Assembly (NCBI GenBank): GCA_039984955.1
Contig: JBDWTN010000007.1
Span: 3,170,501-3,234,500 of the forward strand
Reading direction: 5' to 3'
Source of the DNA: Marinobacter alexandrii
GTDB taxonomy: Bacteria; Bacteroidota; Bacteroidia; Cytophagales; Cyclobacteriaceae
Length of the DNA stretch: 64,000 nt
The translations under genes and the position numbers were made by a program. The notes below the pieces were generated by a model that saw only the letters and a list, made by a program, of their open reading frames with translations, searched no databases and had not been told where the DNA came from. Below, piece by piece: positions 1-64,000 of this stretch (positions are counted from its first letter, which is position 1; each line of letters opens with the position of its first letter).

Positions 1-438
1 TTCAATTTTAGGACCAATCACTTCTTTATCCTGGTCTCCAAAGACTATTCCCATTTTAGATCTTTCGAATAGACTTAAAATGTCTTTCATTTCAGGGATA
101 TGAAAAAAATCCTCACCCAGGAAATTTGGAAGCATTTGAATGACCGTTTCACTTTCATTGCCACAAATACGATCAGTAAAGCCTTGATGCGGGAGGTTAG
201 AGCCAATCAGTACTAACTCCCCTTCTTTAAAATAAGAAAGATGACTTCCTATATGTCTTTTCCCACTTCCTCCTTTTACATAAACCAATTCGAGTTCAGG
301 GTGATAGTGCCAATAAGGCCTTGTGTTTCTGTGATTAACATGGAAGTGACGCACAAGTATTGACCCTTCATGAGGCATGACTACCTTCTCTAAAGGAGGA
401 CTGGATAGTTTTTTATTGACTTTAGGATCTAACTTCAA
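1..438 (-). CDS. AraC-type regulator, N-terminal cupin part (partial, runs off window)
   Basis: The complement strand reads through to the window edge, so the 3' part including the DNA-binding domain is missing. The visible part is a cupin-like sensor with WHYHPELELVYV, a GKRHIGSHLSYF stretch and LIGSNLPHQ, which is the usual N-terminus of Bacteroidota AraC regulators that bind small ligands through a His-rich beta-barrel. Two starts are possible: TTG at 438, which keeps the LEKVV segment that family members normally carry, and ATG at 378. I chose 438, because a stop lies in frame just upstream and homologous proteins usually have this leader. The family is clear; the exact start is not. Confidence 0.72.
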   Translation of the reverse strand, partial: MKLDPKVNKKLSSPPLEKVVMPHEGSILVRHFHVNHRNTRPYWHYHPELELVYVKGGSGKRHIGSHLSYFKEGELVLIGSNLPHQGFTDRICGNESETVIQMLPNFLGEDFFHIPEMKDILSLFERSKMGIVFGDQDKEVIGPKIE

Positions 439-577
439 TTGATTTTTATCTAATAAAAACTGATTTCATTGTAAAAATCTTCAATGAAATTGACATTTTC
501 ATGTATTTCATCTATCAAATGTTAATATTCCATAGATATATGTCAATTATGGAGTGATTTAGTCTGCATTCGCGATT

Positions 578-585
578 TAGGTTTG
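578..585 (+). promoter_or_regulatory. Putative Bacteroidota -7 element (TAnnTTTG)
   Basis: TAGGTTTG matches the TAnnTTTG consensus of Bacteroidota primary-sigma promoters and lies about 30 bases before the ATG at 616. No clear TTTG/TTG -33 partner is seen at the usual distance. Its position argues against the longer in-frame start at 583. Confidence 0.4.
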
Positions 586-615
586 CATTGTAACACACTC
601 AAAAGGATTGAAGAA

Positions 616-1200
616 ATGAAAAAAGTAATTAAAGTTATTGCAGTACTTATCCTATGGATGACTACTGTTACAGTTGAAGCAAGTGACACATCTGCCTTTC
701 ACATCTACACGATTGGCGATAAGAAGGTTAACGTAAAAGTCTCAAACATTCGGGGGAAAGCTATTTCTTACATCAAAGATGAAAGTGGTCAGATACTTTT
801 CGAAAAGAAACTAAAAGAAGAAGGAGTACTCAACATTATTTTTGACCTTGCAAACTTGAGTAATGGGAAATACATTTTTGTTGTAGAAGATGAATTTAAG
901 AGACATTCGGTTCCCTTTGAGCTTTTGACAGATGCAGTAGAAATTTATATGGAAGATTCGCAAAGAATAAATTTTCCTCAACTAATTAAGGATAGTGAGT
1001 TGGTGTTGGTTAAGTTTCTGACGAATGAATCAAACGATCTGCTTATAGCTATCAAAACTGAGAATGGTCAACTTCTTTTTCAAGAAAGGATCGAAGGCAA
1101 ACTAGGACTAATCGGTAAGCGATTCCAATTTGAGCCAGGTGAATATCTAGTAACCTTGTCTTGCAATGATTATACAGAAACTAAATATTTATCATTTTAA
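616..1200 (+). CDS. Secreted protein with two related beta-rich repeats
   Basis: 194 residues starting at ATG 616, where a Sec signal peptide begins (MKKVIKVIAVLILW, cleavage near VEA/SD). An in-frame start at 583 would put a charged leader before the signal peptide and overlap the -7 element. The mature part shows two similar units of about 70 residues: each has a VxVKxxN-like strand, then a GQxLFxE motif (GQILFEKKL, GQLLFQERI), then G-K/E-Y-x-V near its end. This resembles the small beta-sandwich of DUF3244 or T9SS tail domains, but the family is not certain. It stands alone and ends at a strong terminator. Function unknown. Confidence 0.75.
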   Translation: MKKVIKVIAVLILWMTTVTVEASDTSAFHIYTIGDKKVNVKVSNIRGKAISYIKDESGQILFEKKLKEEGVLNIIFDLANLSNGKYIFVVEDEFKRHSVPFELLTDAVEIYMEDSQRINFPQLIKDSELVLVKFLTNESNDLLIAIKTENGQLLFQERIEGKLGLIGKRFQFEPGEYLVTLSCNDYTETKYLSF

Positions 1201-1227
1201 GTAAAATTTAGGCTATCAATAGCAAAA

Positions 1228-1256
1228 AAACTCTGATCTTAATCAGAGTTTTTTTT
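1228..1256 (+). terminator. Rho-independent terminator
   Basis: AAACTCTGAT, loop CTTA, ATCAGAGTTT followed by a T-run. A perfect 10-bp stem directly downstream of the gene ending at 1200. Confidence 0.85.
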
Positions 1257-1378
1257 GACTTAGAAAATCACAAGACTCGAACCACTACTTACCGGTAGCC
1301 TACCGCTGCTTACCGATTTGCTATAGCATACATTTCCGATTCAATACACCTTTGATTGTATAATTTAAACTCAAAGGC

Positions 1379-2068
1379 ATGACACAACAGACACGAACAA
1401 ACTCTAAAACCTGGCTTGGTATAGTACTAGTAGCATTAGGTAGTTATTTTTTACTCAGGAATTTTAACTTAATCCCATCCTTTTTACCATATTGGATTTT
1501 TAGTTGGGAGACCATTTTTGTTGTCATTGGGGGGGCTATGCTTGTGACAGGTCGCAGAGAAGGATTGATTTTTTTGGGTATCGGTGTTTTCTTTTTACTT
1601 CCAGATATTCTAGATGTTCCGCGTTTCCGTGTAAGAGACTGGTGGCCGGCAATCCTTATTATTATTGGTCTATCTATTTTTCTTAGAAAAAGACATTCTC
1701 AGGTTATGCAACCAGGAGATTTATCAAATGATTTTATTGAGGATACCTCTGTATTTGGAGGGTCAGAAAAAACGGTTACTTCTCGAAATTTGAAAGGGGG
1801 GAAGATCACTTCAATTTTTGGTGGGTCGGAGTTAAATCTTGTAGATGTTGAGTTGGGAAAAAAGGAGGTGTTAATTGATTATTTCTGCATGTTTGGTGGG
1901 AATGAAGTGACAGTACCTCATGATTGGACTGTGATAAATGAATCTGTCGTGGTTTTTGGAAGCTTTACTGATAGAAGATCGAATAGTCATGTAGTACAAG
2001 ATCCTGACAAGGTTTTACGAATTAAGGGCCTCATATTATTTGGAGGATTTGAAGTGCGGAGAGGCTAA
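1379..2068 (+). CDS. LiaF/YvqF-like membrane protein (DUF5668-type 4TM plus C-terminal domain)
   Basis: 229 residues. Four hydrophobic segments lie at about 13-30, 37-57, 62-77 and 89-105, typical of the 4TM half of LiaF-like proteins. From about 130 to the end comes the cell-wall-active-antibiotic-response domain, with repeated glycine-rich turns (VFGGSEK, IFGGSEL, MFGGNEV, LFGGFEV). In Firmicutes LiaF inhibits the kinase LiaS and reports lipid II damage. Here the gene is followed after 37 bases by a LytS-type kinase, so a similar inhibitor or sensor role for that kinase is a reasonable inference. The family assignment is strong; the partner is inferred from position. Confidence 0.85.
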   Translation: MTQQTRTNSKTWLGIVLVALGSYFLLRNFNLIPSFLPYWIFSWETIFVVIGGAMLVTGRREGLIFLGIGVFFLLPDILDVPRFRVRDWWPAILIIIGLSIFLRKRHSQVMQPGDLSNDFIEDTSVFGGSEKTVTSRNLKGGKITSIFGGSELNLVDVELGKKEVLIDYFCMFGGNEVTVPHDWTVINESVVVFGSFTDRRSNSHVVQDPDKVLRIKGLILFGGFEVRRG

Positions 2069-2105
2069 GACTATCTGATTAACTTTAAATCTATACTCAC
2101 TATTC

Positions 2106-3164
2106 ATGAAGCATCCAATTCTGAGCGGTTCTGGTTACAAGTTTTACATGATCGTATGGCTTGTGATCATGCTTGTTCATGGTTCGGTGCTTTACTTCTA
2201 TTACGACTTCTCTATTTCGGTTGCCCTTGGAGATAGCTTGATCTACAACCTTATCTATGGAGCTATTGTGCCTGGATTTTGGTTTATTGTAGTTTTTGGA
2301 GGGTTAAATAAAGACAGTATATCACTCTTAGCTACTCACCTGGGAGCTGCGACGATTTCCATTGCCGTTTGGCTGACGGCTTCAGGAGTAATTTTAAAAA
2401 TCATCTTTAATACCAACGGGAGCTACATTCAGTTTTTGCAAGATGCCACTATATGGCGGGTGATAATTGGTTCATTGTTCTATAGTATAAGTGTGCTTCT
2501 CTTTTACTTAATTCGGTATTATCAGGACATGCAAGAACGGATGAATAGGGAGTTAGAACTTCAAAACCTACTTAAGGATTCTGAGCTTCGGATGCTCAAA
2601 TCTCAGATTAATCCGCACTTCATATTTAATAGCCTCAATTCCGTAAGTGCCCTGACCGTTACTAATCCGAAAGATGCTAGAGACATGGTAATTAAGCTAA
2701 GCGATTTTCTAAGATATTCGCTTGGAAAGGGAAATGAAGAGTTAACTCCTTTGAATAGAGAGGTTGAAAATGTAAGCCTTTATCTAAACATTGAAAAAAT
2801 TAGATTTGGCGATAAACTGGTATTTGAAAAGGAGATTGATCCGAAAACTGAGAATATCCTTTTGCCAAATATGATTTTACAGCCACTTGTTGAAAATGCA
2901 ATCAAACATGGTGTCTATGATAGTGTAGAGCCCGTTCTAATTAGGCTAAAGTGCTTTATGAATGGGCAGATACTTAGAATTAGCCTTGAAAATAGTTTTG
3001 ATAAGACAGCAATTCCTGTGAGGGGAGAAGGTATCGGATTGGAGAATGTGAAGAAACGACTGGATCTAGTATATGGTAAAAAAGATTTGCTGGCTATAAA
3101 TAAAAGCACAGAATTATTTGAAGTAGTTATTGAAGTTCCTCTGAAAGAATCTGATCATGAATAA
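2106..3164 (+). CDS. LytS-type sensor histidine kinase (His_kinase family)
   Basis: 352 residues. Four membrane segments fill residues 10-140, then a short coiled coil (QERMNRELELQNLLKDSELR) leads into the His_kinase domain. QINPHFIFNSLNS holds the phospho-acceptor His at about 171, and the ATP-binding part has LVENAIKHG and GIGLENVKKRL. The 3' end overlaps the following LytTR regulator by 8 bases, so the two are translated together as a two-component pair. The LiaF-like gene just upstream is the likely signal partner. Confidence 0.93.
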   Translation: MKHPILSGSGYKFYMIVWLVIMLVHGSVLYFYYDFSISVALGDSLIYNLIYGAIVPGFWFIVVFGGLNKDSISLLATHLGAATISIAVWLTASGVILKIIFNTNGSYIQFLQDATIWRVIIGSLFYSISVLLFYLIRYYQDMQERMNRELELQNLLKDSELRMLKSQINPHFIFNSLNSVSALTVTNPKDARDMVIKLSDFLRYSLGKGNEELTPLNREVENVSLYLNIEKIRFGDKLVFEKEIDPKTENILLPNMILQPLVENAIKHGVYDSVEPVLIRLKCFMNGQILRISLENSFDKTAIPVRGEGIGLENVKKRLDLVYGKKDLLAINKSTELFEVVIEVPLKESDHE

Positions 3165-3906
3165 AATACGAACACTGATTATCGACGATGAATATCTGGC
3201 AAGGCAAATTATTAGCGAATACCTGGGAGAGGATAGAGAGATTGAGGTTATCGGCGAATGTGACAATGGATTTGAAGGCTTTAAGCAAATAAATGAATTA
3301 CGGCCTGATTTAGTATTTCTAGATGTTATGATGCCCAAGTTGACAGGCTTTGAAATGCTGGAGTTGGTTGAGAACCCTCCGATTATCATCTTTAGTACGG
3401 CCTATGATGAATATGCGATAAAGGCATTTGAGCAGAATGCGATTGATTATTTACTAAAACCTTATACTCAAGAACGATTCATTACAGCTCTAAATAAAGC
3501 AAAGACAAAACTTAAGAGCCAAACAAATTCTCGAGCTACACTTGAAAAAATAATAGGTGGTAGTAGTGAAAAAGAAGAACTTTCAAGAATTGCAGTTAGG
3601 TTAGGAACGAAAATTCATATTGTGGGTGTAAATGAAATTCAATATTTGGAAGCTCAAGATGATTATGTGAAGCTTCATACAACAGAGGGAAGCTTCTTAA
3701 AACAACAGACAATGAAGTACTACGAGAACAATCTCTCCAGCGAAGATTTTGTTCGAATTCATCGATCATACATTGTTCGCATCAAAGAAATATCTAGGGT
3801 GGAATTAATGGGTAAAGACACCCATGTATTGCTGCTTCAAGATGAAACTCAACTCAATGTCAGTAGGTCTGGATATTCAAGATTAAAAGAAGTACTTAAT
3901 TTTTAA
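3157..3906 (+). CDS. LytTR-family response regulator
   Basis: 249 residues. The receiver domain (1-120) has the acidic pair DDE, phospho-acceptor Asp56 in FLDVMMPKLTG, and the KP of LLKPYTQ. The C-terminal LytTR DNA-binding domain (about 145-245) has the YLEAQDDYVKLHT, IHRSYIVRIKEI and VSRSGYSRLKE motifs. It is the partner of the overlapping upstream kinase. Target sites are not identifiable, but the BlaI/M56 pair begins 50 bases downstream on the same strand and is an obvious candidate target. Confidence 0.94.
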   Translation: MNKIRTLIIDDEYLARQIISEYLGEDREIEVIGECDNGFEGFKQINELRPDLVFLDVMMPKLTGFEMLELVENPPIIIFSTAYDEYAIKAFEQNAIDYLLKPYTQERFITALNKAKTKLKSQTNSRATLEKIIGGSSEKEELSRIAVRLGTKIHIVGVNEIQYLEAQDDYVKLHTTEGSFLKQQTMKYYENNLSSEDFVRIHRSYIVRIKEISRVELMGKDTHVLLLQDETQLNVSRSGYSRLKEVLNF

Positions 3907-3907
3907 T

Positions 3908-3949
3908 AACTATAAAAATAGTTGTATAATTATAATTATAGTTATATAC
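3908..3949. promoter_or_regulatory. AT-rich dyads before blaI-like gene (candidate operator)
   Basis: AACTAT-AAAA-ATAGTT (3908-3923) is followed by an overlapping near-palindrome (3924-3949, GTATAATTATAATTATAGTTATATAC). Together they fill the 50 bases before the BlaI-type repressor. BlaI/MecI proteins bind dyads of this sort in their own promoters, so autoregulation is likely. Confidence 0.5.
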
Positions 3950-3956
3950 TTGCTCC

Positions 3957-4331
3957 ATGAAGGAATTGACCAAAGCAGAGGAACAACTGATGCATTACCT
4001 CTGGACACTTGAAAAAGCATACTTAAAAGACATTGTAGAGCAATATCCAGAGCCTGCTCCTGCATACACAACTATTTCAACAGTGGTAAATGTATTGGTG
4101 AAGAAGGGGTTTATTGGATTTAATACACATGGAAAATCTAGAGAATATTACCCTCTGGTTACAAAAAAGACATATTCTGAACAATCAATGAAAGGCTTGA
4201 TGAGCAATTTTTTTGATAACTCTGCTAAACAATTTGCTTCTTTCTTCACGTCTCAAAAGAATCTTTCTGTAGAAGAACTACAGGAAATTAGAAAACTCAT
4301 TGATGACCAAATAGCACAACGCAAGTCATGA
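3957..4331 (+). CDS. BlaI/MecI-type transcriptional repressor
   Basis: 124 residues. An N-terminal winged helix begins LTKAEEQLMHYLWTLEKAYLKDIV, with the recognition region PAYTTISTVVNVLVKKGF, followed by a dimerisation helix region (SMKGLMSNFFDNS). BlaI proteins repress their operon until the M56 partner triggers their cleavage. It overlaps the next gene by 4 bases, the classic blaI-blaR1 arrangement. Dyad symmetry lies immediately upstream. There is no beta-lactamase gene nearby, so the regulon is probably this operon and envelope genes. Confidence 0.92.
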   Translation: MKELTKAEEQLMHYLWTLEKAYLKDIVEQYPEPAPAYTTISTVVNVLVKKGFIGFNTHGKSREYYPLVTKKTYSEQSMKGLMSNFFDNSAKQFASFFTSQKNLSVEELQEIRKLIDDQIAQRKS

Positions 4332-7324
4332 ACGAAGTGATCATTTATCTGATTAAGGTAATAGCTATTCATGGGCTACTCTACCTAGTCTATCGCCTTT
4401 TCCTTCATAGGAGCGCGCGGCATTCACCTAATCGTGGATATCTACTGCTTTCCTTCCTACTGGCCTTTATTATTCCTTTTCTTGAAATACCTCAAATTGA
4501 AGAAGCGCCCATTTTACCTGATGATAGCTCATTCATCATATGGCTTTCAGAGCCATCAAACTCTCTGGAGGAATTTGAATTGGTTCCTGTGGAAGAGCAG
4601 AGTTCTTTTTCATATTGGTCACTGCTACCGTGGTTATATGGAGTGCTGGCCTTAGGCTTTTTGATTAGATCAGTCGTATCCATATTTATACTTCAAAGAT
4701 TAAAAAAACATTCAGAGCCCGTCAAAAAACGATGGTTTACGCTCTTTAGGACTACACATAATCGTCCGTTTAGTTTCTTTACAAATGTATTTATTCCTAA
4801 GTCGCTTTTTGGATCACCTGCATTTGATCAGATACTTGCGCATGAATGTGTACATGTACGGCAGTTTCATTCAGTGGATAGACTGCTATTGGATTTCGTT
4901 GGTTCGCTGTTTTGGTTCAATCCCTTCATTTATCTGTACCGAAATGCACTTATCGAAATTCACGAATATCAAGCAGACGAGGAGGTGGTCAATCGATTCA
5001 AAGATCCGATTGGCTATCAGGAAATATTATTTTCACAATTACAGTCTGTGGAATACTCTGGTTTGGTAAGTCATTTCAATTTTTCAATGATTAAAAAAAG
5101 GATTGTAATGATGAACAAACAACGTAAGATGTCTGGGTGGGTCTATGCACTGACTGCTCCGATAATTCTAGTAATTGCTTTTGCTTTTTCTAGTAAAGAA
5201 GCCATTGAACCAATTGAAAAAGTTGGGAATGAGATCGCGGACCTTTTAGGTCCCGAACCAAGTCTTGGCATACTTCCTTTCTGGGATGCTTCTGAATTCA
5301 AAGTGAAAACTCAATTCAATAGTAAAGAGAAGGATAATAAACCTTCCATTTCTCCTGTGAAAGATTCTGATTTGATCCGATTATCATCTGGCTTTGGTAT
5401 GCGTACGCATCCTATTTACAAGGTGAAGAAGATGCATCAAGGTGTAGATTTCTCATGTAGAATGGGATCAGAAATTATGGCAAGTGCAGATGGTTTAGTG
5501 GTTGAAATTTCTGAAAAATCTGGTGGGTATGGAAAGATGATAACGATAGATCATCAAAATGGACACAAGTCAAGATACGCTCAACTTTCAGAATTCAAAG
5601 TGAAAAATGGAGATAGAGTGACCATAGGAGAGGTAATCGCTCTTTCAGGTAGCTCGGGAGCATCTACAGCTCCGCACTTACATTATGAGATTATAAAAGA
5701 TGGAGAGCACGTTGATCCGATTGATTATATAACAGACTATAGTCTTAGAGCAAAAAGTAGCATAAACGAATCGGAAAATGAGACTCAAGATTATACGCCA
5801 TCCATTTTACCCTTTAAGAGTACTGATAATGTGAGTATGACATCCGGTTTTGGTATGCGAATGCATCCTGTAGATAAAGTAAGGCAGCATCATAGAGGAA
5901 TTGATTTTTCAAGTCCGATTGGTACCACTGTGATTGCTACAGCTGATGGTGTGATTCATAATGCTGAAGCTCATGATAAATATGGAAAATTTGTTTTAAT
6001 AGATCATGGTGATGCGTATATGACCAGGTATGCTCACCTATCCAAGATGGATGTGAAACGTGGAGATGCAGTTAAGCGTGGAGATAAAATTGGGGAAAGT
6101 GGTAATTCAGGGGCGTCTAAAGAACCCCACCTTCATTATGAAGTGATGAAAGTAGGTACAGGATATGTGGACCCGATAGACTACATTAAAAATTTTACGG
6201 TTAAGCCTAAAACTATCTGGATTAAAGACTCTCCAAAAAAGCCTTCTGATGATTCACAAGAAAAAGAAGATGGAGAAGTTGAGGAAACTGTGGCCGTATC
6301 CGAGAGAGAAAAAGAAGGACTTGAGTTGGCTCGTGTAGAAAAACCTGATGCCAAAGTTAGAGTTGAATGGGAAATAGATGAGGAAGAGAGAGAGAAGACT
6401 GAGGTTCTTAGAAAGATTCAAGAGGAGAAATTGAAATTTGGTGATTCAAAGCAGGAGGGGAGGGTTAGCTATCTTGGTGACAAGCAGCCTCTGTTTGTAA
6501 TTGATGATGAGGTAGTAGATAATGTAAGCGACTTGGATCCTAACGATATTCAGGAGGTTACAGTATTGAAAGACAAAAGTGCGACCAGGTTGTATGGAAA
6601 AAAAGGGAAAAATGGAGTGATCGTAATCAAGACCAAAGACAAATACAAGAAAAAAGAAAAATCGAAGAATAAGAACAAGTCAGATCAAAGTGCAAAGTTT
6701 AGTAGAGAGGAGATAATAAGAACACAAAGAGAACTTGCAGCTCTTGGATACTTCGAATTAGAGAAGAAACCCTTAATGAAACCCTATAAAGTACTCATTG
6801 ATCCTGGTCATGGAGGAATGGATGATGGCACTAAATCTTCTTCTGGGATAACAGAGAAACATCTTGCTTTAGAGGTTAGTAAAGCAATAGGTAACTATTT
6901 TGATGATAATAAAGACATAATCATTCAGTTTACTAGAGAAAGCGATGCAGGTATTAGTTTAAAGGATCGATCCAAAGCTTCCGAGGAGGTTGACTTAATG
7001 ATCTCCATTCATCTGGATGCAGACATTGATTCAAAGGCGGACTTTACAAGTGTTTTCGTTGCTCCAGGAACCGACTTCTATGAGGAATCATTGAAAGTAT
7101 CTCAACGTATTGGCAAAGAGCTTACGAGCATCAATCGTGAAAGTAGGATCGGCTTATCTGACTTGTATGTTTTAAGAACGGCAAAATGTCCTGCAATACA
7201 TGTAAATCTTGGTTTTTTATCTAATGAAGATGATGCAACATATATCAATTCAATGGAGGGTAAAAACAAGATTGCTACAAGTATTTCAAAAGCAATAGAG
7301 CTAATTGCCACCAGCAAGAGTTAA
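4328..7324 (+). CDS. BlaR1-like M56 metallopeptidase fused to two M23 domains, SusC-plug-like domain and amidase_3
   Basis: 998 residues. The N-terminal part (1-290) is an M56 membrane metalloprotease with TM segments near 5-25, 37-55, 100-122 and 270-290 and the zinc site H172-E-C-V-H176 with E213 (HEYQAD). After the last TM come: M23 domain 1 (354-470; H370, D374 and H450/H452 present, but Q419 in place of the usual His); M23 domain 2 (495-620; H522, D526, H570 and H601/H603 all present); a charged linker; a SusC-type plug motif (718-770, LFVIDDEVVDNV to NGVIVIKTK); and an amidase_3 domain (820-995; H828 in DPGHGG, E843, H895, GFLSN at 962). No penicillin-binding sensor domain is visible. 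It overlaps blaI by 4 bases. Topology suggests the hydrolase domains face the periplasm. Confidence 0.92.
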   Translation: MNEVIIYLIKVIAIHGLLYLVYRLFLHRSARHSPNRGYLLLSFLLAFIIPFLEIPQIEEAPILPDDSSFIIWLSEPSNSLEEFELVPVEEQSSFSYWSLLPWLYGVLALGFLIRSVVSIFILQRLKKHSEPVKKRWFTLFRTTHNRPFSFFTNVFIPKSLFGSPAFDQILAHECVHVRQFHSVDRLLLDFVGSLFWFNPFIYLYRNALIEIHEYQADEEVVNRFKDPIGYQEILFSQLQSVEYSGLVSHFNFSMIKKRIVMMNKQRKMSGWVYALTAPIILVIAFAFSSKEAIEPIEKVGNEIADLLGPEPSLGILPFWDASEFKVKTQFNSKEKDNKPSISPVKDSDLIRLSSGFGMRTHPIYKVKKMHQGVDFSCRMGSEIMASADGLVVEISEKSGGYGKMITIDHQNGHKSRYAQLSEFKVKNGDRVTIGEVIALSGSSGASTAPHLHYEIIKDGEHVDPIDYITDYSLRAKSSINESENETQDYTPSILPFKSTDNVSMTSGFGMRMHPVDKVRQHHRGIDFSSPIGTTVIATADGVIHNAEAHDKYGKFVLIDHGDAYMTRYAHLSKMDVKRGDAVKRGDKIGESGNSGASKEPHLHYEVMKVGTGYVDPIDYIKNFTVKPKTIWIKDSPKKPSDDSQEKEDGEVEETVAVSEREKEGLELARVEKPDAKVRVEWEIDEEEREKTEVLRKIQEEKLKFGDSKQEGRVSYLGDKQPLFVIDDEVVDNVSDLDPNDIQEVTVLKDKSATRLYGKKGKNGVIVIKTKDKYKKKEKSKNKNKSDQSAKFSREEIIRTQRELAALGYFELEKKPLMKPYKVLIDPGHGGMDDGTKSSSGITEKHLALEVSKAIGNYFDDNKDIIIQFTRESDAGISLKDRSKASEEVDLMISIHLDADIDSKADFTSVFVAPGTDFYEESLKVSQRIGKELTSINRESRIGLSDLYVLRTAKCPAIHVNLGFLSNEDDATYINSMEGKNKIATSISKAIELIATSKS

Positions 7325-7326
7325 AC

Positions 7327-7998
7327 CTATTTTTTAAAGATATCATTCACTTTATCCCGATAGGATTGCCCTATCGGGATTTTTGTATCACTGATTTTAG
7401 CTTGATTTCCCTCTAAGTATTCTAAATGAGGAATAGAGAGAATATATGATTTGTGTACTCTTAAAAATGATGAAGGAAGTAGCTCTTCCAATTTCTTAAG
7501 TGTCTCACTAATGATTAGAATTTTTTCATTAACTAAATGAGCCTTCACATAATCCCCAAGTGATTCAAAATACAATATTTGATTATAGTTGATTTTGTGT
7601 GATCGTTTGTCAGCTTTTAGCATGATGAAGTCATCTTTCTGGTTTGATTCCTCCATGGATATCTTATTCACAGCCTTAATAAATCGCTCAAAAGAGAATG
7701 GCTTCAGTAAATAGTCAACTGCTTCTAATTCGAAACCTTCTACCGCATGTTCAGCATATGCAGTAGTAAAAATCACTTTTGGTTTCTTAGATAGTGCCTT
7801 GTAAAAATTAAGGCCTGATAGTTTAGGCATGTTAATGTCAAGAAAGATTAAATCAATCTCTTCTCGATTTAATATGTCCATTGCTTCTATGGCGTCCTTG
7901 CAAATTGCAACGAGCTTCAAAGATGGTAAATCTTTCGTGTAAGATTCCAAAACATCTCTGGCTAGAGGCTCATCATCTATAATTATGCATCTAATCAT
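7327..7998 (-). CDS. LytTR-family response regulator
   Basis: 223 residues from ATG 7998; an in-frame TTG at 8007 is less likely. The receiver has DDE, Asp54 in FLDINMPKLSG and LLKPFSFE; the LytTR domain has YFESLGDYVKAH, RVHKSYILSI and IPIGQSYRDKV. The start overlaps the upstream kinase by 8 bases, so the pair is co-translated. The 3' end lies 2 bases from the convergent M56 gene, and the codons for IPIGQSYRDK form a hairpin that also works as a terminator for the other strand. Confidence 0.93.
   Translation of the reverse strand: MIRCIIIDDEPLARDVLESYTKDLPSLKLVAICKDAIEAMDILNREEIDLIFLDINMPKLSGLNFYKALSKKPKVIFTTAYAEHAVEGFELEAVDYLLKPFSFERFIKAVNKISMEESNQKDDFIMLKADKRSHKINYNQILYFESLGDYVKAHLVNEKILIISETLKKLEELLPSSFLRVHKSYILSIPHLEYLEGNQAKISDTKIPIGQSYRDKVNDIFKK
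7354..7385 (+). terminator. Terminator for the M56 gene, embedded in the convergent regulator's coding sequence
   Basis: ATCCCGATAGG, loop ATTGC, CCTATCGGGAT: a perfect 11-bp stem followed by TTTTT on the + strand, 30 bases after the + strand stop codon. It lies inside the last codons of the minus-strand LytTR gene. Confidence 0.75.
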
Positions 7999-9010
7999 CC
8001 AAATCAATGGTTAGTGTTACTTCAAAACTTTCGTCTTTGTTTTTGACTTCCATGGATGCTTTTTTATTATAAATTATATCAAGTCGCTTTCTAACATTTT
8101 CAAGCCCTATGCCACCATACCTTCCATCCTCAGGTTCGTCTACTTTTCCTTTGTTATTCTTAATCATAAATACCAGTGCCTTTTCGGTCACCTCCAGTTT
8201 TACATGGACAAAGTTGTTATTACTCTTGAGACCATGTTTAAAACTATTTTCTATCAGCGGGAAGAATAATAATGGAGCTAGTTTTTGATTATTAATTTCA
8301 CCACTGATGTCTAGCTGAATATCGGCAGTTTCATCTACCCTAAGTTTCTGGAGATTCAAATAATTTCGCAACGATTCTACTTCTTTCAAAAGAGGAACTC
8401 TTTCTTCAGACACTTCATAGATCATATACCGTAGAAGATTTGAAAGTCCAAGTATGACCTGTGGAGTTTGATCGCTTTTTTTTAATGAGAGTGAGTAAAC
8501 ACTGTTTAAGCTATTGAAAAGGAAGTGGGGGTTGATCTGCATTTTCAATGAATTCAATTCAAGTGAGAGCTTTTCCTTTTCCAATTGCTGAAGCTGATAC
8601 CATGATTTGGAGAGCTTAAGCAGTGTAGTTAATGCTAGATAAATGATAAATATGGTGATCAAGACAGAAAAATCTGTAAATGAAACCATGTAAAAATCAG
8701 TAGGCAATACTGGGATCAATACTTCAAAGATTATTTCATGTAGAAAATAAGCTAATGCAATATTGAGGAAACTTAGTAGACCATAAATCAGGTATCGCTC
8801 TTTTTGAAGAAACTTAGGTAGATGATACCGAATGTTGAAATAGACAAGTGTCAATAAAGGAATATGGAAAAACAAAGAGTATATAAAGTCAATAACCTTG
8901 ACTTCATTAGAAATGGAAAAGTAACTCCCTATTCCATAAAGAGACAACATCCAGAAAACCAGATGTTGAATCCATGTTTTTGAGATCACTCTTCTGATGA
9001 ATGAAATCAT
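7991..9010 (-). CDS. LytS-type sensor histidine kinase
   Basis: 339 residues. Four TM segments occupy 10-140, followed by a short coiled coil. The His_kinase domain carries QINPHFLFNSLNS (His162), and the ATPase part has PLIENSFKHG and GGIGLENVRKRL. It overlaps the lipoprotein gene upstream (4 bases) and the LytTR gene downstream (8 bases), forming a tight three-gene operon. The overlapping lipoprotein is a plausible signal input. The pair is paralogous to the one at 2106-3906 and converges on the same M56 gene. Confidence 0.93.
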   Translation of the reverse strand: MISFIRRVISKTWIQHLVFWMLSLYGIGSYFSISNEVKVIDFIYSLFFHIPLLTLVYFNIRYHLPKFLQKERYLIYGLLSFLNIALAYFLHEIIFEVLIPVLPTDFYMVSFTDFSVLITIFIIYLALTTLLKLSKSWYQLQQLEKEKLSLELNSLKMQINPHFLFNSLNSVYSLSLKKSDQTPQVILGLSNLLRYMIYEVSEERVPLLKEVESLRNYLNLQKLRVDETADIQLDISGEINNQKLAPLLFFPLIENSFKHGLKSNNNFVHVKLEVTEKALVFMIKNNKGKVDEPEDGRYGGIGLENVRKRLDIIYNKKASMEVKNKDESFEVTLTIDLDD

Positions 9011-9861
9011 GGAGTTACACGTTTATATGTTTCTGAGGTATCAAATACAGATTCGTCATCAGAATAGGTATCGATAAACTTTTGTAGTTCTTTCGGCTGT
9101 GCAGTGATGAGCACAGTGCCTTCTACATTCTCATGTCTCAAACGTATAAGGTTACTTTCAAAAAGCTTATTCAATTTGTCTAAATCAAAATGAGTCATGG
9201 TGAAATCAGTCTCGGTAATGGCAACTTTATAGAAGGTGTGAACGGGAAAAAAATTATCAGATACGTTTTTTGAATCGAATTCTTTGATTGGATATAGATC
9301 CATAAAAAGGTCGCCTCCAATGTCAACTAGGTGAGCAATATATGCTTCTTTCTTTCCTTCTTCTTCGACAATAGTTAGTCTATAACTCTCCTCTTCATAG
9401 ACACTTATCGATCCGGAATAATCAAGGTCTTTAGATTTTAATTTATTTGTGACTTTCTCTTCGATTTCTTCTGCTACTTCTATTTCATCGGAAGAGCTCT
9501 CATCCTCATCTTCTTCAGTATCAATTTTATTTAGTCGCTCTTGCATAATCATTCTTATGCTATCTTCATCATATACGTTTTTTCCATTTTCAGTGATGAA
9601 AATAGGCTCATCCGAGCTCATGGTGAACCCTTCTTGAATTTCGATGCTGTATTGATATTCCTCTTCTTCTTCCTCTTCATAATCACTATCGTCAGACATT
9701 TTTTCAAAAACCATATAGCTACCTTCACCAATATCCCATTTGCCTAATAGTTCCTCTTTGAATACTAGAGTATCTGTGGTATAAATAGGAAACAGTGAAT
9801 AGACACAGGAGTTGAGCATAATAGCTAAGGCTCCTAATATTATTATGTATCGTTTGTTCAT
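9007..9861 (-). CDS. Lipoprotein with acidic low-complexity stretches, in operon with LytS/LytTR
   Basis: 284 residues with a lipoprotein signal peptide (ALAIMLNSC, Cys19). The mature part starts with a GKWDIGEGSY segment as in small lipocalin-like lipoproteins and then contains two very acidic tracts (about residues 56-66 and 114-125, runs of E and D). The C-terminal half has short beta-like segments and VEGTVLITAQPKELQKF. Its stop overlaps the start of the LytS-type kinase, so it is translated with the two-component pair and may act as a periplasmic accessory sensor. I do not recognise a named family. Confidence 0.75.
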   Translation of the reverse strand: MNKRYIIILGALAIMLNSCVYSLFPIYTTDTLVFKEELLGKWDIGEGSYMVFEKMSDDSDYEEEEEEEYQYSIEIQEGFTMSSDEPIFITENGKNVYDEDSIRMIMQERLNKIDTEEDEDESSSDEIEVAEEIEEKVTNKLKSKDLDYSGSISVYEEESYRLTIVEEEGKKEAYIAHLVDIGGDLFMDLYPIKEFDSKNVSDNFFPVHTFYKVAITETDFTMTHFDLDKLNKLFESNLIRLRHENVEGTVLITAQPKELQKFIDTYSDDESVFDTSETYKRVTP

Positions 9862-9899
9862 TTTTCTTGCTTCAGAATTAAAGATAATGTCAGAGGCAA

Positions 9900-10565
9900 T
9901 TAAATACCTGCATTGGTCATTTTGTCTAACACCTTATCATAGTATTGAAAATTATCAGGAACCATAGTGGCTTTATCATCTACCTGTTCAATTTTGTAAT
10001 GAGTTCCATCAATAATTTTTTCAATGGTTCCATCCTCTTTGATGAATAAATTTTTTGGGTAACCATCAATACCTAACTCTTCAAAAAATAGCTCTGCATT
10101 AGCAAATGATCGATATTCCAACGCATGTTTTTTTAGGACTTTATTGACTTTTTTGTCACTTTCAGGAGCGATGGCAAGAAAAATAACCTCATCACCATAC
10201 TTATTCTTCAATTCATTTAGTTCTGGAAATTCTTCAATACATGGCTTGCAAGTAACACTCCAAAAATTGATATGTACCATTTTTCCTTTCAGATCATCAT
10301 TCGAAAGGTTTTTTCCATTCATATCCGTTAGCTCAAATGCTGGCAGTTTTTTATTTGTCCATCTATTGATAAACTCCTGATCTCCTGAATCGTCACCCCG
10401 GCTGTCTTCTGGTCTTATTTGGACGGTCCAACCCTTTTCCTCCATGGATTGCTTGCGCTTTATAAGTGTTGAGTCGTTTACATCACCATAGAGTGTGACC
10501 TCCAGCTGAGCAAAAGAAGAAAGTGTGATAAGAAGTAGCGTGGAGTACAGTGCTAGGTTTTTCAT
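9900..10565 (-). CDS. TlpA-like thioredoxin-fold redox protein
   Basis: 221 residues from ATG 10565, which begins a signal peptide (MKNLALYSTLLLITLSSFAQ); longer in-frame starts would cover the neighbour's terminator. The thioredoxin fold (about 85-215) has FELTDMNGKNLSNDDLKGK, the redox motif C-K-P-C in WSVTCKPCIEEFPEL, and the cis-Pro loop near GIDGYPKNLFI. TlpA/ResA-type proteins reduce or oxidise cysteines on the periplasmic side. It lies downstream of the MFS gene but is separated from it by a terminator, so it is probably transcribed alone. Confidence 0.88.
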   Translation of the reverse strand: MKNLALYSTLLLITLSSFAQLEVTLYGDVNDSTLIKRKQSMEEKGWTVQIRPEDSRGDDSGDQEFINRWTNKKLPAFELTDMNGKNLSNDDLKGKMVHINFWSVTCKPCIEEFPELNELKNKYGDEVIFLAIAPESDKKVNKVLKKHALEYRSFANAELFFEELGIDGYPKNLFIKEDGTIEKIIDGTHYKIEQVDDKATMVPDNFQYYDKVLDKMTNAGI

Positions 10566-10660
10566 TGTCTGATTGTTTTGATTAAACATGCCTCGAAAGT
10601 GCTTAGTAGAAATCCTTTTCAAAATTTTAATCTGTGAACACTCAATATTTCCGGGTAAAC

Positions 10661-10693
10661 AATAAAAAAGGCCCATCCTGAAAAGATGAGCCT
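10661..10693 (-). terminator. Rho-independent terminator of the MFS gene
   Basis: On the minus strand AGGCTCATC, loop of 7, GATGGGCCT followed by a T-rich tract. The 9-bp stem has one G-T pair. It lies directly after the MFS stop codon. Confidence 0.75.
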
Positions 10694-10716
10694 CTTGCTT
10701 TATGACCGTTTTGATG

Positions 10717-11817
10717 TTATCGATACATATATTCAAATAGTCCTGTAATGACTTCTGAGGCTCCTATATATATACCCACGCCATAAGTCACATGTCTTAC
10801 AGATAAATTTCGTATTGCAAACGGCAAGCCACTGATATTAGCCATGGTGAATCCAGCTCCTATGATGAGTGCAGCAATCAAAGTCAAATATGGATCGTAC
10901 GAAAAAATCATGGTCCCTACACCAACAGCTAGAACTATAAAGCTACTAACAATCACCTTTCGCAAATTGGATTTTGACACCTTCTTACTAATCAAGAAGC
11001 CTGATACAGCACAGATCCCAAGAATGGCAAAAGAAATGTATCCCTCATATTCTGTAAATCCGGGAAATCTAGTTGCAAAATGTTCAGGTAAAAATTCAAC
11101 TAAAAACGCTTTCCCCAAACCCAGAAAAAGGCCTACAACGACAATTGCTAAATAGGACATGGGTGTCTGAGTTTTTACACGATCATTTGCAATAAGCTCT
11201 GATTTTCGCTGCATTACTTCGTCTCGAGAGACCTTATGAAAAATAAAACCAGTGACTGAGATTAGGATTCCGCCCACAATGAATGTCAGAGTATCTCCAA
11301 AGAATAGTACTAATGCCACTACAACAGGTTCTAATGCGTAGAGGAGTTCCGTGACAAGAAAAAGTACACCTACCACGATGGGCAGTTGCTTAGCCGGTGC
11401 AAATGCTTCAATCATTGAATTGGCAGGACTGATAAAAAGGTTCATACAGATAAGCCATATGACAATCATAAAAGGAACGATTGTGCTAACATCGATAACG
11501 TCAGAAGTACCTATGAGGGTGGCAACAACCATGAAAACCATAGCAGTAGCCCCAATACCAACGGTGAAAATGATTAGGTACTTTCCATTTTTTTGTAAAA
11601 TTTTATCTGAGAGCCATCCTGCAATAGGAGGTATGGTTACTAATATGATAGCCTTGGCTACAATCATGAAATCTACTAAGTGTGTGATTCCTAGGTTTTT
11701 CATTAACACAGGCTGATATTCATGATAAGCGATCCAGCTAATGACCACTGCTGCATTAAGTGCCGCGAGACTATAGACTTCTCTCCATTTTAGAGTTTGT
11801 GATTTTTCAGATAACAT
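10717..11817 (-). CDS. MFS transporter
   Basis: 366 residues, almost wholly hydrophobic with roughly ten to twelve TM segments. The loop after TM2 carries GWLSDKILQKNGKYLI, a variant of the MFS loop 2-3 signature, and the N-terminus (WREVYSLAALNAAVVISWIAYHEYQPVLM) looks like SLC45/sugar-type MFS members. It is shorter than the usual 400-450 residues but starts and ends cleanly. The substrate cannot be told. It is monocistronic: a terminator follows, and the preceding gene at 12339 is separated by about 110 bases. Confidence 0.82.
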   Translation of the reverse strand: MLSEKSQTLKWREVYSLAALNAAVVISWIAYHEYQPVLMKNLGITHLVDFMIVAKAIILVTIPPIAGWLSDKILQKNGKYLIIFTVGIGATAMVFMVVATLIGTSDVIDVSTIVPFMIVIWLICMNLFISPANSMIEAFAPAKQLPIVVGVLFLVTELLYALEPVVVALVLFFGDTLTFIVGGILISVTGFIFHKVSRDEVMQRKSELIANDRVKTQTPMSYLAIVVVGLFLGLGKAFLVEFLPEHFATRFPGFTEYEGYISFAILGICAVSGFLISKKVSKSNLRKVIVSSFIVLAVGVGTMIFSYDPYLTLIAALIIGAGFTMANISGLPFAIRNLSVRHVTYGVGIYIGASEVITGLFEYMYR

Positions 11818-11931
11818 ATGTTATGGTTATAGATGTTTTAACAATTTACTGCAATGACTTACGATTCAAATATGCCATGCAGATTGGTAAAAATTTATAG
11901 TTTCGACCAAATCACCTAGAATATAGTTAAT

Positions 11932-12339
11932 TCAAATCATTAGGCCGGTAAGTCCTATAATTAAACACAACGGGGAATAGTATTTTGTGTCTTTTTTTGC
12001 AAATGCTGTGGACTTAATACTCTTGAAGAAGCCAACATATTTTCTGTCTCCTATAGCGCGTAAAATAAATATCAACGGAATAACTAGACTCGCTATTGAT
12101 ACCGCCCATGTTGGTAACTCAAGTGTAACTAATCCAACTTTTATCAAATAAAAAGTTCCAAATAAGAGAAGCCCAATGCCTACGATTGCGCTATCCCTGC
12201 GAGAAGGTTTTAAAACAAGTTCTCCATCTTCATTTTGTGGTAGGGAATTCTCAAAACCCCAAGAGTTACCCAATGCCCAGCTGAAATGAAGTATCGATAA
12301 AAATAGAAATATGATGAAAAGTAGAATACCTAGTATCAT
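11932..12339 (-). CDS. DUF3995-family membrane protein
   Basis: 135 residues with four TM segments (about 2-20, 50-68, 73-92 and 115-134). It carries the family's N-terminal HFSWALGNSWG motif and a conserved FLRAIGDRKYVGFFK-type segment (ILRAIGDRKYVGFFK) before the last helix. DUF3995 proteins have no established function. The start overlaps the stop of the upstream hybrid kinase by 4 bases, so they are translated as one unit. Confidence 0.87.
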   Translation of the reverse strand: MILGILLFIIFLFLSILHFSWALGNSWGFENSLPQNEDGELVLKPSRRDSAIVGIGLLLFGTFYLIKVGLVTLELPTWAVSIASLVIPLIFILRAIGDRKYVGFFKSIKSTAFAKKDTKYYSPLCLIIGLTGLMI

Positions 12340-14087
12340 GATTCAGTTTTTGGATTTAAATATTTCATCAAGACCTCCTTTATTATGTCAGACTTGATAG
12401 GCTTTAGTATATAGTCACTCATGCCCGATGCGTAACATTCCTCCATACTGCTTTTCATTGCATTTGCTGTTAAAGCGATAATGATCGGCTTCTTTTCTTT
12501 ATCTTCAAAATGTTTACTTATCTGGAGTGAAGCTTCAAAACCAGATATATCAGGCATTTGGAGATCCATGAAGATGATATCATAAAACTTTTCCTTTGCT
12601 TCTTCTACTCCTTGAGTTCCATTTATTGCGACAGCAATTGTTTCAATTCCTAAACTCTTTAGTAATTTTTTTGCGACTAGACGGTTAATTTCTACATCCT
12701 CTACTATGAGTACTTTAAGTTCTTTTAATCCAGGAATGACGATTTGTTTAAAGTCACTTACATCACCCTTTTCTACAACACCTAATGGAAGCGTAAAATG
12801 AAATTTTGACCCTTGCTGCGGTATGGATTCAAAATAAACCTTGCCGCCCATCAGCTTCACAAGTTTTTCCACAATAGATAAACCTAATCCAGTGCCTTCA
12901 TATCCTGTAGCTTCTGATCCTTTATAAAAAGTATCAAACAAATATGGCTGCTTATCTTCAGGAATACCTACCCCTGTGTCAGTGACCAGAAACTGAATAG
13001 AAGCGACATTTCCTACAAGTCCTGCTACTTTCACATCTAATACAATACTCCCCTTATAAGTGAATTTTAGTGCATTATTAAGGAGGTTTACCAATACTTG
13101 ACGTATTCTAGCAAGATCGCCACTCAGGTGTTCTGGTAATGATTGATCGAAATTTATCTTAATCTCTAGATTGGGATTAGAGCTTATTTTCTTTTCAAAG
13201 ACATTCCACAATGTTTTTAATTCATCTCTTACAGCAAAAGAACCCACTTGTAGCTTCATCTTTCCTGCCTCAATAGTGGTAATATCAAGTACATCTTTTA
13301 CTAGTCCATGAAGGATGTCGCTACTGTACATCAAGCTTTCAATAAGCTCTTCTTGTTCAGTATTCGTCTTTGTTTTTGAAAGAAGCTCTGTGATTCCCAC
13401 AATTCCATTTAAGGGAGTCCTCATTTCATGAGAAATAGTAGCTAAAAAGGTTGTCTTAGCTTGATCAGTGGACTCTGCACTGACTTTCTTCTTTTCAAGT
13501 TCTGAGTTTTTCTTTCGGAGTTCTTTTCGATCTTCTACGTATGTTCTTTTAAATAGAAATAGACAAACGCCCATGATTATCAATGAGACTAGTGTAGCAA
13601 TAGCTAAATCCTGAATTAGTAGATCATAATCGAGGTAAGGTGCAGCCTGATCAGGATAATTTATTTCGTAAACTATAAGGCCAAGTACAATTCCGAATGT
13701 GATAATAATGAAGATCAAATAATCTTTTAGTGGAAGTACAAGCAGCCCTGATAAATAAACCATTGCTAAAAAAGTAGGTATTGCACCTTTAATGCCACCA
13801 GAAGGAAGCCATGAAATCGCAAGGAGAAATAGAACTAAATAGTAATAGGTAAGCGATAGTGCTCTGAAAGAAATTTCTCTTTTCTGTAAATAATAGATTC
13901 CGGAGTAAATGAATAATCCACTTAAATAAACAGTTTGAATAAAAAAACCATACCCTACAATGAATCCAAAAACGGACCAAAAAAGAAAAAAAGTAACTGT
14001 TAGGAAAAGTGTTATTTCAAAGAGGCGAAACTCTATTTTAACAGATCTTTCTGCTGTAGGTAAAATATTTGTTATACGAAAATTCAA
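12336..14087 (-). CDS. Hybrid sensor histidine kinase/response regulator
   Basis: 583 residues. Five to six TM helices (20-185) are followed by a coiled coil, a HisKA domain (His220 in ISHEMRTPLNG), a HATPase_c domain (NLLNNALKFT, DTGVGIPED, GTGLGLSIV) and a receiver domain (Asp508 in FMDLQMPDISG, KPI near the end). No HPt domain is fused. The only usable start is TTG at 14087, because a stop lies two codons further upstream and the first ATG would delete two helices. The next gene is a DUF3995 protein. The partner protein that receives the phosphoryl group is not visible here. Confidence 0.93.
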   Translation of the reverse strand: MNFRITNILPTAERSVKIEFRLFEITLFLTVTFFLFWSVFGFIVGYGFFIQTVYLSGLFIYSGIYYLQKREISFRALSLTYYYLVLFLLAISWLPSGGIKGAIPTFLAMVYLSGLLVLPLKDYLIFIIITFGIVLGLIVYEINYPDQAAPYLDYDLLIQDLAIATLVSLIIMGVCLFLFKRTYVEDRKELRKKNSELEKKKVSAESTDQAKTTFLATISHEMRTPLNGIVGITELLSKTKTNTEQEELIESLMYSSDILHGLVKDVLDITTIEAGKMKLQVGSFAVRDELKTLWNVFEKKISSNPNLEIKINFDQSLPEHLSGDLARIRQVLVNLLNNALKFTYKGSIVLDVKVAGLVGNVASIQFLVTDTGVGIPEDKQPYLFDTFYKGSEATGYEGTGLGLSIVEKLVKLMGGKVYFESIPQQGSKFHFTLPLGVVEKGDVSDFKQIVIPGLKELKVLIVEDVEINRLVAKKLLKSLGIETIAVAINGTQGVEEAKEKFYDIIFMDLQMPDISGFEASLQISKHFEDKEKKPIIIALTANAMKSSMEECYASGMSDYILKPIKSDIIKEVLMKYLNPKTES

Positions 14088-14289
14088 AGCTGATCAATGG
14101 TTGACAGTGAAATTAAATGATTTTGAGTCGATAAACAGAAATCTATTTGGTGAAACATACTATTCTTCTCATTCTTTTTTGTAATCAGAAGAAATCATCG
14201 ATGAAAATCGGGAATTGGACTAACTAATTAGTAATGGAACTAATAGAGAACTAATTTGATAGTTGCAATCACGAGAAATTCAACCTAAA

Positions 14290-15438
14290 ATGAATGAGTC
14301 ACTAAGCATTAAAGAACTGAGTAGCGTTGGTATTCTTGATACATTTCCAGAAGATGAATTTGATGAAATAGTTGAATTAGCTTCTTCTATTTCTGGTGCG
14401 CCAATTTGCTTAATCTCACTAATTGACTCTGATAAACTGAGGTTTAAAGCTGTAAAGGGACTTAATGCAAAACAGACCTCTCTTAAAGGCTCCTTTTGTT
14501 CTTACGCATTGAAAAATAAGGATCAGGTTACGATCGTCTCTGATTCACTCAAAGATGATCGCTTTAAAATGAATCCCTTAGTAACAAAAGAGCCCTATGT
14601 TAGATCTTATGCTGGAGCTCCTTTAATCACAAAAAATAATGATGCGATTGGGACCTTGTGTGTGCTGGATAACAAGCCGAAAGAATTCAGCAAAGAAGAG
14701 GTACGAATGCTTGAGGTACTTGCTAAGAGAGTTGTAAAGCTTTTGGAGCTGAGATCTGAAAATGAGAGGCAAAAAAAACTACTTGCCGAAGCTGAAGTGA
14801 AATTAACAACGGTGCTTGATAGACTTATAGAGGCACAGCATGCTGCTAGAATTGGAAGCTGGGAATGGGATTTATCAACGAATGATTTATACTGGTCTCC
14901 TACGATGTATGAAATATTTGGATTGGATGAAAGCACGGAGAACTTAATTGAAAGTTGGCAAGCTTGCGTACATCCAGATGACCTTGATCTTATAAGGGAT
15001 ACGCTTTCGAAAGGCTTGATTGGTATTCATAACTCAATTGAATATAGAATAGTGGACAATCAAGGACGAGTGGTTTGGGTGATGACAAATGGGCAGGCTA
15101 AGGTTGATGATAAAGGTGAAGTAGTTGCTATGATGGGTACAGTTCAGGATATCACAAATCTTAAGAAAGAAGAAAGACAAAGGGCTCTCTATGTTCAATT
15201 ATTAGAAACCATGTTGTTTGATCTATCTCATAAGATTAGGCAACCATTGACCAACTGTATGGCTATGGTGGACTTGTTTGAACAAGAGACGATTTCAGGC
15301 CCTAAACTAAAAGAATTTGCAGGTTACTTGAAGGTTTCAACGAACAAGATCGATTCTTACGTCAGAGAAATGACGGATGCTATTTACAGCAGTAAGGAAA
15401 AATATTTTGGAACCGATTCTGATATGCCAAAAGAATAA
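14290..15438 (+). CDS. GAF-PAS protein with histidine-kinase DHp domain but no ATPase domain
   Basis: 382 residues from ATG 14290; an in-frame TTG at 14263 would add nine residues. The GAF domain (about 10-160) shows the typical DEFDEIVELAS...CLISLIDSDKLRFKA...YAGAPLIT...IGTLCVLD pattern. A PAS fold follows at 180-290 (ARIGSWEWDLSTNDLYWSP to GTVQDIT). The last 80 residues form a helical DHp-like segment with LSHKIRQPLTN (His314), and the protein ends there, without N, G1 or G2 boxes. It may be a phospho-acceptor or a regulator of the divergent hybrid kinase at 14087; that is inference. Confidence 0.85.
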   Translation: MNESLSIKELSSVGILDTFPEDEFDEIVELASSISGAPICLISLIDSDKLRFKAVKGLNAKQTSLKGSFCSYALKNKDQVTIVSDSLKDDRFKMNPLVTKEPYVRSYAGAPLITKNNDAIGTLCVLDNKPKEFSKEEVRMLEVLAKRVVKLLELRSENERQKKLLAEAEVKLTTVLDRLIEAQHAARIGSWEWDLSTNDLYWSPTMYEIFGLDESTENLIESWQACVHPDDLDLIRDTLSKGLIGIHNSIEYRIVDNQGRVVWVMTNGQAKVDDKGEVVAMMGTVQDITNLKKEERQRALYVQLLETMLFDLSHKIRQPLTNCMAMVDLFEQETISGPKLKEFAGYLKVSTNKIDSYVREMTDAIYSSKEKYFGTDSDMPKE

Positions 15439-15493
15439 CTCTTTTTTCCTTAGCCTTCATTTTTGCATCTTAGCCGACCAAGAATTATTAACG

Positions 15494-16249
15494 ATGGCTG
15501 AAAACATATTTACATTATTCATGCTTGTTCTTTTACAAGCTGTACTGGGCTTTGATAATCTACTTTATATCTCTTTGGAGTCTAAGAGAGCACCACTTGA
15601 GAAGCAGAAGATGGTGAGAATGGTAGGTATCGGAATAGCAATAGCCCTTAGAATTATACTGCTATATGTTCTAGTAAATGTGATTAAATATTTTCAGAAG
15701 CCATTTCTGACGTTAGACTCTGATTTTATTTCCGGAAGTATCAATGTTCATAGCTTAATAGTTCTTTTTGGAGGGGCATTCATTTTGTATACTGCATTAA
15801 GAGAAATTTTTCATTTGGTGTACCTGGAAGAACATGAAGGGGAGGACAAAAGAGGTCAAAGTACAGCAAAGACCATTGCAATGATTGTCTTGATGAATCT
15901 TATTTTTTCATTCGATTCTATTTTAAGTGCGATGGCATTGAGTGATGTCTTTTGGGTCATGGCAACCGCCATTATTATTAGTGGCGTACTGATGATTTGG
16001 TTATCAGACGGTGTTTCTAAGTTTCTAACTAAAAATAGACTTTATGAAATTTTGGGACTTTTTATCTTATTTCTAGTAGGTGTGATGCTCATTTCAGAAG
16101 GAGGGCATCTCGCTCAGTTGGAAATTTTTGGAAATCACATTACACCTATGAGTAAGACTACTTTTTACTTTATCATATTCATTTTGGTGGTAATAGATAT
16201 TGTTCAAGGGAGGTATCAGAAAAAGCTTATTGCCATGAAAAAGAAATAG
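15494..16249 (+). CDS. TerC-family integral membrane protein
   Basis: 251 residues. ATG 15494 is followed by the first helix, and longer in-frame starts lie inside the previous gene. About seven TM helices carry the TerC signatures: VLGFDNLLYISLES in helix 1 and NLIFSFDSILSAMALSD in the middle, with Asp residues inside membrane segments, and a final EGGHLAQLEIFGNHITPM. TerC/Alx proteins move Mn2+ or other ions and are linked to metal loading of exported proteins. Tellurite resistance is a historic name and not supported here, since no ter cluster is present. Confidence 0.9.
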   Translation: MAENIFTLFMLVLLQAVLGFDNLLYISLESKRAPLEKQKMVRMVGIGIAIALRIILLYVLVNVIKYFQKPFLTLDSDFISGSINVHSLIVLFGGAFILYTALREIFHLVYLEEHEGEDKRGQSTAKTIAMIVLMNLIFSFDSILSAMALSDVFWVMATAIIISGVLMIWLSDGVSKFLTKNRLYEILGLFILFLVGVMLISEGGHLAQLEIFGNHITPMSKTTFYFIIFILVVIDIVQGRYQKKLIAMKKK

Positions 16250-16335
16250 AACTTATTATTTATTTAAACATATTTGGTCAGAGGAGTGAACCTTGCTTGG
16301 ATGTTATTTCGTATGGATGTTTAAATAAGAAGAAG

Positions 16336-16734
16336 ATGAAAAAATATCTACTAGTTCTAATGATAATGAGCTCCTTGTCTATTCAGGCTCAGAATGGTAA
16401 AATTTCAACAATTGACTTTGTTCAAATACTTAATGATAATCGAGAGGAAGCAGTTTTTTATTATCAGAATAATTGGCTGGAGCTTAGGAAAATAGCTGTA
16501 GCTAAATCATACATAGATTCATTTGAAATCATTGAGGTGCAATCAACTCCTGAGGCATCCTTTCATTTAATACTAAAAACGACATACAAGAATCAAGCAG
16601 CATACGAAAAGTCTGAAGACAGATTCCAAAAGATTATTGAAGAAAATGGGCCGCTGAAACTATTGAATGATAAAAAACCAGGTGATTTCAGGAAAGTAAT
16701 CTTTTACAAGGAAAAAGCAATACACCTCTTTTGA
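16336..16734 (+). CDS. Secreted small protein, ABM-like fold possible
   Basis: 132 residues from ATG 16336, which starts a signal peptide (MKKYLLVLMIMSSLSIQAQ). The mature part alternates helices and strands (FYYQNNWLELRKIAVAKSYIDSFEIIEV... FHLILKTTYKNQAAYEKSEDRFQKII... FRKVIFYKE), a pattern like dimeric alpha/beta-barrel monooxygenase-like proteins. No catalytic residues are evident. It ends at a bidirectional terminator shared with the convergent M56 gene. Function unknown. Confidence 0.75.
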   Translation: MKKYLLVLMIMSSLSIQAQNGKISTIDFVQILNDNREEAVFYYQNNWLELRKIAVAKSYIDSFEIIEVQSTPEASFHLILKTTYKNQAAYEKSEDRFQKIIEENGPLKLLNDKKPGDFRKVIFYKEKAIHLF

Positions 16735-16747
16735 GTTCAAGCAAAAT

Positions 16748-16777
16748 GAAAAACTCTGAGAGAATGCAGAGTTTTTC
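16748..16777. terminator. Bidirectional terminator
   Basis: GAAAAACTCTG, loop of 8, CAGAGTTTTTC. A perfect 11-bp stem with A- and T-rich flanks between two convergent genes. Confidence 0.85.
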
Positions 16778-16797
16778 ATAGATTTAGAAACGCTTGA

Positions 16798-18189
16798 TTA
16801 TTCTCCGGTCTTTGTTGAAGGACTAGAGGCATCAAGAGTAAAAGCTTCGTTAGTTTCTTTCCTATATACCACAAATCTTTTAGCTATTTGAGAGGTAGGT
16901 ATTTCGAATTTTCCTTCGTCATCTGATATTGCCTTTTCAGATTTTTCTCCACCCAAGATGACTACATAGGCTCCCTTCATGGGGTTCCCAGATTTTTCCG
17001 TGATAATTCCTTTAAATGTTTTTCCATCATTATTGAGAATGGCGTATTGTATATCTCTTTCTTGGGATGAGTTAACCTTATTATCAAGCAACGCATTACC
17101 ATTTTTTGCTAATTCGATATCTATAATCGACCTTTTTTTTACGCTCACAGACACAGGTTCAAAACCAATCATTGAATACGTTAGTTTATCGTTATCACTA
17201 TCAAGACCTCCAATACGATATTCTCCTTTAAGGTTTGTTACAACACCTAGGTCTTTGCCTTCTACTATTACACTTACTCCTGGCAAGGCTTTACCTTCAC
17301 CATTAACAACATGACCTGATATTTCTACTGGAGTTGTGTTTTGTAAACTCTCGGGGTTACATGCAAGGATTAACATAGCAAGCACAGGAATTACAAATAG
17401 TAGCTTGGCCTTTTTGATTCCTTTGGTTTTTTCTTTGTTCATCATAATTATTCTGTTTTTGGCTGAAATTTGATTGAATGGGCTGGTTAAGGATAATCCA
17501 GCGTTGCTGAATAGTGATTGGATCAATATTTTTTGATAGCTACTTACAGACGTTCTTGAAACGACTGCCTCATCGCAGATAAACTCATGAATGGTCTTAA
17601 TGCTCTTATTGTATAAGAGTAATATCGGGTTAAACCAAAAAAATATGTAGATCAGTTGTACTATTATTAAGTCAATAGAGTGAAGTCCATTTACATGTTT
17701 TTTTTCATGCAAGAGCATGTATTTAAGTGATTCTTTTGAAGTGGATTTTGGAATGAAGATGAATTTGAAAAATGAAGAAATAGGAATTGATTCTTCCGTA
17801 TAGACTCGAATATAATCTTCATGCTGCTCTTTTGGGGTTTTTCTAACTATCGATAAGATGACATTAAGTCTGATTGCAAATCTGATACACATAAACAAAA
17901 CACCAGTTAAGTATATGCTGGCAAGCAGGGACCACTGAGAATCAGTCTGAGCGCTGGCAGTTGTAGGAATAGTCAGGGCTTGAACTGATCGGGTTAAGTC
18001 ATTGATCTCTGGGGATCCAATAGCAGCGTTCCATTCGAGGGGAACAGTAGGCAGAATGAGAGATAAGAAAATTGAACTGATGAGATATATTCTCTGCAAA
18101 TGAAACAGCTTTTCTCTTTTAAGAAGAATATGATAGCATCCATAAAGAGCGCACAGACAGATTGATGCTTGAATGAAATAAGTTATCAT
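16798..18189 (-). CDS. BlaR1-like M56 metallopeptidase with CarboxypepD_reg-type domains
   Basis: 463 residues. The M56 part (1-290) has TM helices near 2-20, 35-50, 92-112 and 265-285, and the zinc motif H161-E-K-K-H165 with a downstream HEFICDEAVV. The extracytoplasmic part begins with a carboxypeptidase-regulatory-like beta domain (ISGHVVNGEGKALPGVSVIVEG...GEYRI), followed by a second related unit (FKGIITEKSGNPMKGAYVVIL...EGKFEI). It overlaps the BlaI gene by 4 bases. In contrast to the M56 protein at 4328 it has no peptidoglycan hydrolase domain, so the two systems probably respond to different cues. Confidence 0.9.
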   Translation of the reverse strand: MITYFIQASICLCALYGCYHILLKREKLFHLQRIYLISSIFLSLILPTVPLEWNAAIGSPEINDLTRSVQALTIPTTASAQTDSQWSLLASIYLTGVLFMCIRFAIRLNVILSIVRKTPKEQHEDYIRVYTEESIPISSFFKFIFIPKSTSKESLKYMLLHEKKHVNGLHSIDLIIVQLIYIFFWFNPILLLYNKSIKTIHEFICDEAVVSRTSVSSYQKILIQSLFSNAGLSLTSPFNQISAKNRIIMMNKEKTKGIKKAKLLFVIPVLAMLILACNPESLQNTTPVEISGHVVNGEGKALPGVSVIVEGKDLGVVTNLKGEYRIGGLDSDNDKLTYSMIGFEPVSVSVKKRSIIDIELAKNGNALLDNKVNSSQERDIQYAILNNDGKTFKGIITEKSGNPMKGAYVVILGGEKSEKAISDDEGKFEIPTSQIAKRFVVYRKETNEAFTLDASSPSTKTGE

Positions 18190-18545
18190 TTTTTGTTTTC
18201 TTTCAATTTTTTAGACAGCTCTTCGAAAGTTTCTAAATCAAGGTCCTTGTTATTTAAGAAGTGAGATAACATATGCTCGAGTGATCCATCGAAGTAATTA
18301 GTTAGAAAATCTTTCATGAGAGATGTAGTGTATTTTCCCTTTGAGATTTTTGGAGAGTATTGGAATATGTTTCCATATTTCTCTCTGGTCACAAATCCTT
18401 TTTGTTCGAGAATTTTCAAAAATGTTCCCACGGTATTATAAGCCGGTTTGGGATCAGGCAGATGAGATATTATATCCCTAATAAAAATTTTTTTTTGCTG
18501 CCATATCACCTGCATTACTTGCTCTTCAGCCTTGGTTAATTTCAT
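18186..18545 (-). CDS. BlaI/MecI-type transcriptional repressor
   Basis: 119 residues. Winged helix LTKAEEQVMQVIWQQKKIFIRDII with recognition region KPAYNTVGTFLKILEQKGF; C-terminal dimerisation region SLMKDFLTNYFDGSLEHMLSHFL. It is clearly paralogous to the protein at 3957. The stop overlaps the M56 start. The region upstream holds nested palindromes that probably form its own operator. Confidence 0.92.
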   Translation of the reverse strand: MKLTKAEEQVMQVIWQQKKIFIRDIISHLPDPKPAYNTVGTFLKILEQKGFVTREKYGNIFQYSPKISKGKYTTSLMKDFLTNYFDGSLEHMLSHFLNNKDLDLETFEELSKKLKENKK

Positions 18546-18550
18546 AGTAT

Positions 18551-18606
18551 TACTATTTGAATAGTAAATATCCTAAAAAATTAGGAGTATTCCTAATTTT
18601 TTAGGA
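18551..18606. promoter_or_regulatory. Candidate BlaI operators: nested inverted repeats
   Basis: TACTAT-TTGA-ATAGTA (18551-18566) lies next to the repressor start codon. Immediately beyond it is a 36-base near-perfect palindrome (18571-18606) built from two copies of TCCTAA(A/T)nTTAGGA, mismatched only at the four central bases. The position and symmetry fit autoregulation by the BlaI-type repressor. Confidence 0.65.
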
Positions 18607-18694
18607 TTTGAAAACAGAAGAATTATTAAACCTTATATGTAATCCTATTAAAAGTCTTAGTTAGGGGGTATTAGGGTGAGACCATTAGCACAAA

Positions 18695-18726
18695 AAAAAA
18701 GGGAATATTTAGATATTCCCTTTTTT
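18695..18726. terminator. Terminator downstream of the desaturase gene
   Basis: AAAAAAGGGAATA, loop of 6, TATTCCCTTTTTT. A perfect 13-bp stem three bases from the minus-strand stop at 18730, able to work in both directions. Confidence 0.85.
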
Positions 18727-18729
18727 CGT

Positions 18730-19707
18730 TTATGATGCAATCCATTTAAACTGAAATTGCTTTTCAGGAATTTGAACTCGTTCCGATAATCGTTGCAATC
18801 TATTGGGTAGTGCCATCAAATAGTCTCGAGCTTCCTCTGCTTTTTCATTGATCCCTTGGATATTCTCGATGTTCCATTCTTTTATCAGCGAGTTAAGTAT
18901 ATCAATGTAATCTTGTGTGGTATAAACCATGGTTCGCTGTGCTGCATCGGAAAAATGCTTGAATAGCTCGCTTATCTTGCCTCCAGACTCTCTTAAGAAA
19001 TGCGCTGGCATCACGATCTTTTTCCTCATCATATCTTCAAAAGCGATCATAGCTTCACTAGGATCTATTTCGAAGATTCTTTTGATAAAGTTTTTGTAAG
19101 CGTTTGCATGGCGCGCCTCATCTGAAGCGATAATGCCGCACATTTTTGCCAAAAGAGCATTTCCGGCTTTTTTGGCCAAACTGGCTACTCTTCTATGAGA
19201 TATATTGGTCGCTAGTTCTTGAAAACTCGTATAAATAAAGCTGCGATATGGATCTTTAGATGTCTGGATGTCAAATCCATCATTTAATAAATGATGCGTA
19301 GAGATTTCCATTTCCCTCATATTCACTCTACCTGACAGGTAGAGATATTTACTTAACAAATCTCCATGACGATTTTCTTCAGCCGTCCACCCTCTTACCC
19401 ATTGCGTCCATCCACTTCCATTATTTTGGTTTACGCCATCCATATCCATTAGCCAGGACTCATAGGTAGGTAGTGCTTCTTCTGTGATGGTATCTCCGAT
19501 GAGTACAGCAAATAGATCATAGTCCATTTCAGCCGAATGACCTTGAATATCACGAATCTCTTCTATAAACTCAGGAGCGTTAGAGTCTGGAAGAATATCC
19601 GATGGTTGCCATATTTCTTCAACTGGCTTTAAGTATTTATTCAACAGCTCATCCATCGATTTCTCTAGGGTTTGCATCACCTCCTTACGTATGTTATTCA
19701 AGTTCAT
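18730..19707 (-). CDS. Acyl-ACP desaturase (ferritin-like diiron, fatty-acid desaturase type 2)
   Basis: 325 residues, close to the usual length. The two diiron ligand motifs are visible as EENRHGD and SDEARHAN, with additional Glu ligands between them (FQELATNISHR), as in plant-type stearoyl-ACP desaturases. It introduces a double bond into acyl-ACP using O2 and a reduced electron donor, adjusting membrane fluidity. The protein is soluble, with no signal peptide or TM. It is transcribed alone and ends at a strong hairpin. Confidence 0.92.
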   Translation of the reverse strand: MNLNNIRKEVMQTLEKSMDELLNKYLKPVEEIWQPSDILPDSNAPEFIEEIRDIQGHSAEMDYDLFAVLIGDTITEEALPTYESWLMDMDGVNQNNGSGWTQWVRGWTAEENRHGDLLSKYLYLSGRVNMREMEISTHHLLNDGFDIQTSKDPYRSFIYTSFQELATNISHRRVASLAKKAGNALLAKMCGIIASDEARHANAYKNFIKRIFEIDPSEAMIAFEDMMRKKIVMPAHFLRESGGKISELFKHFSDAAQRTMVYTTQDYIDILNSLIKEWNIENIQGINEKAEEARDYLMALPNRLQRLSERVQIPEKQFQFKWIAS

Positions 19708-19799
19708 TCAGCTAAGTTATTCCAATAGTTTAGTGCCAAAGGCATTCTGTGAATTAATTCCTAAAACTCGCGCAACTAACTATTGTTTTGTAATCTTAG

Positions 19800-20822
19800 T
19801 TAAGACTCATTTTCATAATAAATCTTGTAATATTTCCTACCATCTCCATCCACTCCTCTTTCTATTAGCTCACGATCTCCGTGGATATACACATGGAAGT
19901 TCTTATCTAACTTCAGCACACTCTTAAATATTCTAGCTTGCTTTTTGACTGACTGAACTGCGATCTTGAAATTGTCATCAAGTTCCAAATCCATCTCATT
20001 TTGATATTGCCTATCAAAACTTCTAAATGAAGAAACTGCTTCCTCTTCTTGACCAAAGACAGATAATTCAAATTCTCCCTTATCAAAATTTTCAGCTTCT
20101 TTGAAATACTTGATTGATTTGTTAAGAAGATCAATCTGATCTGTTTTGGATACCTCGAACTCCTCCGGCATCTGATCGGTAATGTAAGATTTAGTCATCT
20201 CAAGGAAATGATTCGTATTATTAACATGATCCTTTTTGAAGTCAAGGTTTATGAAATCATTTTTCCAATACACTGCTTCATTGCTATTGTTATCATACGC
20301 AAGAATGGTAAAAGGATCTTTATCAAAAAGGATAAGGCATGCTTTGTCAAGCTTCTTTTCACCTATTCCCTCTTTGAATAATAAAGCGGGTTCTTTCGTC
20401 CAGTTTGGTGTTTCAATAAAAGGATCTTTCTTTTCTACTTTAAAAATTCCAAGCCCTTCTACAGCTTTATTATTTAAAAGAATATTATTAAAGCGCACAA
20501 TGAATAACTCTCCCTCCTTAATATTTGGGTGACGAGAGCTGGTAAGCAAATGAGAAATAATTCCTTCGGCGCTTTCTCCTATATTTTCATTTGAATGTAT
20601 CTCTTTGGAAAGATTATATAATACATTCAGATCCAATGTCACATTATGAGTAAATTGATACGTGTTAGTCGATGCGGCAAAAGGTTTCAGGAAAATGCTT
20701 TTTAGCATCTCCTCTTCGCTTGGAGAAAATTCATCTTGTTTTAGGTGGTGATTCTTGTCAGACCCTTCTTCTATTCTTTGGAAGAACAACTCATTCACAT
20801 CAGCTCCCTTGTATTCAATCAT
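19800..20822 (-). CDS. Nucleoid-associated protein (NdpA/YejK family)
   Basis: 340 residues, soluble, beginning MIEYKGADVNELFFQRI. The family's pattern is present: an N-terminal section with LFKPFAASTNTYQFTHN-like residues, then LFIVRFNNILLNNKAVEGLGIFKVEKK, GIGEKKLDKACLILF, and a C-terminal TMK-like helical half ending KNFHVYIHGDRELIERG. The Escherichia coli relative binds nucleoids; the role in Bacteroidota is not established. It is a single gene, about 90 bases from the desaturase start. Confidence 0.85.
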   Translation of the reverse strand: MIEYKGADVNELFFQRIEEGSDKNHHLKQDEFSPSEEEMLKSIFLKPFAASTNTYQFTHNVTLDLNVLYNLSKEIHSNENIGESAEGIISHLLTSSRHPNIKEGELFIVRFNNILLNNKAVEGLGIFKVEKKDPFIETPNWTKEPALLFKEGIGEKKLDKACLILFDKDPFTILAYDNNSNEAVYWKNDFINLDFKKDHVNNTNHFLEMTKSYITDQMPEEFEVSKTDQIDLLNKSIKYFKEAENFDKGEFELSVFGQEEEAVSSFRSFDRQYQNEMDLELDDNFKIAVQSVKKQARIFKSVLKLDKNFHVYIHGDRELIERGVDGDGRKYYKIYYENES

Positions 20823-21271
20823 GATACTGAAATTTTAGGATGTGAAGTTAGATTTTCTGAAGCAGAGGCAATTCAAAAAATGTGATAATCATTGATTGTT
20901 TAACCGAAGCTGTATATGTATAGGAGCTTAAGCCGATTATAGGTGTCATGTATTAAAATCTTTCAAGTCAAGGGTGAAAATGATTCATTGAAAGTATACG
21001 TAGGAAAATCGGTTGATTTTTCAATTTTGTAATGCCTCATAATATTGAGTCTATGTTATCCTGTTGTACGAGTAGGTTTTAATCATAGTAGAGTATTATT
21101 AAATAAAGCTTTTACTTCAGGATACCATAGGCAAATTCCCTGAGTTCATGATTTCTTCTCAGAAATATCCAAGAAAGATGTGTGTTTATCGAAAGCTTTT
21201 AATTACTGCTTTTTATTCTTAGTGGTAGGGTAATTTTTTTTTTACTTGTACATATCAAAAAAGAATACGAC
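20823..21271. other. Gene-free stretch of about 450 bases
   Basis: This lies between the divergent nucleoid-associated gene and the lipoprotein gene at 21272. I see no reading frame with a credible start, no strong hairpin and no repeat. It probably holds the two divergent promoters and a long 5' leader of the lipoprotein. Confidence 0.6.
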
Positions 21272-22348
21272 ATGAAGAATTTATTACAATTATTTCTGAC
21301 GCTAATTATTCTGATAACAGCAGTAGGCTGTAATGAGGATAAAGAAGTGATAAGTCAGGTAGATATTCCTGCTCAATTTTCTGTAGATATCCCAACTCCA
21401 ATTAGTAGTAATACCGGCAATTTAAACGGAAGAACTGCTGGTGATGGTGACGGTGTAATAGAAGGAAATGAAATATATGAAAGCGTGAGGTACTTTATAC
21501 ATCTAGGTGAGAGCTCAGCTGAAATTTTAGAATTAACCTTGAAAGTAGGAGCTGCATTAGAATCTCAAAATGTGCGAAGCTATACGTTTTTGAGCGACGA
21601 TGATGATCGGGAAAAACGGATCGAAATCACCGAAAATGTAACTCGAGGAGGAGAGACCTATGCGTATGAAATGATAATGGTAGATACAGAAAACAGTGAG
21701 CAAGCCCTGCAACTTCTCTGGAATACAAGTCCGGTTTCTGGTGTTGCGATTTTGCAACCTTATAACATTGATCGTTCTGATGATGAGGCCTCAGAAAATG
21801 CGTTCTTTCGAGTAGACTATACTGAGGATCATGCCGAGTACGATGCTGCAATGACAATTTCCATAGCTGGAGTAGAAACAGTTGAAAATGGAGATATAGA
21901 TAATCTAAAAATGTTTGTAGGCAAGAAAGGAGATGTCGTAGATGTGATGGGTAATTCAAATCATCCGAATGTTGTAATCATTGATGAAGATTATACTGGA
22001 GGTAGAAATTATGCGTTTGTAGGAAGAGGAGACGAGTCTACAGATCTTGGAGTGATAAAATTGGCATTACCGCCATCAAGCACTACAACTGCCGATGTTT
22101 TAACTGACTTTTCGGTTTACGCTGTATTGGATACCGAGATAAAGAAAGTGGCTGATTTGGACCAAAATACGATAGATGATATTTTGGCAGAGGCTCTTTC
22201 CCCAGCTTATTTTAATAACGATGGGTTTATCACTTCAGGTCCTGATAATAAGCCGGTAAGCTTTAGTGATTCATTTGTAGATCTAAGTGGCATGAATCCA
22301 TTTGTGCCAAATGATGTAAAGAACTTGACTATCGGATTTATCCAGTAG
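21272..22348 (+). CDS. Lipoprotein of unknown function
   Basis: 358 residues with a lipoprotein signal peptide (LIILITAVGCNEDKE, Cys20). The start of the mature part is Ser/Asn/Gly-rich (TPISSNTGNLNGRTAGDGDG), a typical flexible linker on Bacteroidota surface lipoproteins. The rest is acidic and beta-rich, including an alpha/beta stretch LELTLKVGAALESQNVRSYTFLSDDDDREKR that continues into YAYEMIMVDTENSEQALQLLW. I do not recognise a family. It is monocistronic between a 450-base leader and a terminator. Confidence 0.75.
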   Translation: MKNLLQLFLTLIILITAVGCNEDKEVISQVDIPAQFSVDIPTPISSNTGNLNGRTAGDGDGVIEGNEIYESVRYFIHLGESSAEILELTLKVGAALESQNVRSYTFLSDDDDREKRIEITENVTRGGETYAYEMIMVDTENSEQALQLLWNTSPVSGVAILQPYNIDRSDDEASENAFFRVDYTEDHAEYDAAMTISIAGVETVENGDIDNLKMFVGKKGDVVDVMGNSNHPNVVIIDEDYTGGRNYAFVGRGDESTDLGVIKLALPPSSTTTADVLTDFSVYAVLDTEIKKVADLDQNTIDDILAEALSPAYFNNDGFITSGPDNKPVSFSDSFVDLSGMNPFVPNDVKNLTIGFIQ

Positions 22349-22369
22349 TCAGGGTTTAGGTTGATTGGA

Positions 22370-22397
22370 AATTCCCGGCTGAGAGGTCGGGATTTTT
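22370..22397 (+). terminator. Terminator after the lipoprotein gene
   Basis: AATTCCCG, short loop, CGGGATTTTTT. A short GC stem followed by six T's, 22 bases after the stop at 22348 and between convergent genes. Confidence 0.65.
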
Positions 22398-22413
22398 TAT
22401 GTTAATACAGTGC

Positions 22414-23856
22414 TTAATTGATCTCTTCGGCTATCATTTTTTTGATTTTCTCAGAAACGCTTTTGCTCGATATTAATAAATTCTTTCCTTTAAATAAGCT
22501 GATGCCGTGTGATGGGTTTGCTTGAATCAGTTCGAGACTTTTAAGATAATAGTGACTGAATAGAGGAAAGCCGGATACATCATGTTTCCACTTACTTTTA
22601 GGTATTCCGCTTGCTATGCACACAACTTCTATCTCTTGAAATGTATAATTTTCTAAGACCTCATAAAGTTCATCAAGGTTTTCATATATCGGGTAAGTAG
22701 AGGCATTTGTATAAACAAAGAGGTAGAGTTTGTTGTCTTGAGTGTTATGAGTTAATACATCTAAAGTAGATGTGTATTTTTTATCTTTAGTATAATCATA
22801 TGGTACATAGTTATTGGTTCTATGCCCTAAAATCAAATCTCTTTTTCTGTCGACATTAATAACTTTACCATCTCTGTCATACCGTGTGATGAGTTCTATG
22901 AACTCTACACGAGTGTCAACAATTGGATCATCACTTAGGCTATGATCATAGATTGTAGTTGTATGTTCTCTTCTATATAAGTGGTGATTATTCTGACCGT
23001 AAACGATTTGCTCCTTGCGCTCAAGTTTTCGTAGGGTCAGGTCATTCACTGAGATGTAAAACTTATAATCATTTTTTAAAAAACCGTTTCCCAGTGCCGA
23101 GTCCTTTTGCTGTAAAACACTGATTTCAAATAATTCTTCATTCTCAAACGTGACTATGTCTGTAAATTCATATGAATATTTACCCTTGCTTTTTTTGAGC
23201 TTAGGACTCGAATAAAGATCTGTCTTTAATACTTCTTCTGGCGCAAAAATGTAGGTCGATGTTATTAGAGCATCTACGTCAAGAGAATATTCCTCTAAGC
23301 CTTTATACTTTTCAGAAATGTTCACATTCCATTTAGTTGATTCTTTGCGAGTTACTTCAGCATCTTTATTGTGGTAGTATTTTGTCAATACGTTGTTGTG
23401 ATGAGTAACCTGTTCAACATTGAGTTTTATTGGCTTACCTCTATCAATTTTAGATGCGGACCTAATTGCAGCTTGTACCAGCTTCTTTGCAGAAAGATTA
23501 GCCTGCTTTCCAGTTACAATGACTTCTTCAAGTTGACCTATGAGAGGCTCAAGTCTGATTGTTTTATCCCAGCTAAAAGCCCCTGTTATTTTAATAGACT
23601 TGAAACCAACGGAACTTATAATAAGTTGACTTCCAGCAATCTCATCTGATTCTACAATCAGTTCAAAATATCCTTTTTCATTAGAAACAGTGCCAATTGG
23701 TTTGTTTTCTATAGCAATGTGAGCAAAGGGTACAGGAGTATCATCCTGTGCAGAAATTACTTTTCCAGAGAAAGCAATGGATTGCCCAGTTATTGATCCG
23801 GCAATTAGAAGAAGAGCAGAGTTCAAAAAGATTTTCAAGGTTAGATTCTTTACCAA
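22414..23856 (-). CDS. Outer-membrane-associated protein with CarboxypepD_reg domain
   Basis: 480 residues with a signal peptide (MVKNLTLKIFLNSALLLIAGSITGQ). Residues 27-110 form a carboxypeptidase-regulatory-like domain (FSGKVISAQDDTPVPFAHIAIENKPIGTVSNEKGYFEL...), ending in the typical LEEVIVTG linker. The middle part, QAAIRSASKIDRGKPIKLNVEQ..., resembles the conserved region after such domains in Bacteroidota receptor-like proteins. The C-terminal 100 residues (NKLYLFVYTNASTYPIYENLDELYEVLEN...) look like an alpha/beta fold. No beta-barrel is obvious. Exact role unknown. Confidence 0.78.
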   Translation of the reverse strand: MVKNLTLKIFLNSALLLIAGSITGQSIAFSGKVISAQDDTPVPFAHIAIENKPIGTVSNEKGYFELIVESDEIAGSQLIISSVGFKSIKITGAFSWDKTIRLEPLIGQLEEVIVTGKQANLSAKKLVQAAIRSASKIDRGKPIKLNVEQVTHHNNVLTKYYHNKDAEVTRKESTKWNVNISEKYKGLEEYSLDVDALITSTYIFAPEEVLKTDLYSSPKLKKSKGKYSYEFTDIVTFENEELFEISVLQQKDSALGNGFLKNDYKFYISVNDLTLRKLERKEQIVYGQNNHHLYRREHTTTIYDHSLSDDPIVDTRVEFIELITRYDRDGKVINVDRKRDLILGHRTNNYVPYDYTKDKKYTSTLDVLTHNTQDNKLYLFVYTNASTYPIYENLDELYEVLENYTFQEIEVVCIASGIPKSKWKHDVSGFPLFSHYYLKSLELIQANPSHGISLFKGKNLLISSKSVSEKIKKMIAEEIN

Positions 23857-23979
23857 AAAACGAGAGCTCTATAAAATTATTATTGGATAAGAAATAGAAT
23901 AGTTCAATATGCAGCAATCCCATTCTGTTCTTCTCTGTAAGAAATAATATTTGGTAAAGGGTGTAGCGTTTATTCTTGA

Positions 23980-24651
23980 TTAAATCAAAGGAATTCCATT
24001 TAAATCTGTGGTGAGCATCTCAGTCATGCTATCTAGAAAAGGCCTCATTTCCTTGAAGGTTTCGGACATGATCTTTGCAAAATTCTTATCGTTGACCTGC
24101 TCATTGGTAAAATCCTTTCTTATCATAAATTGCCGATATCTGAGTAGGTCGATATCAGGGTGATCTTTTTCAAATCCCCTCGGAGAGGTTTTTAATTGTG
24201 ACCCTAATAACTCACCAAATGATCTCTTAAAAGCTTTGGATGTAACCACTTCCCTTAATGGATCTGCATATTGAGCTATTTGATTCCTGATATGTAATAG
24301 GTCTTGTGAGTTAGGTCCAAAAAAACCTCCCATCACAAATGAGCCAGCAATACCTATATGATAATAATAACTGCCTCTTCTTTCGGCTCCTGATCTATAT
24401 AGACCACCTCCCCAATGATTTTTGTATGGAGTCTTGTCTTTTTTAAATCGTACATCTCTGTAAATTCTATTCAAGCTTTTTTTACCAGTTGGGGTCTCAA
24501 TAACATCATGCTTGTTCATCTCCTTAAGTAGCTGATCGGCAAAAGAAATCATTTCCTCATGAGATGCCTGATAGGATGATTTATTCGCTTGAAACCACTC
24601 ACGGTTGTTGTTTTGACTAAGTTTTTTTAGGAAGTCGAATGTTGTCTGCAT
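23980..24651 (-). CDS. DUF2461-family protein
   Basis: 223 residues from ATG 24651 (MQTTFDFLKKLSQNNNREWFQANKSSY); longer in-frame starts give a leader that does not belong to the family. Conserved features are the N-terminal FLKxLxxNNxREWF, RIYRDVRFKKDKTPYKNHWGG, YYYHI and the C-terminal FMIRKDF. DUF2461 (TIGR02453) proteins are widespread and of unknown function. The promoter region is shared with the divergent AraC gene at 24747. Confidence 0.9.
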   Translation of the reverse strand: MQTTFDFLKKLSQNNNREWFQANKSSYQASHEEMISFADQLLKEMNKHDVIETPTGKKSLNRIYRDVRFKKDKTPYKNHWGGGLYRSGAERRGSYYYHIGIAGSFVMGGFFGPNSQDLLHIRNQIAQYADPLREVVTSKAFKRSFGELLGSQLKTSPRGFEKDHPDIDLLRYRQFMIRKDFTNEQVNDKNFAKIMSETFKEMRPFLDSMTEMLTTDLNGIPLI

Positions 24652-24746
24652 AATTGATGAATAATAGCCCTTAACGTTTGAAATAGAGTATATGTGACAA
24701 GATGCATAAAAATAGGAAATAGATCTTCTCTTATATTGCAATCCCA

Positions 24747-25850
24747 ATGGAGAGCCTTCTGATTGTAGGAATAACATGCTCATTGCTTTTAAGCTTATTG
24801 ATACTCGCTAAGAAAAATAAATCATTCGCGGATAGGATTTTTTTTACCTGGCAAGTTGCCCTCATTTTGCACTTCTCTTTCCTTTACGTTCGATACGCTA
24901 GCCTGTATTTAGATTATCCTCACCTGCTTGCTTTAGACACCTCTCTGGGGCTCTTGCATATTCCTCTACTCTTCATTTATGTTCATACACTTACGAATGA
25001 AAAGCATCTTGCATGGAAGCATCTTGTTCTTCACCTATTACCTTTTTTAGTTGTAAACATTTTGTTGGGAGTTAGCTTCTATTTTCTGTCTGCGGAAGCC
25101 AAAATCGCTATTTATACAGAGGCCTTACAGAGCAGGAAAGTATCAATCACTGATGCGCTAATTATTTGTCAAAGTATGATATACTTTCCAATAGCATTCC
25201 AATTACTTGGTAAGTACAATAGACAGATTCAGGAAAAATTTTCAACAATCGATGAAATAAACCTAAGATGGCTTCAAAAGGTTAGTGTAGCTTTTGCGAT
25301 CGGTTTTGGGCTTAAAATAGTTTTTAACCTTCTGGTTTTTACAGGAGTTACCTTAGCAGTGGAATTTGAGGAGGCGACTGTTGTAGTATTCTGCTTTCTC
25401 TTGCTTTTTCTGGGGTACCATGGGATTAAAAGCACAACTATTTTTAATCAACCTGGTCCGGAGATCAAAAAAGATGTTATCCATAGATACGCAAAGTCTG
25501 GTTTGAATGATGTAGACTTGATAAGGCATATCAAGCAGGTAGAGGAGTATATGAAATCTCAAAAACCTTATTTGAATGATGATTTGACTCTTGCCCAGTT
25601 AGCTAAAGAAGTAAACTTATCACCAAACAATTTATCTCAAATAATCAATCAGGGATTAAAGAAGAGCTTCTATGATTTTGTAAATGAATACAGGGTGTTG
25701 GAAGTGAAAGAGAAACTAGGAAGCGAGGAATACAAGCATATCAAATTATTAGCCATCGCTTTTGAGTCCGGCTTTAAGTCAAAATCTACGTTCAACGCAT
25801 TCTTTAAGAAGACTGTTGGTCAAACCCCTTCAGAGTTTAAGGACTCGTAA
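24747..25850 (+). CDS. AraC-type regulator with membrane-embedded N-terminus
   Basis: 367 residues. Seven TM helices occupy about 1-235, then a linker leads to a C-terminal AraC/XylS domain (270-365) with LTLAQLAKEVNLSPNNLSQIINQ and the second helix-turn-helix IAFESGFKSKSTFNAFFKKTVGQTPSEFK. Membrane-bound AraC regulators of this layout are typical of Bacteroidota. Signal and targets are unknown. It precedes a CPBP protease gene, which could be its target. Confidence 0.9.
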   Translation: MESLLIVGITCSLLLSLLILAKKNKSFADRIFFTWQVALILHFSFLYVRYASLYLDYPHLLALDTSLGLLHIPLLFIYVHTLTNEKHLAWKHLVLHLLPFLVVNILLGVSFYFLSAEAKIAIYTEALQSRKVSITDALIICQSMIYFPIAFQLLGKYNRQIQEKFSTIDEINLRWLQKVSVAFAIGFGLKIVFNLLVFTGVTLAVEFEEATVVVFCFLLLFLGYHGIKSTTIFNQPGPEIKKDVIHRYAKSGLNDVDLIRHIKQVEEYMKSQKPYLNDDLTLAQLAKEVNLSPNNLSQIINQGLKKSFYDFVNEYRVLEVKEKLGSEEYKHIKLLAIAFESGFKSKSTFNAFFKKTVGQTPSEFKDS

Positions 25851-25930
25851 TCTATTTAGCCATAATTAGTGCGATCCTACACGCATGGTCGAATAGCATA
25901 TGCGTGGATGGTAATCTTGCTTTAAAAAAT

Positions 25931-26572
25931 ATGAAAGCAACGAATTATAAACCTTTTAAAGACAGGAAAGGAATGATCCTATCAATGATTCTGGTGGTAG
26001 CAATGGGAACTATTGGGCAGGTTGGGTTTCTAGTGACCATGATTTTAATGATAGTTTTCTATAGAATAAGAAAGGTAACTCTTGTTGAATTAGGCTTGAA
26101 TAAACCCCAGTCTTGGATAAGGAGTATTGGACTTGGATTAGCCTTAGCCATGGCAATCATATTAGTAGTTAAGGGAATAGAATACGTGTTCTTTGAGTCA
26201 AGTCTGAAACCTGATGTTTCACGTTTTTACGTGATAAAAGAGAATCCACTTTATTTATTCTTGACATTAATTTTTGTGTGGATTACTGCCGGTTTTGGCG
26301 AGGAGGTAATATGGAGGGGATTCATGATGAAAAACATGGCAATTCTTTTGGGGAATAACCGTAATTCCTGGATAATAAGCCTTATCATTTCATCAGTTTT
26401 ATTTGGATCTATTCATATGTATCAAGGTTTGATTGGAGTAGTTCAAACGGGATTGGCTGGGCTCTTTTTAGGAATGATTTACATGAAAAATGGCAAGTAT
26501 AATTTATGGTTAAATATTCTTACACATGGATTTATCAATACGATCAGCTTAATCTATATCTATTTTAGTTAG
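25931..26572 (+). CDS. CPBP-family intramembrane protease (Abi/CAAX-like)
   Basis: 213 residues from ATG 25931; a GTG nine codons upstream is less likely. About seven TM helices. The conserved motifs of the family are visible: EEVIWRGF (motif 1), LFGSIHMYQG (motif 2) and NILTHGFINT (motif 3), giving the Glu and His residues of the membrane metalloprotease site. Family members process prenylated proteins or act in bacteriocin self-immunity; the substrate here is unknown. It lies about 80 bases downstream of the AraC gene on the same strand. Confidence 0.9.
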   Translation: MKATNYKPFKDRKGMILSMILVVAMGTIGQVGFLVTMILMIVFYRIRKVTLVELGLNKPQSWIRSIGLGLALAMAIILVVKGIEYVFFESSLKPDVSRFYVIKENPLYLFLTLIFVWITAGFGEEVIWRGFMMKNMAILLGNNRNSWIISLIISSVLFGSIHMYQGLIGVVQTGLAGLFLGMIYMKNGKYNLWLNILTHGFINTISLIYIYFS

Positions 26573-26605
26573 AGTTAGATGACTCTTTTGACTTCCTATT
26601 TTTGA

Positions 26606-27013
26606 CTATTTAAGTTCACCTCTGATGACGGTACACCTAAAAATTTGCTGTGACCTGACCTCATACATCACAATTAATTCAATAGCTTCTGGCTTCCCGA
26701 GTCTGCCTGTGATATTTTCATGATCTATGATTGTGTTTCCAAGTACCATCCGATTTTTCAATTCAGAATATAGGTTTGGTGATTTTTGGAAAAGATTCGA
26801 GTAAAGCTTTTCTACTTCGCTCTTTCCTGTAGCTAATACTTTACCGTCTGATTGATTGATTAAAGTTGCGTCTTCTGAAAACAAAGACATGAACCCCTGA
26901 AGATCTTTGTTATTGTAAAGGTCTAACTGCTGTTGTACTATTTCCTCTGGAGATTGTGCCATAGAGTAAATGCTAGTAAAAATTAAAATGAAAGTTGCTA
27001 AGATCTTTTTCAT
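26606..27013 (-). CDS. Secreted SnoaL/NTF2-like protein
   Basis: 135 residues with a signal peptide (MKKILATFILIFTSIYSMAQ). The mature part begins with the NTF2-like helix EEIVQQQLDLYNNKDLQGFMSLFSEDATLI and has the expected strands (KVLATGKSEVEKLY, ELKNRMVLGNTIIDHENITGR, AIELIVMYEVRSQQIFRCTVI). It is a cone-shaped fold that can bind small hydrophobic ligands. It is the last gene of a three-gene minus-strand run after a lipoprotein and a small kinase; the spacing is 13 bases to the lipoprotein. Confidence 0.85.
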   Translation of the reverse strand: MKKILATFILIFTSIYSMAQSPEEIVQQQLDLYNNKDLQGFMSLFSEDATLINQSDGKVLATGKSEVEKLYSNLFQKSPNLYSELKNRMVLGNTIIDHENITGRLGKPEAIELIVMYEVRSQQIFRCTVIRGELK

Positions 27014-27026
27014 TGAGTGAAGTTAT

Positions 27027-27491
27027 TCAAAATGCGCATCCGCTTGGTAGAGGGTCTATTTGATCCAAGTCCTTGCCTAAGTCTTCGGGGAATTCTTCTG
27101 CACTGAATCCTGTGCTTACAGAACCTTTCAAAGTGACTCCTCCATATCCATTGTTATTCATATGTGCACGGATCCAGACTATCTGATCTTTAACTACTGC
27201 AACCCCACGACCGCTTCGTGTAAAAGGCTGTTCATTGACATGACTATGCTGAAGAATTCTCCTGTAGATCAATTCTCCTGATTCTGAAACGACTTCCCAC
27301 CAGTCTGCATATTGTTCACATCCTTTGTCTGGACTTGAAATGGAGACACTGAATGTATAGCTATTCTCAGATCCAGAAATAGTCACATTTGTCACGTCCG
27401 CAAATTCAGAACCTTGTTGTGTCTCTTTTTGTGAATCGTCATCACATGATGAGCTAAGTACAGAGAGGAGAAGGAAAATAAGATTTTTCAT
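27027..27491 (-). CDS. Small lipoprotein of unknown function
   Basis: 154 residues from ATG 27491, which starts a lipoprotein signal peptide (LIFLLLSVLSSSCDDD, Cys17). The mature part looks beta-sandwich-like (TNVTISGSENSYTFSVSISSPDKGCEQYADWWEVVSE...) with two Cys that may bridge. RSGRGVAVVKDQIVWIRAHMNN hints at an Ig-like or secreted binding fold. No family recognised. Confidence 0.8.
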   Translation of the reverse strand: MKNLIFLLLSVLSSSCDDDSQKETQQGSEFADVTNVTISGSENSYTFSVSISSPDKGCEQYADWWEVVSESGELIYRRILQHSHVNEQPFTRSGRGVAVVKDQIVWIRAHMNNNGYGGVTLKGSVSTGFSAEEFPEDLGKDLDQIDPLPSGCAF

Positions 27492-27557
27492 AGAAGAATA
27501 AAGATAAGAAGTGCCTTGAAAATGATATGACTTAGAGCAGACTAACATTGATAATAG

Positions 27558-28064
27558 TTAATTAACCACCCTCCTAACTATTTCATTCAAAGCAGTCTTC
27601 GAAATCTCTTTTTCTCCTGAAAGTATAAAATCAGCTTCCGGCCACTGCCCATAATGTAGGTATGAGTCCCAAACATGCGTAATAAACCAGTCGGGCTCAT
27701 CTCCCCACCGGGTTTCTTTCTTTCGTCGAGTAAGAAAGGTTTCTTTCGATAATTGAATCCAGATAGTTGAATCATAAAATAACATCAATGACTTATTGGC
27801 GAATGCGAGGATTCCTTCCACTACAATTAGATCGTAACTATCCTGATGATTTTTGATGGTTGAGTAAAGTCGGTTAAAATCTACAGACCCTGGACACTCC
27901 CAATCTGTTCGATCTTTGATTTTGGGGATGTTTTCTTCAGGAAAAACGAAATCATCCATGTCCAATAGGAGCACTCGTTTATTGAATAGATGATCTTTAA
28001 TTTGTTGCGCCAAAACAGACTTTCCAGATCTGCTGCATCCTCCAATTCCAATGACATTTATCAT
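27558..28064 (-). CDS. Uridine/nicotinamide-riboside-kinase-like P-loop kinase
   Basis: 168 residues. Walker A GGCSRSGKS at about 8-16, the DMDDFVFPEE acceptor-site region after strand 2, a DWECPGSVDFNRL segment, and a DLIVVEGILAFAN Walker-B-like strand. This is the layout of the uridine kinase/NRK superfamily, and the small size fits the NRK1-like branch. Substrate choice between nucleoside and nicotinamide riboside cannot be read. It heads a minus-strand run with the next two genes, 66 bases ahead of the lipoprotein. Confidence 0.82.
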   Translation of the reverse strand: MINVIGIGGCSRSGKSVLAQQIKDHLFNKRVLLLDMDDFVFPEENIPKIKDRTDWECPGSVDFNRLYSTIKNHQDSYDLIVVEGILAFANKSLMLFYDSTIWIQLSKETFLTRRKKETRWGDEPDWFITHVWDSYLHYGQWPEADFILSGEKEISKTALNEIVRRVVN

Positions 28065-28186
28065 TTAATTCCAAATAAAGGCTTAATGTTTTGGAATACC
28101 AATGTGGGACGATCTTTATTTGTGTTTAGAATTGACAAGCTAGGACTGTTAGGGTCTAAGTTTATGACTTTAATTTCACTTATAAT

Positions 28187-28960
28187 ATGAGAATTAATTG
28201 GATCTTTTTTGTTATTGTCGTTACTGTAATAATAAGTTGTGTTAATAACTCGATGGAGGAATCACTTTTCAAAGAAGAAGACTTTGAAGTAAACGATTTC
28301 CGTTTATTCATCGATGAAAACCCCGACCAAGGACAAATCCTTGGAAACATAGATGCATCAACAAAAGAAGGTCAACTTACTTTCACTTTAGATTCTCAAT
28401 CTCCTGGAGGTGCTATTGAAGTGGATGAAAATTCTGGCGCAATTACAATTGCTGATGCATCGCTATTTGTATTTGCAGACAATCCTGAAATTACTGCCTC
28501 TGTCACGGTGAAAAACGGAACTAACGAAAAAAATGTAGAAATCTCGATTTTCATCAATGATCCCGGAGTACCTAATTTTACTATTTGGACAGGCTCAAAA
28601 CTTACATTTTTAAAACAAGACGGAGCTGATGCTGGTGAAGCTACCAATCAGGATAGAATCACAGATAATGTTTGGATTACTAGAGGGAATGGAGGGGGGC
28701 AAATCTTCAATATCAAAGAAGAGTCCGAGGCAAATAAAGCATCGAGCCCGAAAGGTACTGAATGGGCCAGAGGAACAACAGAGAATATAGCTAACCTGAA
28801 TTTTGTTCCATTTAGAGATGCTATCGCTCCCAAAAATGTAGTGGGAGAGAATTTAGTGTTGCATCTAATAACTGACGATGTATATTTAGATGTTACATTT
28901 TTATCTTGGACCCAAGACAAACGAGGTGGCTTTTCGTATGAAAGATCCACTGAGAATTAA
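28187..28960 (+). CDS. Lipoprotein with cadherin-like repeat
   Basis: 257 residues with a lipoprotein signal peptide (VIVVTVIISCVNN, Cys18). Residues 35-125 form a cadherin-like unit (VNDFRLFIDENPDQGQILGNIDAS...FTLDSQSPGGAIEVDENSGAITIADASLFVF...ITASVTVKNG). The second half (TIWTGSKLTFLKQDGADAGEAT...) has a jelly-roll look and ends SWTQDKRGGFSYERSTEN. Probably an outer-membrane adhesion or binding lipoprotein. Not in an operon. Confidence 0.78.
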   Translation: MRINWIFFVIVVTVIISCVNNSMEESLFKEEDFEVNDFRLFIDENPDQGQILGNIDASTKEGQLTFTLDSQSPGGAIEVDENSGAITIADASLFVFADNPEITASVTVKNGTNEKNVEISIFINDPGVPNFTIWTGSKLTFLKQDGADAGEATNQDRITDNVWITRGNGGGQIFNIKEESEANKASSPKGTEWARGTTENIANLNFVPFRDAIAPKNVVGENLVLHLITDDVYLDVTFLSWTQDKRGGFSYERSTEN

Positions 28961-29016
28961 GTTAGAGGATCTTGTTTAAAAGCACCTAAATACAATTATT
29001 GTAAAGTGATTTACGG

Positions 29017-29053
29017 AGCTGCTAGTTAATTAATACTCAATTAGCTAGCAGCT
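29017..29053. terminator. Long hairpin between convergent genes
   Basis: AGCTGCTAGTTAATT, loop AATACTC, AATTAGCTAGCAGCT: a 15-bp stem with one G-T or mismatched pair, following the + strand lipoprotein and abutting the stop of the minus-strand DUF4287/DUF5655 gene. There is no long T-run, so terminator strength is uncertain. Confidence 0.6.
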
Positions 29054-29572
29054 TAATAAGCTTCCTTCAACCATCCCACCAACTCCAGGTCTACTTCTTC
29101 TGTAGAGGTCAGCTGCACTCTGTGTATACACATACTGCCAAATGGGCCGGAATTGCCTAATCTTTCTGTAGTTGCTTTGCTTTTGAGTTTAAGTCCAAGA
29201 TCTATCCGTGTTTTGGTCACAGGCTTGATCAAAAGCAAACTGCTTCTTTCGAATCATGCTTACACTATCCTTCTTTGGAGTTTGAGTGATGTCATTTCCC
29301 AGTCTTGAAATCTCAGATATAAGCTTCTCATAAATAGGTCGAAGAATTTCTTTTCCCTGATACTGATTTTTTAATAAATCTTCAGGATTATGAGATCCAG
29401 CATCAGCTTTTCGAGCCTTCATGGCAATGAAATTTGCATAACCATAAGTGAAGCCATGTTCAGATTTGAGGAAATCAATGATCGCCTTATGTTTTTCTAT
29501 TTTCGAATCCTCAACCACCTTGACCCAATGCGCCAGTGATTTTCCAGTTCTTTCTAATAAACCTTTTTCCAT
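29053..29572 (-). pseudogene. DUF4287/DUF5655 protein broken by a one-base frameshift
   Basis: The first frame starts at ATG 29572 (MEKGLLERTGKSLAHWVKVV...) and reads through the DUF4287 domain and into DUF5655 up to RKKQFAFDQ. The continuation IKPVTKTRIDLGLKLKSKATTERLGNSG and the terminal HRVQLTSTEEVDLELVGWLKEAY lie in another frame, ending at 29053. Shortening the T4 run (plus-strand A's at 29231-29234) to T3 restores a continuous RKKQFALIKPVTKTR, the normal family sequence. Either a recent mutation or a sequencing error. Function of the family unknown. It ends an operon with the DUF1761 gene. Confidence 0.85.
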
Positions 29573-29584
29573 TTTCTATTTGTT

Positions 29585-29995
29585 TTACCAGCTTCCAAGT
29601 ATGAATCCCATTAATGTTAATGAAAGCACACAATACCCTGCGTTGATCAAGTAGACTTTCATTGTCTGCATCTCAAATAAATACAGAATACCAAGAAAGG
29701 TAGCCACCCATCCTATTCCAGCTAAGAAACCAGCTACTGATCCAAACATTATGTCTGCATCTGGGCCTATGAACATTTCCAAAATCAGAGCGGCAATGAA
29801 GGCTAGGAAAAGAGATAGTCCAAAGGTTTTGGGGGCGCTTCGTTTTTTTAAATCTTCTTCAGTATAACCAAAAGCTTGCATCCATGTCTTACCGAAAAGT
29901 GGACCATACCAGATTCCGCCAATAAGGAAGGTAGAGGTTGCTGCAACTATGACAGATAACCAGTTGATGTTTTGCAGTGCTGTTGCTAAATCCAT
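29585..29995 (-). CDS. DUF1761-family membrane protein
   Basis: 136 residues with four TM helices. The family's N-terminal NWLSVIVAATSTFLIGGIWYGPLFGKTWMQAFGYTEEDLK is clear: a WYGPLFGK-type motif, then the hydrophobic pairs. The function is unknown. It is cotranscribed with the frameshifted DUF4287/DUF5655 gene 12 bases downstream and possibly with the AraC gene 55 bases upstream. Confidence 0.9.
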   Translation of the reverse strand: MDLATALQNINWLSVIVAATSTFLIGGIWYGPLFGKTWMQAFGYTEEDLKKRSAPKTFGLSLFLAFIAALILEMFIGPDADIMFGSVAGFLAGIGWVATFLGILYLFEMQTMKVYLINAGYCVLSLTLMGFILGSW

Positions 29996-30050
29996 GTTTT
30001 TTAATTTTTGACAAGGTTAGCCACAGCCTTTTGGCCTCCATAGTAAAAAA

Positions 30051-30884
30051 TTAACCTCTTCGATCCAGTGGTAAAAAATTTGGATCATCTTCCTGATTAA
30101 AATCCTGATCAATGAACTCTTCAGGATTGAACCCCGAAAAAAGCTTAAACTCCTTTATAAAGTAGGATTGATCAGTAAAGCCACATTGATAAGCTATTTG
30201 TGCCCACGAGATCATCTCTTTCTTATGAACTTTTTGTAGAATCTCGTTGAAGCGTAAGATCCGCTGAGATGATTTCGGTGTTAAGCCAATATACTTTTTG
30301 AATTGATCAATCAGATGCTTCTGTGTATTAGGATAATTCTCTACGATCAAAGGGTAATTGGCTGCCGGTGCTTTTTGTAGTTCCTCATAAAAACCAATGA
30401 GAGCAGGAGGAGGTGCCTTATCCTTTTGTAATCGATGATTTAACCAAGTCTCAGCTACAGAGAATTTGTCTGCTGAATTGGAAGGATGAAGTAGCTCTTC
30501 TCGCAAAGAAGTTAACTCATTTCCTAAAAAAGGTTCCGTGTGAACTACTTGATTACTGATTTCTTTCAAGGGAAAATGAAGAAAAGGATAGGCTCCATAA
30601 GGCTTGAATTGGATGACAAACATCTCTGAGTTCTCATGTGCGGAAATAGAGATATAGTTTTTATGCGCTCCAGATATCCAAACTTTTTGATACGCTGCTT
30701 TAGGTTTCAATGTATCATTATCTAGCGTATTTCGAGTATACCCATCCAACTCAAAAAGGATAAAGATATGCCCTGTCGGAACCACTCGCTCAATAGAATG
30801 GTCTGGTACGAAATTCTTGAAATGAAAAACTGATTCTATATAAGGAGATAAGGTTTCGGGGAGTTGATGCGTTTCGAAAATCAT
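30051..30884 (-). CDS. AraC-family regulator with DUF6597-type N-terminus
   Basis: 277 residues. The N-terminal part (LSPYIESVFHFKNFVPDHSIERVVPTGHIFILFELDG) is the effector domain found in soluble Bacteroidota AraC proteins. The C-terminal helix-turn-helix pair (about 180-270) has SSQRILRFNEILQKV, then ISWAQIAYQCGFTDQSYFIKEFKLFSGFNPEEF. No membrane segments. It lies between a T9SS surface protein gene (55 bases upstream) and DUF1761 (55 bases downstream), all on the minus strand. Confidence 0.9.
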   Translation of the reverse strand: MIFETHQLPETLSPYIESVFHFKNFVPDHSIERVVPTGHIFILFELDGYTRNTLDNDTLKPKAAYQKVWISGAHKNYISISAHENSEMFVIQFKPYGAYPFLHFPLKEISNQVVHTEPFLGNELTSLREELLHPSNSADKFSVAETWLNHRLQKDKAPPPALIGFYEELQKAPAANYPLIVENYPNTQKHLIDQFKKYIGLTPKSSQRILRFNEILQKVHKKEMISWAQIAYQCGFTDQSYFIKEFKLFSGFNPEEFIDQDFNQEDDPNFLPLDRRG

Positions 30885-30939
30885 GGGTGAATGTCGGAAA
30901 GTGTTAGTTAAATCGCATGATCGATTTAGGTCAACTGCC

Positions 30940-33639
30940 TCATTCTTTAATGAGCTTACTTATTAATGAACGGCTCTTTGAATCTTCGATCAAGACTAAA
31001 TAGATGCCTTTTTTTAAATAACTAACATCATAAATATTATTTGTGTTTTGATAGAAAGTCTTGACCAAGTGGCCTTTCAAGTCGAAAACTCTTATGGCAA
31101 ACTTCAGTTTTTCTTTATCATGTTGAATAGAAAAATAGTCACTTGTTTTTGATGGATAAACGAAGCTGTTCTCCTCTGTTAGAATTCCTAAAACATCTGT
31201 GATTGAAATTGTTTGACTTACACTTTCTGCTGAATAGTAATCTTCATTCCCCAATTGGTTAGCGGTTATTATTACATCTCCAATACCATTGATTGAAACT
31301 TTGGATCCTTCTATCAAAGCAATATCAACATCACTTGAGGTAAAACTTATAGGTAATCCAGAAGAGGCTAATGCCTTTAAGTTGAAACTATCTGATAAAA
31401 CGTTCAAGTTATTAGGCGGCTCCTGAAAATCAATATTCTGTTCGCTTTTTATAATTGTTAAGTTGCTGTAAGTAGCTGGACCTCCACCTATTTCATAACC
31501 AATCCGAAATAGTTTATTGAATTTCTTCAGGTTGGGATCATAGTTAAACAATTGAGGATCAATAATATTTGATGTCCCTGAGGCAGTAAAACCCCATAAT
31601 TTTTGTTTGTAGTTCACCAGGCTGCCTAAGGGTCTGGCTGATCCGTCAGGGTCATTGAAATTAAAGCTATACTCCAAGCTATATTCCAAAGATAAAGGAT
31701 CGAATGAGTATATAGTTCCATTATTGTATAGGCCACCTTCGCTTGTCATTCCATACAGTAACCCATTCAGTTCCACTAGCTTTCCTCTTGCATTTTCTCC
31801 AGTATTATTTTGGAAATGATATACAATTGTATAATCGGTTCCATTAATATTCATGTTGAATATTACTCCGTCCTCATTTTCACCTCCAGATCGAGTTGTT
31901 CCCCAGATTTTGTTATCAAAAATCATGAGCCCGTTACCAAATGGACTTGCTCCATTTTCCCCATTGAAGTCTATTAATTTTTGGTAATTGGACCCATCAA
32001 TATTTATACTAAACAATACTCCACGATCATAATCGCCACCAGCGGAAGTCATCCCAAACAAAGTGCCATTAACTTCAATTAGTTCTCCATAAGGAGAGCT
32101 TCCATTCTCACCATCAAAATCATGGATTTTAGTGAAATTCATTCCATCATTATTAATAGTGAAAATGACCCCCATGTCATACAACCCTCCATTGGTCGTC
32201 ATTCCTAAGACTTTATTATTCAAATGGAAAAGTCTATTGCCTTCATCCAGACCTCCATTATCTCCATCAAACGAATGTGCAATACTAAATTCAGACTCAT
32301 CTCTATTTATATTAAAGAGGATTCCTTTTCCGTGGAGACCTCCGTATCTAGTCATCCCCCATAAGGTGCCTTCACAATCAATTAGCGATGAGCTAATACC
32401 AGAGGCCACTAAATCTTGATTGAATCCAAATTCTTTTTTATAATCTGTTCCAGCAATGTGAAAGCTAACAATGGTGCCAAAATTATTTTTTCCACCACGA
32501 TTGATCGCGATATAAATACGGTCACCATAAATCAAAGGTATGCTTGAAGGGGTGTGGCCAGATAAGAGGTCGTTATCAAAGACCTTTTCGAAATCTGATC
32601 CGTCAATTTTTATTCTAAAAAGAGTTCCAAGATTTTCTAACCCACCTCTTAATGTTGTACCCCATAAGAATCCATCATTCTCTGCCAAGCTACCAATTGG
32701 CCTATCACCATTGTCCCCGTTGAAAGAATGAACCATAGTGTAATTAGATCCATCAAGCTCTACATTAAAAATGACTCCATTCCCAATTTCTCCTCCAATG
32801 CTGCAAGTTCCCCAAATTTTAGAATTACTATAAACTAATTTACCAAAAGGTTCTCCACCTGTAGTTAGATCAAATTCGTGCAGAATTGTAAAGCCTGTTC
32901 CATCAGGATTCAATCTAAAAATTTCCCCATAGCCATTTGCCCCTTCCCGATTTGTGGTGCCGTAAATTTTACCTTCTAACTCTAATAATGCTGCCCATGA
33001 AGTTCCAAAAAAAACTGAACCGGACTCAAATTCGTGAATTAGTTCATAACTCTGGGTACTTACTTCTATACTAAATATTGTCCCAAGTCCAAAAGCCGGG
33101 CCTCCTTTTGATGTTAGACCTAAAAGTTGGTTTTGATATTTTATTAAACCTGTGACTGGCTCGGCTCCATTTACACTTTCATCGAAATAGTGAACAACTT
33201 CAAAATTAGCCCCATCCAAATCAATAGTATAAATAGCCCCATCGTCTTTATCCCCTCCAAATCGAGTTACTCCCCATAAAGCTCCATGGCTATATAATAG
33301 TTGTCCTTGTGGCCAGCGTCCATTACTATCTTGAAAAGAGAAGAGCACCTCGTAATTGGAACCATCTGCATCAATAGTGAAAATAGCACCTCTTCCATAT
33401 AGTCCTCCTGATTGTGTCGTTCCATAAAACTTTCCATTTACTTCCAGAATTTCATTGGGTAGTGTTCCTTCTAATGATCTAAGGTCTACTAACAATTCAG
33501 GATTTAGGTCTTCGCTTCCGAAACTATAAACACCACCTGAAGTGGCTCCTAGGAATGTGATTTGACCGCATATACTATCTGTTAACAAGAATAATAAAAT
33601 TGCAAATAGCTCTAATTTTCTACTTAATCCAGGATTCAT
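30940..33639 (-). CDS. Secreted GloVer-repeat beta-propeller-like protein with T9SS sorting domain
   Basis: 899 residues with a signal peptide (MNPGLSRKLELFAILLFLLTDSICGQ). At least thirteen units of about 50 residues follow, each ending in a G-x-T-x-x-GG-like turn (GTTQSGG, GVTRFGG, GLTSKGG, GTTNREG, GTCSIGG and so on) with the choice-of-anchor GloVer pattern (GS/T-Y/F-x-x-L/V-H-x-F). Then comes an Ig-like stretch (SGLPISFTSSDVDIALIEGSKVSINGIGDVIITANQ) and a C-terminal T9SS type A tail (VYPSKTSDYFSI...GHLVKTFYQN...GIYLVLIEDSKSRSLISKLIKE). It is expected to be secreted or surface-anchored by T9SS. Confidence 0.9.
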   Translation of the reverse strand: MNPGLSRKLELFAILLFLLTDSICGQITFLGATSGGVYSFGSEDLNPELLVDLRSLEGTLPNEILEVNGKFYGTTQSGGLYGRGAIFTIDADGSNYEVLFSFQDSNGRWPQGQLLYSHGALWGVTRFGGDKDDGAIYTIDLDGANFEVVHYFDESVNGAEPVTGLIKYQNQLLGLTSKGGPAFGLGTIFSIEVSTQSYELIHEFESGSVFFGTSWAALLELEGKIYGTTNREGANGYGEIFRLNPDGTGFTILHEFDLTTGGEPFGKLVYSNSKIWGTCSIGGEIGNGVIFNVELDGSNYTMVHSFNGDNGDRPIGSLAENDGFLWGTTLRGGLENLGTLFRIKIDGSDFEKVFDNDLLSGHTPSSIPLIYGDRIYIAINRGGKNNFGTIVSFHIAGTDYKKEFGFNQDLVASGISSSLIDCEGTLWGMTRYGGLHGKGILFNINRDESEFSIAHSFDGDNGGLDEGNRLFHLNNKVLGMTTNGGLYDMGVIFTINNDGMNFTKIHDFDGENGSSPYGELIEVNGTLFGMTSAGGDYDRGVLFSINIDGSNYQKLIDFNGENGASPFGNGLMIFDNKIWGTTRSGGENEDGVIFNMNINGTDYTIVYHFQNNTGENARGKLVELNGLLYGMTSEGGLYNNGTIYSFDPLSLEYSLEYSFNFNDPDGSARPLGSLVNYKQKLWGFTASGTSNIIDPQLFNYDPNLKKFNKLFRIGYEIGGGPATYSNLTIIKSEQNIDFQEPPNNLNVLSDSFNLKALASSGLPISFTSSDVDIALIEGSKVSINGIGDVIITANQLGNEDYYSAESVSQTISITDVLGILTEENSFVYPSKTSDYFSIQHDKEKLKFAIRVFDLKGHLVKTFYQNTNNIYDVSYLKKGIYLVLIEDSKSRSLISKLIKE

Positions 33640-33887
33640 TTTAATGTACTTGTTAGTCTGTAGCGAAGTTTTGTTGATACAAATATATCTTAGGAGGACT
33701 AACTATCTGTAAAGTCTGATTTAAGGTAAGCAACCGATAAGTCTTCTGTGAAATAAATCGTTCCAAATAGAAAATTGTTGTGTTGCTTAATAAGCAAATA
33801 CACCTTACTATAGATGACGTAGTTATCCAAATACATTCCAATCATCTTCATTTTCAGTATCTTTACTCATCCAAAAACTGAAGCGAC

Positions 33888-36800
33888 ATGACCCCAGAAG
33901 TTGAGATTTATAAGCCCAAGAACCATATTCGTATTGTTACTGCAGCATCCCTTTTTGATGGACATGATGCAGCCATCAATATCATGCGACGGATTATCCA
34001 GTCTACAGGCTGTGAAGTAATCCATTTAGGCCACAATCGAGCTGTGCAAGAAATAGTGGATTGTGCCATTCAGGAAGATGCGCAAGCCATTGCCATTACC
34101 AGTTATCAAGGTGGGCATGTAGAGTACTTTAAATACATGTATGATTTGTTGAAAGAACGAGGTGCAAGTCAGATCAAACTCTTTGGAGGTGGTGGAGGAA
34201 CCATTCTTCCGGAAGAAATTGAGGAGCTGCATGCGTATGGGATCACCAGAATCTATTCACCCGATGATGGAAGAGCTATGGGGCTCCAAGGCATGATTAA
34301 TGATCTGGTAGAAAAAAGTGATTTTGCAGTAGGAGAAAACCTGAATGGACAGGTAAAAAGAGTGGATGCAAAAGATCATAGTGCCATTGCACGATTAATT
34401 TCGGCGGCAGAAAACTATCCGGAAGATCATAAAGGGGAGATAGAATCGCTTCGAAAGAAAGCAAAAGACACACCTGTATTGGGAATTACAGGAACAGGAG
34501 GGGCCGGAAAGTCTTCCCTGGTTGATGAATTAGTTAGACGCTTCTTGGTTGACTTTAAGGATAAAACCATTGCAGTGATTTCAGTAGATCCTTCCAAGCG
34601 AAAAACAGGAGGAGCGCTACTCGGCGATCGTATACGTATGAATGCCATCTTCAATGATCGAGTCTACATGAGATCACTGGCTACACGTCAGTCCAATCTC
34701 GCCTTATCAAAATATGTGCAAGATGCCATAGATGTAGTGAAAGCTTCAGGTTTTGATCTAATTATTCTGGAGACTTCTGGTATTGGCCAATCCGATACGG
34801 AGATTACTGATCACTCAGATGCATCACTTTATGTCATGACTCCAGAATATGGAGCAGCTACCCAGTTAGAGAAGATTGACATGCTAGACTTTGCAGACAT
34901 TATTGCGCTCAATAAATTCGATAAGCGTGGAGCACTCGATGCATTACGGGATGTGAAAAAGCAATATCAGCGTAATCATCTATTGTGGGATGCTAAACCA
35001 GAAGATTTGCCAGTATTTGGCACCATCGCTTCTCAATTCAATGATCCGGGGATGAACCAACTGTATTTGTCGTTGATGAATTTGATTGCTGAGAAAACAA
35101 AGACTGATTTGAAATCTTCTTTCGCCAGCTCTGATGAGATGAGCGAGAAGATCTTCATCATTCCTCCAAAAAGGACGCGCTATCTATCAGAGATTACAGA
35201 GACCATCCGAGGATATAATGATAAGGTAGAGCAGCAAAAAGAAATTGCGCAGAAGCTGTTTGGGTTGGATAAATCAGCAGAGGTGTTGAAGGATAAGTCA
35301 GATGCGCTAAAAGCCATAGATGATGCCAGAGAGGAGCTGAAACTCGATATGGATCCACACAATCTTAAAGTGTTGGAAGATTGGAATGCGAAAAAGGCCA
35401 ACTATGAAGGAGAGTTTTTCACCTATGAAGTAAGAGGAAAAGAGATTAAAGTTGAGACGACTACTCAGTCACTTTCGCATACAAAGATCCCTAAGGTAAT
35501 TCTTCCTCGATTTGAAGCATGGGGAGATATTCTCAGGTGGAGTCTACAGGAGAATGTACCTGGAGAGTTTCCGTATACCGCAGGGGTATTTCCATTCAAA
35601 CGTCAAGGAGAAGATCCTACCAGAATGTTTGCAGGAGAAGGAGGACCAGAGCGAACCAACAGAAGGTTTCACTATGTGTCCATGGGACTTCCGGCAGCTA
35701 GGTTGTCTACTGCATTTGATTCAGTGACACTTTATGGAGAAGATCCAGATTACAGACCTGATATCTATGGGAAAATAGGTAACTCGGGAGTGAGTATTTG
35801 CTGCCTAGATGATGCAAAAAAACTATACTCAGGTTTTGACCTGTGTGATCCAACTACTTCGGTTTCCATGACCATCAATGGACCAGCAGCTACTATCTGT
35901 GCCTTCTTTATGAATGCAGCCATCGATCAGCAGTGCGAAAAGTATATCAAGGAAAATAAGCTGGAAAAAGAGATTGAAAAGAAGATATCGGACATTTATA
36001 AAAAGCGAGGAATAAAGCGCCCAGAATATGCTGGCGAACTACCAGAAGGAAATGATGGACTAGGTTTAATGCTACTCGGTGTAACAGGAGACCAAGTATT
36101 GCCAGCGGATATATATAATGAAATGAAAGTGAAGGCACTTTCTTCGGTAAGAGGAACTGTGCAAGCAGATATTTTGAAAGAAGATCAGGCGCAAAATACC
36201 TGTATTTTTTCTACAGAGTTTTCTCTTCGGTTGATGGGAGACGTGCAACAATATTTCATTGATGAGAATGTGCGGAATTTCTATTCTGTGTCAATTTCTG
36301 GCTATCATATTGCAGAGGCGGGCGCTAATCCAATCTCTCAGTTGGCCTTTACACTAGCGAATGGTTTTACATTTGTGGAGTACTATTTATCTAGAGGAAT
36401 GGACATCAATTCATTTGCGCCAAACCTCTCTTTCTTCTTTTCCAATGGAGTGGATCCAGAGTACGCAGTGATTGGAAGGGTGGCGAGACGGATTTGGGCA
36501 AAGGCCATGAAGTTAAAATATGGAGCAAATGAGCGCGCACAGAAGCTGAAATATCATATTCAAACCTCTGGGAGGTCTTTGCATGCCCAGGAAATTGATT
36601 TTAACGATATCCGAACTACGCTCCAGGCACTCTATGCGATTTACGACAATTGTAACTCGCTTCATACGAATGCTTATGATGAGGCTATTACCACACCGAC
36701 TGAAGAGTCAGTGCGACGCGCTATGGCTATTCAATTGATTATTAACAAAGAACTCGGACTCACCAAAAATGAAAACCCCATTCAAGGATCATTCATTATT

Positions 36801-37250
36801 GAAGAATTGACTGACTTAGTAGAAGAGGCAGTGATGGTTGAGTTTGATCGAATCACCGAAAGAGGAGGAGTGCTAGGTGCGATGGAAAGTATGTATCAAC
36901 GTGGTAAGATTCAGGAAGAATCCATGTACTACGAGATGCAAAAACATACGGGTGAGTTGCCGATTATCGGAGTAAATACCTTCCTTTCATCTAAAGGATC
37001 TCCTACGGTGACACCCGCAGAAGTAATCAGGGCAGAAACAGAAGAAAAGGAATTGCAAATTTCTAATTTGAATGCGCTTCATGAAGGAAGTGCTGATAAG
37101 TCTGAAATACTTTTGAGATCTTTACAAGAGACAGCTCTTAAGAATGAAAATACATTCGAAGCACTGATGGAAGCGGCTAAATACTGTTCGCTTGGCCAAG
37201 TGACCCATGCGATGTTTGAGGTTGGAGGACAATACCGTAGAAATATGTAA
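33888..37250 (+). CDS. icmF: Fused isobutyryl-CoA mutase IcmF
   Basis: 1120 residues, about the IcmF length. In order: B12-binding domain (12-140) with D24-G-H26-D-A-A, where H26 is the expected lower axial cobalt ligand; a G-protein chaperone domain with P-loop G199[10 protein letters not shown]208; and the acyl-CoA mutase domain (about 490-1120) with [34 protein letters not shown]568 sits where isobutyryl-type mutases have Phe and methylmalonyl mutases have Tyr, supporting isobutyryl-/n-butyryl-CoA interconversion over methylmalonyl-CoA. The enzyme links branched-chain and butyrate metabolism; adenosylcobalamin supply is not encoded nearby. It is transcribed alone. Confidence 0.95.
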
Positions 37251-37311
37251 ATACATTGTCCGAAAATTCTGAACAAAGTGAAGGATCTAGATCAACACAG
37301 ATTTATATTTA

Positions 37312-37686
37312 ATGCAATACAACGCAACAACACCAATAGAATATCTAAACCTACTTGAAAAAGATTGGAGGAAAGATAAATTGAATGAGCTTCGAGCAAT
37401 CTTACTTGCTCAGCCTGATGTCAAAGAAGGAATCAACTATAAGATGTTGAGTTACGAAGATGATAAAGGGGTTATTTTTCATCTAAATGCTCAGAAAAAC
37501 TATGTTGCCTTATATGTTGGAGATGCTGCTAAAGTTGATCCAACTGGAGAGCTGCTGGAGGGAATAGACCATGGAAAGGGATGTCTTCGATTCAAAAAAT
37601 CAATCATCTTCTCAGAAACTAACATTGAGAAATTCATAAAGAAGGCAATAGACATTTGGAAACAGGGTGGTGATATTGGTTGTTGA
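37312..37686 (+). CDS. DUF1801-family protein
   Basis: 124 residues, soluble. The alpha/beta pattern of DUF1801/YdhG-like proteins is visible: TPIEYLNLLEKDWRKDKLNELRAILLAQ, GINYKMLSYEDDKGVIFHLNAQKNYVALYVGDAAK, CLRFKKSIIFSETNIEKFIKKAI. The function is unknown; members have been annotated as iron-chaperone-like or YdeI-related. A weak TATATTTA element precedes the start at 37312. Confidence 0.85.
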   Translation: MQYNATTPIEYLNLLEKDWRKDKLNELRAILLAQPDVKEGINYKMLSYEDDKGVIFHLNAQKNYVALYVGDAAKVDPTGELLEGIDHGKGCLRFKKSIIFSETNIEKFIKKAIDIWKQGGDIGC

Positions 37687-37767
37687 GAATTTGCTTTGAT
37701 ATGCCGATGACCGTTCGTCGGACTCTATAACCTTTAAGTTGGGATAATAACTTTACCCCACTCAACT

Positions 37768-37801
37768 GTAAGTTTTTGTATTTATGTGACACTAAACTTA
37801 C
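37768..37801. repeat. Inverted repeat in the leader of the ABC operon
   Basis: GTAAGTTT and AAACTTAC, a perfect 8-bp inverted repeat with an 18-base spacer, about 105 bases before the ABC ATPase start. Possibly an operator or a leader hairpin; nothing more can be shown. Confidence 0.4.
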
Positions 37802-37906
37802 AAATGTAAAAATCTTAATTCATGAAATAAGCTTATCGAGAAGTACGATAACTGTACAACTACGTTCTGCTAATTCCATTAGACTTTTTTTAAAACAAGT
37901 GACCAC

Positions 37907-38794
37907 ATGAAACTAACAATCTCTAACCTTTCTAAAACCTACAAGAATGGTGTAAAAGCCATTGATGATGTATCATTGGAAATCTCCTCCGGAATGTTTG
38001 GTCTCCTAGGACCAAATGGTGCAGGCAAGTCTTCCTTGATGCGAACAATTGCTACACTTCAGTCACCAGATGCAGGCGAAATCCACATGGACGACCTAAA
38101 CATCCATCAAAATCAAATAGAATTTAGAAAGCGACTTGGGTATTTGCCACAAGAATTTGGAGTTTACGGTAAAATGTCAGCTGAAGCGCTGCTTCAATAT
38201 TTTGCGACCCTCAAGGGAATAAGCACAAAGGCAGAACGAGATGCAATTGTTAAAAGCGCATTGGAAGTCACGAACCTTTACGAGGTACGTAAGAAAGATG
38301 TCGCCAAATATTCAGGTGGAATGAAGCAGCGATTTGGTATAGCTCAGCTACTCTTAAATGATCCAAAACTAATCATCGTGGATGAACCAACAGCAGGTCT
38401 CGATCCCACAGAAAGGCAAAGATTTTTGAACGTATTGAGAGAGATTGGTACAAATAATATTGTGATTTTCTCTACGCATATTGTGGATGATGTGAAAGAA
38501 TTGTGCACAGATATGGCTATTCTGAATGGTGGAAGAATTCTATCCCATCAAACACCTAAAGAGGCTGTTAAAACACTTGAGGGTAAGATATGGAAGAAAG
38601 TGATTGAAAGAGATGACTTGGAATCTGAGGAATCTAAATACGACGTGATTTCATCTAATTTCAATGATGACAACACGGTAAATATTCGAGTATTAAGTGA
38701 CGGTAATCCGGGAGAAGGATTCAACTCTGTGGAGGCAAACCTCGAAGATGTGTATTTCACTACACTAGGTCAGGAAAAATCTGTTGAAGCCTAA
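37907..38794 (+). CDS. ABC transporter ATP-binding protein
   Basis: 295 residues. Walker A GPNGAGKSS (about 38-46), Q-loop in GYLPQEFG, signature YSGGMKQR, Walker B LIIVDEPTAGLDP and the switch His in FSTHIVDD. The C-terminal part continues into a short regulatory section. It is followed after 11 bases by the permease/M1-peptidase gene, with which it forms an ABC-2 type exporter. The family pairing is typical of Bacteroidota. Confidence 0.93.
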   Translation: MKLTISNLSKTYKNGVKAIDDVSLEISSGMFGLLGPNGAGKSSLMRTIATLQSPDAGEIHMDDLNIHQNQIEFRKRLGYLPQEFGVYGKMSAEALLQYFATLKGISTKAERDAIVKSALEVTNLYEVRKKDVAKYSGGMKQRFGIAQLLLNDPKLIIVDEPTAGLDPTERQRFLNVLREIGTNNIVIFSTHIVDDVKELCTDMAILNGGRILSHQTPKEAVKTLEGKIWKKVIERDDLESEESKYDVISSNFNDDNTVNIRVLSDGNPGEGFNSVEANLEDVYFTTLGQEKSVEA

Positions 38795-38805
38795 ACCAAT
38801 CCAAT

Positions 38806-41800
38806 ATGTTTTTTAAAATATTTTCTTTTGAAATAAAGTATTGGGTTAAGAATCCACTATTTTATATCTACTTGGGGTCATTATTTGCTATTTCTACACT
38901 AGCTATGGCATCCAATGCGGGAATTTTTGATTCCATTACTGTAACCAGAAGCTCCATTGCATACATTAATTCAGCCTTTTCGTTGAACAATTTCATCAAT
39001 GGGTTTTCAATTTTGGCGTTTTTTCTAATACCGTCCATAGTTGGAGGTACGATCAATAAGGATTACAGCAGCAACACGAGTAATGTGCTCTATTCGTACC
39101 CGTTTTCTAAAGTAGATTATTTGCTTGCAAAATACCTCAGTGGTTTGGCGGTTACCATAATGGTACTCTTATCAGTTGCTTTAGGAGCAATGGTGGGTGG
39201 CTATCTACCTGGGACAAATCCCGAACTTCTGGGTGATTTTAATCTTTTAAACTACCTGCAGCCCTACTTAATTTATGTTATTCCAAACCTGATCTTTTTT
39301 AGTGCAATTATTTTTGGAGTAGTCACTTTCTCAAGAAATATTGCCTCCGGTTTTGTGGCAGTTATTGCATTATTCCTTTTGCAAGGAGTAGCTGAGACGA
39401 TCATTGGGAATCTTGACAACAAAGAGTTAGGGGCTTTTATTGATCCCTTTGGATCTGCAGCAAGTTCATACTATACCGAATATTGGACAGTATCAGAGCA
39501 AAATGAAAACCTGCTTCCTTTTGAAGGTTATATTATTTACAATCGCTTGATATGGGGAGGCTTAGGGCTATTAATTTACTTTGGAGTATTCTCAGTATTT
39601 AAGTTTTCTCATAACCCACTTTCATTCAGCTTTAAAAAGCAGAAGGGCGAGAGAGTTGTCAAAAATAACTTCGGAAGTATGGTTCGAATCAACCTTCCCA
39701 AAGTATCATTCGATTACAGTTTCTTAAATAGAATGAAAGCTGCTTGGACGCTTTCCAATAATGATTTTCTGTTTGTTGTTAAGAGCTGGCCATTCATCAT
39801 TATCGCATTGATTGGTTTGTTAATTCTCACGACCACATTAGCCGTCGGCCAGCAGATTTACGGTACGACTACTTATCCTGTGAGCTGGCAAATGTTAGAT
39901 ATAGCAGGAGCAGTGTTTACTACAATAGCCATTCTTCCGATTACCTATCTCTATTCGGGGATGTTAATTCATCGACACAGAATTGCTAAGATCAATCAGT
40001 TAGTAGATGCCACACCTATACCTAATTGGACAATGCTTTTGTCGAAGTTTGTTGCGTTGATCAAGATTCAGGCTTTGCTATTGTTTTTAATAATGATCAG
40101 TGGAATTCTTATTCAAACGTATGCAGGATTCTATGATTACGAGATAGGATTTTATCTCAAGGATTTATTCTTTTTAAGAATCTGGAACATCGTTGTATGG
40201 AGTTTACTGGCCATTTTCTTGCACACACTTATTCCTAACTATTTAATAGGATTTTTTATAACGCTTGGGGTTGGAATAGGTATTAGCTACCTGGATTCAG
40301 CAGGAATAGAACAATCGATATTTAAATACAATGAAGGACCAGGTACATTCTATTCTCCAATGAATGGATATGGTATTTCAATTGCACGTTTTTTCGTTTA
40401 CAAAATCTATTGGCTGCTACTTGGTGGAGCTTTCTATGTGTTTGCGATCGCTTTCTGGAGAAGAGGTATGCCTACCACTTTCAAGTTAAAGCTAAAAGAA
40501 GGTCTCAGGTCATTCAAAAGACCTCTGAAAATTGCTTTTACACTGTTCATCCTTTCTTTTATAGGGCTGGGTAGCTACATCTGGTATGTGAATAATGTTG
40601 AAAATGAATATGTTTCGGCGAAGGGACGGGAAGAAAGAACTGTGGAGCAAGAAAAGCGATTCAGTAAATACGCTAGAATGGCACAACCACGCATTACCGA
40701 TGTGAAAGTTGATATGGAGCTCTTTCCAAAAAGCAGAGATTTCAAAGTGGAAGGAACGTTTCTTTTGGTCAATAAAACAGAAGAGATGATAGATTCATTA
40801 TTCTTGAATCACAATAACTATCCTAGTGAATTCTCTTTCTCTGTTGCAAATGAATTGGTCTTGGAAGATACCATTTACAATTATGATTTCTATCAACTAG
40901 AAGAGCCGATGAATCCTGGGGATTCCGTCTCTTTTACATTCAAGATGTGGAATAAGCCAAACACTTTATTAAGGAACTATTCCCCAGTGAGAGCTAATGG
41001 TACTTTTGTTAATAGTGGTATTTTTCCAACTTTTGGTTATTCTGAAGGGAGTGAGCTAGTAGACAATAAAGTCAGAGAAAAATATGGATTGCCTGAGAAA
41101 GAACGCATGAAATCTCCTTTCGATACGGTGGCTAGAGGAAATACGTATATCTCATCAAGTGCCGATTGGATCAACTTTGAAACGACTGTTAGCACTTCGG
41201 AAGACCAAATTGCAATAGCGCCAGGTTACCTGCAAAAAGAATGGGTAGAGGAAGGACGCAGATATTTTCGTTATAAAATGGACAGTAAAATGTTGAATTT
41301 TTATGCATATCAGTCTGCTGATTACGAGGTGGTTAGAGATAAGTGGAATGACATAAACATTGAAATCTACTATCACGAAGGACATGAGTATAACCTGGAT
41401 CGAATGGTGAAAGGAGTTAAAAAATCACTCGAATATTACACAGAGAACTTTAGTCCATATCAGCATAAACAGGTTAGAATCATTGAATTTCCAAGAACTA
41501 GTGGGTCTTTTGCTCAATCATTTGCTAACACTATACCTTTCTCTGAGGCCATTGGTTTCATCGCGGAGGTAGATGACGAAGATCCCGAAGGTGTAGATTA
41601 TCCATTTAGCGTTACAGCGCATGAAGTAGCACACCAGTGGTGGGCACATCAGGTGATCGGTGCGAATGTGCAGGGAGCTACAGTTATGTCCGAGAGTATG
41701 TCAGAGTACAGTAGCCTACGCGTATTGGAAAAAGAGTACGGATCTGAAAAGATGCGTGTGTTCCTGAAAGATGCGCTAGATAGCTACCTTCAGGGAAGAA

Positions 41801-42480
41801 CATTTGAGCGTTTGAAAGAGAAGCCGTTAATCTTCAATGAGAATCAGCAGTACATTCACTATAACAAGGGCTCATTAGTTCTTTATGCGTTAAGTGATTA
41901 CTTGGGCGAGTCAGTCTTCAACAAGGCAATGAGTCAATACATCGACAGTGTAGCTTTTCAAGAACCACCTTACACTACCTCTCTTGAATATTTAGGATTT
42001 GTGAAATCAGTGACCCCTGATTCGATGAGTTATTTAGTTGAAGATATGTTGGAAACAATTACACTGTATAACAACAAAGTGACTGATGCCACATATAAAG
42101 AACTGGAAAACGGAAAGTATGAAGTGAAATTGAAGACGCTTGTTTCAAAGTATCGTGCCGATGAGAAAGGAGAACGCATCTTTACGAACGCCGAAGGTGA
42201 TAGTTTAACCTATCAAGTTGAAGGTAGAAGAAAGCCTACAATTTCGCTTCCATTGAATGATTGGATTGAGGTCGGAGTTTTTGTTGAGAAAGAAGTGGAG
42301 GGAGAAACTAAAGAAGTTCCCTTATACCTAAAAAAGCAAAAGTTTGATCAAATCAATAATGAGATTACACTCATCGTTGATGAAAAGCCGACATCTGTAG
42401 GAATAGATCCATATTACAAGCTGATAGATGTGATCTCCAACGACAATAGGTCATCTCCAAAGGAAGAATCTGAAGATTAG
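38806..42480 (+). CDS. ABC-2 type permease fused to an M1-family aminopeptidase
   Basis: 1224 residues. The first half (about 1-595) has two blocks of ABC-2-like TM helices (near 20-40, 60-85, 105-130, 160-205, 250-270, then 330-580). After the last TM (about 583-602) comes an extracytoplasmic M1-type domain, with an N-terminal beta part (KVDMELFPKSRDFKVEGTFLLVN) and a thermolysin-like part with H939-E-V-A-H943-Q-W-W and E963 in SESMSEYS. It forms an operon with the ATPase at 37907. The fused peptidase may trim exported peptides or act on membrane-proximal substrates; substrate unknown. Confidence 0.92.
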   Translation: MFFKIFSFEIKYWVKNPLFYIYLGSLFAISTLAMASNAGIFDSITVTRSSIAYINSAFSLNNFINGFSILAFFLIPSIVGGTINKDYSSNTSNVLYSYPFSKVDYLLAKYLSGLAVTIMVLLSVALGAMVGGYLPGTNPELLGDFNLLNYLQPYLIYVIPNLIFFSAIIFGVVTFSRNIASGFVAVIALFLLQGVAETIIGNLDNKELGAFIDPFGSAASSYYTEYWTVSEQNENLLPFEGYIIYNRLIWGGLGLLIYFGVFSVFKFSHNPLSFSFKKQKGERVVKNNFGSMVRINLPKVSFDYSFLNRMKAAWTLSNNDFLFVVKSWPFIIIALIGLLILTTTLAVGQQIYGTTTYPVSWQMLDIAGAVFTTIAILPITYLYSGMLIHRHRIAKINQLVDATPIPNWTMLLSKFVALIKIQALLLFLIMISGILIQTYAGFYDYEIGFYLKDLFFLRIWNIVVWSLLAIFLHTLIPNYLIGFFITLGVGIGISYLDSAGIEQSIFKYNEGPGTFYSPMNGYGISIARFFVYKIYWLLLGGAFYVFAIAFWRRGMPTTFKLKLKEGLRSFKRPLKIAFTLFILSFIGLGSYIWYVNNVENEYVSAKGREERTVEQEKRFSKYARMAQPRITDVKVDMELFPKSRDFKVEGTFLLVNKTEEMIDSLFLNHNNYPSEFSFSVANELVLEDTIYNYDFYQLEEPMNPGDSVSFTFKMWNKPNTLLRNYSPVRANGTFVNSGIFPTFGYSEGSELVDNKVREKYGLPEKERMKSPFDTVARGNTYISSSADWINFETTVSTSEDQIAIAPGYLQKEWVEEGRRYFRYKMDSKMLNFYAYQSADYEVVRDKWNDINIEIYYHEGHEYNLDRMVKGVKKSLEYYTENFSPYQHKQVRIIEFPRTSGSFAQSFANTIPFSEAIGFIAEVDDEDPEGVDYPFSVTAHEVAHQWWAHQVIGANVQGATVMSESMSEYSSLRVLEKEYGSEKMRVFLKDALDSYLQGRTFERLKEKPLIFNENQQYIHYNKGSLVLYALSDYLGESVFNKAMSQYIDSVAFQEPPYTTSLEYLGFVKSVTPDSMSYLVEDMLETITLYNNKVTDATYKELENGKYEVKLKTLVSKYRADEKGERIFTNAEGDSLTYQVEGRRKPTISLPLNDWIEVGVFVEKEVEGETKEVPLYLKKQKFDQINNEITLIVDEKPTSVGIDPYYKLIDVISNDNRSSPKEESED

Positions 42481-42482
42481 TT

Positions 42483-42507
42483 AAAAGGACTCATTTGAGT
42501 CCTTTTT
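42483..42507 (+). terminator. Rho-independent terminator of the ABC operon
   Basis: AAAAGGACTCA, short loop, TGAGTCCTTTTT directly after the stop at 42480. Confidence 0.88.
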
Positions 42508-42568
42508 CTTTTACTTACGCAAGTTTTTAAAAGAGATGTCATCAAAGAGTTATAACAAGACTTCTATT

Positions 42569-43864
42569 ATGACAAAAATCCTATTCAATTTATTAAGTGT
42601 TCTTTTGATTAGCGCACTTCTGTTCTCATGCGGTGGCGATGAAAATGATACCGATGATGCTATTAATGCAAGCCCCGAAATAAGTAATGCTCTGAGTGAT
42701 TTAATGCTTGACGAAGGTTTTGAATCAACCACAGTTAATCTTGCTGCAGTATTCTCCGATTCTGATGGAGATGATCTTAACTATAGTGCGACGAGCAGCC
42801 CTTCCAGTGTTGTCACAGTTTCTATTTCAGGAAGTATGTTGACCATTACTGAAGCAGGCACAGGCAATGCACTTGTAACGGTTACTGCCAATGATGGAAA
42901 CGGCGGAAGTACAAGTGATGAATTTGCGGTGGCTGTTTCTGAATCTGACCCTGAACCAACTGTATGCGCAAATGATAATTCGACTAATCAGGATAATACG
43001 ATGTGCGATAATACTCCTTCGGTAGCTAATCAATACGAGGAATCTATTGTAGGTCAAATCAGGCAGATAAGTACCAATCGTGTTCCTGATCATGATTATG
43101 GAAATCAAGTAGCTAACCTTGGCATCACAGGTTTGACATCAACTACGGTCATGTATGAGATAGATGCTACTCCTGAATTGGCAGCAAGTACTACAAGTAT
43201 TGTAGATGAAGCCTTTATGCCAGCGTATGATTTCGGAATAGCATTGAATGGAGTTCCCATAGATCCCGCTCCTGGAACCCCATTTATTTTCGAGAATACA
43301 GAGACAGGAGAGTATAACTGGGATTGGGTATTTGAACCTACTAACAATAGAAATGAAGTAGGTCTGGATTGTAATAACGCTCACTTACAGCCAGATATGA
43401 TGGCAGGAACAGGGTTGATTCATTATCATGGAGATATGCAAGTTTATGCAGATGATCTACTTGCAGGTTTAGGGACCGGAAGTACGGTACCTACTGATCC
43501 AGTTCAAGTAGGATGGGCGGTCGATGGATTTCCGATTTTTTATAAGTACGGTCCTGATGGAAATGATGGATTAGCTGCATTAACGCCAAGCTATCAAGTC
43601 AAAGAAGGGGAAAGACCTGGAGATGGAGTATCTGAACCTTGTGGTGAATACAATGGAAAATATACGAATGATTATGAGTTCGTTGATGGGTCCGGTGATT
43701 TGGATGAGTGTAATGGAATCAGTCGATCGGTTACAATCAATAATGCCGAAACTGGAGGCATGGAAACGTTTGACTACTTCTATGTTGTCACAGATGAGTT
43801 CCCCGTTATTTCCAGATGTTTGTCTGGCACACCAAGTGAAGATTTCAGAAAAGGCGGAATGTAG
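42569..43864 (+). CDS. YHYH-domain lipoprotein with N-terminal cadherin-like module
   Basis: 431 residues from ATG 42569, which begins a lipoprotein signal peptide (LLSVLLISALLFSCGG, Cys20); ATG 42536 would add a charged leader. Residues 35-130 form an Ig/cadherin-like module (ISNALSDLMLDEGFESTTVNLAAVFSDSDGDDLNYSATSSP...). The larger part is the YHYH domain with LIHYHGDMQVYADDLL and two further conserved blocks, WAVDGFPIFYKYGPDG and PCGEYNGKYTNDYEFVDGSGDLDECNG. YHYH proteins are surface or periplasmic proteins, possibly metal-binding through the HYH motif. It ends at a strong terminator. Confidence 0.9.
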   Translation: MTKILFNLLSVLLISALLFSCGGDENDTDDAINASPEISNALSDLMLDEGFESTTVNLAAVFSDSDGDDLNYSATSSPSSVVTVSISGSMLTITEAGTGNALVTVTANDGNGGSTSDEFAVAVSESDPEPTVCANDNSTNQDNTMCDNTPSVANQYEESIVGQIRQISTNRVPDHDYGNQVANLGITGLTSTTVMYEIDATPELAASTTSIVDEAFMPAYDFGIALNGVPIDPAPGTPFIFENTETGEYNWDWVFEPTNNRNEVGLDCNNAHLQPDMMAGTGLIHYHGDMQVYADDLLAGLGTGSTVPTDPVQVGWAVDGFPIFYKYGPDGNDGLAALTPSYQVKEGERPGDGVSEPCGEYNGKYTNDYEFVDGSGDLDECNGISRSVTINNAETGGMETFDYFYVVTDEFPVISRCLSGTPSEDFRKGGM

Positions 43865-43883
43865 ATTTGTTCTGGCTTCTTTA

Positions 43884-43916
43884 AAAAAAAGTCCTGCGAA
43901 AGCAGGACTTTTTTTG
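43884..43916 (+). terminator. Rho-independent terminator
   Basis: AAAAAAAGTCCTGC, tetraloop GAAA, GCAGGACTTTTTTT. A perfect stem with a T-run, 20 bases after the stop at 43864. Confidence 0.92.
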
Positions 43917-43984
43917 TTTGATCTGGATGATTAGAGATCGTAATGATTGGAATAGATTTCCTATTACATTTTTCAGGTTTAAAG

Positions 43985-44015
43985 TTGGTATCAATATCAA
44001 ACCTTTTAATTTTTG
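43985..44015 (+). promoter_or_regulatory. Putative Bacteroidota promoter of the DUF481-like gene
   Basis: TTG at 43985-43987 and TAATTTTTG at 44007-44015 are 19 bases apart and 17 bases before the ATG at 44033. This fits TTTG/TTG - 19-23 - TAnnTTTG, with one extra base in the -7 element. Confidence 0.5.
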
Positions 44016-44032
44016 CGTCTAACTAGAAATGA

Positions 44033-44833
44033 ATGATAGAAGGAATTAGAAAAATAGTTTTTCTATTTTTAGTCGGAATATCAGTCTCATATTCGAGCGC
44101 TCAGATTCTTAAAGTGGATAAGGGATCGCTCGCCTCTGATTCATCAAACTATTTTACAGGAGTAATAGATGCAACCTTTGCTATTAATAATAGGAGTTCT
44201 ACGGTAGAAGAACAGAACGTTTATATTGGTGTAAACAACAATATAGATGTCGTCTATATCGCAGAAAAATCAGCGACAGTTTTCATCAGTGGCCTTAATT
44301 ATTTTAAGCTTGGAGACGGACCTCTGATTTACAACGGAACTGCTCATTTAAGACAAATCCTTAAAAGATCGGCAAAGCTCACTCCAGAGTTTTTTGGGCA
44401 GGTTCAGTTTGATGAATCCAGAAATATGGAGTTCAGATGGCTACTAGGAGGAGGATATCGCTGGAATATCCTTCGTAAGCGTAACCCACTTTATGCCGGC
44501 GTAGGAATTTTTAGAGAATACGAAAAGTGGAATGGCATTGAAGAGGCTATTGAAAAAGAACTATGGAAGCTTAATTCATATGTTAGTGCTGATGTTAGAC
44601 TTACAGAAACTACCAATATCAATGCAATCGTCTACTTTCAGTCAGGCAGAGATGGGGATATAGGTGCCTTTAGAAATAGATTGAGCGGTCAGTTAGAGTT
44701 TAAAAATGCATTAACAGATCGTTTTAAAGTAAAAATGACAACTAACTTTTTGCTTGATGATAAACCGATCATACCTCTAAATAAATTCATCTACGAAGTA
44801 TACTTTGGGATTGAATATTCTTTTAATCCTTAA
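44033..44833 (+). CDS. DUF481-like outer-membrane protein
   Basis: 266 residues with a signal peptide (MIEGIRKIVFLFLVGISVSYSSAQ). The mature part is a run of amphipathic strands with YRWNILRKRNPLYAGVGIFREYEKW and a final aromatic-ended strand (FGIEYSFNP), which is typical of beta-barrel DUF481 (YaaH-like) proteins. The function is unknown, but such proteins are outer-membrane barrels in Gram-negative bacteria. Monocistronic. Confidence 0.78.
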   Translation: MIEGIRKIVFLFLVGISVSYSSAQILKVDKGSLASDSSNYFTGVIDATFAINNRSSTVEEQNVYIGVNNNIDVVYIAEKSATVFISGLNYFKLGDGPLIYNGTAHLRQILKRSAKLTPEFFGQVQFDESRNMEFRWLLGGGYRWNILRKRNPLYAGVGIFREYEKWNGIEEAIEKELWKLNSYVSADVRLTETTNINAIVYFQSGRDGDIGAFRNRLSGQLEFKNALTDRFKVKMTTNFLLDDKPIIPLNKFIYEVYFGIEYSFNP

Positions 44834-44892
44834 ATCCACAACTTTCGCCGATAGTTATAGGGAGAAAAAAATCATCTAAGGTATTAAATACG

Positions 44893-44900
44893 TAAATTTG
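44893..44900 (+). promoter_or_regulatory. Putative -7 element (TAnnTTTG)
   Basis: TAAATTTG, a perfect match to TAnnTTTG, lies 21 bases before the ATG at 44922. No strong -33 element is seen. It supports ATG 44922 over the in-frame TTG at 44898. Confidence 0.45.
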
Positions 44901-44921
44901 TACACAACCATTTTACTTGAG

Positions 44922-46289
44922 ATGAAAGCAGCTATACTCACTATTATACTTTCGATTACAGTTATTGTTGGATTAGCACAATGTCCTACGGCGGGATCCA
45001 CGCTTTTTTCCAACACTACGATTTCTTCTGACTGTACTGTTTCAGGGAATCTTACCATTCAAGGTCCAACATTGACTATTGATCCTGGAGTGACTCTCAC
45101 CGTTACCGGAACATTGACCATTCAAGGAGATGCTACTATTTCGGCCTCAAGTACTAGTAATATCAACATTAGCGGAGATCTCAGAGATAATTGGACAGGT
45201 GGGGGAACGAATTCGATAACCGGAGGAACTTATAACATAACAGGAGATCTGGTTGAGGCTTCTGGGGGTAATTTTACGATAGATAATGCTGTAGTAAATG
45301 CAGATTCAGCATACACTAGTGATGGTGCCAATTTGCAAATTCTAAATGGTTCCAATATTGTTATTACAAAAGGAATGAGAAATCAGGAATTACTTACCAT
45401 TAATGCATCTATCCTTGATATAGGAGGTGATCTTGATGCGACCGGAGGAGATAATGTGACTGTTAGAAATAACGGAGAACTCATCGTTAGAGGTAACTAT
45501 AAAATGAACAATGGAGGAGGAGTTCAGCTTAATCTTGAAACTGGGGGACTAGTTAGAATTTTTGGTGATGTTGAAAGTAACACAGGAGGAAATACGATAG
45601 ATGTAGATGGTGATTCCGGGATTTCTGTCGGTGGAGATTTTACTGGAGGGAGTCCTCCAGATGTGTCAGTCGGAACAGATGATGAGGATGCAGATTGTCT
45701 TACCGGTGGTGGGTGCTGTGGAGATGCCAGTGCATGCTCAGGGGCAACAACACTTCCAGTTTCTCTCATAGATTTTAGGGGAGACTATTTGGAAGGAGAA
45801 CTTTCCTTTGAATGGCATACTGCTTCTGAAACAAACAACGATTTTTTCATTTTGGAACAATCATATGATGGTGTTCTTTTTAATGAAGTTGCCCGAATAA
45901 AAGGAAATGGCACGACCAATGAAGTAACAAACTACTCGTTCACATCTAAACGAAGTACTAATGTCAAAGGGCTTTTTTATCGATTGTCGCAGACTGACTT
46001 TGATGGTACACATGAGAAACTTAAGATTATTTATGTAAGCTTCAGTACTTTGGATAGAGGTTTAAGCATTTATCCGAACCCTGTTCATGAAGGTCGAAAG
46101 ATGACTATAGAAGGGTTGTATAGTGATAACAGCAAATGGGAGATATATTCACTGACGGGAGAGAAAGTATCAGAGGGATCATTTGACTCTAACAATCAAA
46201 TGGATGTTCCCGGACTCGTCAATGGAAGTTACATCCTGAGCGTAAATGCACTAGATAAAGTAGTTCAGAAGAGATTCATTGTTCGGTAG
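44922..46289 (+). CDS. Secreted beta-helix-like protein with T9SS sorting domain
   Basis: 455 residues with a signal peptide (MKAAILTIILSITVIVGLAQ). Residues 25-260 are a right-handed beta-helix-like region of short, glycine/threonine-rich turns (SGNLTIQGPTLTIDPGVTLTV, ISGDLRDNWTGG, ITGDLVEASGG, IGGDLDATGGD, IFGDVESNTGG). A Cys-rich linker (DCLTGGGCCGDASACSG) leads to the LPVSLIDFRGDYLEGELSFEWHTASETNNDFF domain and a terminal T9SS type A tail (YPNPVHEGRKMTIEGL...SGSF...NGSYILSVNALDKVVQKRFIVR). Probably an anchored or secreted surface protein. Confidence 0.88.
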   Translation: MKAAILTIILSITVIVGLAQCPTAGSTLFSNTTISSDCTVSGNLTIQGPTLTIDPGVTLTVTGTLTIQGDATISASSTSNINISGDLRDNWTGGGTNSITGGTYNITGDLVEASGGNFTIDNAVVNADSAYTSDGANLQILNGSNIVITKGMRNQELLTINASILDIGGDLDATGGDNVTVRNNGELIVRGNYKMNNGGGVQLNLETGGLVRIFGDVESNTGGNTIDVDGDSGISVGGDFTGGSPPDVSVGTDDEDADCLTGGGCCGDASACSGATTLPVSLIDFRGDYLEGELSFEWHTASETNNDFFILEQSYDGVLFNEVARIKGNGTTNEVTNYSFTSKRSTNVKGLFYRLSQTDFDGTHEKLKIIYVSFSTLDRGLSIYPNPVHEGRKMTIEGLYSDNSKWEIYSLTGEKVSEGSFDSNNQMDVPGLVNGSYILSVNALDKVVQKRFIVR

Positions 46290-46332
46290 ATCATCTCACC
46301 AGAACCTCACGAATTTATTTGATAACAGTATT

Positions 46333-46387
46333 TTTCACCTTTATAAAAGCTAACCTCCTGCAAGGAGTAATGAGAATTTCGGTGAAA
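46333..46387. repeat. Nested inverted repeat after the T9SS protein gene
   Basis: TTTCACC...GGTGAAA (7 bp) encloses a small hairpin CTCCT-GCA-AGGAG (46355-46367). It could act as a terminator or cruciform; there is no clear T-run. Confidence 0.4.
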
Positions 46388-46437
46388 GGTCATTTTAGAT
46401 CCTTTTGTACTAATTTGGTTTTGATTGATATTTACCA

Positions 46438-47019
46438 ATGAAACTGAAGAAGATACTTACGGATATTGTCCCTGTACTAGTGGGTATTCTACTAGCCTTG
46501 TTTATCAGTCAATTTCAGCAATCCAGATCAGAACAAGCGTATATCAAAAATTCTGTAGAGTCAATCATTAAGGAAAATGAAGAAAATATTAGAGAGTTAG
46601 AGTATGCACTTCAGAGACAGGCAGTATTTATGGATACGCTTGGTAAATATCTGGATGATGATCAATTCACATTGTCTGAGGTGCTAAAAAAAGCAAAAGG
46701 CGTCTACTCTCCAGATTTAAAATCTACAACTTGGAAGTTTTTAGTTCAGGATTCAAAACATACACTGGTTTCTTATGAGTTCATCAATCAACTAGCTGAG
46801 ATTGAGAAATATGAGGTACTCGTAAATCGGTACAATATCAAAATAGGCGACATTATTTTTCAACCGGCATTCTTTGATAATCCAAGAATGAAAAATGTGT
46901 TCTTCATTCTTTTCAGTGATTTTGGTTCAATTGAACAAAGTATGATTGAAGAGCTGAGATTGTTTAATAAGTATGCAAGAAAGACGTACTCAATTCCTAT
47001 TGATTCTGCTTCAGAGTAA
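46438..47019 (+). CDS. Membrane-anchored helical protein (DUF6090-like)
   Basis: 193 residues. One N-terminal TM helix (9-25, DIVPVLVGILLALFISQF) is followed by a long helical periplasmic or cytoplasmic part (SEQAYIKNSVESIIKENEENIRELEYALQRQ). This layout is common in Bacteroidota DUF6090-type proteins with no known function. Nothing catalytic is visible. A TTTTG...TTTGATTG stretch lies upstream, not a convincing promoter. Confidence 0.7.
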   Translation: MKLKKILTDIVPVLVGILLALFISQFQQSRSEQAYIKNSVESIIKENEENIRELEYALQRQAVFMDTLGKYLDDDQFTLSEVLKKAKGVYSPDLKSTTWKFLVQDSKHTLVSYEFINQLAEIEKYEVLVNRYNIKIGDIIFQPAFFDNPRMKNVFFILFSDFGSIEQSMIEELRLFNKYARKTYSIPIDSASE

Positions 47020-47024
47020 AAATA

Positions 47025-47789
47025 TTATTTAATCACTTTATAGATAATCTCCTTTTCTGGCAAAGCATAGCGTGACTTCTCATCAGCACTTAGTTCGTCT
47101 ATCAATTTCTCCTCTACCACATTAAAACCTGCGCTGGCAAGTCTTTTGCCATAATCTTCACCAAACATCCTGACATGATCATCTTGCCCAAAAGCCTTTT
47201 CACGCTCTTTAGGATCAACAATGCTTTTGTCTTCGTATGTAGTTTTAGGTAATGGATAGAAGAAGGGGACTTGTAGTATGGCCCACCCACCAGGACTTAA
47301 AACCCTTCTCATTTCGCTAAGAGCTTTCAGGTCATCATCTACATGCTCTAGTACATGATTGCAGAATATGATATCCACTGAGTTATCCTCAAAGGGTATT
47401 TCATGGATGTCCATTTTCACCTGCGCCAAAGGAGATTCAATATCAGCGGTGATGTAGTCTAGATTTTCCAAGGCCTCAAATCGATCCATAAAACAAAGTT
47501 CTGGAGCAATGTGAAGCATTTTAGCCTCTTTAGTAAAGAAATCAGTTTTCTGTTTAAGATACAGCCATATTAATCTATGACGCTCTAATGACAAGCATTT
47601 AGGACAAAGAGCATTGCTCCTTGATTTTCTGCCGTAAGGGAGGAATTTTCGAAACTTCGATTCACAAATAGGGCACTCAACTTTACTACCTTTATAAAAA
47701 ATAGCTACTATTCTTAGAGCCACATGGCTAAAAAGTTGGAGGTATTTTCTTGGTACTTTTCTTAGGAAAAATGAGATAATAAACTTCAC
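47025..47789 (-). CDS. Class I SAM-dependent methyltransferase with N-terminal zinc ribbon
   Basis: 254 residues. Two CxxC pairs near the start (ECPICESKF and LCPKCLSLERHR) form a zinc-ribbon-like module. The Rossmann part has MLHIAPELCFMDRFE, a DYITADIESPLAQVKMDIHEIPFEDNSVDIIFCNHVLEHVDDD block typical of methyltransferase_11, and LSPGGWAILQVPFFY. The glycine-rich motif I is replaced by LHIAPE, as in other members of this zinc-ribbon group. Substrate unknown; RNA, protein or metabolite are all possible. Confidence 0.87.
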   Translation of the reverse strand: MKFIISFFLRKVPRKYLQLFSHVALRIVAIFYKGSKVECPICESKFRKFLPYGRKSRSNALCPKCLSLERHRLIWLYLKQKTDFFTKEAKMLHIAPELCFMDRFEALENLDYITADIESPLAQVKMDIHEIPFEDNSVDIIFCNHVLEHVDDDLKALSEMRRVLSPGGWAILQVPFFYPLPKTTYEDKSIVDPKEREKAFGQDDHVRMFGEDYGKRLASAGFNVVEEKLIDELSADEKSRYALPEKEIIYKVIK

Positions 47790-47874
47790 GCTTCGTCAAT
47801 TTTGCTGCGCAAGTTATTTATTAGCAGTGCTACCAGCAATCATTGCTAAAAATTTCTCTATTTTGGATATTGGT

Positions 47875-48285
47875 ATGAATAAATCGATTCTTTCAGTGCT
47901 GTTTATTTCTGTTTGTTGCTTTTGTTACGGACAGAAGGAGAAACCAGTACAAGATTATTTGCCCACAGAGAATCTGGAGATGAAAAAAGATGCCAATAAG
48001 CGATCCAATAAACCCAAACGTAAAAACTATCCGTTGATCTATGTTCCAAACGCTAATAAAATTTTATACGGAAACCTGTGTGCATTGGAACAAACCCACA
48101 AAATGGGCTTTGAATATATTGTGGAGCCACGCAAGACCTATGGGAGTAGGAGTAAGAAAGGTAAATTTTTGAATAACCTGTGGGTAAAGACTAAATTAGT
48201 AACGACACGATCGCCTTTCTGGAAGTTGATTCTTAAGAAGAAAATAAAGAAGTGTAGAAAAATGAGTGGCGATTTAGTGGGTTAA
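47875..48285 (+). CDS. Small secreted basic protein
   Basis: 136 residues from ATG 47875, where a signal peptide begins (MNKSILSVLFISVCCFCYGQ); upstream in-frame starts would remove it. The mature protein is rich in Lys and Asn (NKRSNKPKRKNYPLIYVPNANKI...KTYGSRSKKGKF). No family recognised. It ends only four bases before the thioesterase, so the two are likely cotranscribed. Confidence 0.72.
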   Translation: MNKSILSVLFISVCCFCYGQKEKPVQDYLPTENLEMKKDANKRSNKPKRKNYPLIYVPNANKILYGNLCALEQTHKMGFEYIVEPRKTYGSRSKKGKFLNNLWVKTKLVTTRSPFWKLILKKKIKKCRKMSGDLVG

Positions 48286-48289
48286 AAAT

Positions 48290-48880
48290 ATGCCTATGGA
48301 ACCTCGATCTGTCCAATTTTCCAGAACCAAGTTTACTGAATTGATGATTCCTTCTTTTGCGAATTTTGGAGGGAAAGTCCATGGAGGACTAATTCTTTCT
48401 TTAATGGATAAAGTAGCTTATGCTGTTGCAAGCAAGCATGCGGGGACTTACTGTGTTACAGTCACGGTTGATGGGGTAGAGTTCTTAGAGCCCGTTGAGG
48501 TGGGCGAATTATTGACTATGGATGCTGCAATACATCACGTGGGGAATAGCTCACTTATAGTGGGAATTAAAGTGACATCAGAGAATGTAAAGACCAATGA
48601 AATCAAGCATACCAACAATAGCTATTTTACGATGGTAGCTAAAGGAGATGATGGCAAGCCGGTCACCGTTCCAGAGCTCATTCTGGAAGATATAACAGAA
48701 ATGCGACGTTTTGTTGAAGCGATCAAAAGAAGAAATGTAAAGAAAGAAGCAAATGCCAAGATGCAAAAAGAGCAAGACGAGTTCATCATGGTAGATGATA
48801 TGGAAATGCTAAATGATCAGCGTTGCAAAGTAGAATTTAAGGTAGATGATGATTTTAGCGATCTTTTTTCCGATACATAA
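48290..48880 (+). CDS. Acyl-CoA thioesterase (hotdog fold)
   Basis: 196 residues. A single hotdog domain (about 15-130) with NFGGKVHGGLILSLMDKVAYAVASKHAG, the central-helix motif of acyl-CoA hydrolases of the BFIT/YciA type, and VDGVEFLEPVEVGELL. The C-terminal 60 residues are an unusual charged extension (AKMQKEQDEFIMVDDMEMLNDQRCKVEFKVDDDF). Hydrolyses acyl-CoA in the cytoplasm; chain-length preference not readable. The 3' end overlaps the convergent DUF3052 gene by 26 bases. Confidence 0.88.
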   Translation: MPMEPRSVQFSRTKFTELMIPSFANFGGKVHGGLILSLMDKVAYAVASKHAGTYCVTVTVDGVEFLEPVEVGELLTMDAAIHHVGNSSLIVGIKVTSENVKTNEIKHTNNSYFTMVAKGDDGKPVTVPELILEDITEMRRFVEAIKRRNVKKEANAKMQKEQDEFIMVDDMEMLNDQRCKVEFKVDDDFSDLFSDT

Positions 48881-49262
48881 ATTTCAGTCCTGACCAATCT
48901 TCGTCTACGGCGCAAACTTTCACATCTACCAGTCCGCCAGCTAATCCAAACTCGCGTACAATATTCCCATTAAGGTCTGTTTCCATTTTTGAACCACCCT
49001 TAGGCCAAGACACCCATAAAGTGCCGTCTTTTTTTAACGCCTTTTTCCAACTCCCCCAATTATTTTTCAAGATGTCAATATGTGTGACAAAGACATGTTG
49101 AAAGTCATAAGGCACTGAATTTAAGTCTTCATCCCATTTAGTGTCCTTGGGTGTTTCCTCAAGTAGTTCAAAGTAATTCTGAGGGGATGAAAAAAGATAA
49201 CAGACATCCCCTTCTTTTATTCCAAGTTTTTTCCAGAGAGGATTTTTCGAGTAGCCAGCCAT
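48855..49262 (-). CDS. DUF3052-family protein
   Basis: 135 residues. The conserved start [34 protein letters not shown] and the later VTHIDILKNNWGSWKKALKKDGTLWVSWPKGGSK match DUF3052, a small alpha/beta protein of unknown role. It overlaps the DnaJ-TPR gene by one base (49262), so both are one transcription unit. Its 3' end overlaps the thioesterase gene. Confidence 0.9.
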   Translation of the reverse strand: MAGYSKNPLWKKLGIKEGDVCYLFSSPQNYFELLEETPKDTKWDEDLNSVPYDFQHVFVTHIDILKNNWGSWKKALKKDGTLWVSWPKGGSKMETDLNGNIVREFGLAGGLVDVKVCAVDEDWSGLKFMYRKKDR

Positions 49263-50446
49263 TAGTTACAATATGTTTGGGTAGTGCCTGACCAATTTCG
49301 ATCTTTTGCACCAGAATATTCAATACAAGCTTTCCTATTTTGTCCGGTAGCTATGTATGCTTCAGCGCTCGTTACATAGGAAGATGCACTATCAGGCCAA
49401 ACATATTTATTCCAATCTGCAGCTTTTATAGCCATTTCAGGATCATCAACAGCTAGATAGGTAGCAGCTAGACTGGTGTATAAGTCGTAGTGTGATTTTG
49501 GAAGGTATTGTTCATTGATAACCATGGCATATCCTTCTCCATAATAAGTTTTGTAGCGTTTGATAGCAAGGCGATGGGCTATAAGCAAATGATCCAGAGC
49601 TTCATTGGGATCATTGAGTTCATCTCTGTGTATCTCTGCAATTTTTACCAATGAGGCTATAATCTCATATTCTCCCACTAAAAAATCTTTTAGAATATTA
49701 ATAGCCTTTTCTGGATGCCCAGTGTGTTTGTAAGATTCGGCAAGTCTCTGCCTGACTTCATAAAAAGAAAGGTCTGGGGCAAGTTCTTGAACCATTTCGT
49801 AAAGTTCAATGGCCTGTTCGTATTCTTCATTTTGAAAATGATCATTTCCTATTTTCGTAATTTTTTCTACCATAGAACTTTTGAAAATTTTTATGTCACG
49901 TTCTTCAGTTCTAAAGAAATTCAATGAAGACATTATTTCAAAAGCAGATTGATAACGACCATTTTCAAAATATTCCTTGGCTTCCAAATAGGTTGACCTT
50001 CTTTCAGCCAGAAGTTTTTCTAACTGGCGGCCATCATAGCTTTGTTTTACCCACACACCAGTCATCACCATAAGCGCAATAAGAAAGGTGATGCCAAAAG
50101 CATAGGCAGTAGCGATCGCATTTTGACGATAATCCACTTTGCCACTGCTATACCTTGCTCTGTTTCGGTTTTTCCACTGATCTGCATTTGGAGCCCTATA
50201 AGAGTAAGGGCGTGCTTCATTTTCTGAAAACTGACGGTATTTTAACCTAAGATCGAACCGAGCTTTTTCATATTCATCTGATAAAACCTGATGAGCGACA
50301 TTGATTTCCTTAAACTTCTCCTCCATTTCTGGCTTATCAGGATGTTTATCAGGATGATACTTGATTGCTAATTTTTTAAAGGCAGACTTGATTTCTGCTT
50401 GAGTAGCGTTTTCAGAGAGTCCAAGTACGTGATAATAGTTAGTCAT
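49262..50446 (-). CDS. Membrane-anchored J-domain protein with TPR-like repeats
   Basis: 394 residues. The J-domain (1-65) carries the HPD motif (H31-P32-D33 in KYHPDKH) and [16 protein letters not shown]. One TM helix lies at about 108-133. The rest is TPR-like ([56 protein letters not shown], ...[32 protein letters not shown]). It probably recruits Hsp70 to a membrane site, with the TPRs as a client or partner platform. Confidence 0.92.
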
Positions 50447-50539
50447 CTGGCTAGGATCAACATAAGAGTAACGAAAAAGCCTGGTTAAAGATTATTCAAA
50501 TTAAAGAAACCTAACTTTTTTTCAAAGCGAGGTTAATTC

Positions 50540-50905
50540 TTAAACCTTGTTTCCTAAGAAAAACCCAAGGAAGCAGAGGGCTAGACCACCAACCGTAGAT
50601 GCAAGGAGGTACATGATGAAATCTGAGTGCATACCCGCTTTAAGGAGTTTCATTCCATCTAGGGCAAAAGAAGAAAAAGTAGTAAACCCTCCACAGAATC
50701 CAACCATCAGAAAAAGTGCGAGTTGGTTCTGTTGTTTGATGAATATCCCTGAAAGTAATCCGATAGCTAAGCAGCCTGTAAGGTTTACTAGCAAAGTCCC
50801 TGAATACAATTTGTCTGATAAAAACTTAATAGTGGCTAGGGACACTCCATATCGTGCAATGGTTCCTAAAAACCCTCCCAAACCCACAATTAAGATGTCT
50901 TTCAT
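50540..50905 (-). CDS. crcB: Fluoride exporter CrcB/FluC
   Basis: 121 residues with four TM helices. The motifs GGFLGTIARYG near the N-terminus and GFCGGFTTFSSF in the third helix are the CrcB/Fluc signatures of the dual-topology, homodimeric F- channel. It lies behind an ACP phosphodiesterase gene, with a 4-base overlap. No fluoride riboswitch was found, which fits an operon-internal gene. Confidence 0.95.
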   Translation of the reverse strand: MKDILIVGLGGFLGTIARYGVSLATIKFLSDKLYSGTLLVNLTGCLAIGLLSGIFIKQQNQLALFLMVGFCGGFTTFSSFALDGMKLLKAGMHSDFIMYLLASTVGGLALCFLGFFLGNKV

Positions 50906-51480
50906 CCTTCGAAATTAGCGACATGTTTTTGAAGGTGAGGGAAGAAGAGAAGAAATTCGTTTTCGAATTCATTGTAATTTTCCTCCAGAGCAACTGATGC
51001 ATGCTCCATTTTAGATTCAAATTTGGTTCTTCGAGACATCCCGGTAAGAGCTTTATCTATCCCCTCTATAAATTGATAGTTGAAAAGCCAGTTGCCTTCT
51101 TTCATATATCGAAGCATATTCACAACGCCTTTAGGAATTATGGGGTAATATCCTTTCATTAGCTCGTAAAACCTTAGTGTAAAATCCATTAATGGCTCGT
51201 TGGAAAATGAAGACCATTTCTTCGCAAGAAAATGATCATAGAATATGTCCACGATTACTGGCGCATAATGCCTGAATTTTTCCCTTAGCCTAATCTTGCT
51301 TTTTAAGACAATTGGGTGATTATCCGTGTACTCATCAATGGATCTATGGAGTTTAATCCCGAGTTGAATTTCTTGATCATAAGATTCTAACTGCGAGCCT
51401 TTCACAAAATCACCTATAAAGTTCCCGACCATCTCCTTCTCATTATCCTTGCTAAGTAGTAGATGAGCTAAAAAATTCAT
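50902..51480 (-). CDS. acpH: Acyl carrier protein phosphodiesterase AcpH (DUF479)
   Basis: 192 residues. MNFLAHLLLSKDNEKEMVGNFIGDFVKG, GIKLHRSIDEYTDNHP and YAPVIVDIFYDHFLAKKW are the HD-like motifs with the conserved His/Asp ligands of AcpH, which removes the 4'-phosphopantetheine arm from ACP using Mn2+. The start at 51480 follows a TGTAC-repeat region. Downstream it overlaps crcB by 4 bases. Confidence 0.93.
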   Translation of the reverse strand: MNFLAHLLLSKDNEKEMVGNFIGDFVKGSQLESYDQEIQLGIKLHRSIDEYTDNHPIVLKSKIRLREKFRHYAPVIVDIFYDHFLAKKWSSFSNEPLMDFTLRFYELMKGYYPIIPKGVVNMLRYMKEGNWLFNYQFIEGIDKALTGMSRRTKFESKMEHASVALEENYNEFENEFLLFFPHLQKHVANFEG

Positions 51481-51543
51481 TTTTTTCGTGATTTAAAGCG
51501 GATAAAGTGCATAGTTTGAGATTAGCTCTCACAAGTTTACTTT

Positions 51544-51568
51544 TGTACAAGTATGTACTAAATTGTAC
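51544..51568. promoter_or_regulatory. Three TGTAC repeats at exact 10-bp spacing
   Basis: TGTAC occurs at 51544, 51554 and 51564 between the divergent acpH and TerB-like genes. Exact helical phasing suggests a regulator-binding site or a bent AT-rich element. No known motif is recognised. Confidence 0.45.
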
Positions 51569-51641
51569 TAAAGCAATATAACACGTAAATCTCACGACTA
51601 TCACAAACAATTTTCCAAATATTGTCCGCTCTCATCTCAAC

Positions 51642-52016
51642 ATGCTCGTACAGTTGGCACGTGTGGATGGTGTTGTTGTTCAGGAAGAAATCGACTTGAT
51701 CAAACAGATAGGAAAGGCGAATGGAATGTCTAGCGAAGAAATCAGTGAGTCATTTGAAGACCCCTCTGTGATAGAAGGGCTTGAAACACTTTCTGATGAT
51801 CAACGCTATGACTACCTCTACAATGTGGTACAACTTATGAAGATTGATGGAAGGATTTACAAAGAGGAAATCAAATTTTGTGCAAAAATCGCTAGTAAAC
51901 TTGGCTATGATGAAGACGTACTTCGCGAGATGATGCTTAAGATTTACAGTGATCCTCACATCACAACAGATAAGGAAACCTTGAAATCCAAGATCCAAAC
52001 CTATCTTAGGAAATGA
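51642..52016 (+). CDS. TerB-like protein
   Basis: 124 residues beginning MLVQLARVDGVVVQEEIDLIKQIGKANGMS, with a second DGRIYKEEIKFCAKIASKLGYDEDVLREMM copy, the all-helical TerB pattern (paired VDGVV/KIDGRI-like metal sites). Upstream codons to 51583 are open but lack an ATG, so the start is taken at 51642 although homologues often extend further. It overlaps the next gene by 4 bases. Role in stress or metal response is suspected for TerB; not shown here. Confidence 0.83.
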   Translation: MLVQLARVDGVVVQEEIDLIKQIGKANGMSSEEISESFEDPSVIEGLETLSDDQRYDYLYNVVQLMKIDGRIYKEEIKFCAKIASKLGYDEDVLREMMLKIYSDPHITTDKETLKSKIQTYLRK

Positions 52017-52435
52017 GAAAGCTATTCTTTCTTATAATAATTTTATTCTTTTTTAAAGCATCTTCTCAAAACCATGACGAATTAGCCATACGCGAAGTTT
52101 TGGCTCAGCAGCAAAAATGTTGGAACATGGGAGATTTGGATTGTTTCATGGAAGGCTATTGGAAATCCGATGATTTAGTTTTTATCGGGAGCTCAGGCAT
52201 AACATATGGTTGGCAAAAGACACTTGACAATTATAAAAAGAGCTATCCCAATAAATCTGCCATGGGAGAATTGGCATTCGAACTACTCATTTTAGAGCCT
52301 TTAAGTGATGATTTTTGGTCCGTAATTGGTAAGTGGAATCTTAAGCGAGACAATGATAATCCCAAAGGCCATTTTTCGCTTATTTTTCGACGCTTAGGAG
52401 ATGATTGGGTGATTGTTTCTGATCATTCAAGCTAA
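52013..52435 (+). CDS. Secreted NTF2-like (DUF4440-type) protein
   Basis: 140 residues with a signal peptide (MRKLFFLIIILFFFKASSQ). NTF2-like pattern: IREVLAQQQKCWNMGDLDCFMEGYWKSDDLVFIGSSG, YGWQKTLDNYKKSYPNK, FSLIFRRLGDDWVIVSDHSS. A small ligand-binding or hydrolase-like fold on the periplasmic side. Overlaps the TerB-like gene by 4 bases. Confidence 0.87.
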   Translation: MRKLFFLIIILFFFKASSQNHDELAIREVLAQQQKCWNMGDLDCFMEGYWKSDDLVFIGSSGITYGWQKTLDNYKKSYPNKSAMGELAFELLILEPLSDDFWSVIGKWNLKRDNDNPKGHFSLIFRRLGDDWVIVSDHSS

Positions 52436-52514
52436 ATTCACAGACGGTATATTTTGCTCTTCCTTCATTTTTAAGTATATTCTATGTTCGTTTTAAAAAT
52501 AAACCAGCAAGAAT

Positions 52515-52970
52515 ATGGTAATGAGCTATCGTGGAGCAGAAGCTCCTAAAACTGTTTCACCACAGTCGGTCAAAGTGGAAGATTACATGGCAAGGAAGTT
52601 AATTACATTCAGTCCTGACCAGCCGATGCATGAGGTGGTTGATTCGCTCATGAAACATAAAATATCTGGAGGCCCAGTGATAAATGATCAAGGTGAACTT
52701 GTAGGCGTGATCTCTGAAGGTGACTGCTTGAAGGAGGTGGTAAAAGGAAAGTATGATAACATGCCCATCTTCACGGGTTTGGTAGAAGAACATATGGCTA
52801 AAGATGTTATTACAGTCAATCCTGACCTTAACATTTTTGAAGCGGCTAAAATGTTTTTAGAAAAACGATTGAGACGATTCCCTGTTGTTCAAGAAGGTAA
52901 ACTCATAGGACAGATTAGTCAAAAGGATGTCATGAAGGCAGTCTTAAGTACAAAAAGTGCTACCTGGTAG
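52515..52970 (+). CDS. CBS-domain pair protein
   Basis: 151 residues. Two CBS motifs: VEDYMARKLITFSPDQPMHEVVDSLMKHKISGGPVINDQGELVGVISEGDCL and VEEHMAKDVITVNPDLNIFEAAKMFLEKRLRRFPVVQEGKLIGQISQKDVMKAV. Such pairs bind adenosyl ligands and regulate partner proteins or enzymes. Soluble and monocistronic. Confidence 0.94.
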   Translation: MVMSYRGAEAPKTVSPQSVKVEDYMARKLITFSPDQPMHEVVDSLMKHKISGGPVINDQGELVGVISEGDCLKEVVKGKYDNMPIFTGLVEEHMAKDVITVNPDLNIFEAAKMFLEKRLRRFPVVQEGKLIGQISQKDVMKAVLSTKSATW

Positions 52971-53019
52971 TCATTCCTGCTTTCTTTAGTATTTTCGTTC
53001 TCTACTAAATATTTGAAGA

Positions 53020-54543
53020 ATGAAAAAGCAATTCTCTTTCCTTATTATTCTATTTTTTGCGCTAGCATCTCAGGCTCAAATTGATGTTAAAGCCATCGAT
53101 AAATACATTGAGAAGGCTAGAAAAGATTGGAATGTGCCTGGAATGGCGGTTGCAATTGTGAAGGATGGTGAGGTAGTGATGAGCAAAGGCTATGGGGTCA
53201 AAGAAATTGGAGAAAAGGATAAGGTGGACGAAAACACTCAATTTGCCATCGCATCCAACTCGAAAGCATTTGTCGCCTCCTGCATAGCTAAACTTGTAGA
53301 GGAAGAAAAGCTGTCCTGGAAAGATAAAGTACGCGATTACCTTCCATATTTCTCTTTGTATGGTGATGAATATGTTTCATCCGAAATCACAGTAGAGGAT
53401 CTTCTTTGTCATAGAGTAGGCTTAGGCACATTCAGCGGAGATGTCATCTGGTATAAGTCAAATAAGACACCAGAAGAGATCATTAAAAGAGCTGCTTACG
53501 TGCCGGAAGCATATAGTTTCAGGGATGGCTATGGATATACTAATTTGATGTTTATCACTGCTGGTGAGGTTATCAAAACAGTTACTGGAAAACCATGGGA
53601 AGACTATGTTAAAGACAACTTCTTAAATCCTTTGGGGATGGAAAACACGGTGATTAGCGTTAAGGATTTGAATGACAATGTAGCAACACCTCATAAACCA
53701 ACATTGGACAATGGGACGATCCCTGGTGTATGGGCAAGTTGGGACAACTCGAGTGCAGCAGGTGGTATCATTTCCTCTTCTACAGATATGGCCAAATGGA
53801 TGATGATGAACCTAAACGGAGGCGCATGGGACGGCAGTGAATACATCAATAAAGAGCAGCAAAACCTACTTTGGACACCTCATAACAACAATAAACTTAG
53901 CGAGCGTTCGAAGGAAGCACTTCCTGGAAGACACTTTGTGGGATATGGGCTAGGCTGGGGACTGATGGACTATCATGGGAATATGGCTGTAAGTCATGGT
54001 GGAGGATATGATGGAATGTACTCTCGAGTGATGATGATTCCAGATATTAATCTGGGAATAGTGGTTTTGACCAATACGATGGAAGGAATTTCCACTCCAT
54101 TGACCTATTACATTGTCAATCAATACTTGAAAAAAGATATGCGAGACTGGTCTGCTGAATACTTGAAACGAGCAAGATCAAGTAATGGGCATAAAGATGA
54201 TGTGGATGAACGTATAGCTAGACGTGTATCAGGAACAAAAACTTCAATTGACCCGTCGCTTTTAGAAGGAATCTACAATGACCCGATGTTTGGTGACATT
54301 GCTGTGAAGAAAGATGGAGACTCCTTCAGGATATCATTTGCAGATGCGCCAGCTCTAGATGCTACTTTAGAGCATTGGCACTATGATACTTATCAAATCA
54401 AATGGGATGAGGAACATGCCTGGTTTGATTTTGGAACTGTCTCTTTTGAGTTAGATAACAATTTGGATGTTGAAGGGATTGAGTTTGATGTGCCAAATGG
54501 AGATATTTTCTTTGATGAATTACATCCTAAAAAGAAAGACTAA
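53020..54543 (+). CDS. Secreted serine hydrolase of the class C beta-lactamase family
   Basis: 507 residues with a signal peptide (MKKQFSFLIILFFALASQAQ). The beta-lactamase/esterase fold carries S79-N-S-K82 (nucleophile and general base), Y173-T-N175 and H326-G-G. A C-terminal DUF3471-like domain (400-505, SGTKTSIDPSLLEGIYNDPMFGDIAVKKDGDSF...) follows. Family members are D-aminopeptidases, esterases or penicillin-binding enzymes; true beta-lactamase activity is not implied. Confidence 0.92.
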   Translation: MKKQFSFLIILFFALASQAQIDVKAIDKYIEKARKDWNVPGMAVAIVKDGEVVMSKGYGVKEIGEKDKVDENTQFAIASNSKAFVASCIAKLVEEEKLSWKDKVRDYLPYFSLYGDEYVSSEITVEDLLCHRVGLGTFSGDVIWYKSNKTPEEIIKRAAYVPEAYSFRDGYGYTNLMFITAGEVIKTVTGKPWEDYVKDNFLNPLGMENTVISVKDLNDNVATPHKPTLDNGTIPGVWASWDNSSAAGGIISSSTDMAKWMMMNLNGGAWDGSEYINKEQQNLLWTPHNNNKLSERSKEALPGRHFVGYGLGWGLMDYHGNMAVSHGGGYDGMYSRVMMIPDINLGIVVLTNTMEGISTPLTYYIVNQYLKKDMRDWSAEYLKRARSSNGHKDDVDERIARRVSGTKTSIDPSLLEGIYNDPMFGDIAVKKDGDSFRISFADAPALDATLEHWHYDTYQIKWDEEHAWFDFGTVSFELDNNLDVEGIEFDVPNGDIFFDELHPKKKD

Positions 54544-54556
54544 AGTCTAAAAATTC

Positions 54557-54596
54557 TTCCGAACCTATTTGGTGATCTTCCGAAACAAGTTCGGAA
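54557..54596. repeat. Alternative hairpins between convergent genes
   Basis: TTCCGAAC (54557) and TTCCGAA (54578) are two copies that can each pair with GTTCGGAA (54589). The near pair gives a 7-bp stem with a 5-base loop; the far pair gives 8 bp. Probably a weak bidirectional terminator. Confidence 0.45.
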
Positions 54597-54646
54597 TTAG
54601 TGGTATCCAGCAAAACATCTCCGACTTTTTGAAAAGCGAGATTGAT

Positions 54647-55138
54647 TCATTGAATCATTTTTTTTACGTCTTGTAAGGCTTTTCTAGAGGCTCTATCAAC
54701 GAGCGTAAATAACCTGTCCATATCATCTTTTTGCATGGATGATAAATGTCCTTTGACTTTTATCAATTCACAATCCAATTGATTCATTATTTCATAAAAC
54801 TTCCGATACAGCTCGTGATTTTTGAGAAGTTTGCCTGTTTTGGAATGATAATTACTTTGTTCGAGACGTTTCTGTCTTTTAAGTAATCCAATGATATTTT
54901 GAGAATCTGTAAAAACGACTATTTTTCTACTAGATTCACGAATTTCAGTTAATGCCCAAATTAATGTTTGAAGTTCCAATTTCGTAGAGGATGTTTCTCT
55001 AAAAAGATTCACTTTTACCTGTGCACTCTTTGAATCTAGTCTAAGTTCATTTTCATTAACAGGCAAGTAAGCTCCGCATCCAATTTTTAGTTTAGGATCC
55101 GCACTTCCATCGACAAACAAGAATAGCTTATCAATCAA
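54647..55138 (-). CDS. RNase H-like protein
   Basis: 163 residues. The catalytic Asp/Glu set of type 1 RNase H is present: D10 in FVDGSAD, E in STKLELQTL, D in VFTDSQN, and a final D in DRASRKA. The usual KGHxxxxxND region is represented by VKGHLSSMQKDDMDRLF. It would cut RNA in RNA-DNA hybrids. No HBD hybrid-binding domain is visible. Confidence 0.85.
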   Translation of the reverse strand: MIDKLFLFVDGSADPKLKIGCGAYLPVNENELRLDSKSAQVKVNLFRETSSTKLELQTLIWALTEIRESSRKIVVFTDSQNIIGLLKRQKRLEQSNYHSKTGKLLKNHELYRKFYEIMNQLDCELIKVKGHLSSMQKDDMDRLFTLVDRASRKALQDVKKMIQ

Positions 55139-55206
55139 ATTTGATTTTTGTTTACATCAGCGTCAAACAAGAGTAAGTGCATAGTAGGGGGTTCCTTTAC
55201 GAGGCA

Positions 55207-55419
55207 TTAACTATCTGTGGGGCTGGATGTTATTTCTCGAATCAAAAAGGTCCCAATTTGAAAATGCTTCACACTATAAATGTACGCGTCGCGCTCTGAA
55301 CCAAATGAATCAGCTACTTTTTCATCATGGATGACAATAAATTGACCTCTGTATTTTTCAAACAGCATTTGCTCGTTTAAAAGGAAAAAATTGTTTTGTT
55401 TATTGAGAAGTTCGCCCAT
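55207..55419 (-). CDS. Small DUF5678-like protein
   Basis: 70 residues from ATG 55419; an in-frame TTG at 55428 is less likely. EQMLFEKYRGQFIVIHDEKVADSFGSERDAYIYSVKHF fits the Y-x-G-K/Q-W/F-V/I-A/V-I pattern of DUF5678, a small soluble family of unknown function. It is alone, with about 70 bases before the RNase H gene. Confidence 0.6.
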   Translation of the reverse strand: MGELLNKQNNFFLLNEQMLFEKYRGQFIVIHDEKVADSFGSERDAYIYSVKHFQIGTFLIREITSSPTDS

Positions 55420-55600
55420 GATATTCAATTGGAATAATGATCCATAGGTTAGTATACGGTGAAAAATCTTAATTATCGGAGTTTAGGTCATTTATATTAT
55501 TATCAGATTTATTTTTAAGGGCAACTCAGTCACACCTAACCTCAGACTTGTAGCGTATACAATGTTGAATTTGTTACCTGGAAAAATCCTTCCTGAAACT

Positions 55601-56176
55601 TTATTTGGTCCACTTTAAAGGAGGTACTTTATCTTCCTGTGAAGAGCATTTAATCAAGATATTCAACCGTTTTTCACGTGTTTCTTCTCTTTTAGCACTC
55701 ATCACCCACCAGATAGATTGTTTGCGATAGGATGGTGCGAGCTTTTCGTAAAAGAAGTTCCAGGCTTTCTTGTTCGCTTTTAGCTGGCTTTCGTAAGCTT
55801 TGCTCAGCTTTACATTCTTCTGCTCGAATGAAGCATTGCCGGAGTTCTCAGGTTTACGCTTTTGGTATGCTGCAATACCAGCAGGCATGAGTAGTTTTTC
55901 TTTTTTAAGTTCCTTTATCTTCCTAATGTTCACGTGACTCCAATGACTATTGGGTTTGCGTGGAGTGAATCTAACTTGATAGGCTTCATCGTCAAGCTTT
56001 CTGCGTATACCATCAATCCATCCAAAACAGAGGGCTTGATCGACTGTATCAGGCCATGTAACACTCGGTTTACCTGTTGCTTTTTTGTAGTAGCCAACCC
56101 ATAATTCAGTTTTCTTTTCATGGTTTTCCATTAACCATTTTCTGAAATCATTAGGCTCTGGAAAAAAGGTAGCCAT
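55601..56176 (-). CDS. YdeI/OmpD-associated family protein
   Basis: 191 residues. Typical blocks: FRKWLMENHEKKTELWVGYYKKATGKPSVTWPDTVDQALCFGWIDGIRRKLD and YQVRFTPRKPNSHWSHVNIRKIKELKKE. YdeI has been linked to bacteriocin and stress resistance in enterobacteria; the biochemical activity is unknown. It starts two bases after the upstream gene's stop at 56179, so the two form an operon. Confidence 0.92.
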   Translation of the reverse strand: MATFFPEPNDFRKWLMENHEKKTELWVGYYKKATGKPSVTWPDTVDQALCFGWIDGIRRKLDDEAYQVRFTPRKPNSHWSHVNIRKIKELKKEKLLMPAGIAAYQKRKPENSGNASFEQKNVKLSKAYESQLKANKKAWNFFYEKLAPSYRKQSIWWVMSAKREETREKRLNILIKCSSQEDKVPPLKWTK

Positions 56177-56178
56177 GA

Positions 56179-56595
56179 TTAAAATGGCAGAAGATCTGGT
56201 TCGATAAATTCTCTTTTGGCTTGCTTATCTGCAAAAACATTGAAGCCATAGTGTTGACTTAATAAGTCTTTGAAGTTAGTTGTCAGTCGAGGAAACTCTT
56301 TCATCAAACCTGAGAAACTATCTGTCTTAGACCTTCGCATAAAGTGATCCATTGCCTTTACTGAAGCAATGGTCACCGTTTTGTTAAACTTATCAAATAC
56401 TCCCAAAGATTCTGCGTAACCTTTGATTTGATCACACATGTTTTTCTCAGCCTGTTCACGTCCATATTTATGGATATGAATGTAGGCAAGTCTCAAGTGC
56501 GCTTCATGTGAAAATAACCTGGGCTTCAATTCAAAAGCCTCGAATTGTTTCTCAAATTCTTCGTCAGAAAGTTGTGAATGGTCCTTGATCAACAT
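56179..56595 (-). CDS. Conserved hypothetical protein
   Basis: 138 residues, soluble, no signal peptide. Visible features are an amphipathic start with FEAFELKPRLFSHEAHLRLAYIHIHKYG, the helix EQAEKNMCDQIKGYAESLG, and SVKAMDHFMRRS. The HEAH and HLRLAYIHIHKYG positions might bind a metal. I cannot assign a family. It forms an operon with the YdeI gene. Confidence 0.75.
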   Translation of the reverse strand: MLIKDHSQLSDEEFEKQFEAFELKPRLFSHEAHLRLAYIHIHKYGREQAEKNMCDQIKGYAESLGVFDKFNKTVTIASVKAMDHFMRRSKTDSFSGLMKEFPRLTTNFKDLLSQHYGFNVFADKQAKREFIEPDLLPF

Positions 56596-56664
56596 ATCGC
56601 AAATTTATCTTTTTATGAGATTTAAACTTTTAAACGGGTTTTGAAGATCAAGGATTAAAGGTAG

Positions 56665-57768
56665 TTATTCTTCAGACTTTGTTTTGATGTAGCTCACTAG
56701 TCGTATCAGACCTATAGACTTGCCAATCTTCCATTGCATTCCTGCGACTATGCCGTGCATAGCAATGAGCGTCCTGTCTACTTCCCCGCTTGTCGCTGAA
56801 TAGAATTCATCGATCATCTTTTTTGTATGAGAATACCCTTCTTTTTCAAAAGAATTTAAAACCTGAATGGCGAGTTCCTCAGAAGTTATAATCCTGAACT
56901 TAGGAGTATAGCCAAGCTGCTGGATCATGGTTTCTGCAAGCTTCCAGGTAGACCATGGATTTTGACCAGTGACTAGATTGCCATCGTGGCTCACGTTTTC
57001 CAAATACATGATTCCATCATTAAATAGGGCGCCATTGTCTTCAAGTTTTGCTTGTAATAGAAAAGGGAAGATGACCTTCGCGTCCGGTATCAGAAACAGC
57101 TCTTCTTCATTGGTGAAGCTTGTTATTACTTTGTTTTCTAAGAGAGATTGCCCATTTTCTAACTTAACGTTTACCAATGCAGCGGGACCATGACAGACCG
57201 CACCAATAACTTTATCTGATTCGTAGTATTTCTGTACTATGCTCTGGATGTGTTCATTATCAGGAAAATCATACATGGCTCCTTTTCCTCCTACAAAATA
57301 GATCGCTTGATAATCTTCGGGATTGACGTCTGCTATTGGAATAGTATTGCGGGTCTTTCTCTGAGCTTCTGGATCATTCATAAATGCATAATCGTAAGCT
57401 CCCATGTCATCATTATCTATGATTACAGGAGGTTCACCTCCAAGAGGACTTGCAACATCCACCTCAAAGCCATTTGCCTGGAATACATAATATGCTCTGG
57501 ATAATTCGGTTAGTTCATATCCGGTGGCTTTGTTGCTGCTTCCCATAATGTTTGTACTGGTTACCACAGCAAGAATTTTTCCTCTTTTGGGTACGATGTT
57601 CTCAGAGAGGTAAGGAAGGTCGTTGAGAGTTGTCTGTTTTATACTTTGATCGAACTTTGGAATAAGGTTCATAAACCAAACACCTAAAAGAACAACAGAT
57701 ATGATTAGGCCGGTTATGCTGATGACAGACCATTTGACAATTTTTCTAACGCTTTTTTTCATGTTCAT
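56665..57768 (-). CDS. Membrane-anchored DJ-1/PfpI family protein
   Basis: 367 residues. A TM helix lies at 10-32 (VKWSVISITGLIISVVLLGVWFM), then a class I glutamine-amidotransferase-like fold with KILAVVTSTN, GYELTELSRAYYVFQANGFEVDVASPLGG and the nucleophile elbow at C192-H193 (GAVCHGPAAL). This is the Hsp31/DJ-1/PfpI type, known as chaperone or glyoxalase-like. A C-terminal helical extension (300-367) follows. It lies next to an AraC gene, which may control it. Confidence 0.87.
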   Translation of the reverse strand: MNMKKSVRKIVKWSVISITGLIISVVLLGVWFMNLIPKFDQSIKQTTLNDLPYLSENIVPKRGKILAVVTSTNIMGSSNKATGYELTELSRAYYVFQANGFEVDVASPLGGEPPVIIDNDDMGAYDYAFMNDPEAQRKTRNTIPIADVNPEDYQAIYFVGGKGAMYDFPDNEHIQSIVQKYYESDKVIGAVCHGPAALVNVKLENGQSLLENKVITSFTNEEELFLIPDAKVIFPFLLQAKLEDNGALFNDGIMYLENVSHDGNLVTGQNPWSTWKLAETMIQQLGYTPKFRIITSEELAIQVLNSFEKEGYSHTKKMIDEFYSATSGEVDRTLIAMHGIVAGMQWKIGKSIGLIRLVSYIKTKSEE

Positions 57769-57845
57769 TTTATTTTGATGAGGACAAAAAAATGAACCTA
57801 TAGATACAAAAGCTTCTGAAATGATCTTTTACTCTGATGAAATGA

Positions 57846-58889
57846 TCATTTCATCAATGCTTGACGATATTGTTGGGGTGTTTTGCCCATGGTCTTTTTG
57901 AATGCTGCATTAAAGCTAGAGATACTGTTAAACCCTACTTCAAATGCGATGGATGCGATCTTTCTATTCTGATAGGTAGCATTGTCCAGCAATTCCAAGG
58001 CTTCTTTGACACGTTGATTATTTACAAACGCATTGAAATTCATTTGACTCCTTTTATTGATAACGAGCGAGAGTATTTGGGTGCTAATGTTTATCTCTTG
58101 ACTCAAAGATTTTAGGGAGAGGTCGGTGTTTCTGTATTGTTTGTTGTGTATCACAAGTTGTTCTACCTTTTGGTATAGGACGTCCATTTGCTCATCTGTA
58201 ACAGGAGTGGTCTTGTATTTTGCAAAATCTATTTTCTGCAGATAGCCTTTCTGTATAGCAATGAAACTAATGAGGTATGCAACGAGAGAGTAGAGCAAAG
58301 GTCCCATCACATAAGGAACTTGCTCATCAAATAAGTTAAGAACATAGGCAAACCAGATGGTGAGCAATCCAAATAAGAGCAATCGTAACCACTTAATTAC
58401 GTCCTCATTTGCCCCCTCTTTCTTCTTCTTGGAAATGGCCGAATTGCTAACAACCAAATAGATCAGGTAGTGTAGATAATAAGTAATGAAAAGAAAAAAG
58501 AATAGAATCTTTGGTAATGTCTCTAAATCATTTGCATCGATCCAAAATCCAAATAGAATTCCCAAGAATGAAGGAATGAAATGAATCAACTGCTTTCTGC
58601 GTATCTGGAAAGTACTATCTAGACAGGATGCCGTGTATAGATAGAACAAAGGGCCGATGGTCATCAATGTTCCCAAACCTATAAAAATAAATTTGATGTC
58701 TAGGTTAGGAGTGAATTCAAGAAAGATGGATTTTCCCACTCGGAATGATAAAATGAGGAGTAGTAGACTAAAGATTTGATTGGAAACTCGATTGCCAGCT
58801 TTATATCCCCAAAGAAAGATTGAGAGGAATAGTCCATGAATTACTCCAAGGCTACTAAGGATGATTAAAAAAAGATGACCTGCAGACAT
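57846..58889 (-). CDS. AraC-type regulator with membrane-embedded N-terminus
   Basis: 347 residues. About seven TM helices cover 1-215, then a C-terminal AraC domain (245-345) with LSLKSLSQEINISTQILSLVINK and IASIAFEVGFNSISSFNAAFKKTMGKTPQQY. Paralogue of the protein at 24747. It lies 78 bases from the divergently transcribed PadR operator region, and its next gene is the DJ-1/PfpI gene. Confidence 0.91.
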   Translation of the reverse strand: MSAGHLFLIILSSLGVIHGLFLSIFLWGYKAGNRVSNQIFSLLLLILSFRVGKSIFLEFTPNLDIKFIFIGLGTLMTIGPLFYLYTASCLDSTFQIRRKQLIHFIPSFLGILFGFWIDANDLETLPKILFFFLFITYYLHYLIYLVVSNSAISKKKKEGANEDVIKWLRLLLFGLLTIWFAYVLNLFDEQVPYVMGPLLYSLVAYLISFIAIQKGYLQKIDFAKYKTTPVTDEQMDVLYQKVEQLVIHNKQYRNTDLSLKSLSQEINISTQILSLVINKRSQMNFNAFVNNQRVKEALELLDNATYQNRKIASIAFEVGFNSISSFNAAFKKTMGKTPQQYRQALMK

Positions 58890-58953
58890 GCAGGAAAATT
58901 AACGAAAGACGCGTATTCAGTCAGTCTTTAAGTGGAAAATGAGTGTGATTTTG

Positions 58954-58982
58954 ATAAATACCTCAATAATTGAGGTATTTAT
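58954..58982. promoter_or_regulatory. Perfect 29-base palindrome, candidate PadR operator 1
   Basis: ATAAATACCTCAAT-A-ATTGAGGTATTTAT: 14-bp arms with one central base, 36 bases before the PadR ATG at 59018. PadR repressors bind such dyads in their own promoters. Confidence 0.7.
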
Positions 58983-58985
58983 TTT

Positions 58986-59010
58986 CAATATATCATAATT
59001 TGATGTATTG
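58986..59010. promoter_or_regulatory. Candidate PadR operator 2
   Basis: CAATATATC...GATGTATTG, a 9-bp imperfect inverted repeat with a 7-base spacer, directly before the PadR start and next to operator 1. Confidence 0.45.
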
Positions 59011-59017
59011 TTGCATT

Positions 59018-59365
59018 ATGTATTCTAAAGAACTCCTAAAAGGAACACTGGAAGTGATTGTACTACAGTTACTCTCCGAACACGATAAGATGTATGGATA
59101 CGAGCTTTCGCAGAAGGTGAAAGAGCAAACAGATGGAAAGATTCACCTGAAGGATGGATCGCTTTATCCAGCCCTGCATAAAATGACGAAGGATGGCATT
59201 TTGACTTTCGAAGAGGTGAGTATTGGGAAGCGTGTGCGCAAGTACTACAAGCTCACTCCAAAAGGAGAGGAGCAAAAGGAGACCTTATTGGATGAAATGA
59301 GAGACTTTATTCGGACCATTGAGAAAGTGGTATTTAATAACATTAATCCCTCTCCGGCTCTATGA
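59018..59365 (+). CDS. PadR-family transcriptional regulator
   Basis: 115 residues from ATG 59018 (MYSKELLKGTLEVIVLQLL); longer in-frame starts would overlap the operator. Winged-helix pattern: SEHDKMYGYELSQKVKEQTDGKIHLKDGSLYPALHKMTKDGILTFEEV followed by RKYYKLTPKGEEQKETL and a short dimerisation helix. Overlaps the membrane protein at 59362 by 4 bases; together they form a repressor/target pair with two operators upstream. Confidence 0.93.
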   Translation: MYSKELLKGTLEVIVLQLLSEHDKMYGYELSQKVKEQTDGKIHLKDGSLYPALHKMTKDGILTFEEVSIGKRVRKYYKLTPKGEEQKETLLDEMRDFIRTIEKVVFNNINPSPAL

Positions 59366-59973
59366 TTAATGAAGAGTACATCGACAAAATCATTGAAGAA
59401 GTTCATGCGAGTTCAATCAAAGACAAATCACTGAAAGATGATCTGATCGACCATTTGAGTTGCCTGGTTGAGATTGAAATGAAGAACGGAAAATCATTCG
59501 AAACAGCTTATTCAAAGGCTTTCAACCAGACCGCTCCAAACGGACTGGATGAGATACAACAAGAGACTATTTTTTTGTTTAATTATTCTAAAATCATGTT
59601 TATGAAACGACTTACGTACACAACAGGATACCTATTTGCCTTAGCAAGTATTGTGGGTATCTTTTTTAAAATGATGAATTTACCTGGAGCTACCACACTG
59701 GCATTTATTGGAGGAAGTGGACTTGCGTTTATTTTCCTTCCACTATTGCTAATCAATAGGTATAAGACCAAAGCTCATCAAGTACTCACAGAGAAAATGA
59801 AATGGATACTGGGAGTGCTGTCAGGTATGTTATTCATGCTGGCTTCTTATATGAAAATCTTTCACTTACAGGGGGCAGCATTTATGTTAGGAATAAGCTT
59901 TCTCGTATTCGGTTTTGGATTTTTACCGTTCCTTTTTTTCAGGATGTACAAAAAATCTGTGAATGAACTCTGA
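59362..59973 (+). CDS. Membrane protein paired with PadR (HAAS-like N-terminus)
   Basis: 203 residues. The N-terminal 80 residues are a helical soluble domain (EYIDKIIEEVHASSIKDKSLKDDLIDHLSCLVEIEMKNGKSFETAYSKAF) similar to HAAS/DUF1700 domains associated with PadR operons. Then four TM helices (about 85-105, 112-130, 147-165, 172-192). No enzymatic motif. Overlaps the PadR gene; likely its target membrane function. Confidence 0.82.
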   Translation: MINEEYIDKIIEEVHASSIKDKSLKDDLIDHLSCLVEIEMKNGKSFETAYSKAFNQTAPNGLDEIQQETIFLFNYSKIMFMKRLTYTTGYLFALASIVGIFFKMMNLPGATTLAFIGGSGLAFIFLPLLLINRYKTKAHQVLTEKMKWILGVLSGMLFMLASYMKIFHLQGAAFMLGISFLVFGFGFLPFLFFRMYKKSVNEL

Positions 59974-60007
59974 GGTCAGGGACTAAACTCAAAGTGAAAG
60001 AGAATGC

Positions 60008-60120
60008 CTCAAAAGCCACATGAAACGTCATAGCGAACATGTGAAGCTATCTCAAATGATTTAAAGGCATTTTTCTTTCATGAGATCGCTTCGATTTCTC
60101 GCAATGACGGCTTTTGAGAC
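60008..60120. repeat. Imperfect inverted repeat (REP/MITE-like)
   Basis: Left arm 60008-60054 contains CTCAAAAGCC, CGTCATAGCGA and GAAGCTATCTCA; right arm 60081-60120 is its near complement (TGAGATCGCTTC...TCGCAATGACGGCTTTTGAGA). The arms enclose a short loop, with an 8-base insertion in one arm. CGTCATTGCGA...GAAGC-type palindromes recur in many bacterial genomes; here it fills the gap between the PadR operon and yjbQ. Confidence 0.7.
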
Positions 60121-60153
60121 ACCTTCTTTTTTTTATCATCTTAGATTTACCGG

Positions 60154-60567
60154 ATGATAAAGCAAACCGAACTAAAACTCAATCCTTACCCAAGAGGCTT
60201 TCATTTGATAACGAATAGCATTTTGAATGTGATCGACATCAGTAAAATTGAATCAGGGTTGTTACATGTCTTTATCAAACACACTTCTGCAAGCTTGACA
60301 ATCAATGAAAACGCTGACCCCACTGTCAGAGCAGATTTTGAAAGTCACTTCAATAAGTTTATTCCTGAAAATGCTCTTTACTACAAGCATGACTATGAAG
60401 GGCCGGACGATATGCCAGCCCACTTGAAGGCCAGCACTTTGGGGAGTTCAGTAACTATACCCATTACGAACGCACGACTTAACCTGGGAACGTGGCAAGG
60501 GATCTATCTAGGCGAGCATAGGGATCATGGCGGGAGTAGGAGTTTGGTGGTGACGGTTTATAGCTAA
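60154..60567 (+). CDS. yjbQ: YjbQ/UPF0047 secondary thiamine-phosphate synthase-type protein
   Basis: 137 residues. Conserved motifs LLHVFIKHTSASLTINENADPTVRADFESHFNKFIPE and LKASTLGSSVTIPITNARLNLGTWQGIYLGEHRDHGGSR. YjbQ proteins have weak thiamine-phosphate synthase activity and form a trimeric beta structure. Monocistronic. Confidence 0.95.
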   Translation: MIKQTELKLNPYPRGFHLITNSILNVIDISKIESGLLHVFIKHTSASLTINENADPTVRADFESHFNKFIPENALYYKHDYEGPDDMPAHLKASTLGSSVTIPITNARLNLGTWQGIYLGEHRDHGGSRSLVVTVYS

Positions 60568-60621
60568 TGGGAGAAAGTGATTCTATTCTACCTGTTTCAA
60601 TTATAATGTTTAATAAACATT

Positions 60622-60939
60622 ATGGATAAGAAACGAACGATATTACTCCCTAAAACACGCCGAATTATCGAGACGGTAGGTGAGCAAATAAAGTTGGCAA
60701 GATTAAGACGCAAGCTTAGTGGGGAAATGGTTGCAGAACGTGCCGGAATTGGGAGAAATACGCTTATTTCTATTGAGCAAGGAAAACCATCAGTAGGCAT
60801 AGGGCATTATCTCAATGTGCTAAAAGTGTTGGGTCTTGAAAGCGATTTTTTGCTCCTGGCAAAAGACGATGAGTTGGGAAGAAAATTGCAGGATATTGGT
60901 ATTTCTATAAAGAAAAGAGCCCCCAAAAGAAAAAAATGA
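60622..60939 (+). CDS. XRE-family antitoxin-like regulator (HipB-type)
   Basis: 105 residues. Helix-turn-helix LARLRRKLSGEMVAERAGIGRNTLISIEQGKPSVGIGHYLNVLKVLG followed by LESDFLLLAKDDELGRKLQDIGI and a basic tail (KKRAPKRKK). The tail and layout match the antitoxin of HipA-type modules in Bacteroidota. Its stop overlaps ATG 60936 where hipA should begin; only a remnant of hipA follows, so the antitoxin is an orphan. Confidence 0.83.
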   Translation: MDKKRTILLPKTRRIIETVGEQIKLARLRRKLSGEMVAERAGIGRNTLISIEQGKPSVGIGHYLNVLKVLGLESDFLLLAKDDELGRKLQDIGISIKKRAPKRKK

Positions 60940-61065
60940 TAGGCCATTCTGGAACAAGTAAAGCAAGCAGTCTCGCAGTGGAGAGAGGTTGCCACCAAAT
61001 ACGGAATTTCTAAAACGAACCAGGGAATTAAAGCTGTGGCATTTCAAGGAGTGGAAATAGACTGA
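60936..61065 (+). pseudogene. hipA toxin remnant (C-terminal fragment)
   Basis: After the overlapping ATG the reading frame is broken. In a shifted frame from 60946 the DNA encodes ILEQVKQAVSQWREVATKYGISKTNQGIKAVAFQGVEID and stops at 61065. This matches the usual end of Bacteroidota HipA kinases (xVxxWxxxAxxxGISxxEQxxMAxAF). The kinase core is missing. The toxin is therefore lost by a large internal deletion. Confidence 0.68.
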
Positions 61066-61092
61066 CCTGTAAACCTCATTCATTCATAGCAT

Positions 61093-62085
61093 TTGTTAGG
61101 GTGTGTTTTCCTCTATTTCAATTTTAAACTCAATTACTTCTGTTTCCTTTTCAGCAGGTAGCCTTAGATCATAGAATTCTTCAGCATTGATAATTGATCT
61201 AAAATTATGCAGCAAAATTTGCAAACACCTTTTTGTTTTTGAAGCTATCTCTGCAATTCTTTCAATATTCGTGTCTCTTGGAGACATCACATACCTTAAA
61301 AGATTGTTTTCTTTTTGTAGGGTGTTCATATGAGGTCTTACATTATCGGAGAATGCAGGCATCATCAAATATCCAGTATTTCCATATTGATTTTTGCCGG
61401 CATTCTTGAAGTTCAAACTGTCTAGTGCAACAATACTTGGTTTTTCAAATTCCCCTCTTTTGTCAAGTGCAACTTGCTCTTGATTATAATCGTCATAGGG
61501 CCGTAGAGCAATGCTAAGTCCATGTTTATATTGATTATAGAAGAATTGATGTTGTTTGTAATACTCCGTAATTTCTGCAATTATTAACCCAAGTCTGTTA
61601 ACCCCTTCATTAATAACTCTAAGTGTTTCTTTTTCTTGCTCAGTATGATCGTCTTCTTCTGGGTAATTAGGGAAGTGAAAGTGTTCGTAGATAATCTTAT
61701 TTTCGTTCTTGAACTTGACTATCAAATTCTCAACTTTACCAGCCTTATACTGGATAATATTTTTAATAAAGTAGTCCTTCTTTGATGAGGCATTGATCAA
61801 GGCGAATAGGTCTTCTATGTATTGAATACTATGCTGAACAGCATCAAATAGCAGTCCATTTGTTATTTCTTGAGCTATTGTCTTATCACCAGCTGAATTG
61901 TCTGTCTCTCTAACTAGATCTACTATATCTTGGAAAAAATCATATTTATTCGATAATTTTTTCTGAATGCTTAATATTTGAATAAACCTCCATTCAGAAT
62001 AGTATGCAGATATAAATCTGTTAATCTGGTCTTTATTGGCTTTTTCTCTTTCCTCTTTGGTCATTTTCTTGATACACCCTAACAA
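61093..62085. repeat. Perfect 12-bp inverted repeat flanking one gene
   Basis: TTGTTAGGGTGT at 61093-61104 and ACACCCTAACAA at 62074-62085 are exact complements, one at the 3' end and one just before the start of the gene at 61096-62064. The core GTTAGGG/CCCTAAC is close to attC core sites (GTTRRRY/RYYYAAC), but the rest of an attC is not clear. Confidence 0.75.
61096..62064 (-). CDS. Hypothetical protein in an inverted-repeat-flanked unit (possibly HEPN-like)
   Basis: 322 residues from ATG 62064; ATG 62109 would add 15 residues across the inverted repeat. All-helical, soluble. Notable parts are IDDFAL-like EDLFALINASSKKDYF, a coiled stretch RLGLIIAEITEYYKQHQFFYNQYKHGLSIALRPYDDY (an RxxxxH-like QYKHG motif is weakly HEPN-like) and RDTNIERIAEIASKTKRCLQILLHNFRSI. 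No family recognised with confidence. Lies between a decayed hipBA and the DUF2256 gene. Confidence 0.7.
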   Translation of the reverse strand: MTKEEREKANKDQINRFISAYYSEWRFIQILSIQKKLSNKYDFFQDIVDLVRETDNSAGDKTIAQEITNGLLFDAVQHSIQYIEDLFALINASSKKDYFIKNIIQYKAGKVENLIVKFKNENKIIYEHFHFPNYPEEDDHTEQEKETLRVINEGVNRLGLIIAEITEYYKQHQFFYNQYKHGLSIALRPYDDYNQEQVALDKRGEFEKPSIVALDSLNFKNAGKNQYGNTGYLMMPAFSDNVRPHMNTLQKENNLLRYVMSPRDTNIERIAEIASKTKRCLQILLHNFRSIINAEEFYDLRLPAEKETEVIEFKIEIEENTP

Positions 62086-62195
62086 TAATGAAACGCCCAC
62101 TATGCGCATTTTTCACCTTTCAAATTACGTTAAGTGGAGTTTTATTTCCAAATATGGGTATAACGCGAATCCGTTAACCGCATAGACGGTTCACA

Positions 62196-62330
62196 TTACT
62201 TTTTCCTTCTACATCGCTCACTACAATATTTCACCTCATCCCAAACCTTCTCCCACTTCTTGCGCCAGGTAAAAGGCTTACCACATACAGCACAGGTCTT
62301 CATAGGTAAGTTTGGTTTCTTATGAGTCAT
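62196..62330 (-). CDS. DUF2256 mini-protein
   Basis: 44 residues from ATG 62330. The protein has the two-Cys-pair zinc-knuckle pattern of DUF2256: [35 protein letters not shown]. Its start is one base from the stop of the upstream ATPase, so it is cotranscribed. DUF2256 has no known function but often sits near DUF4143 or photolyase-type genes. It is too short for normal length cut-offs. Confidence 0.9.
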
Positions 62331-62331
62331 G

Positions 62332-63492
62332 CTATTTGGGAAGCGTGAGAATTTCTTTCTTGATAAATGTTTCTAGTCCCTGCACCCTCACGTGATCATT
62401 TAGCTGAAAATCTTCTTCTCTGGGTACGATGATAAAGTTTGAAGAAGTATTCAGGTCTTGAATAGCAATCGTAAACCCTTTGGTCATCTTCGGGGCAGCC
62501 GTGTATTTGATTTCTACGGAGAGTATGGGCAGGTCACCTTTGGTGATTACCAGGTCGCACTCTGTCCCCTGGTGGGTACGGTAGAAATGATATCCGTATT
62601 TTCTGGGTAATAGTTGAGTGATCTGCTCAATCACATAACCCTCCCACGAATGACCTAAATATGGAGAAAATTCATAATCCTCTTGTGAAGAGATTCCCAA
62701 TAGGGAGTGAAGTACACCTGCATCTCTCACATAGATTTTAGGAGACTTGATCAATCGTTTTTTTAGATTGGTGTGATAGGGCTGTAAGCGATGTATGAGA
62801 AATGCTCCTTCGATGAAATCAAGATAATTTCTCACACTTGAAGCACTGATACCCAGTGAACCGGCCAGCTGCTCGATGTTTAGGATATTTCCGTGTACAT
62901 GAGCTAGCATTTTCAAGAGTTTGAGTAGAGATACGGAAGACACATTTAAGCCCAATGCCGGTAGCTCTCTGTTAATGTATGAATCGATGTAGCTACCTAG
63001 CCATTCGAAAGCGAGCGACTCATCTTTCTGTAAATAGCACTCTGGATAGCCGCCCACCAGTCTATGTTTGGCAAAATGATCGATCTCTGTAATGTTGAAT
63101 GGAGCCAATTCATGATAGACAATCCTGCCAGCGAGAGACTCATTGCTATTTCGTAGTAGGTGAGGTGAGGATGAACCCAATAGCATGAATCTGCCGGGAA
63201 CCCTATGCTTATCGATGGAAGATCGTAAAATCGGAAATAGTGAAGGTTTAACTTGTATTTCATCTAGTATGATACACTCTTCCAAATGCTCATCAAAATA
63301 GAGCTCTGGCGAACTTAGTACCGACAAGTCTCTTTCAGACTCTAAATCCAGATAAATAGTGGTTTTGTCATTTTCTTTAGTCAATGACTTCACCAACGAA
63401 GTTTTACCACATTGTCTTGGCCCAATAATACCGACACTCACAAAATTTTGTAGTGATCTTAAAATCGATGCTTTTTTATTTCTGCTAATCAT
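62332..63492 (-). CDS. DUF4143 P-loop ATPase
   Basis: 386 residues. P-loop GPRQCGKTS (about 24-32), Walker [10 protein letters not shown], sensor LLGSSSP. The central winged helix (about 205-240, [30 protein letters not shown]) and the C-terminal DUF4143 domain with the nuclease-like [14 protein letters not shown] motif complete the layout. Such archaeal-type ATPases are common accessory genes, sometimes tied to mobile or antitoxin loci. Its promoter region carries three copies of one motif. Confidence 0.92.
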
Positions 63493-63589
63493 TTACCATG
63501 AAAATCCACATCAAAGATACTATTTTTCATGAAAAAAATATATTTACCATGAAAATCCACATTTAAATTGTGGATTTTCATGGATAATG
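63491..63589. promoter_or_regulatory. Repeated motif CATGAAAATCCACA before the ATPase gene
   Basis: ATTTACCATGAAAATCCACAT occurs at 63491-63511, touching the ATPase start codon, and at 63542-63562. The second copy is followed by the inverted copy TGTGGATTTTCATGG at 63569-63583. The second and third form a 15-bp perfect hairpin. A TTTTCATGAAAA part-copy lies in between. Three sites around one start suggest autoregulation or a leader structure. Confidence 0.65.
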
Positions 63590-63599
63590 ACGACTCGAT

Positions 63600-64000
63600 C
63601 TAATCGAAATTGGGTATTTCTTCCGCTCTGGCGTATGGAAAAGTAGCTTCAGATTTTAGAGAGTAATAATTATTCAATCCTGAGATACCTGCCGTATTGT
63701 AAAGTGAAAGATCAATGTATCCTTTTTCATGGACGGCACCATCTGGAATGATGAGTTGTTGTATTTCTCCTATCATCATGACAGTTCCATTGATCTTTAT
63801 CGGAAGCTCATCTACTAGTTTCATCCCCATTTTCAGATGACATTCTTTCACGAATGGTGCATGAAAATGATCAACGTATTCCTCTGAGAGGCCACAGCGT
63901 TTAAACTCGGATTCTGAACGATCAATTTTAGCAGAGGTATAGTGTGCTTTATCTGCTATAGTCGTTGGGATATGATTGATGGTATAGTATCCATTCTCTT
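63600..64000 (-). CDS. Flavin reductase family protein (partial, runs off window)
   Basis: The minus strand is open to the window edge with ENGYYTINHIPTTIADKAHYTSAKIDRSESEFKRCGLSEEYVDHFHAPFVKECHLKMGMKLVDELPIKINGTVMMIGEIQQL in the typical order of FMN-binding split-barrel flavin reductases. The stop is at 63600 after NNYYSLKSEATFPYARAEEIPNF. The N-terminal part is outside the window, so cofactor site and start cannot be judged. Confidence 0.9.
   Translation of the reverse strand, partial: ENGYYTINHIPTTIADKAHYTSAKIDRSESEFKRCGLSEEYVDHFHAPFVKECHLKMGMKLVDELPIKINGTVMMIGEIQQLIIPDGAVHEKGYIDLSLYNTAGISGLNNYYSLKSEATFPYARAEEIPNFD

Follow-up and report, generated by a model that had tools for sequence, protein, structure and literature searches.

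A BlaR1-type protease encoded with BlaI and fused to peptidoglycan-hydrolase folds, a candidate receptor for the bacterial wall

The window analysed here, a stretch of 64,000 nucleotides of Marinobacter alexandrii DNA, contains next to a blaI gene an open reading frame coding for a 998-residue protein in which an M56 protease is followed by two M23 folds, a plug fragment and an Amidase_3 fold. We put at about even the chance that this protein is a BlaR1-type transmembrane protease controlling BlaI, with the peptidoglycan-hydrolase folds acting as its periplasmic sensor. The new element is that the wall-enzyme domains fused to M56 appear, from their aligned residues, to be mostly decommissioned with their zinc ligands mostly retained.

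Results

Gene, domains and topology of the fusion protein

The gene (4328..7324, forward strand) starts with an ATG at 4328, its stop codon ends at 7324, and reading of the window sequence revealed no internal stop. An earlier note on this DNA had placed an M56 domain, two M23 domains and an amidase in this single chain, and the domain search of the translation that it proposed bore this out: the three families were found above their Pfam cut-offs, Peptidase_M56 with 43.0 bits (cut-off 31), Peptidase_M23 with 212.1 bits over two stretches (cut-off 28.7) and Amidase_3 with 125.3 bits (cut-off 27). Residues 1-290 (4328..5197, forward strand) comprise the transmembrane helices and the protease. 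The M56 zinc site is intact, as the note had stated, with the HExxH motif H172-E-C-V-H176 (residues 172-176, at 4841-4855) and E213 within HEYQAD; the residues H172, E173, H176 and E213, together with the Pfam score, place the protein in the M56 family. Four transmembrane helices were predicted by hydropathy (4-22, 39-57, 99-117 and 269-287) and, from hydropathy and a positive-inside count only, the protease is predicted inside and the sensor part outside, in agreement with the BlaR1-like layout and the extracytoplasmic wall-enzyme domains that the note had proposed. In the alignment, Phe250 falls close to the point of BlaR1 autocleavage, given as Ser283-Phe284 in PMC9834060, and a Phe is aligned with the residue following this point in 33 of 43 M56-fused proteins, the ten others being different. 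The Pfam scan revealed no penicillin-binding (class D-like) sensor domain, and the NCBIfam BlaR1 model NF000326 reached 14.2 bits for a cut-off of 400.

The SusC-plug domain also described in the note was upheld only in part. Residues 714-776 (6467..6655, forward strand) do resemble RagA/SusC, matching RagA in the PDB (E 3.5e-7) and part of the RagA/SusC model TIGR04056 (61.9 bits), but every curated score stays below its cut-off (368.25 for TIGR04056; 41.7 bits against 46.2 for the SusC signature TIGR04057; 16.2 bits against 23.9 for Plug, a partial match). A complete SusC/RagA plug domain was ruled out; as judged by these profiles, the stretch is a real but partial, sub-threshold fragment.

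A chance or mis-assembled fusion was rejected because relatives keep the domain order, and one of them, from another genome and 62% identical in the best segment (55% overall), has everything except a second M23: the M56 part, a single M23, the plug fragment and an amidase. The AlphaFold model obtained from a two-row alignment (mean pLDDT 33.6) was too poor and is used for no claim.

Catalytic residues of the wall-enzyme domains

In M23-1 (residues 339-468; 5342..5731, forward strand), H370, D374, H450 and H452 are kept, so that the zinc ligands H370, D374 and H452 are all present, but Q419 stands at the position of LytM His260, where all 30 stand-alone controls have a His. The complete HDHHH set (H522, D526, H570, H601 and H603), made of the zinc ligands and both active-site His, was found in M23-2 (residues 491-620; 5798..6187, forward strand). 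The Amidase_3 domain (residues 820-991; 6785..7300, forward strand) keeps the zinc ligands H828, E843 and H895 and has N960 at the catalytic Glu position, which is a Glu in all five PDB alignments listed. By alignment, M23-1 and the amidase each lack a catalytic residue, and M23-2, the third wall-enzyme domain, is intact and could still cut. The earlier note had offered peptidoglycan sensing and wall cutting side by side; for M23-1 and the amidase the balance now tips toward sensing, since Gln and Asn occupy the catalytic positions while the zinc ligands stay, and cutting keeps its place for M23-2. The Gln of M23-1 need not abolish activity, since a 2022 review (PMC9662197) says only that LytM His260 'might participate' in water activation.

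Among the M56-fused proteins, the catalytic Glu was lost in 11 of 12 amidases versus 0 of the 30 best-scoring stand-alone amidases (Fisher p = 2.8e-9, shared ancestry uncorrected), and the HEH zinc ligands were kept in all 12. When the first M23 domains of 42 fused proteins were compared at the LytM His260 position, 29 had no His there, versus 0 of 30 stand-alone M23 domains (Fisher p = 3.6e-10 for the first set compared, likewise uncorrected for shared ancestry), one counted Gln, in a 686-residue ORF of G307, belonging to a badly aligned, decayed M23. The His was retained in the 13 others, and in 4 of the 42 the zinc site was damaged as well. The fused family is not uniformly inactive, because M23-2 of the window protein is intact and these 13 domains have kept their His.

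As the controls were the top-scoring matches, they are biased toward intact motifs. Addition of the 8 remaining, lower-scoring non-fusion amidases to the 30 control loci brought the stand-alone amidases without Glu to 1 of 38; seven of the eight have Glu and one has Asp (L286, an ORF with masked bases), and three of them are not aligned over all zinc ligands. The M23 controls were 30 stand-alone domains, all of them high-scoring. L006 was excluded from the counts as the same gene as L055 (G005). One G307 ORF extends past its locus, and the C-terminus of the G002 amidase aligns poorly near the Glu site.

Distribution of the fusions

The author of the earlier note was aware of no described system with such a domain order. 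The five-part order M56-M23-M23-plug-amidase was indeed found outside the window in none of the 43 M56-fused proteins examined, all of which have the M56 zinc motif. The claim does not extend to the M56-M23 pair, for which a unique architecture was rejected: it recurs in at least 37 of 390 family genomes, and section 10 of PMC9662197 puts M23 proteins that carry another catalytic domain, M56 included, at <1% of InterPro hits. That section names the same pair, without the BlaI link, the catalytic decay, the operator or the five-part order. In the open PMC literature, we found no study of an M56-M23-BlaI system, a weak negative as subscription papers lie mostly outside it.

The distant genome G657 has blaI and an M56-M23-M23 gene with the same pattern as the window, the His of the first M23 being replaced by Asn and the second M23 being intact. 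In a phylum sample of 395 genomes (E 1e-35), a match spanning M56 and M23 was detected in the window's own genome and G657 only, which is a lower bound because few candidates were scored per genome. G354, with an M56 and no M23, was removed from the fusion set, and the amidase in a 950-residue open frame of G013 was not taken as a fusion, no M56 being seen in this ORF.

BlaI and its predicted operator

The blaI gene (Penicillinase_R, 99.6 bits in Pfam; 3957..4331, forward strand) overlaps the start of the M56 gene by 4 bases. The check for BlaI beside the homologues, suggested in the earlier note, gave a uniform answer: blaI adjoins the fusion gene at 39 of 39 loci examined (the window, G657 and 37 others), and in the window the two are co-operonic. 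F97 of the window BlaI aligns with the MecI/BlaI cleavage position, and a Phe is present there in 35 of 37 other BlaIs. On the same strand lie a LiaF-like membrane protein (1379..2068), a histidine kinase (2106-3164) and a LytTR response regulator (3157-3906); for a neighbouring MFS gene, nothing beyond MFS_1 supports an AmpG-like identity. A second blaI of the window (18186..18545, reverse strand), preceded by a single dyad at 18552-18565, has an M56 partner (16798-18189) with a carboxypeptidase-regulatory-like domain and no M23 or amidase.

A tandem dyad, the predicted BlaI operator, was found just upstream of the first blaI (3909..3942, forward strand). Of the 37 family genomes with a fusion (a set without G657), 29 have such a dyad no more than 125 bases upstream of blaI, and any tandem dyad match at all was seen in just 4 of 37 control genomes, which were hand-picked family genomes with no M56-M23 among the matches listed. 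The window's own genome has two extra exact tandem sites, at a polysaccharide deacetylase gene and at an FtsX/MacB permease gene. Tandem sites of this genome lie near C7:1822643 and C7:1877938. The deacetylase site is present in G000 and G005, and the permease sites in G000 and G002, at different paralogues; in the five remaining members of the genus that have the gene, the blaI site was the only one with at most one mismatch. The extra sites of the predicted regulon are few. One further tandem site with one mismatch was observed in the own genome at C5:884443.

The single dyad was rejected as a regulon marker, 12 sites being found genome-wide versus 19 for the reversed control. An overlap of dyad and promoter is not claimed either: a loose Bacteroidota-type pattern, based on what we take to be the promoter consensus of this phylum, was found in 23 of 41 upstream stretches and is absent from the window's own.

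Discussion

With the BlaR1/MecR1 and BlaI/MecI systems of Staphylococcus and Bacillus licheniformis, the window system shares four predicted transmembrane helices, an M56 zinc protease predicted to be cytoplasmic, an extracytoplasmic sensor, a BlaI/MecI-type partner in the operon and Phe residues at the matching cleavage positions, but in place of the penicillin-binding sensor it has two M23 folds, a plug fragment and an amidase fold. In the cyanobacterial pair PetR/PetP, of the BlaI and BlaR1 families, the relay has been re-used for another cue, copper, according to PMC7896320; cue and targets differ from those of the window system.

Since M23-2 has all five active-site residues, the protein might be mainly a membrane-tethered wall hydrolase, in which M23-2, and perhaps other domains, cuts peptidoglycan while M56 and BlaI set the dose by feedback. 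The first M23 domains with a catalytic His, the fused amidase of G005, which keeps its Glu, and the separate small M23 gene directly downstream of the M56-M23 gene in G025 and G011 (Gln in the first, His in the second) are compatible with this role. The residues missing from most fused domains are, however, missing from no stand-alone M23 and from a single stand-alone amidase, and the single M23 of the other 7 of 8 genus members has Gln at the LytM His260 position; we regard a tethered hydrolase as rather improbable. The ectodomain could also be a protein-protein hub, whose altered LytM fold binds a partner amidase and activates it and whose M56 part reports the assembly to BlaI. The M23 and amidase folds share one chain in 11 of the 43 fused proteins, and the own genome holds one separate stand-alone amidase, but most domains here still have their zinc ligands whereas known EnvC/NlpD-type hubs often lose them, and the cis amidase is itself without Glu in 11 of 12 cases. 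Degenerate M23 proteins are known as amidase activators, and EnvC/NlpD-type LytM activators with their Amidase_3 enzymes share with the window protein a degenerate M23 fold and an amidase acting on the wall (PMC9662197), but the window protein has both folds in one receptor-like chain, with zinc ligands mostly kept and the amidase Glu lost. Such a hub is unlikely in our opinion.

Drift could have left the extracytoplasmic domains as neutral relics in an operon with another role, as the free variation of the amidase Glu position (N, S, I, H and D were seen) and some badly decayed M23 domains in G312 and G307 would suggest; the zinc ligands retained in every fused amidase and the conservation in seven other genus members, 58-65% identical to a window M23 in their M23 domains and 50-68% in their M56 parts, argue against it and we judge it very unlikely. 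Sensing of a β-lactam or another small molecule as in BlaR1, the wall-enzyme domains being just anchors, is in agreement with the M56/BlaI pairing and with the copper response of PetRP, another BlaI/BlaR1-type pair (PMC7896320), but the Pfam scan contained no penicillin-binding domain and the two additional exact tandem sites mark a deacetylase gene and a permease gene; to this reading we give hardly any credence.

In the reading that we prefer, a wall-sensing M56 protease controlling BlaI, the repressor would occupy the tandem dyad in front of its own operon and in front of a small number of envelope genes. With their zinc sites still in place, M23-1 and the amidase fold would bind peptidoglycan or muropeptides there but not turn them over efficiently, and the intact M23-2 may bind or trim. 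By analogy with BlaR1, a change in wall structure would be transmitted from the ectodomain through the transmembrane helices to the cytoplasmic M56 site, and cleavage of BlaI by M56 would then derepress the switch itself and, in the own genome, the polysaccharide deacetylase and the FtsX/MacB permease.

More broadly, we propose, with somewhat less than even confidence, that there is a class of transmembrane receptors for peptidoglycan in bacteria, in which retired hydrolases, LytM and amidase folds with zinc ligands kept and catalytic residues gone, would read the wall and M56 proteolysis of BlaI would signal to an envelope regulon, as a bacterial counterpart of the amidase-derived receptors of animals. 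The eukaryotic peptidoglycan recognition proteins are receptors derived from an amidase fold that is no longer catalytic; their amidase family is unrelated to that of the window protein and their signalling path is different. BlaR1 is known as a β-lactam sensor, and if LytM and amidase folds that have been decommissioned serve other M56 proteins as sensors, what this relay reads would be the wall itself. Wall-damage sensing in these Bacteroidota would then be directly testable, with a receptor, a repressor, a predicted operator and a short list of targets.

Architecture of the M56 fusion protein and its operon

The intact ORF at 4328-7324 (+) encodes a 998-residue protein in which Peptidase_M56, two Peptidase_M23 (M23-1, residues 339-468; M23-2, residues 491-620) and Amidase_3 (residues 820-991) were found above their Pfam cut-offs. 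The earlier note had described a five-domain chain with an intact M56 zinc site; the HExxH motif is present at 172-176 and the M23 and amidase domains were recovered downstream of M56, while the plug scores under its Pfam cut-off and residues 714-776 are only a partial match to the SusC/RagA plug region (NCBIfam, PDB). Hydropathy analysis predicted four transmembrane helices (4-22, 39-57, 99-117 and 269-287) with HExxH between the third and the fourth, on the positive-inside side, so that residues beyond about 290 are predicted to be extracytoplasmic. This topology is like that of BlaR1, with the protease inside and the C-terminal part outside, and BlaR1 is the top, weak PDB match of the M56 part (E 0.009).

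The fusion gene overlaps by 4 bases a blaI gene at 3957-4331 (+). Genes for a LiaF-like protein and for a pair of histidine kinase and LytTR regulator lie upstream of the operon, a setting compatible with an envelope-stress neighbourhood. An MFS gene matching MFS_1 (10717-11817, -) lies near the fusion locus in all eight gene-bearing genus members. Only this one of the five M56 genes of the genome carries wall-enzyme domains: two others have M56 alone above cut-off (L118, L119), one M56 with a TonB C-terminus (L120) and the fourth M56 with a carboxypeptidase-regulatory-like domain.

M56-M23 fusions in relatives

An orthologue is present in 8 of 10 genomes of the genus, the two without it being the smallest (2.7 and 3.0 Mb). 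Residues 1-475 were used to search 390 genomes of the family, and the ORFs in the fetched stretches were then analysed; M56 was found fused to M23 in at least 37 genomes of 14 genera, a lower bound since few candidates were scored per genome. In a sample of 395 genomes of the phylum, with few candidates scored in each, at least two, the own genome and the distant G657, gave a match at E 1e-35 that covers both M56 and M23. With G657 and a second locus of G003, 39 loci were examined, and blaI lies directly upstream of the fusion gene in all of them, the window and G657 (Penicillinase_R, 88.4 bits) included.

These loci encode 43 M56-fused proteins. An amidase domain is carried by 12 of them (window, G002, G005, G007, seven g76 genomes and the second G003 protein, an M56-amidase without M23), and two M23 domains per chain by those of the window, G657, G312 and G307. 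The homologue count suggested by the earlier note thus upheld the blaI neighbour at every locus and left the full M56-M23-M23-plug-amidase order to the window only. G657 shares with the window the succession of blaI, M56, an altered M23 (Asn in G657) and an intact M23. The G001 orthologue (L051, 5335-7860) ends in DUF4251 instead of the amidase, a swap of the C-terminal module within the genus. After a single blaI, M56-M23 genes stand in a row, two in G312 (L112) and three in G307 (L114), with several M23 domains badly decayed. A small separate M23 gene follows the M56-M23 gene in G025 (L059, 6939-7484) and G011 (L060, 2944-3549), which suggests possible co-transcription of a wall hydrolase and the M56-BlaI switch.

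Catalytic residues of the fused wall-enzyme domains

Judged from their residues, the wall-enzyme domains fused to M56 appear mostly decommissioned. In the window protein, N960 of the amidase aligns with the Glu of 5/5 PDB amidases listed and, in PDB alignments, Q419 of M23-1 occupies the second active-site His position of M23 peptidases; M23-2 is intact. Stand-alone amidases and M23 proteins of relatives were used as controls. The HEH zinc ligands are kept in 12/12 fused amidases and the catalytic Glu in 1/12 (otherwise Asn 5, Ser 3, Ile 1, His 1, Asp 1), against HEH and Glu in 30/30 stand-alone amidases. With eight lower-scoring non-fusion sequences added, Glu is found in 37/38; the remaining one, an amidase-like stand-alone ORF that contains masked bases (L286, 1182-1864, G011), has Asp. 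The variety of residues at the fused Glu position argues for several separate changes. The one fused amidase with Asp there is that of the G003 protein whose M56, after blaI, is fused straight to Amidase_3 without M23 (L058, 829-2283).

All five active-site residues are present in 30/30 stand-alone M23 controls, whereas the second His position in the first M23 of 42 fused proteins holds Gln in 24, Ser in 4, Asn in 1 and His in 13; the zinc site itself is damaged in 4/42. Fisher tests against the sets of 30 controls gave p values of 2.8e-9 (amidase Glu) and 3.6e-10 (M23 His), which are not corrected for common descent. M23-2 groups, in an M23 domain tree, with domains of genus members that carry Gln; either its His is a reversion, or the Gln of the others arose by parallel changes.

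Relay residues

The residues on which the M56-BlaI relay depends seem conserved. All 43/43 fused proteins have HExxH and the third ligand, membership having been called by HExxH (the four excluded ORFs have no M56 match). In S. aureus, BlaR1 autocleavage is at Ser283/Phe284 and the BlaI cut at Asn101/Phe102 (PMC9834060). F250 of the window protein aligns with Phe284 (Phe in 33/43 fused proteins) and F97 of its BlaI with Phe102 (Phe in 35/37 other BlaIs).

Predicted operator and candidate regulon

A tandem dyad upstream of blaI (3909-3942), recognized by its sequence pattern, is the predicted operator; it had no match in 100 shuffles of the window. The sequence ACTATNNNNATAGT occurs twice in the 64 kb, each time directly upstream of a blaI (chance mean 0.10). 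In 29/37 fusion genomes blaI is preceded, within 125 bases, by a tandem match of no more than one mismatch, the distance being counted from the annotated start and matches that reach into a 5'-extended start being included; the commonest position in these 29 is exactly 39 bases upstream. Any tandem match was found in 4/37 control genomes, two of which (G093, G024) have it beside other blaI-M56 operons. The dyad was not found upstream of blaI in G025, G011, G147, G198, G269, G120, G312 and G307, which have other upstream sequences, with a different palindrome in five. Instead of the tandem dyad, L106, L107, L110, L112 and L114 have the palindrome CTCTACATTTGTAGAG or a version of it that differs by one base. 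Other blaI paralogues of the own genome carry still other dyads, as if every BlaI had its own operator.

A second blaI-M56 operon (16798-18565, -) encodes a 463-aa M56 protein with a carboxypeptidase-regulatory-like domain; its blaI is preceded, 7 bases upstream, by one dyad of this type, so the two BlaIs may cross-talk. Of 41 upstream stretches scanned, 23 contain a loose promoter pattern, the window's own not among them, so that an overlap of dyad and promoter is a tentative suggestion.

In the own genome, the pattern without mismatch occurs in three places: at blaI, ahead of a permease gene of the FtsX/MacB type, and just before the start of a polysaccharide deacetylase, between a permease gene and the deacetylase gene. 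One further site appears at up to one mismatch, and allowing up to two mismatches yields 7 matches, vs 2 with the reversed control. In G005 the corresponding deacetylase gene has the site too, and G002 has a permease site, at another paralogue; G001, G003, G004, G006 and G007 have the blaI site only (at most one mismatch). With Polysacc_deac_1 the deacetylase scores 48 bits (cut-off 23.1), and the profile search gave no hit over cut-off for a specific peptidoglycan deacetylase model.

A proposed wall-responsive relay

The best reading, to which we give an even chance, is a BlaR1-type relay with peptidoglycan-hydrolase folds in the penicillin sensor's place. Through the zinc sites that they retain, the altered domains would bind wall material; an altered wall would switch the cytoplasmic M56 protease, and M56 would cut BlaI, presumably bound to the dyad, derepressing the operon and a few envelope genes. 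What was observed is the domain anatomy, the lost catalytic residues and the recurring dyad; the ligand, DNA binding, switching, cleavage and expression are inferred. The replacement of the sensor by wall-enzyme domains, put forward in the earlier note, agrees with their predicted extracytoplasmic position and the adjacent blaI, and sensing is favoured for M23-1 and the amidase. The chief weakness of the sensor reading is that M23-2 and 13/42 first M23 domains are still intact; some members of the M56-M23 family may retain wall-cutting activity, and sensor and hydrolase could be combined in one protein.

Searches of the open PMC literature listed no paper on a system that joins M56, M23 and BlaI. 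A 2022 review (PMC9662197, section 10) names M56 among the other catalytic domains joined to M23, such proteins making up <1% of hits, and notes that M56 had not been shown to take part in peptidoglycan cleavage. PetRP (PMC7896320) is a BlaI/BlaR1-type pair that answers another cue. In B. licheniformis a peptidoglycan dipeptide binds BlaI itself (PMC3305447), which ties the BlaI family to the wall in a second way. The M56-M23-BlaI system is a specific and testable twist on the BlaR1-type relay.
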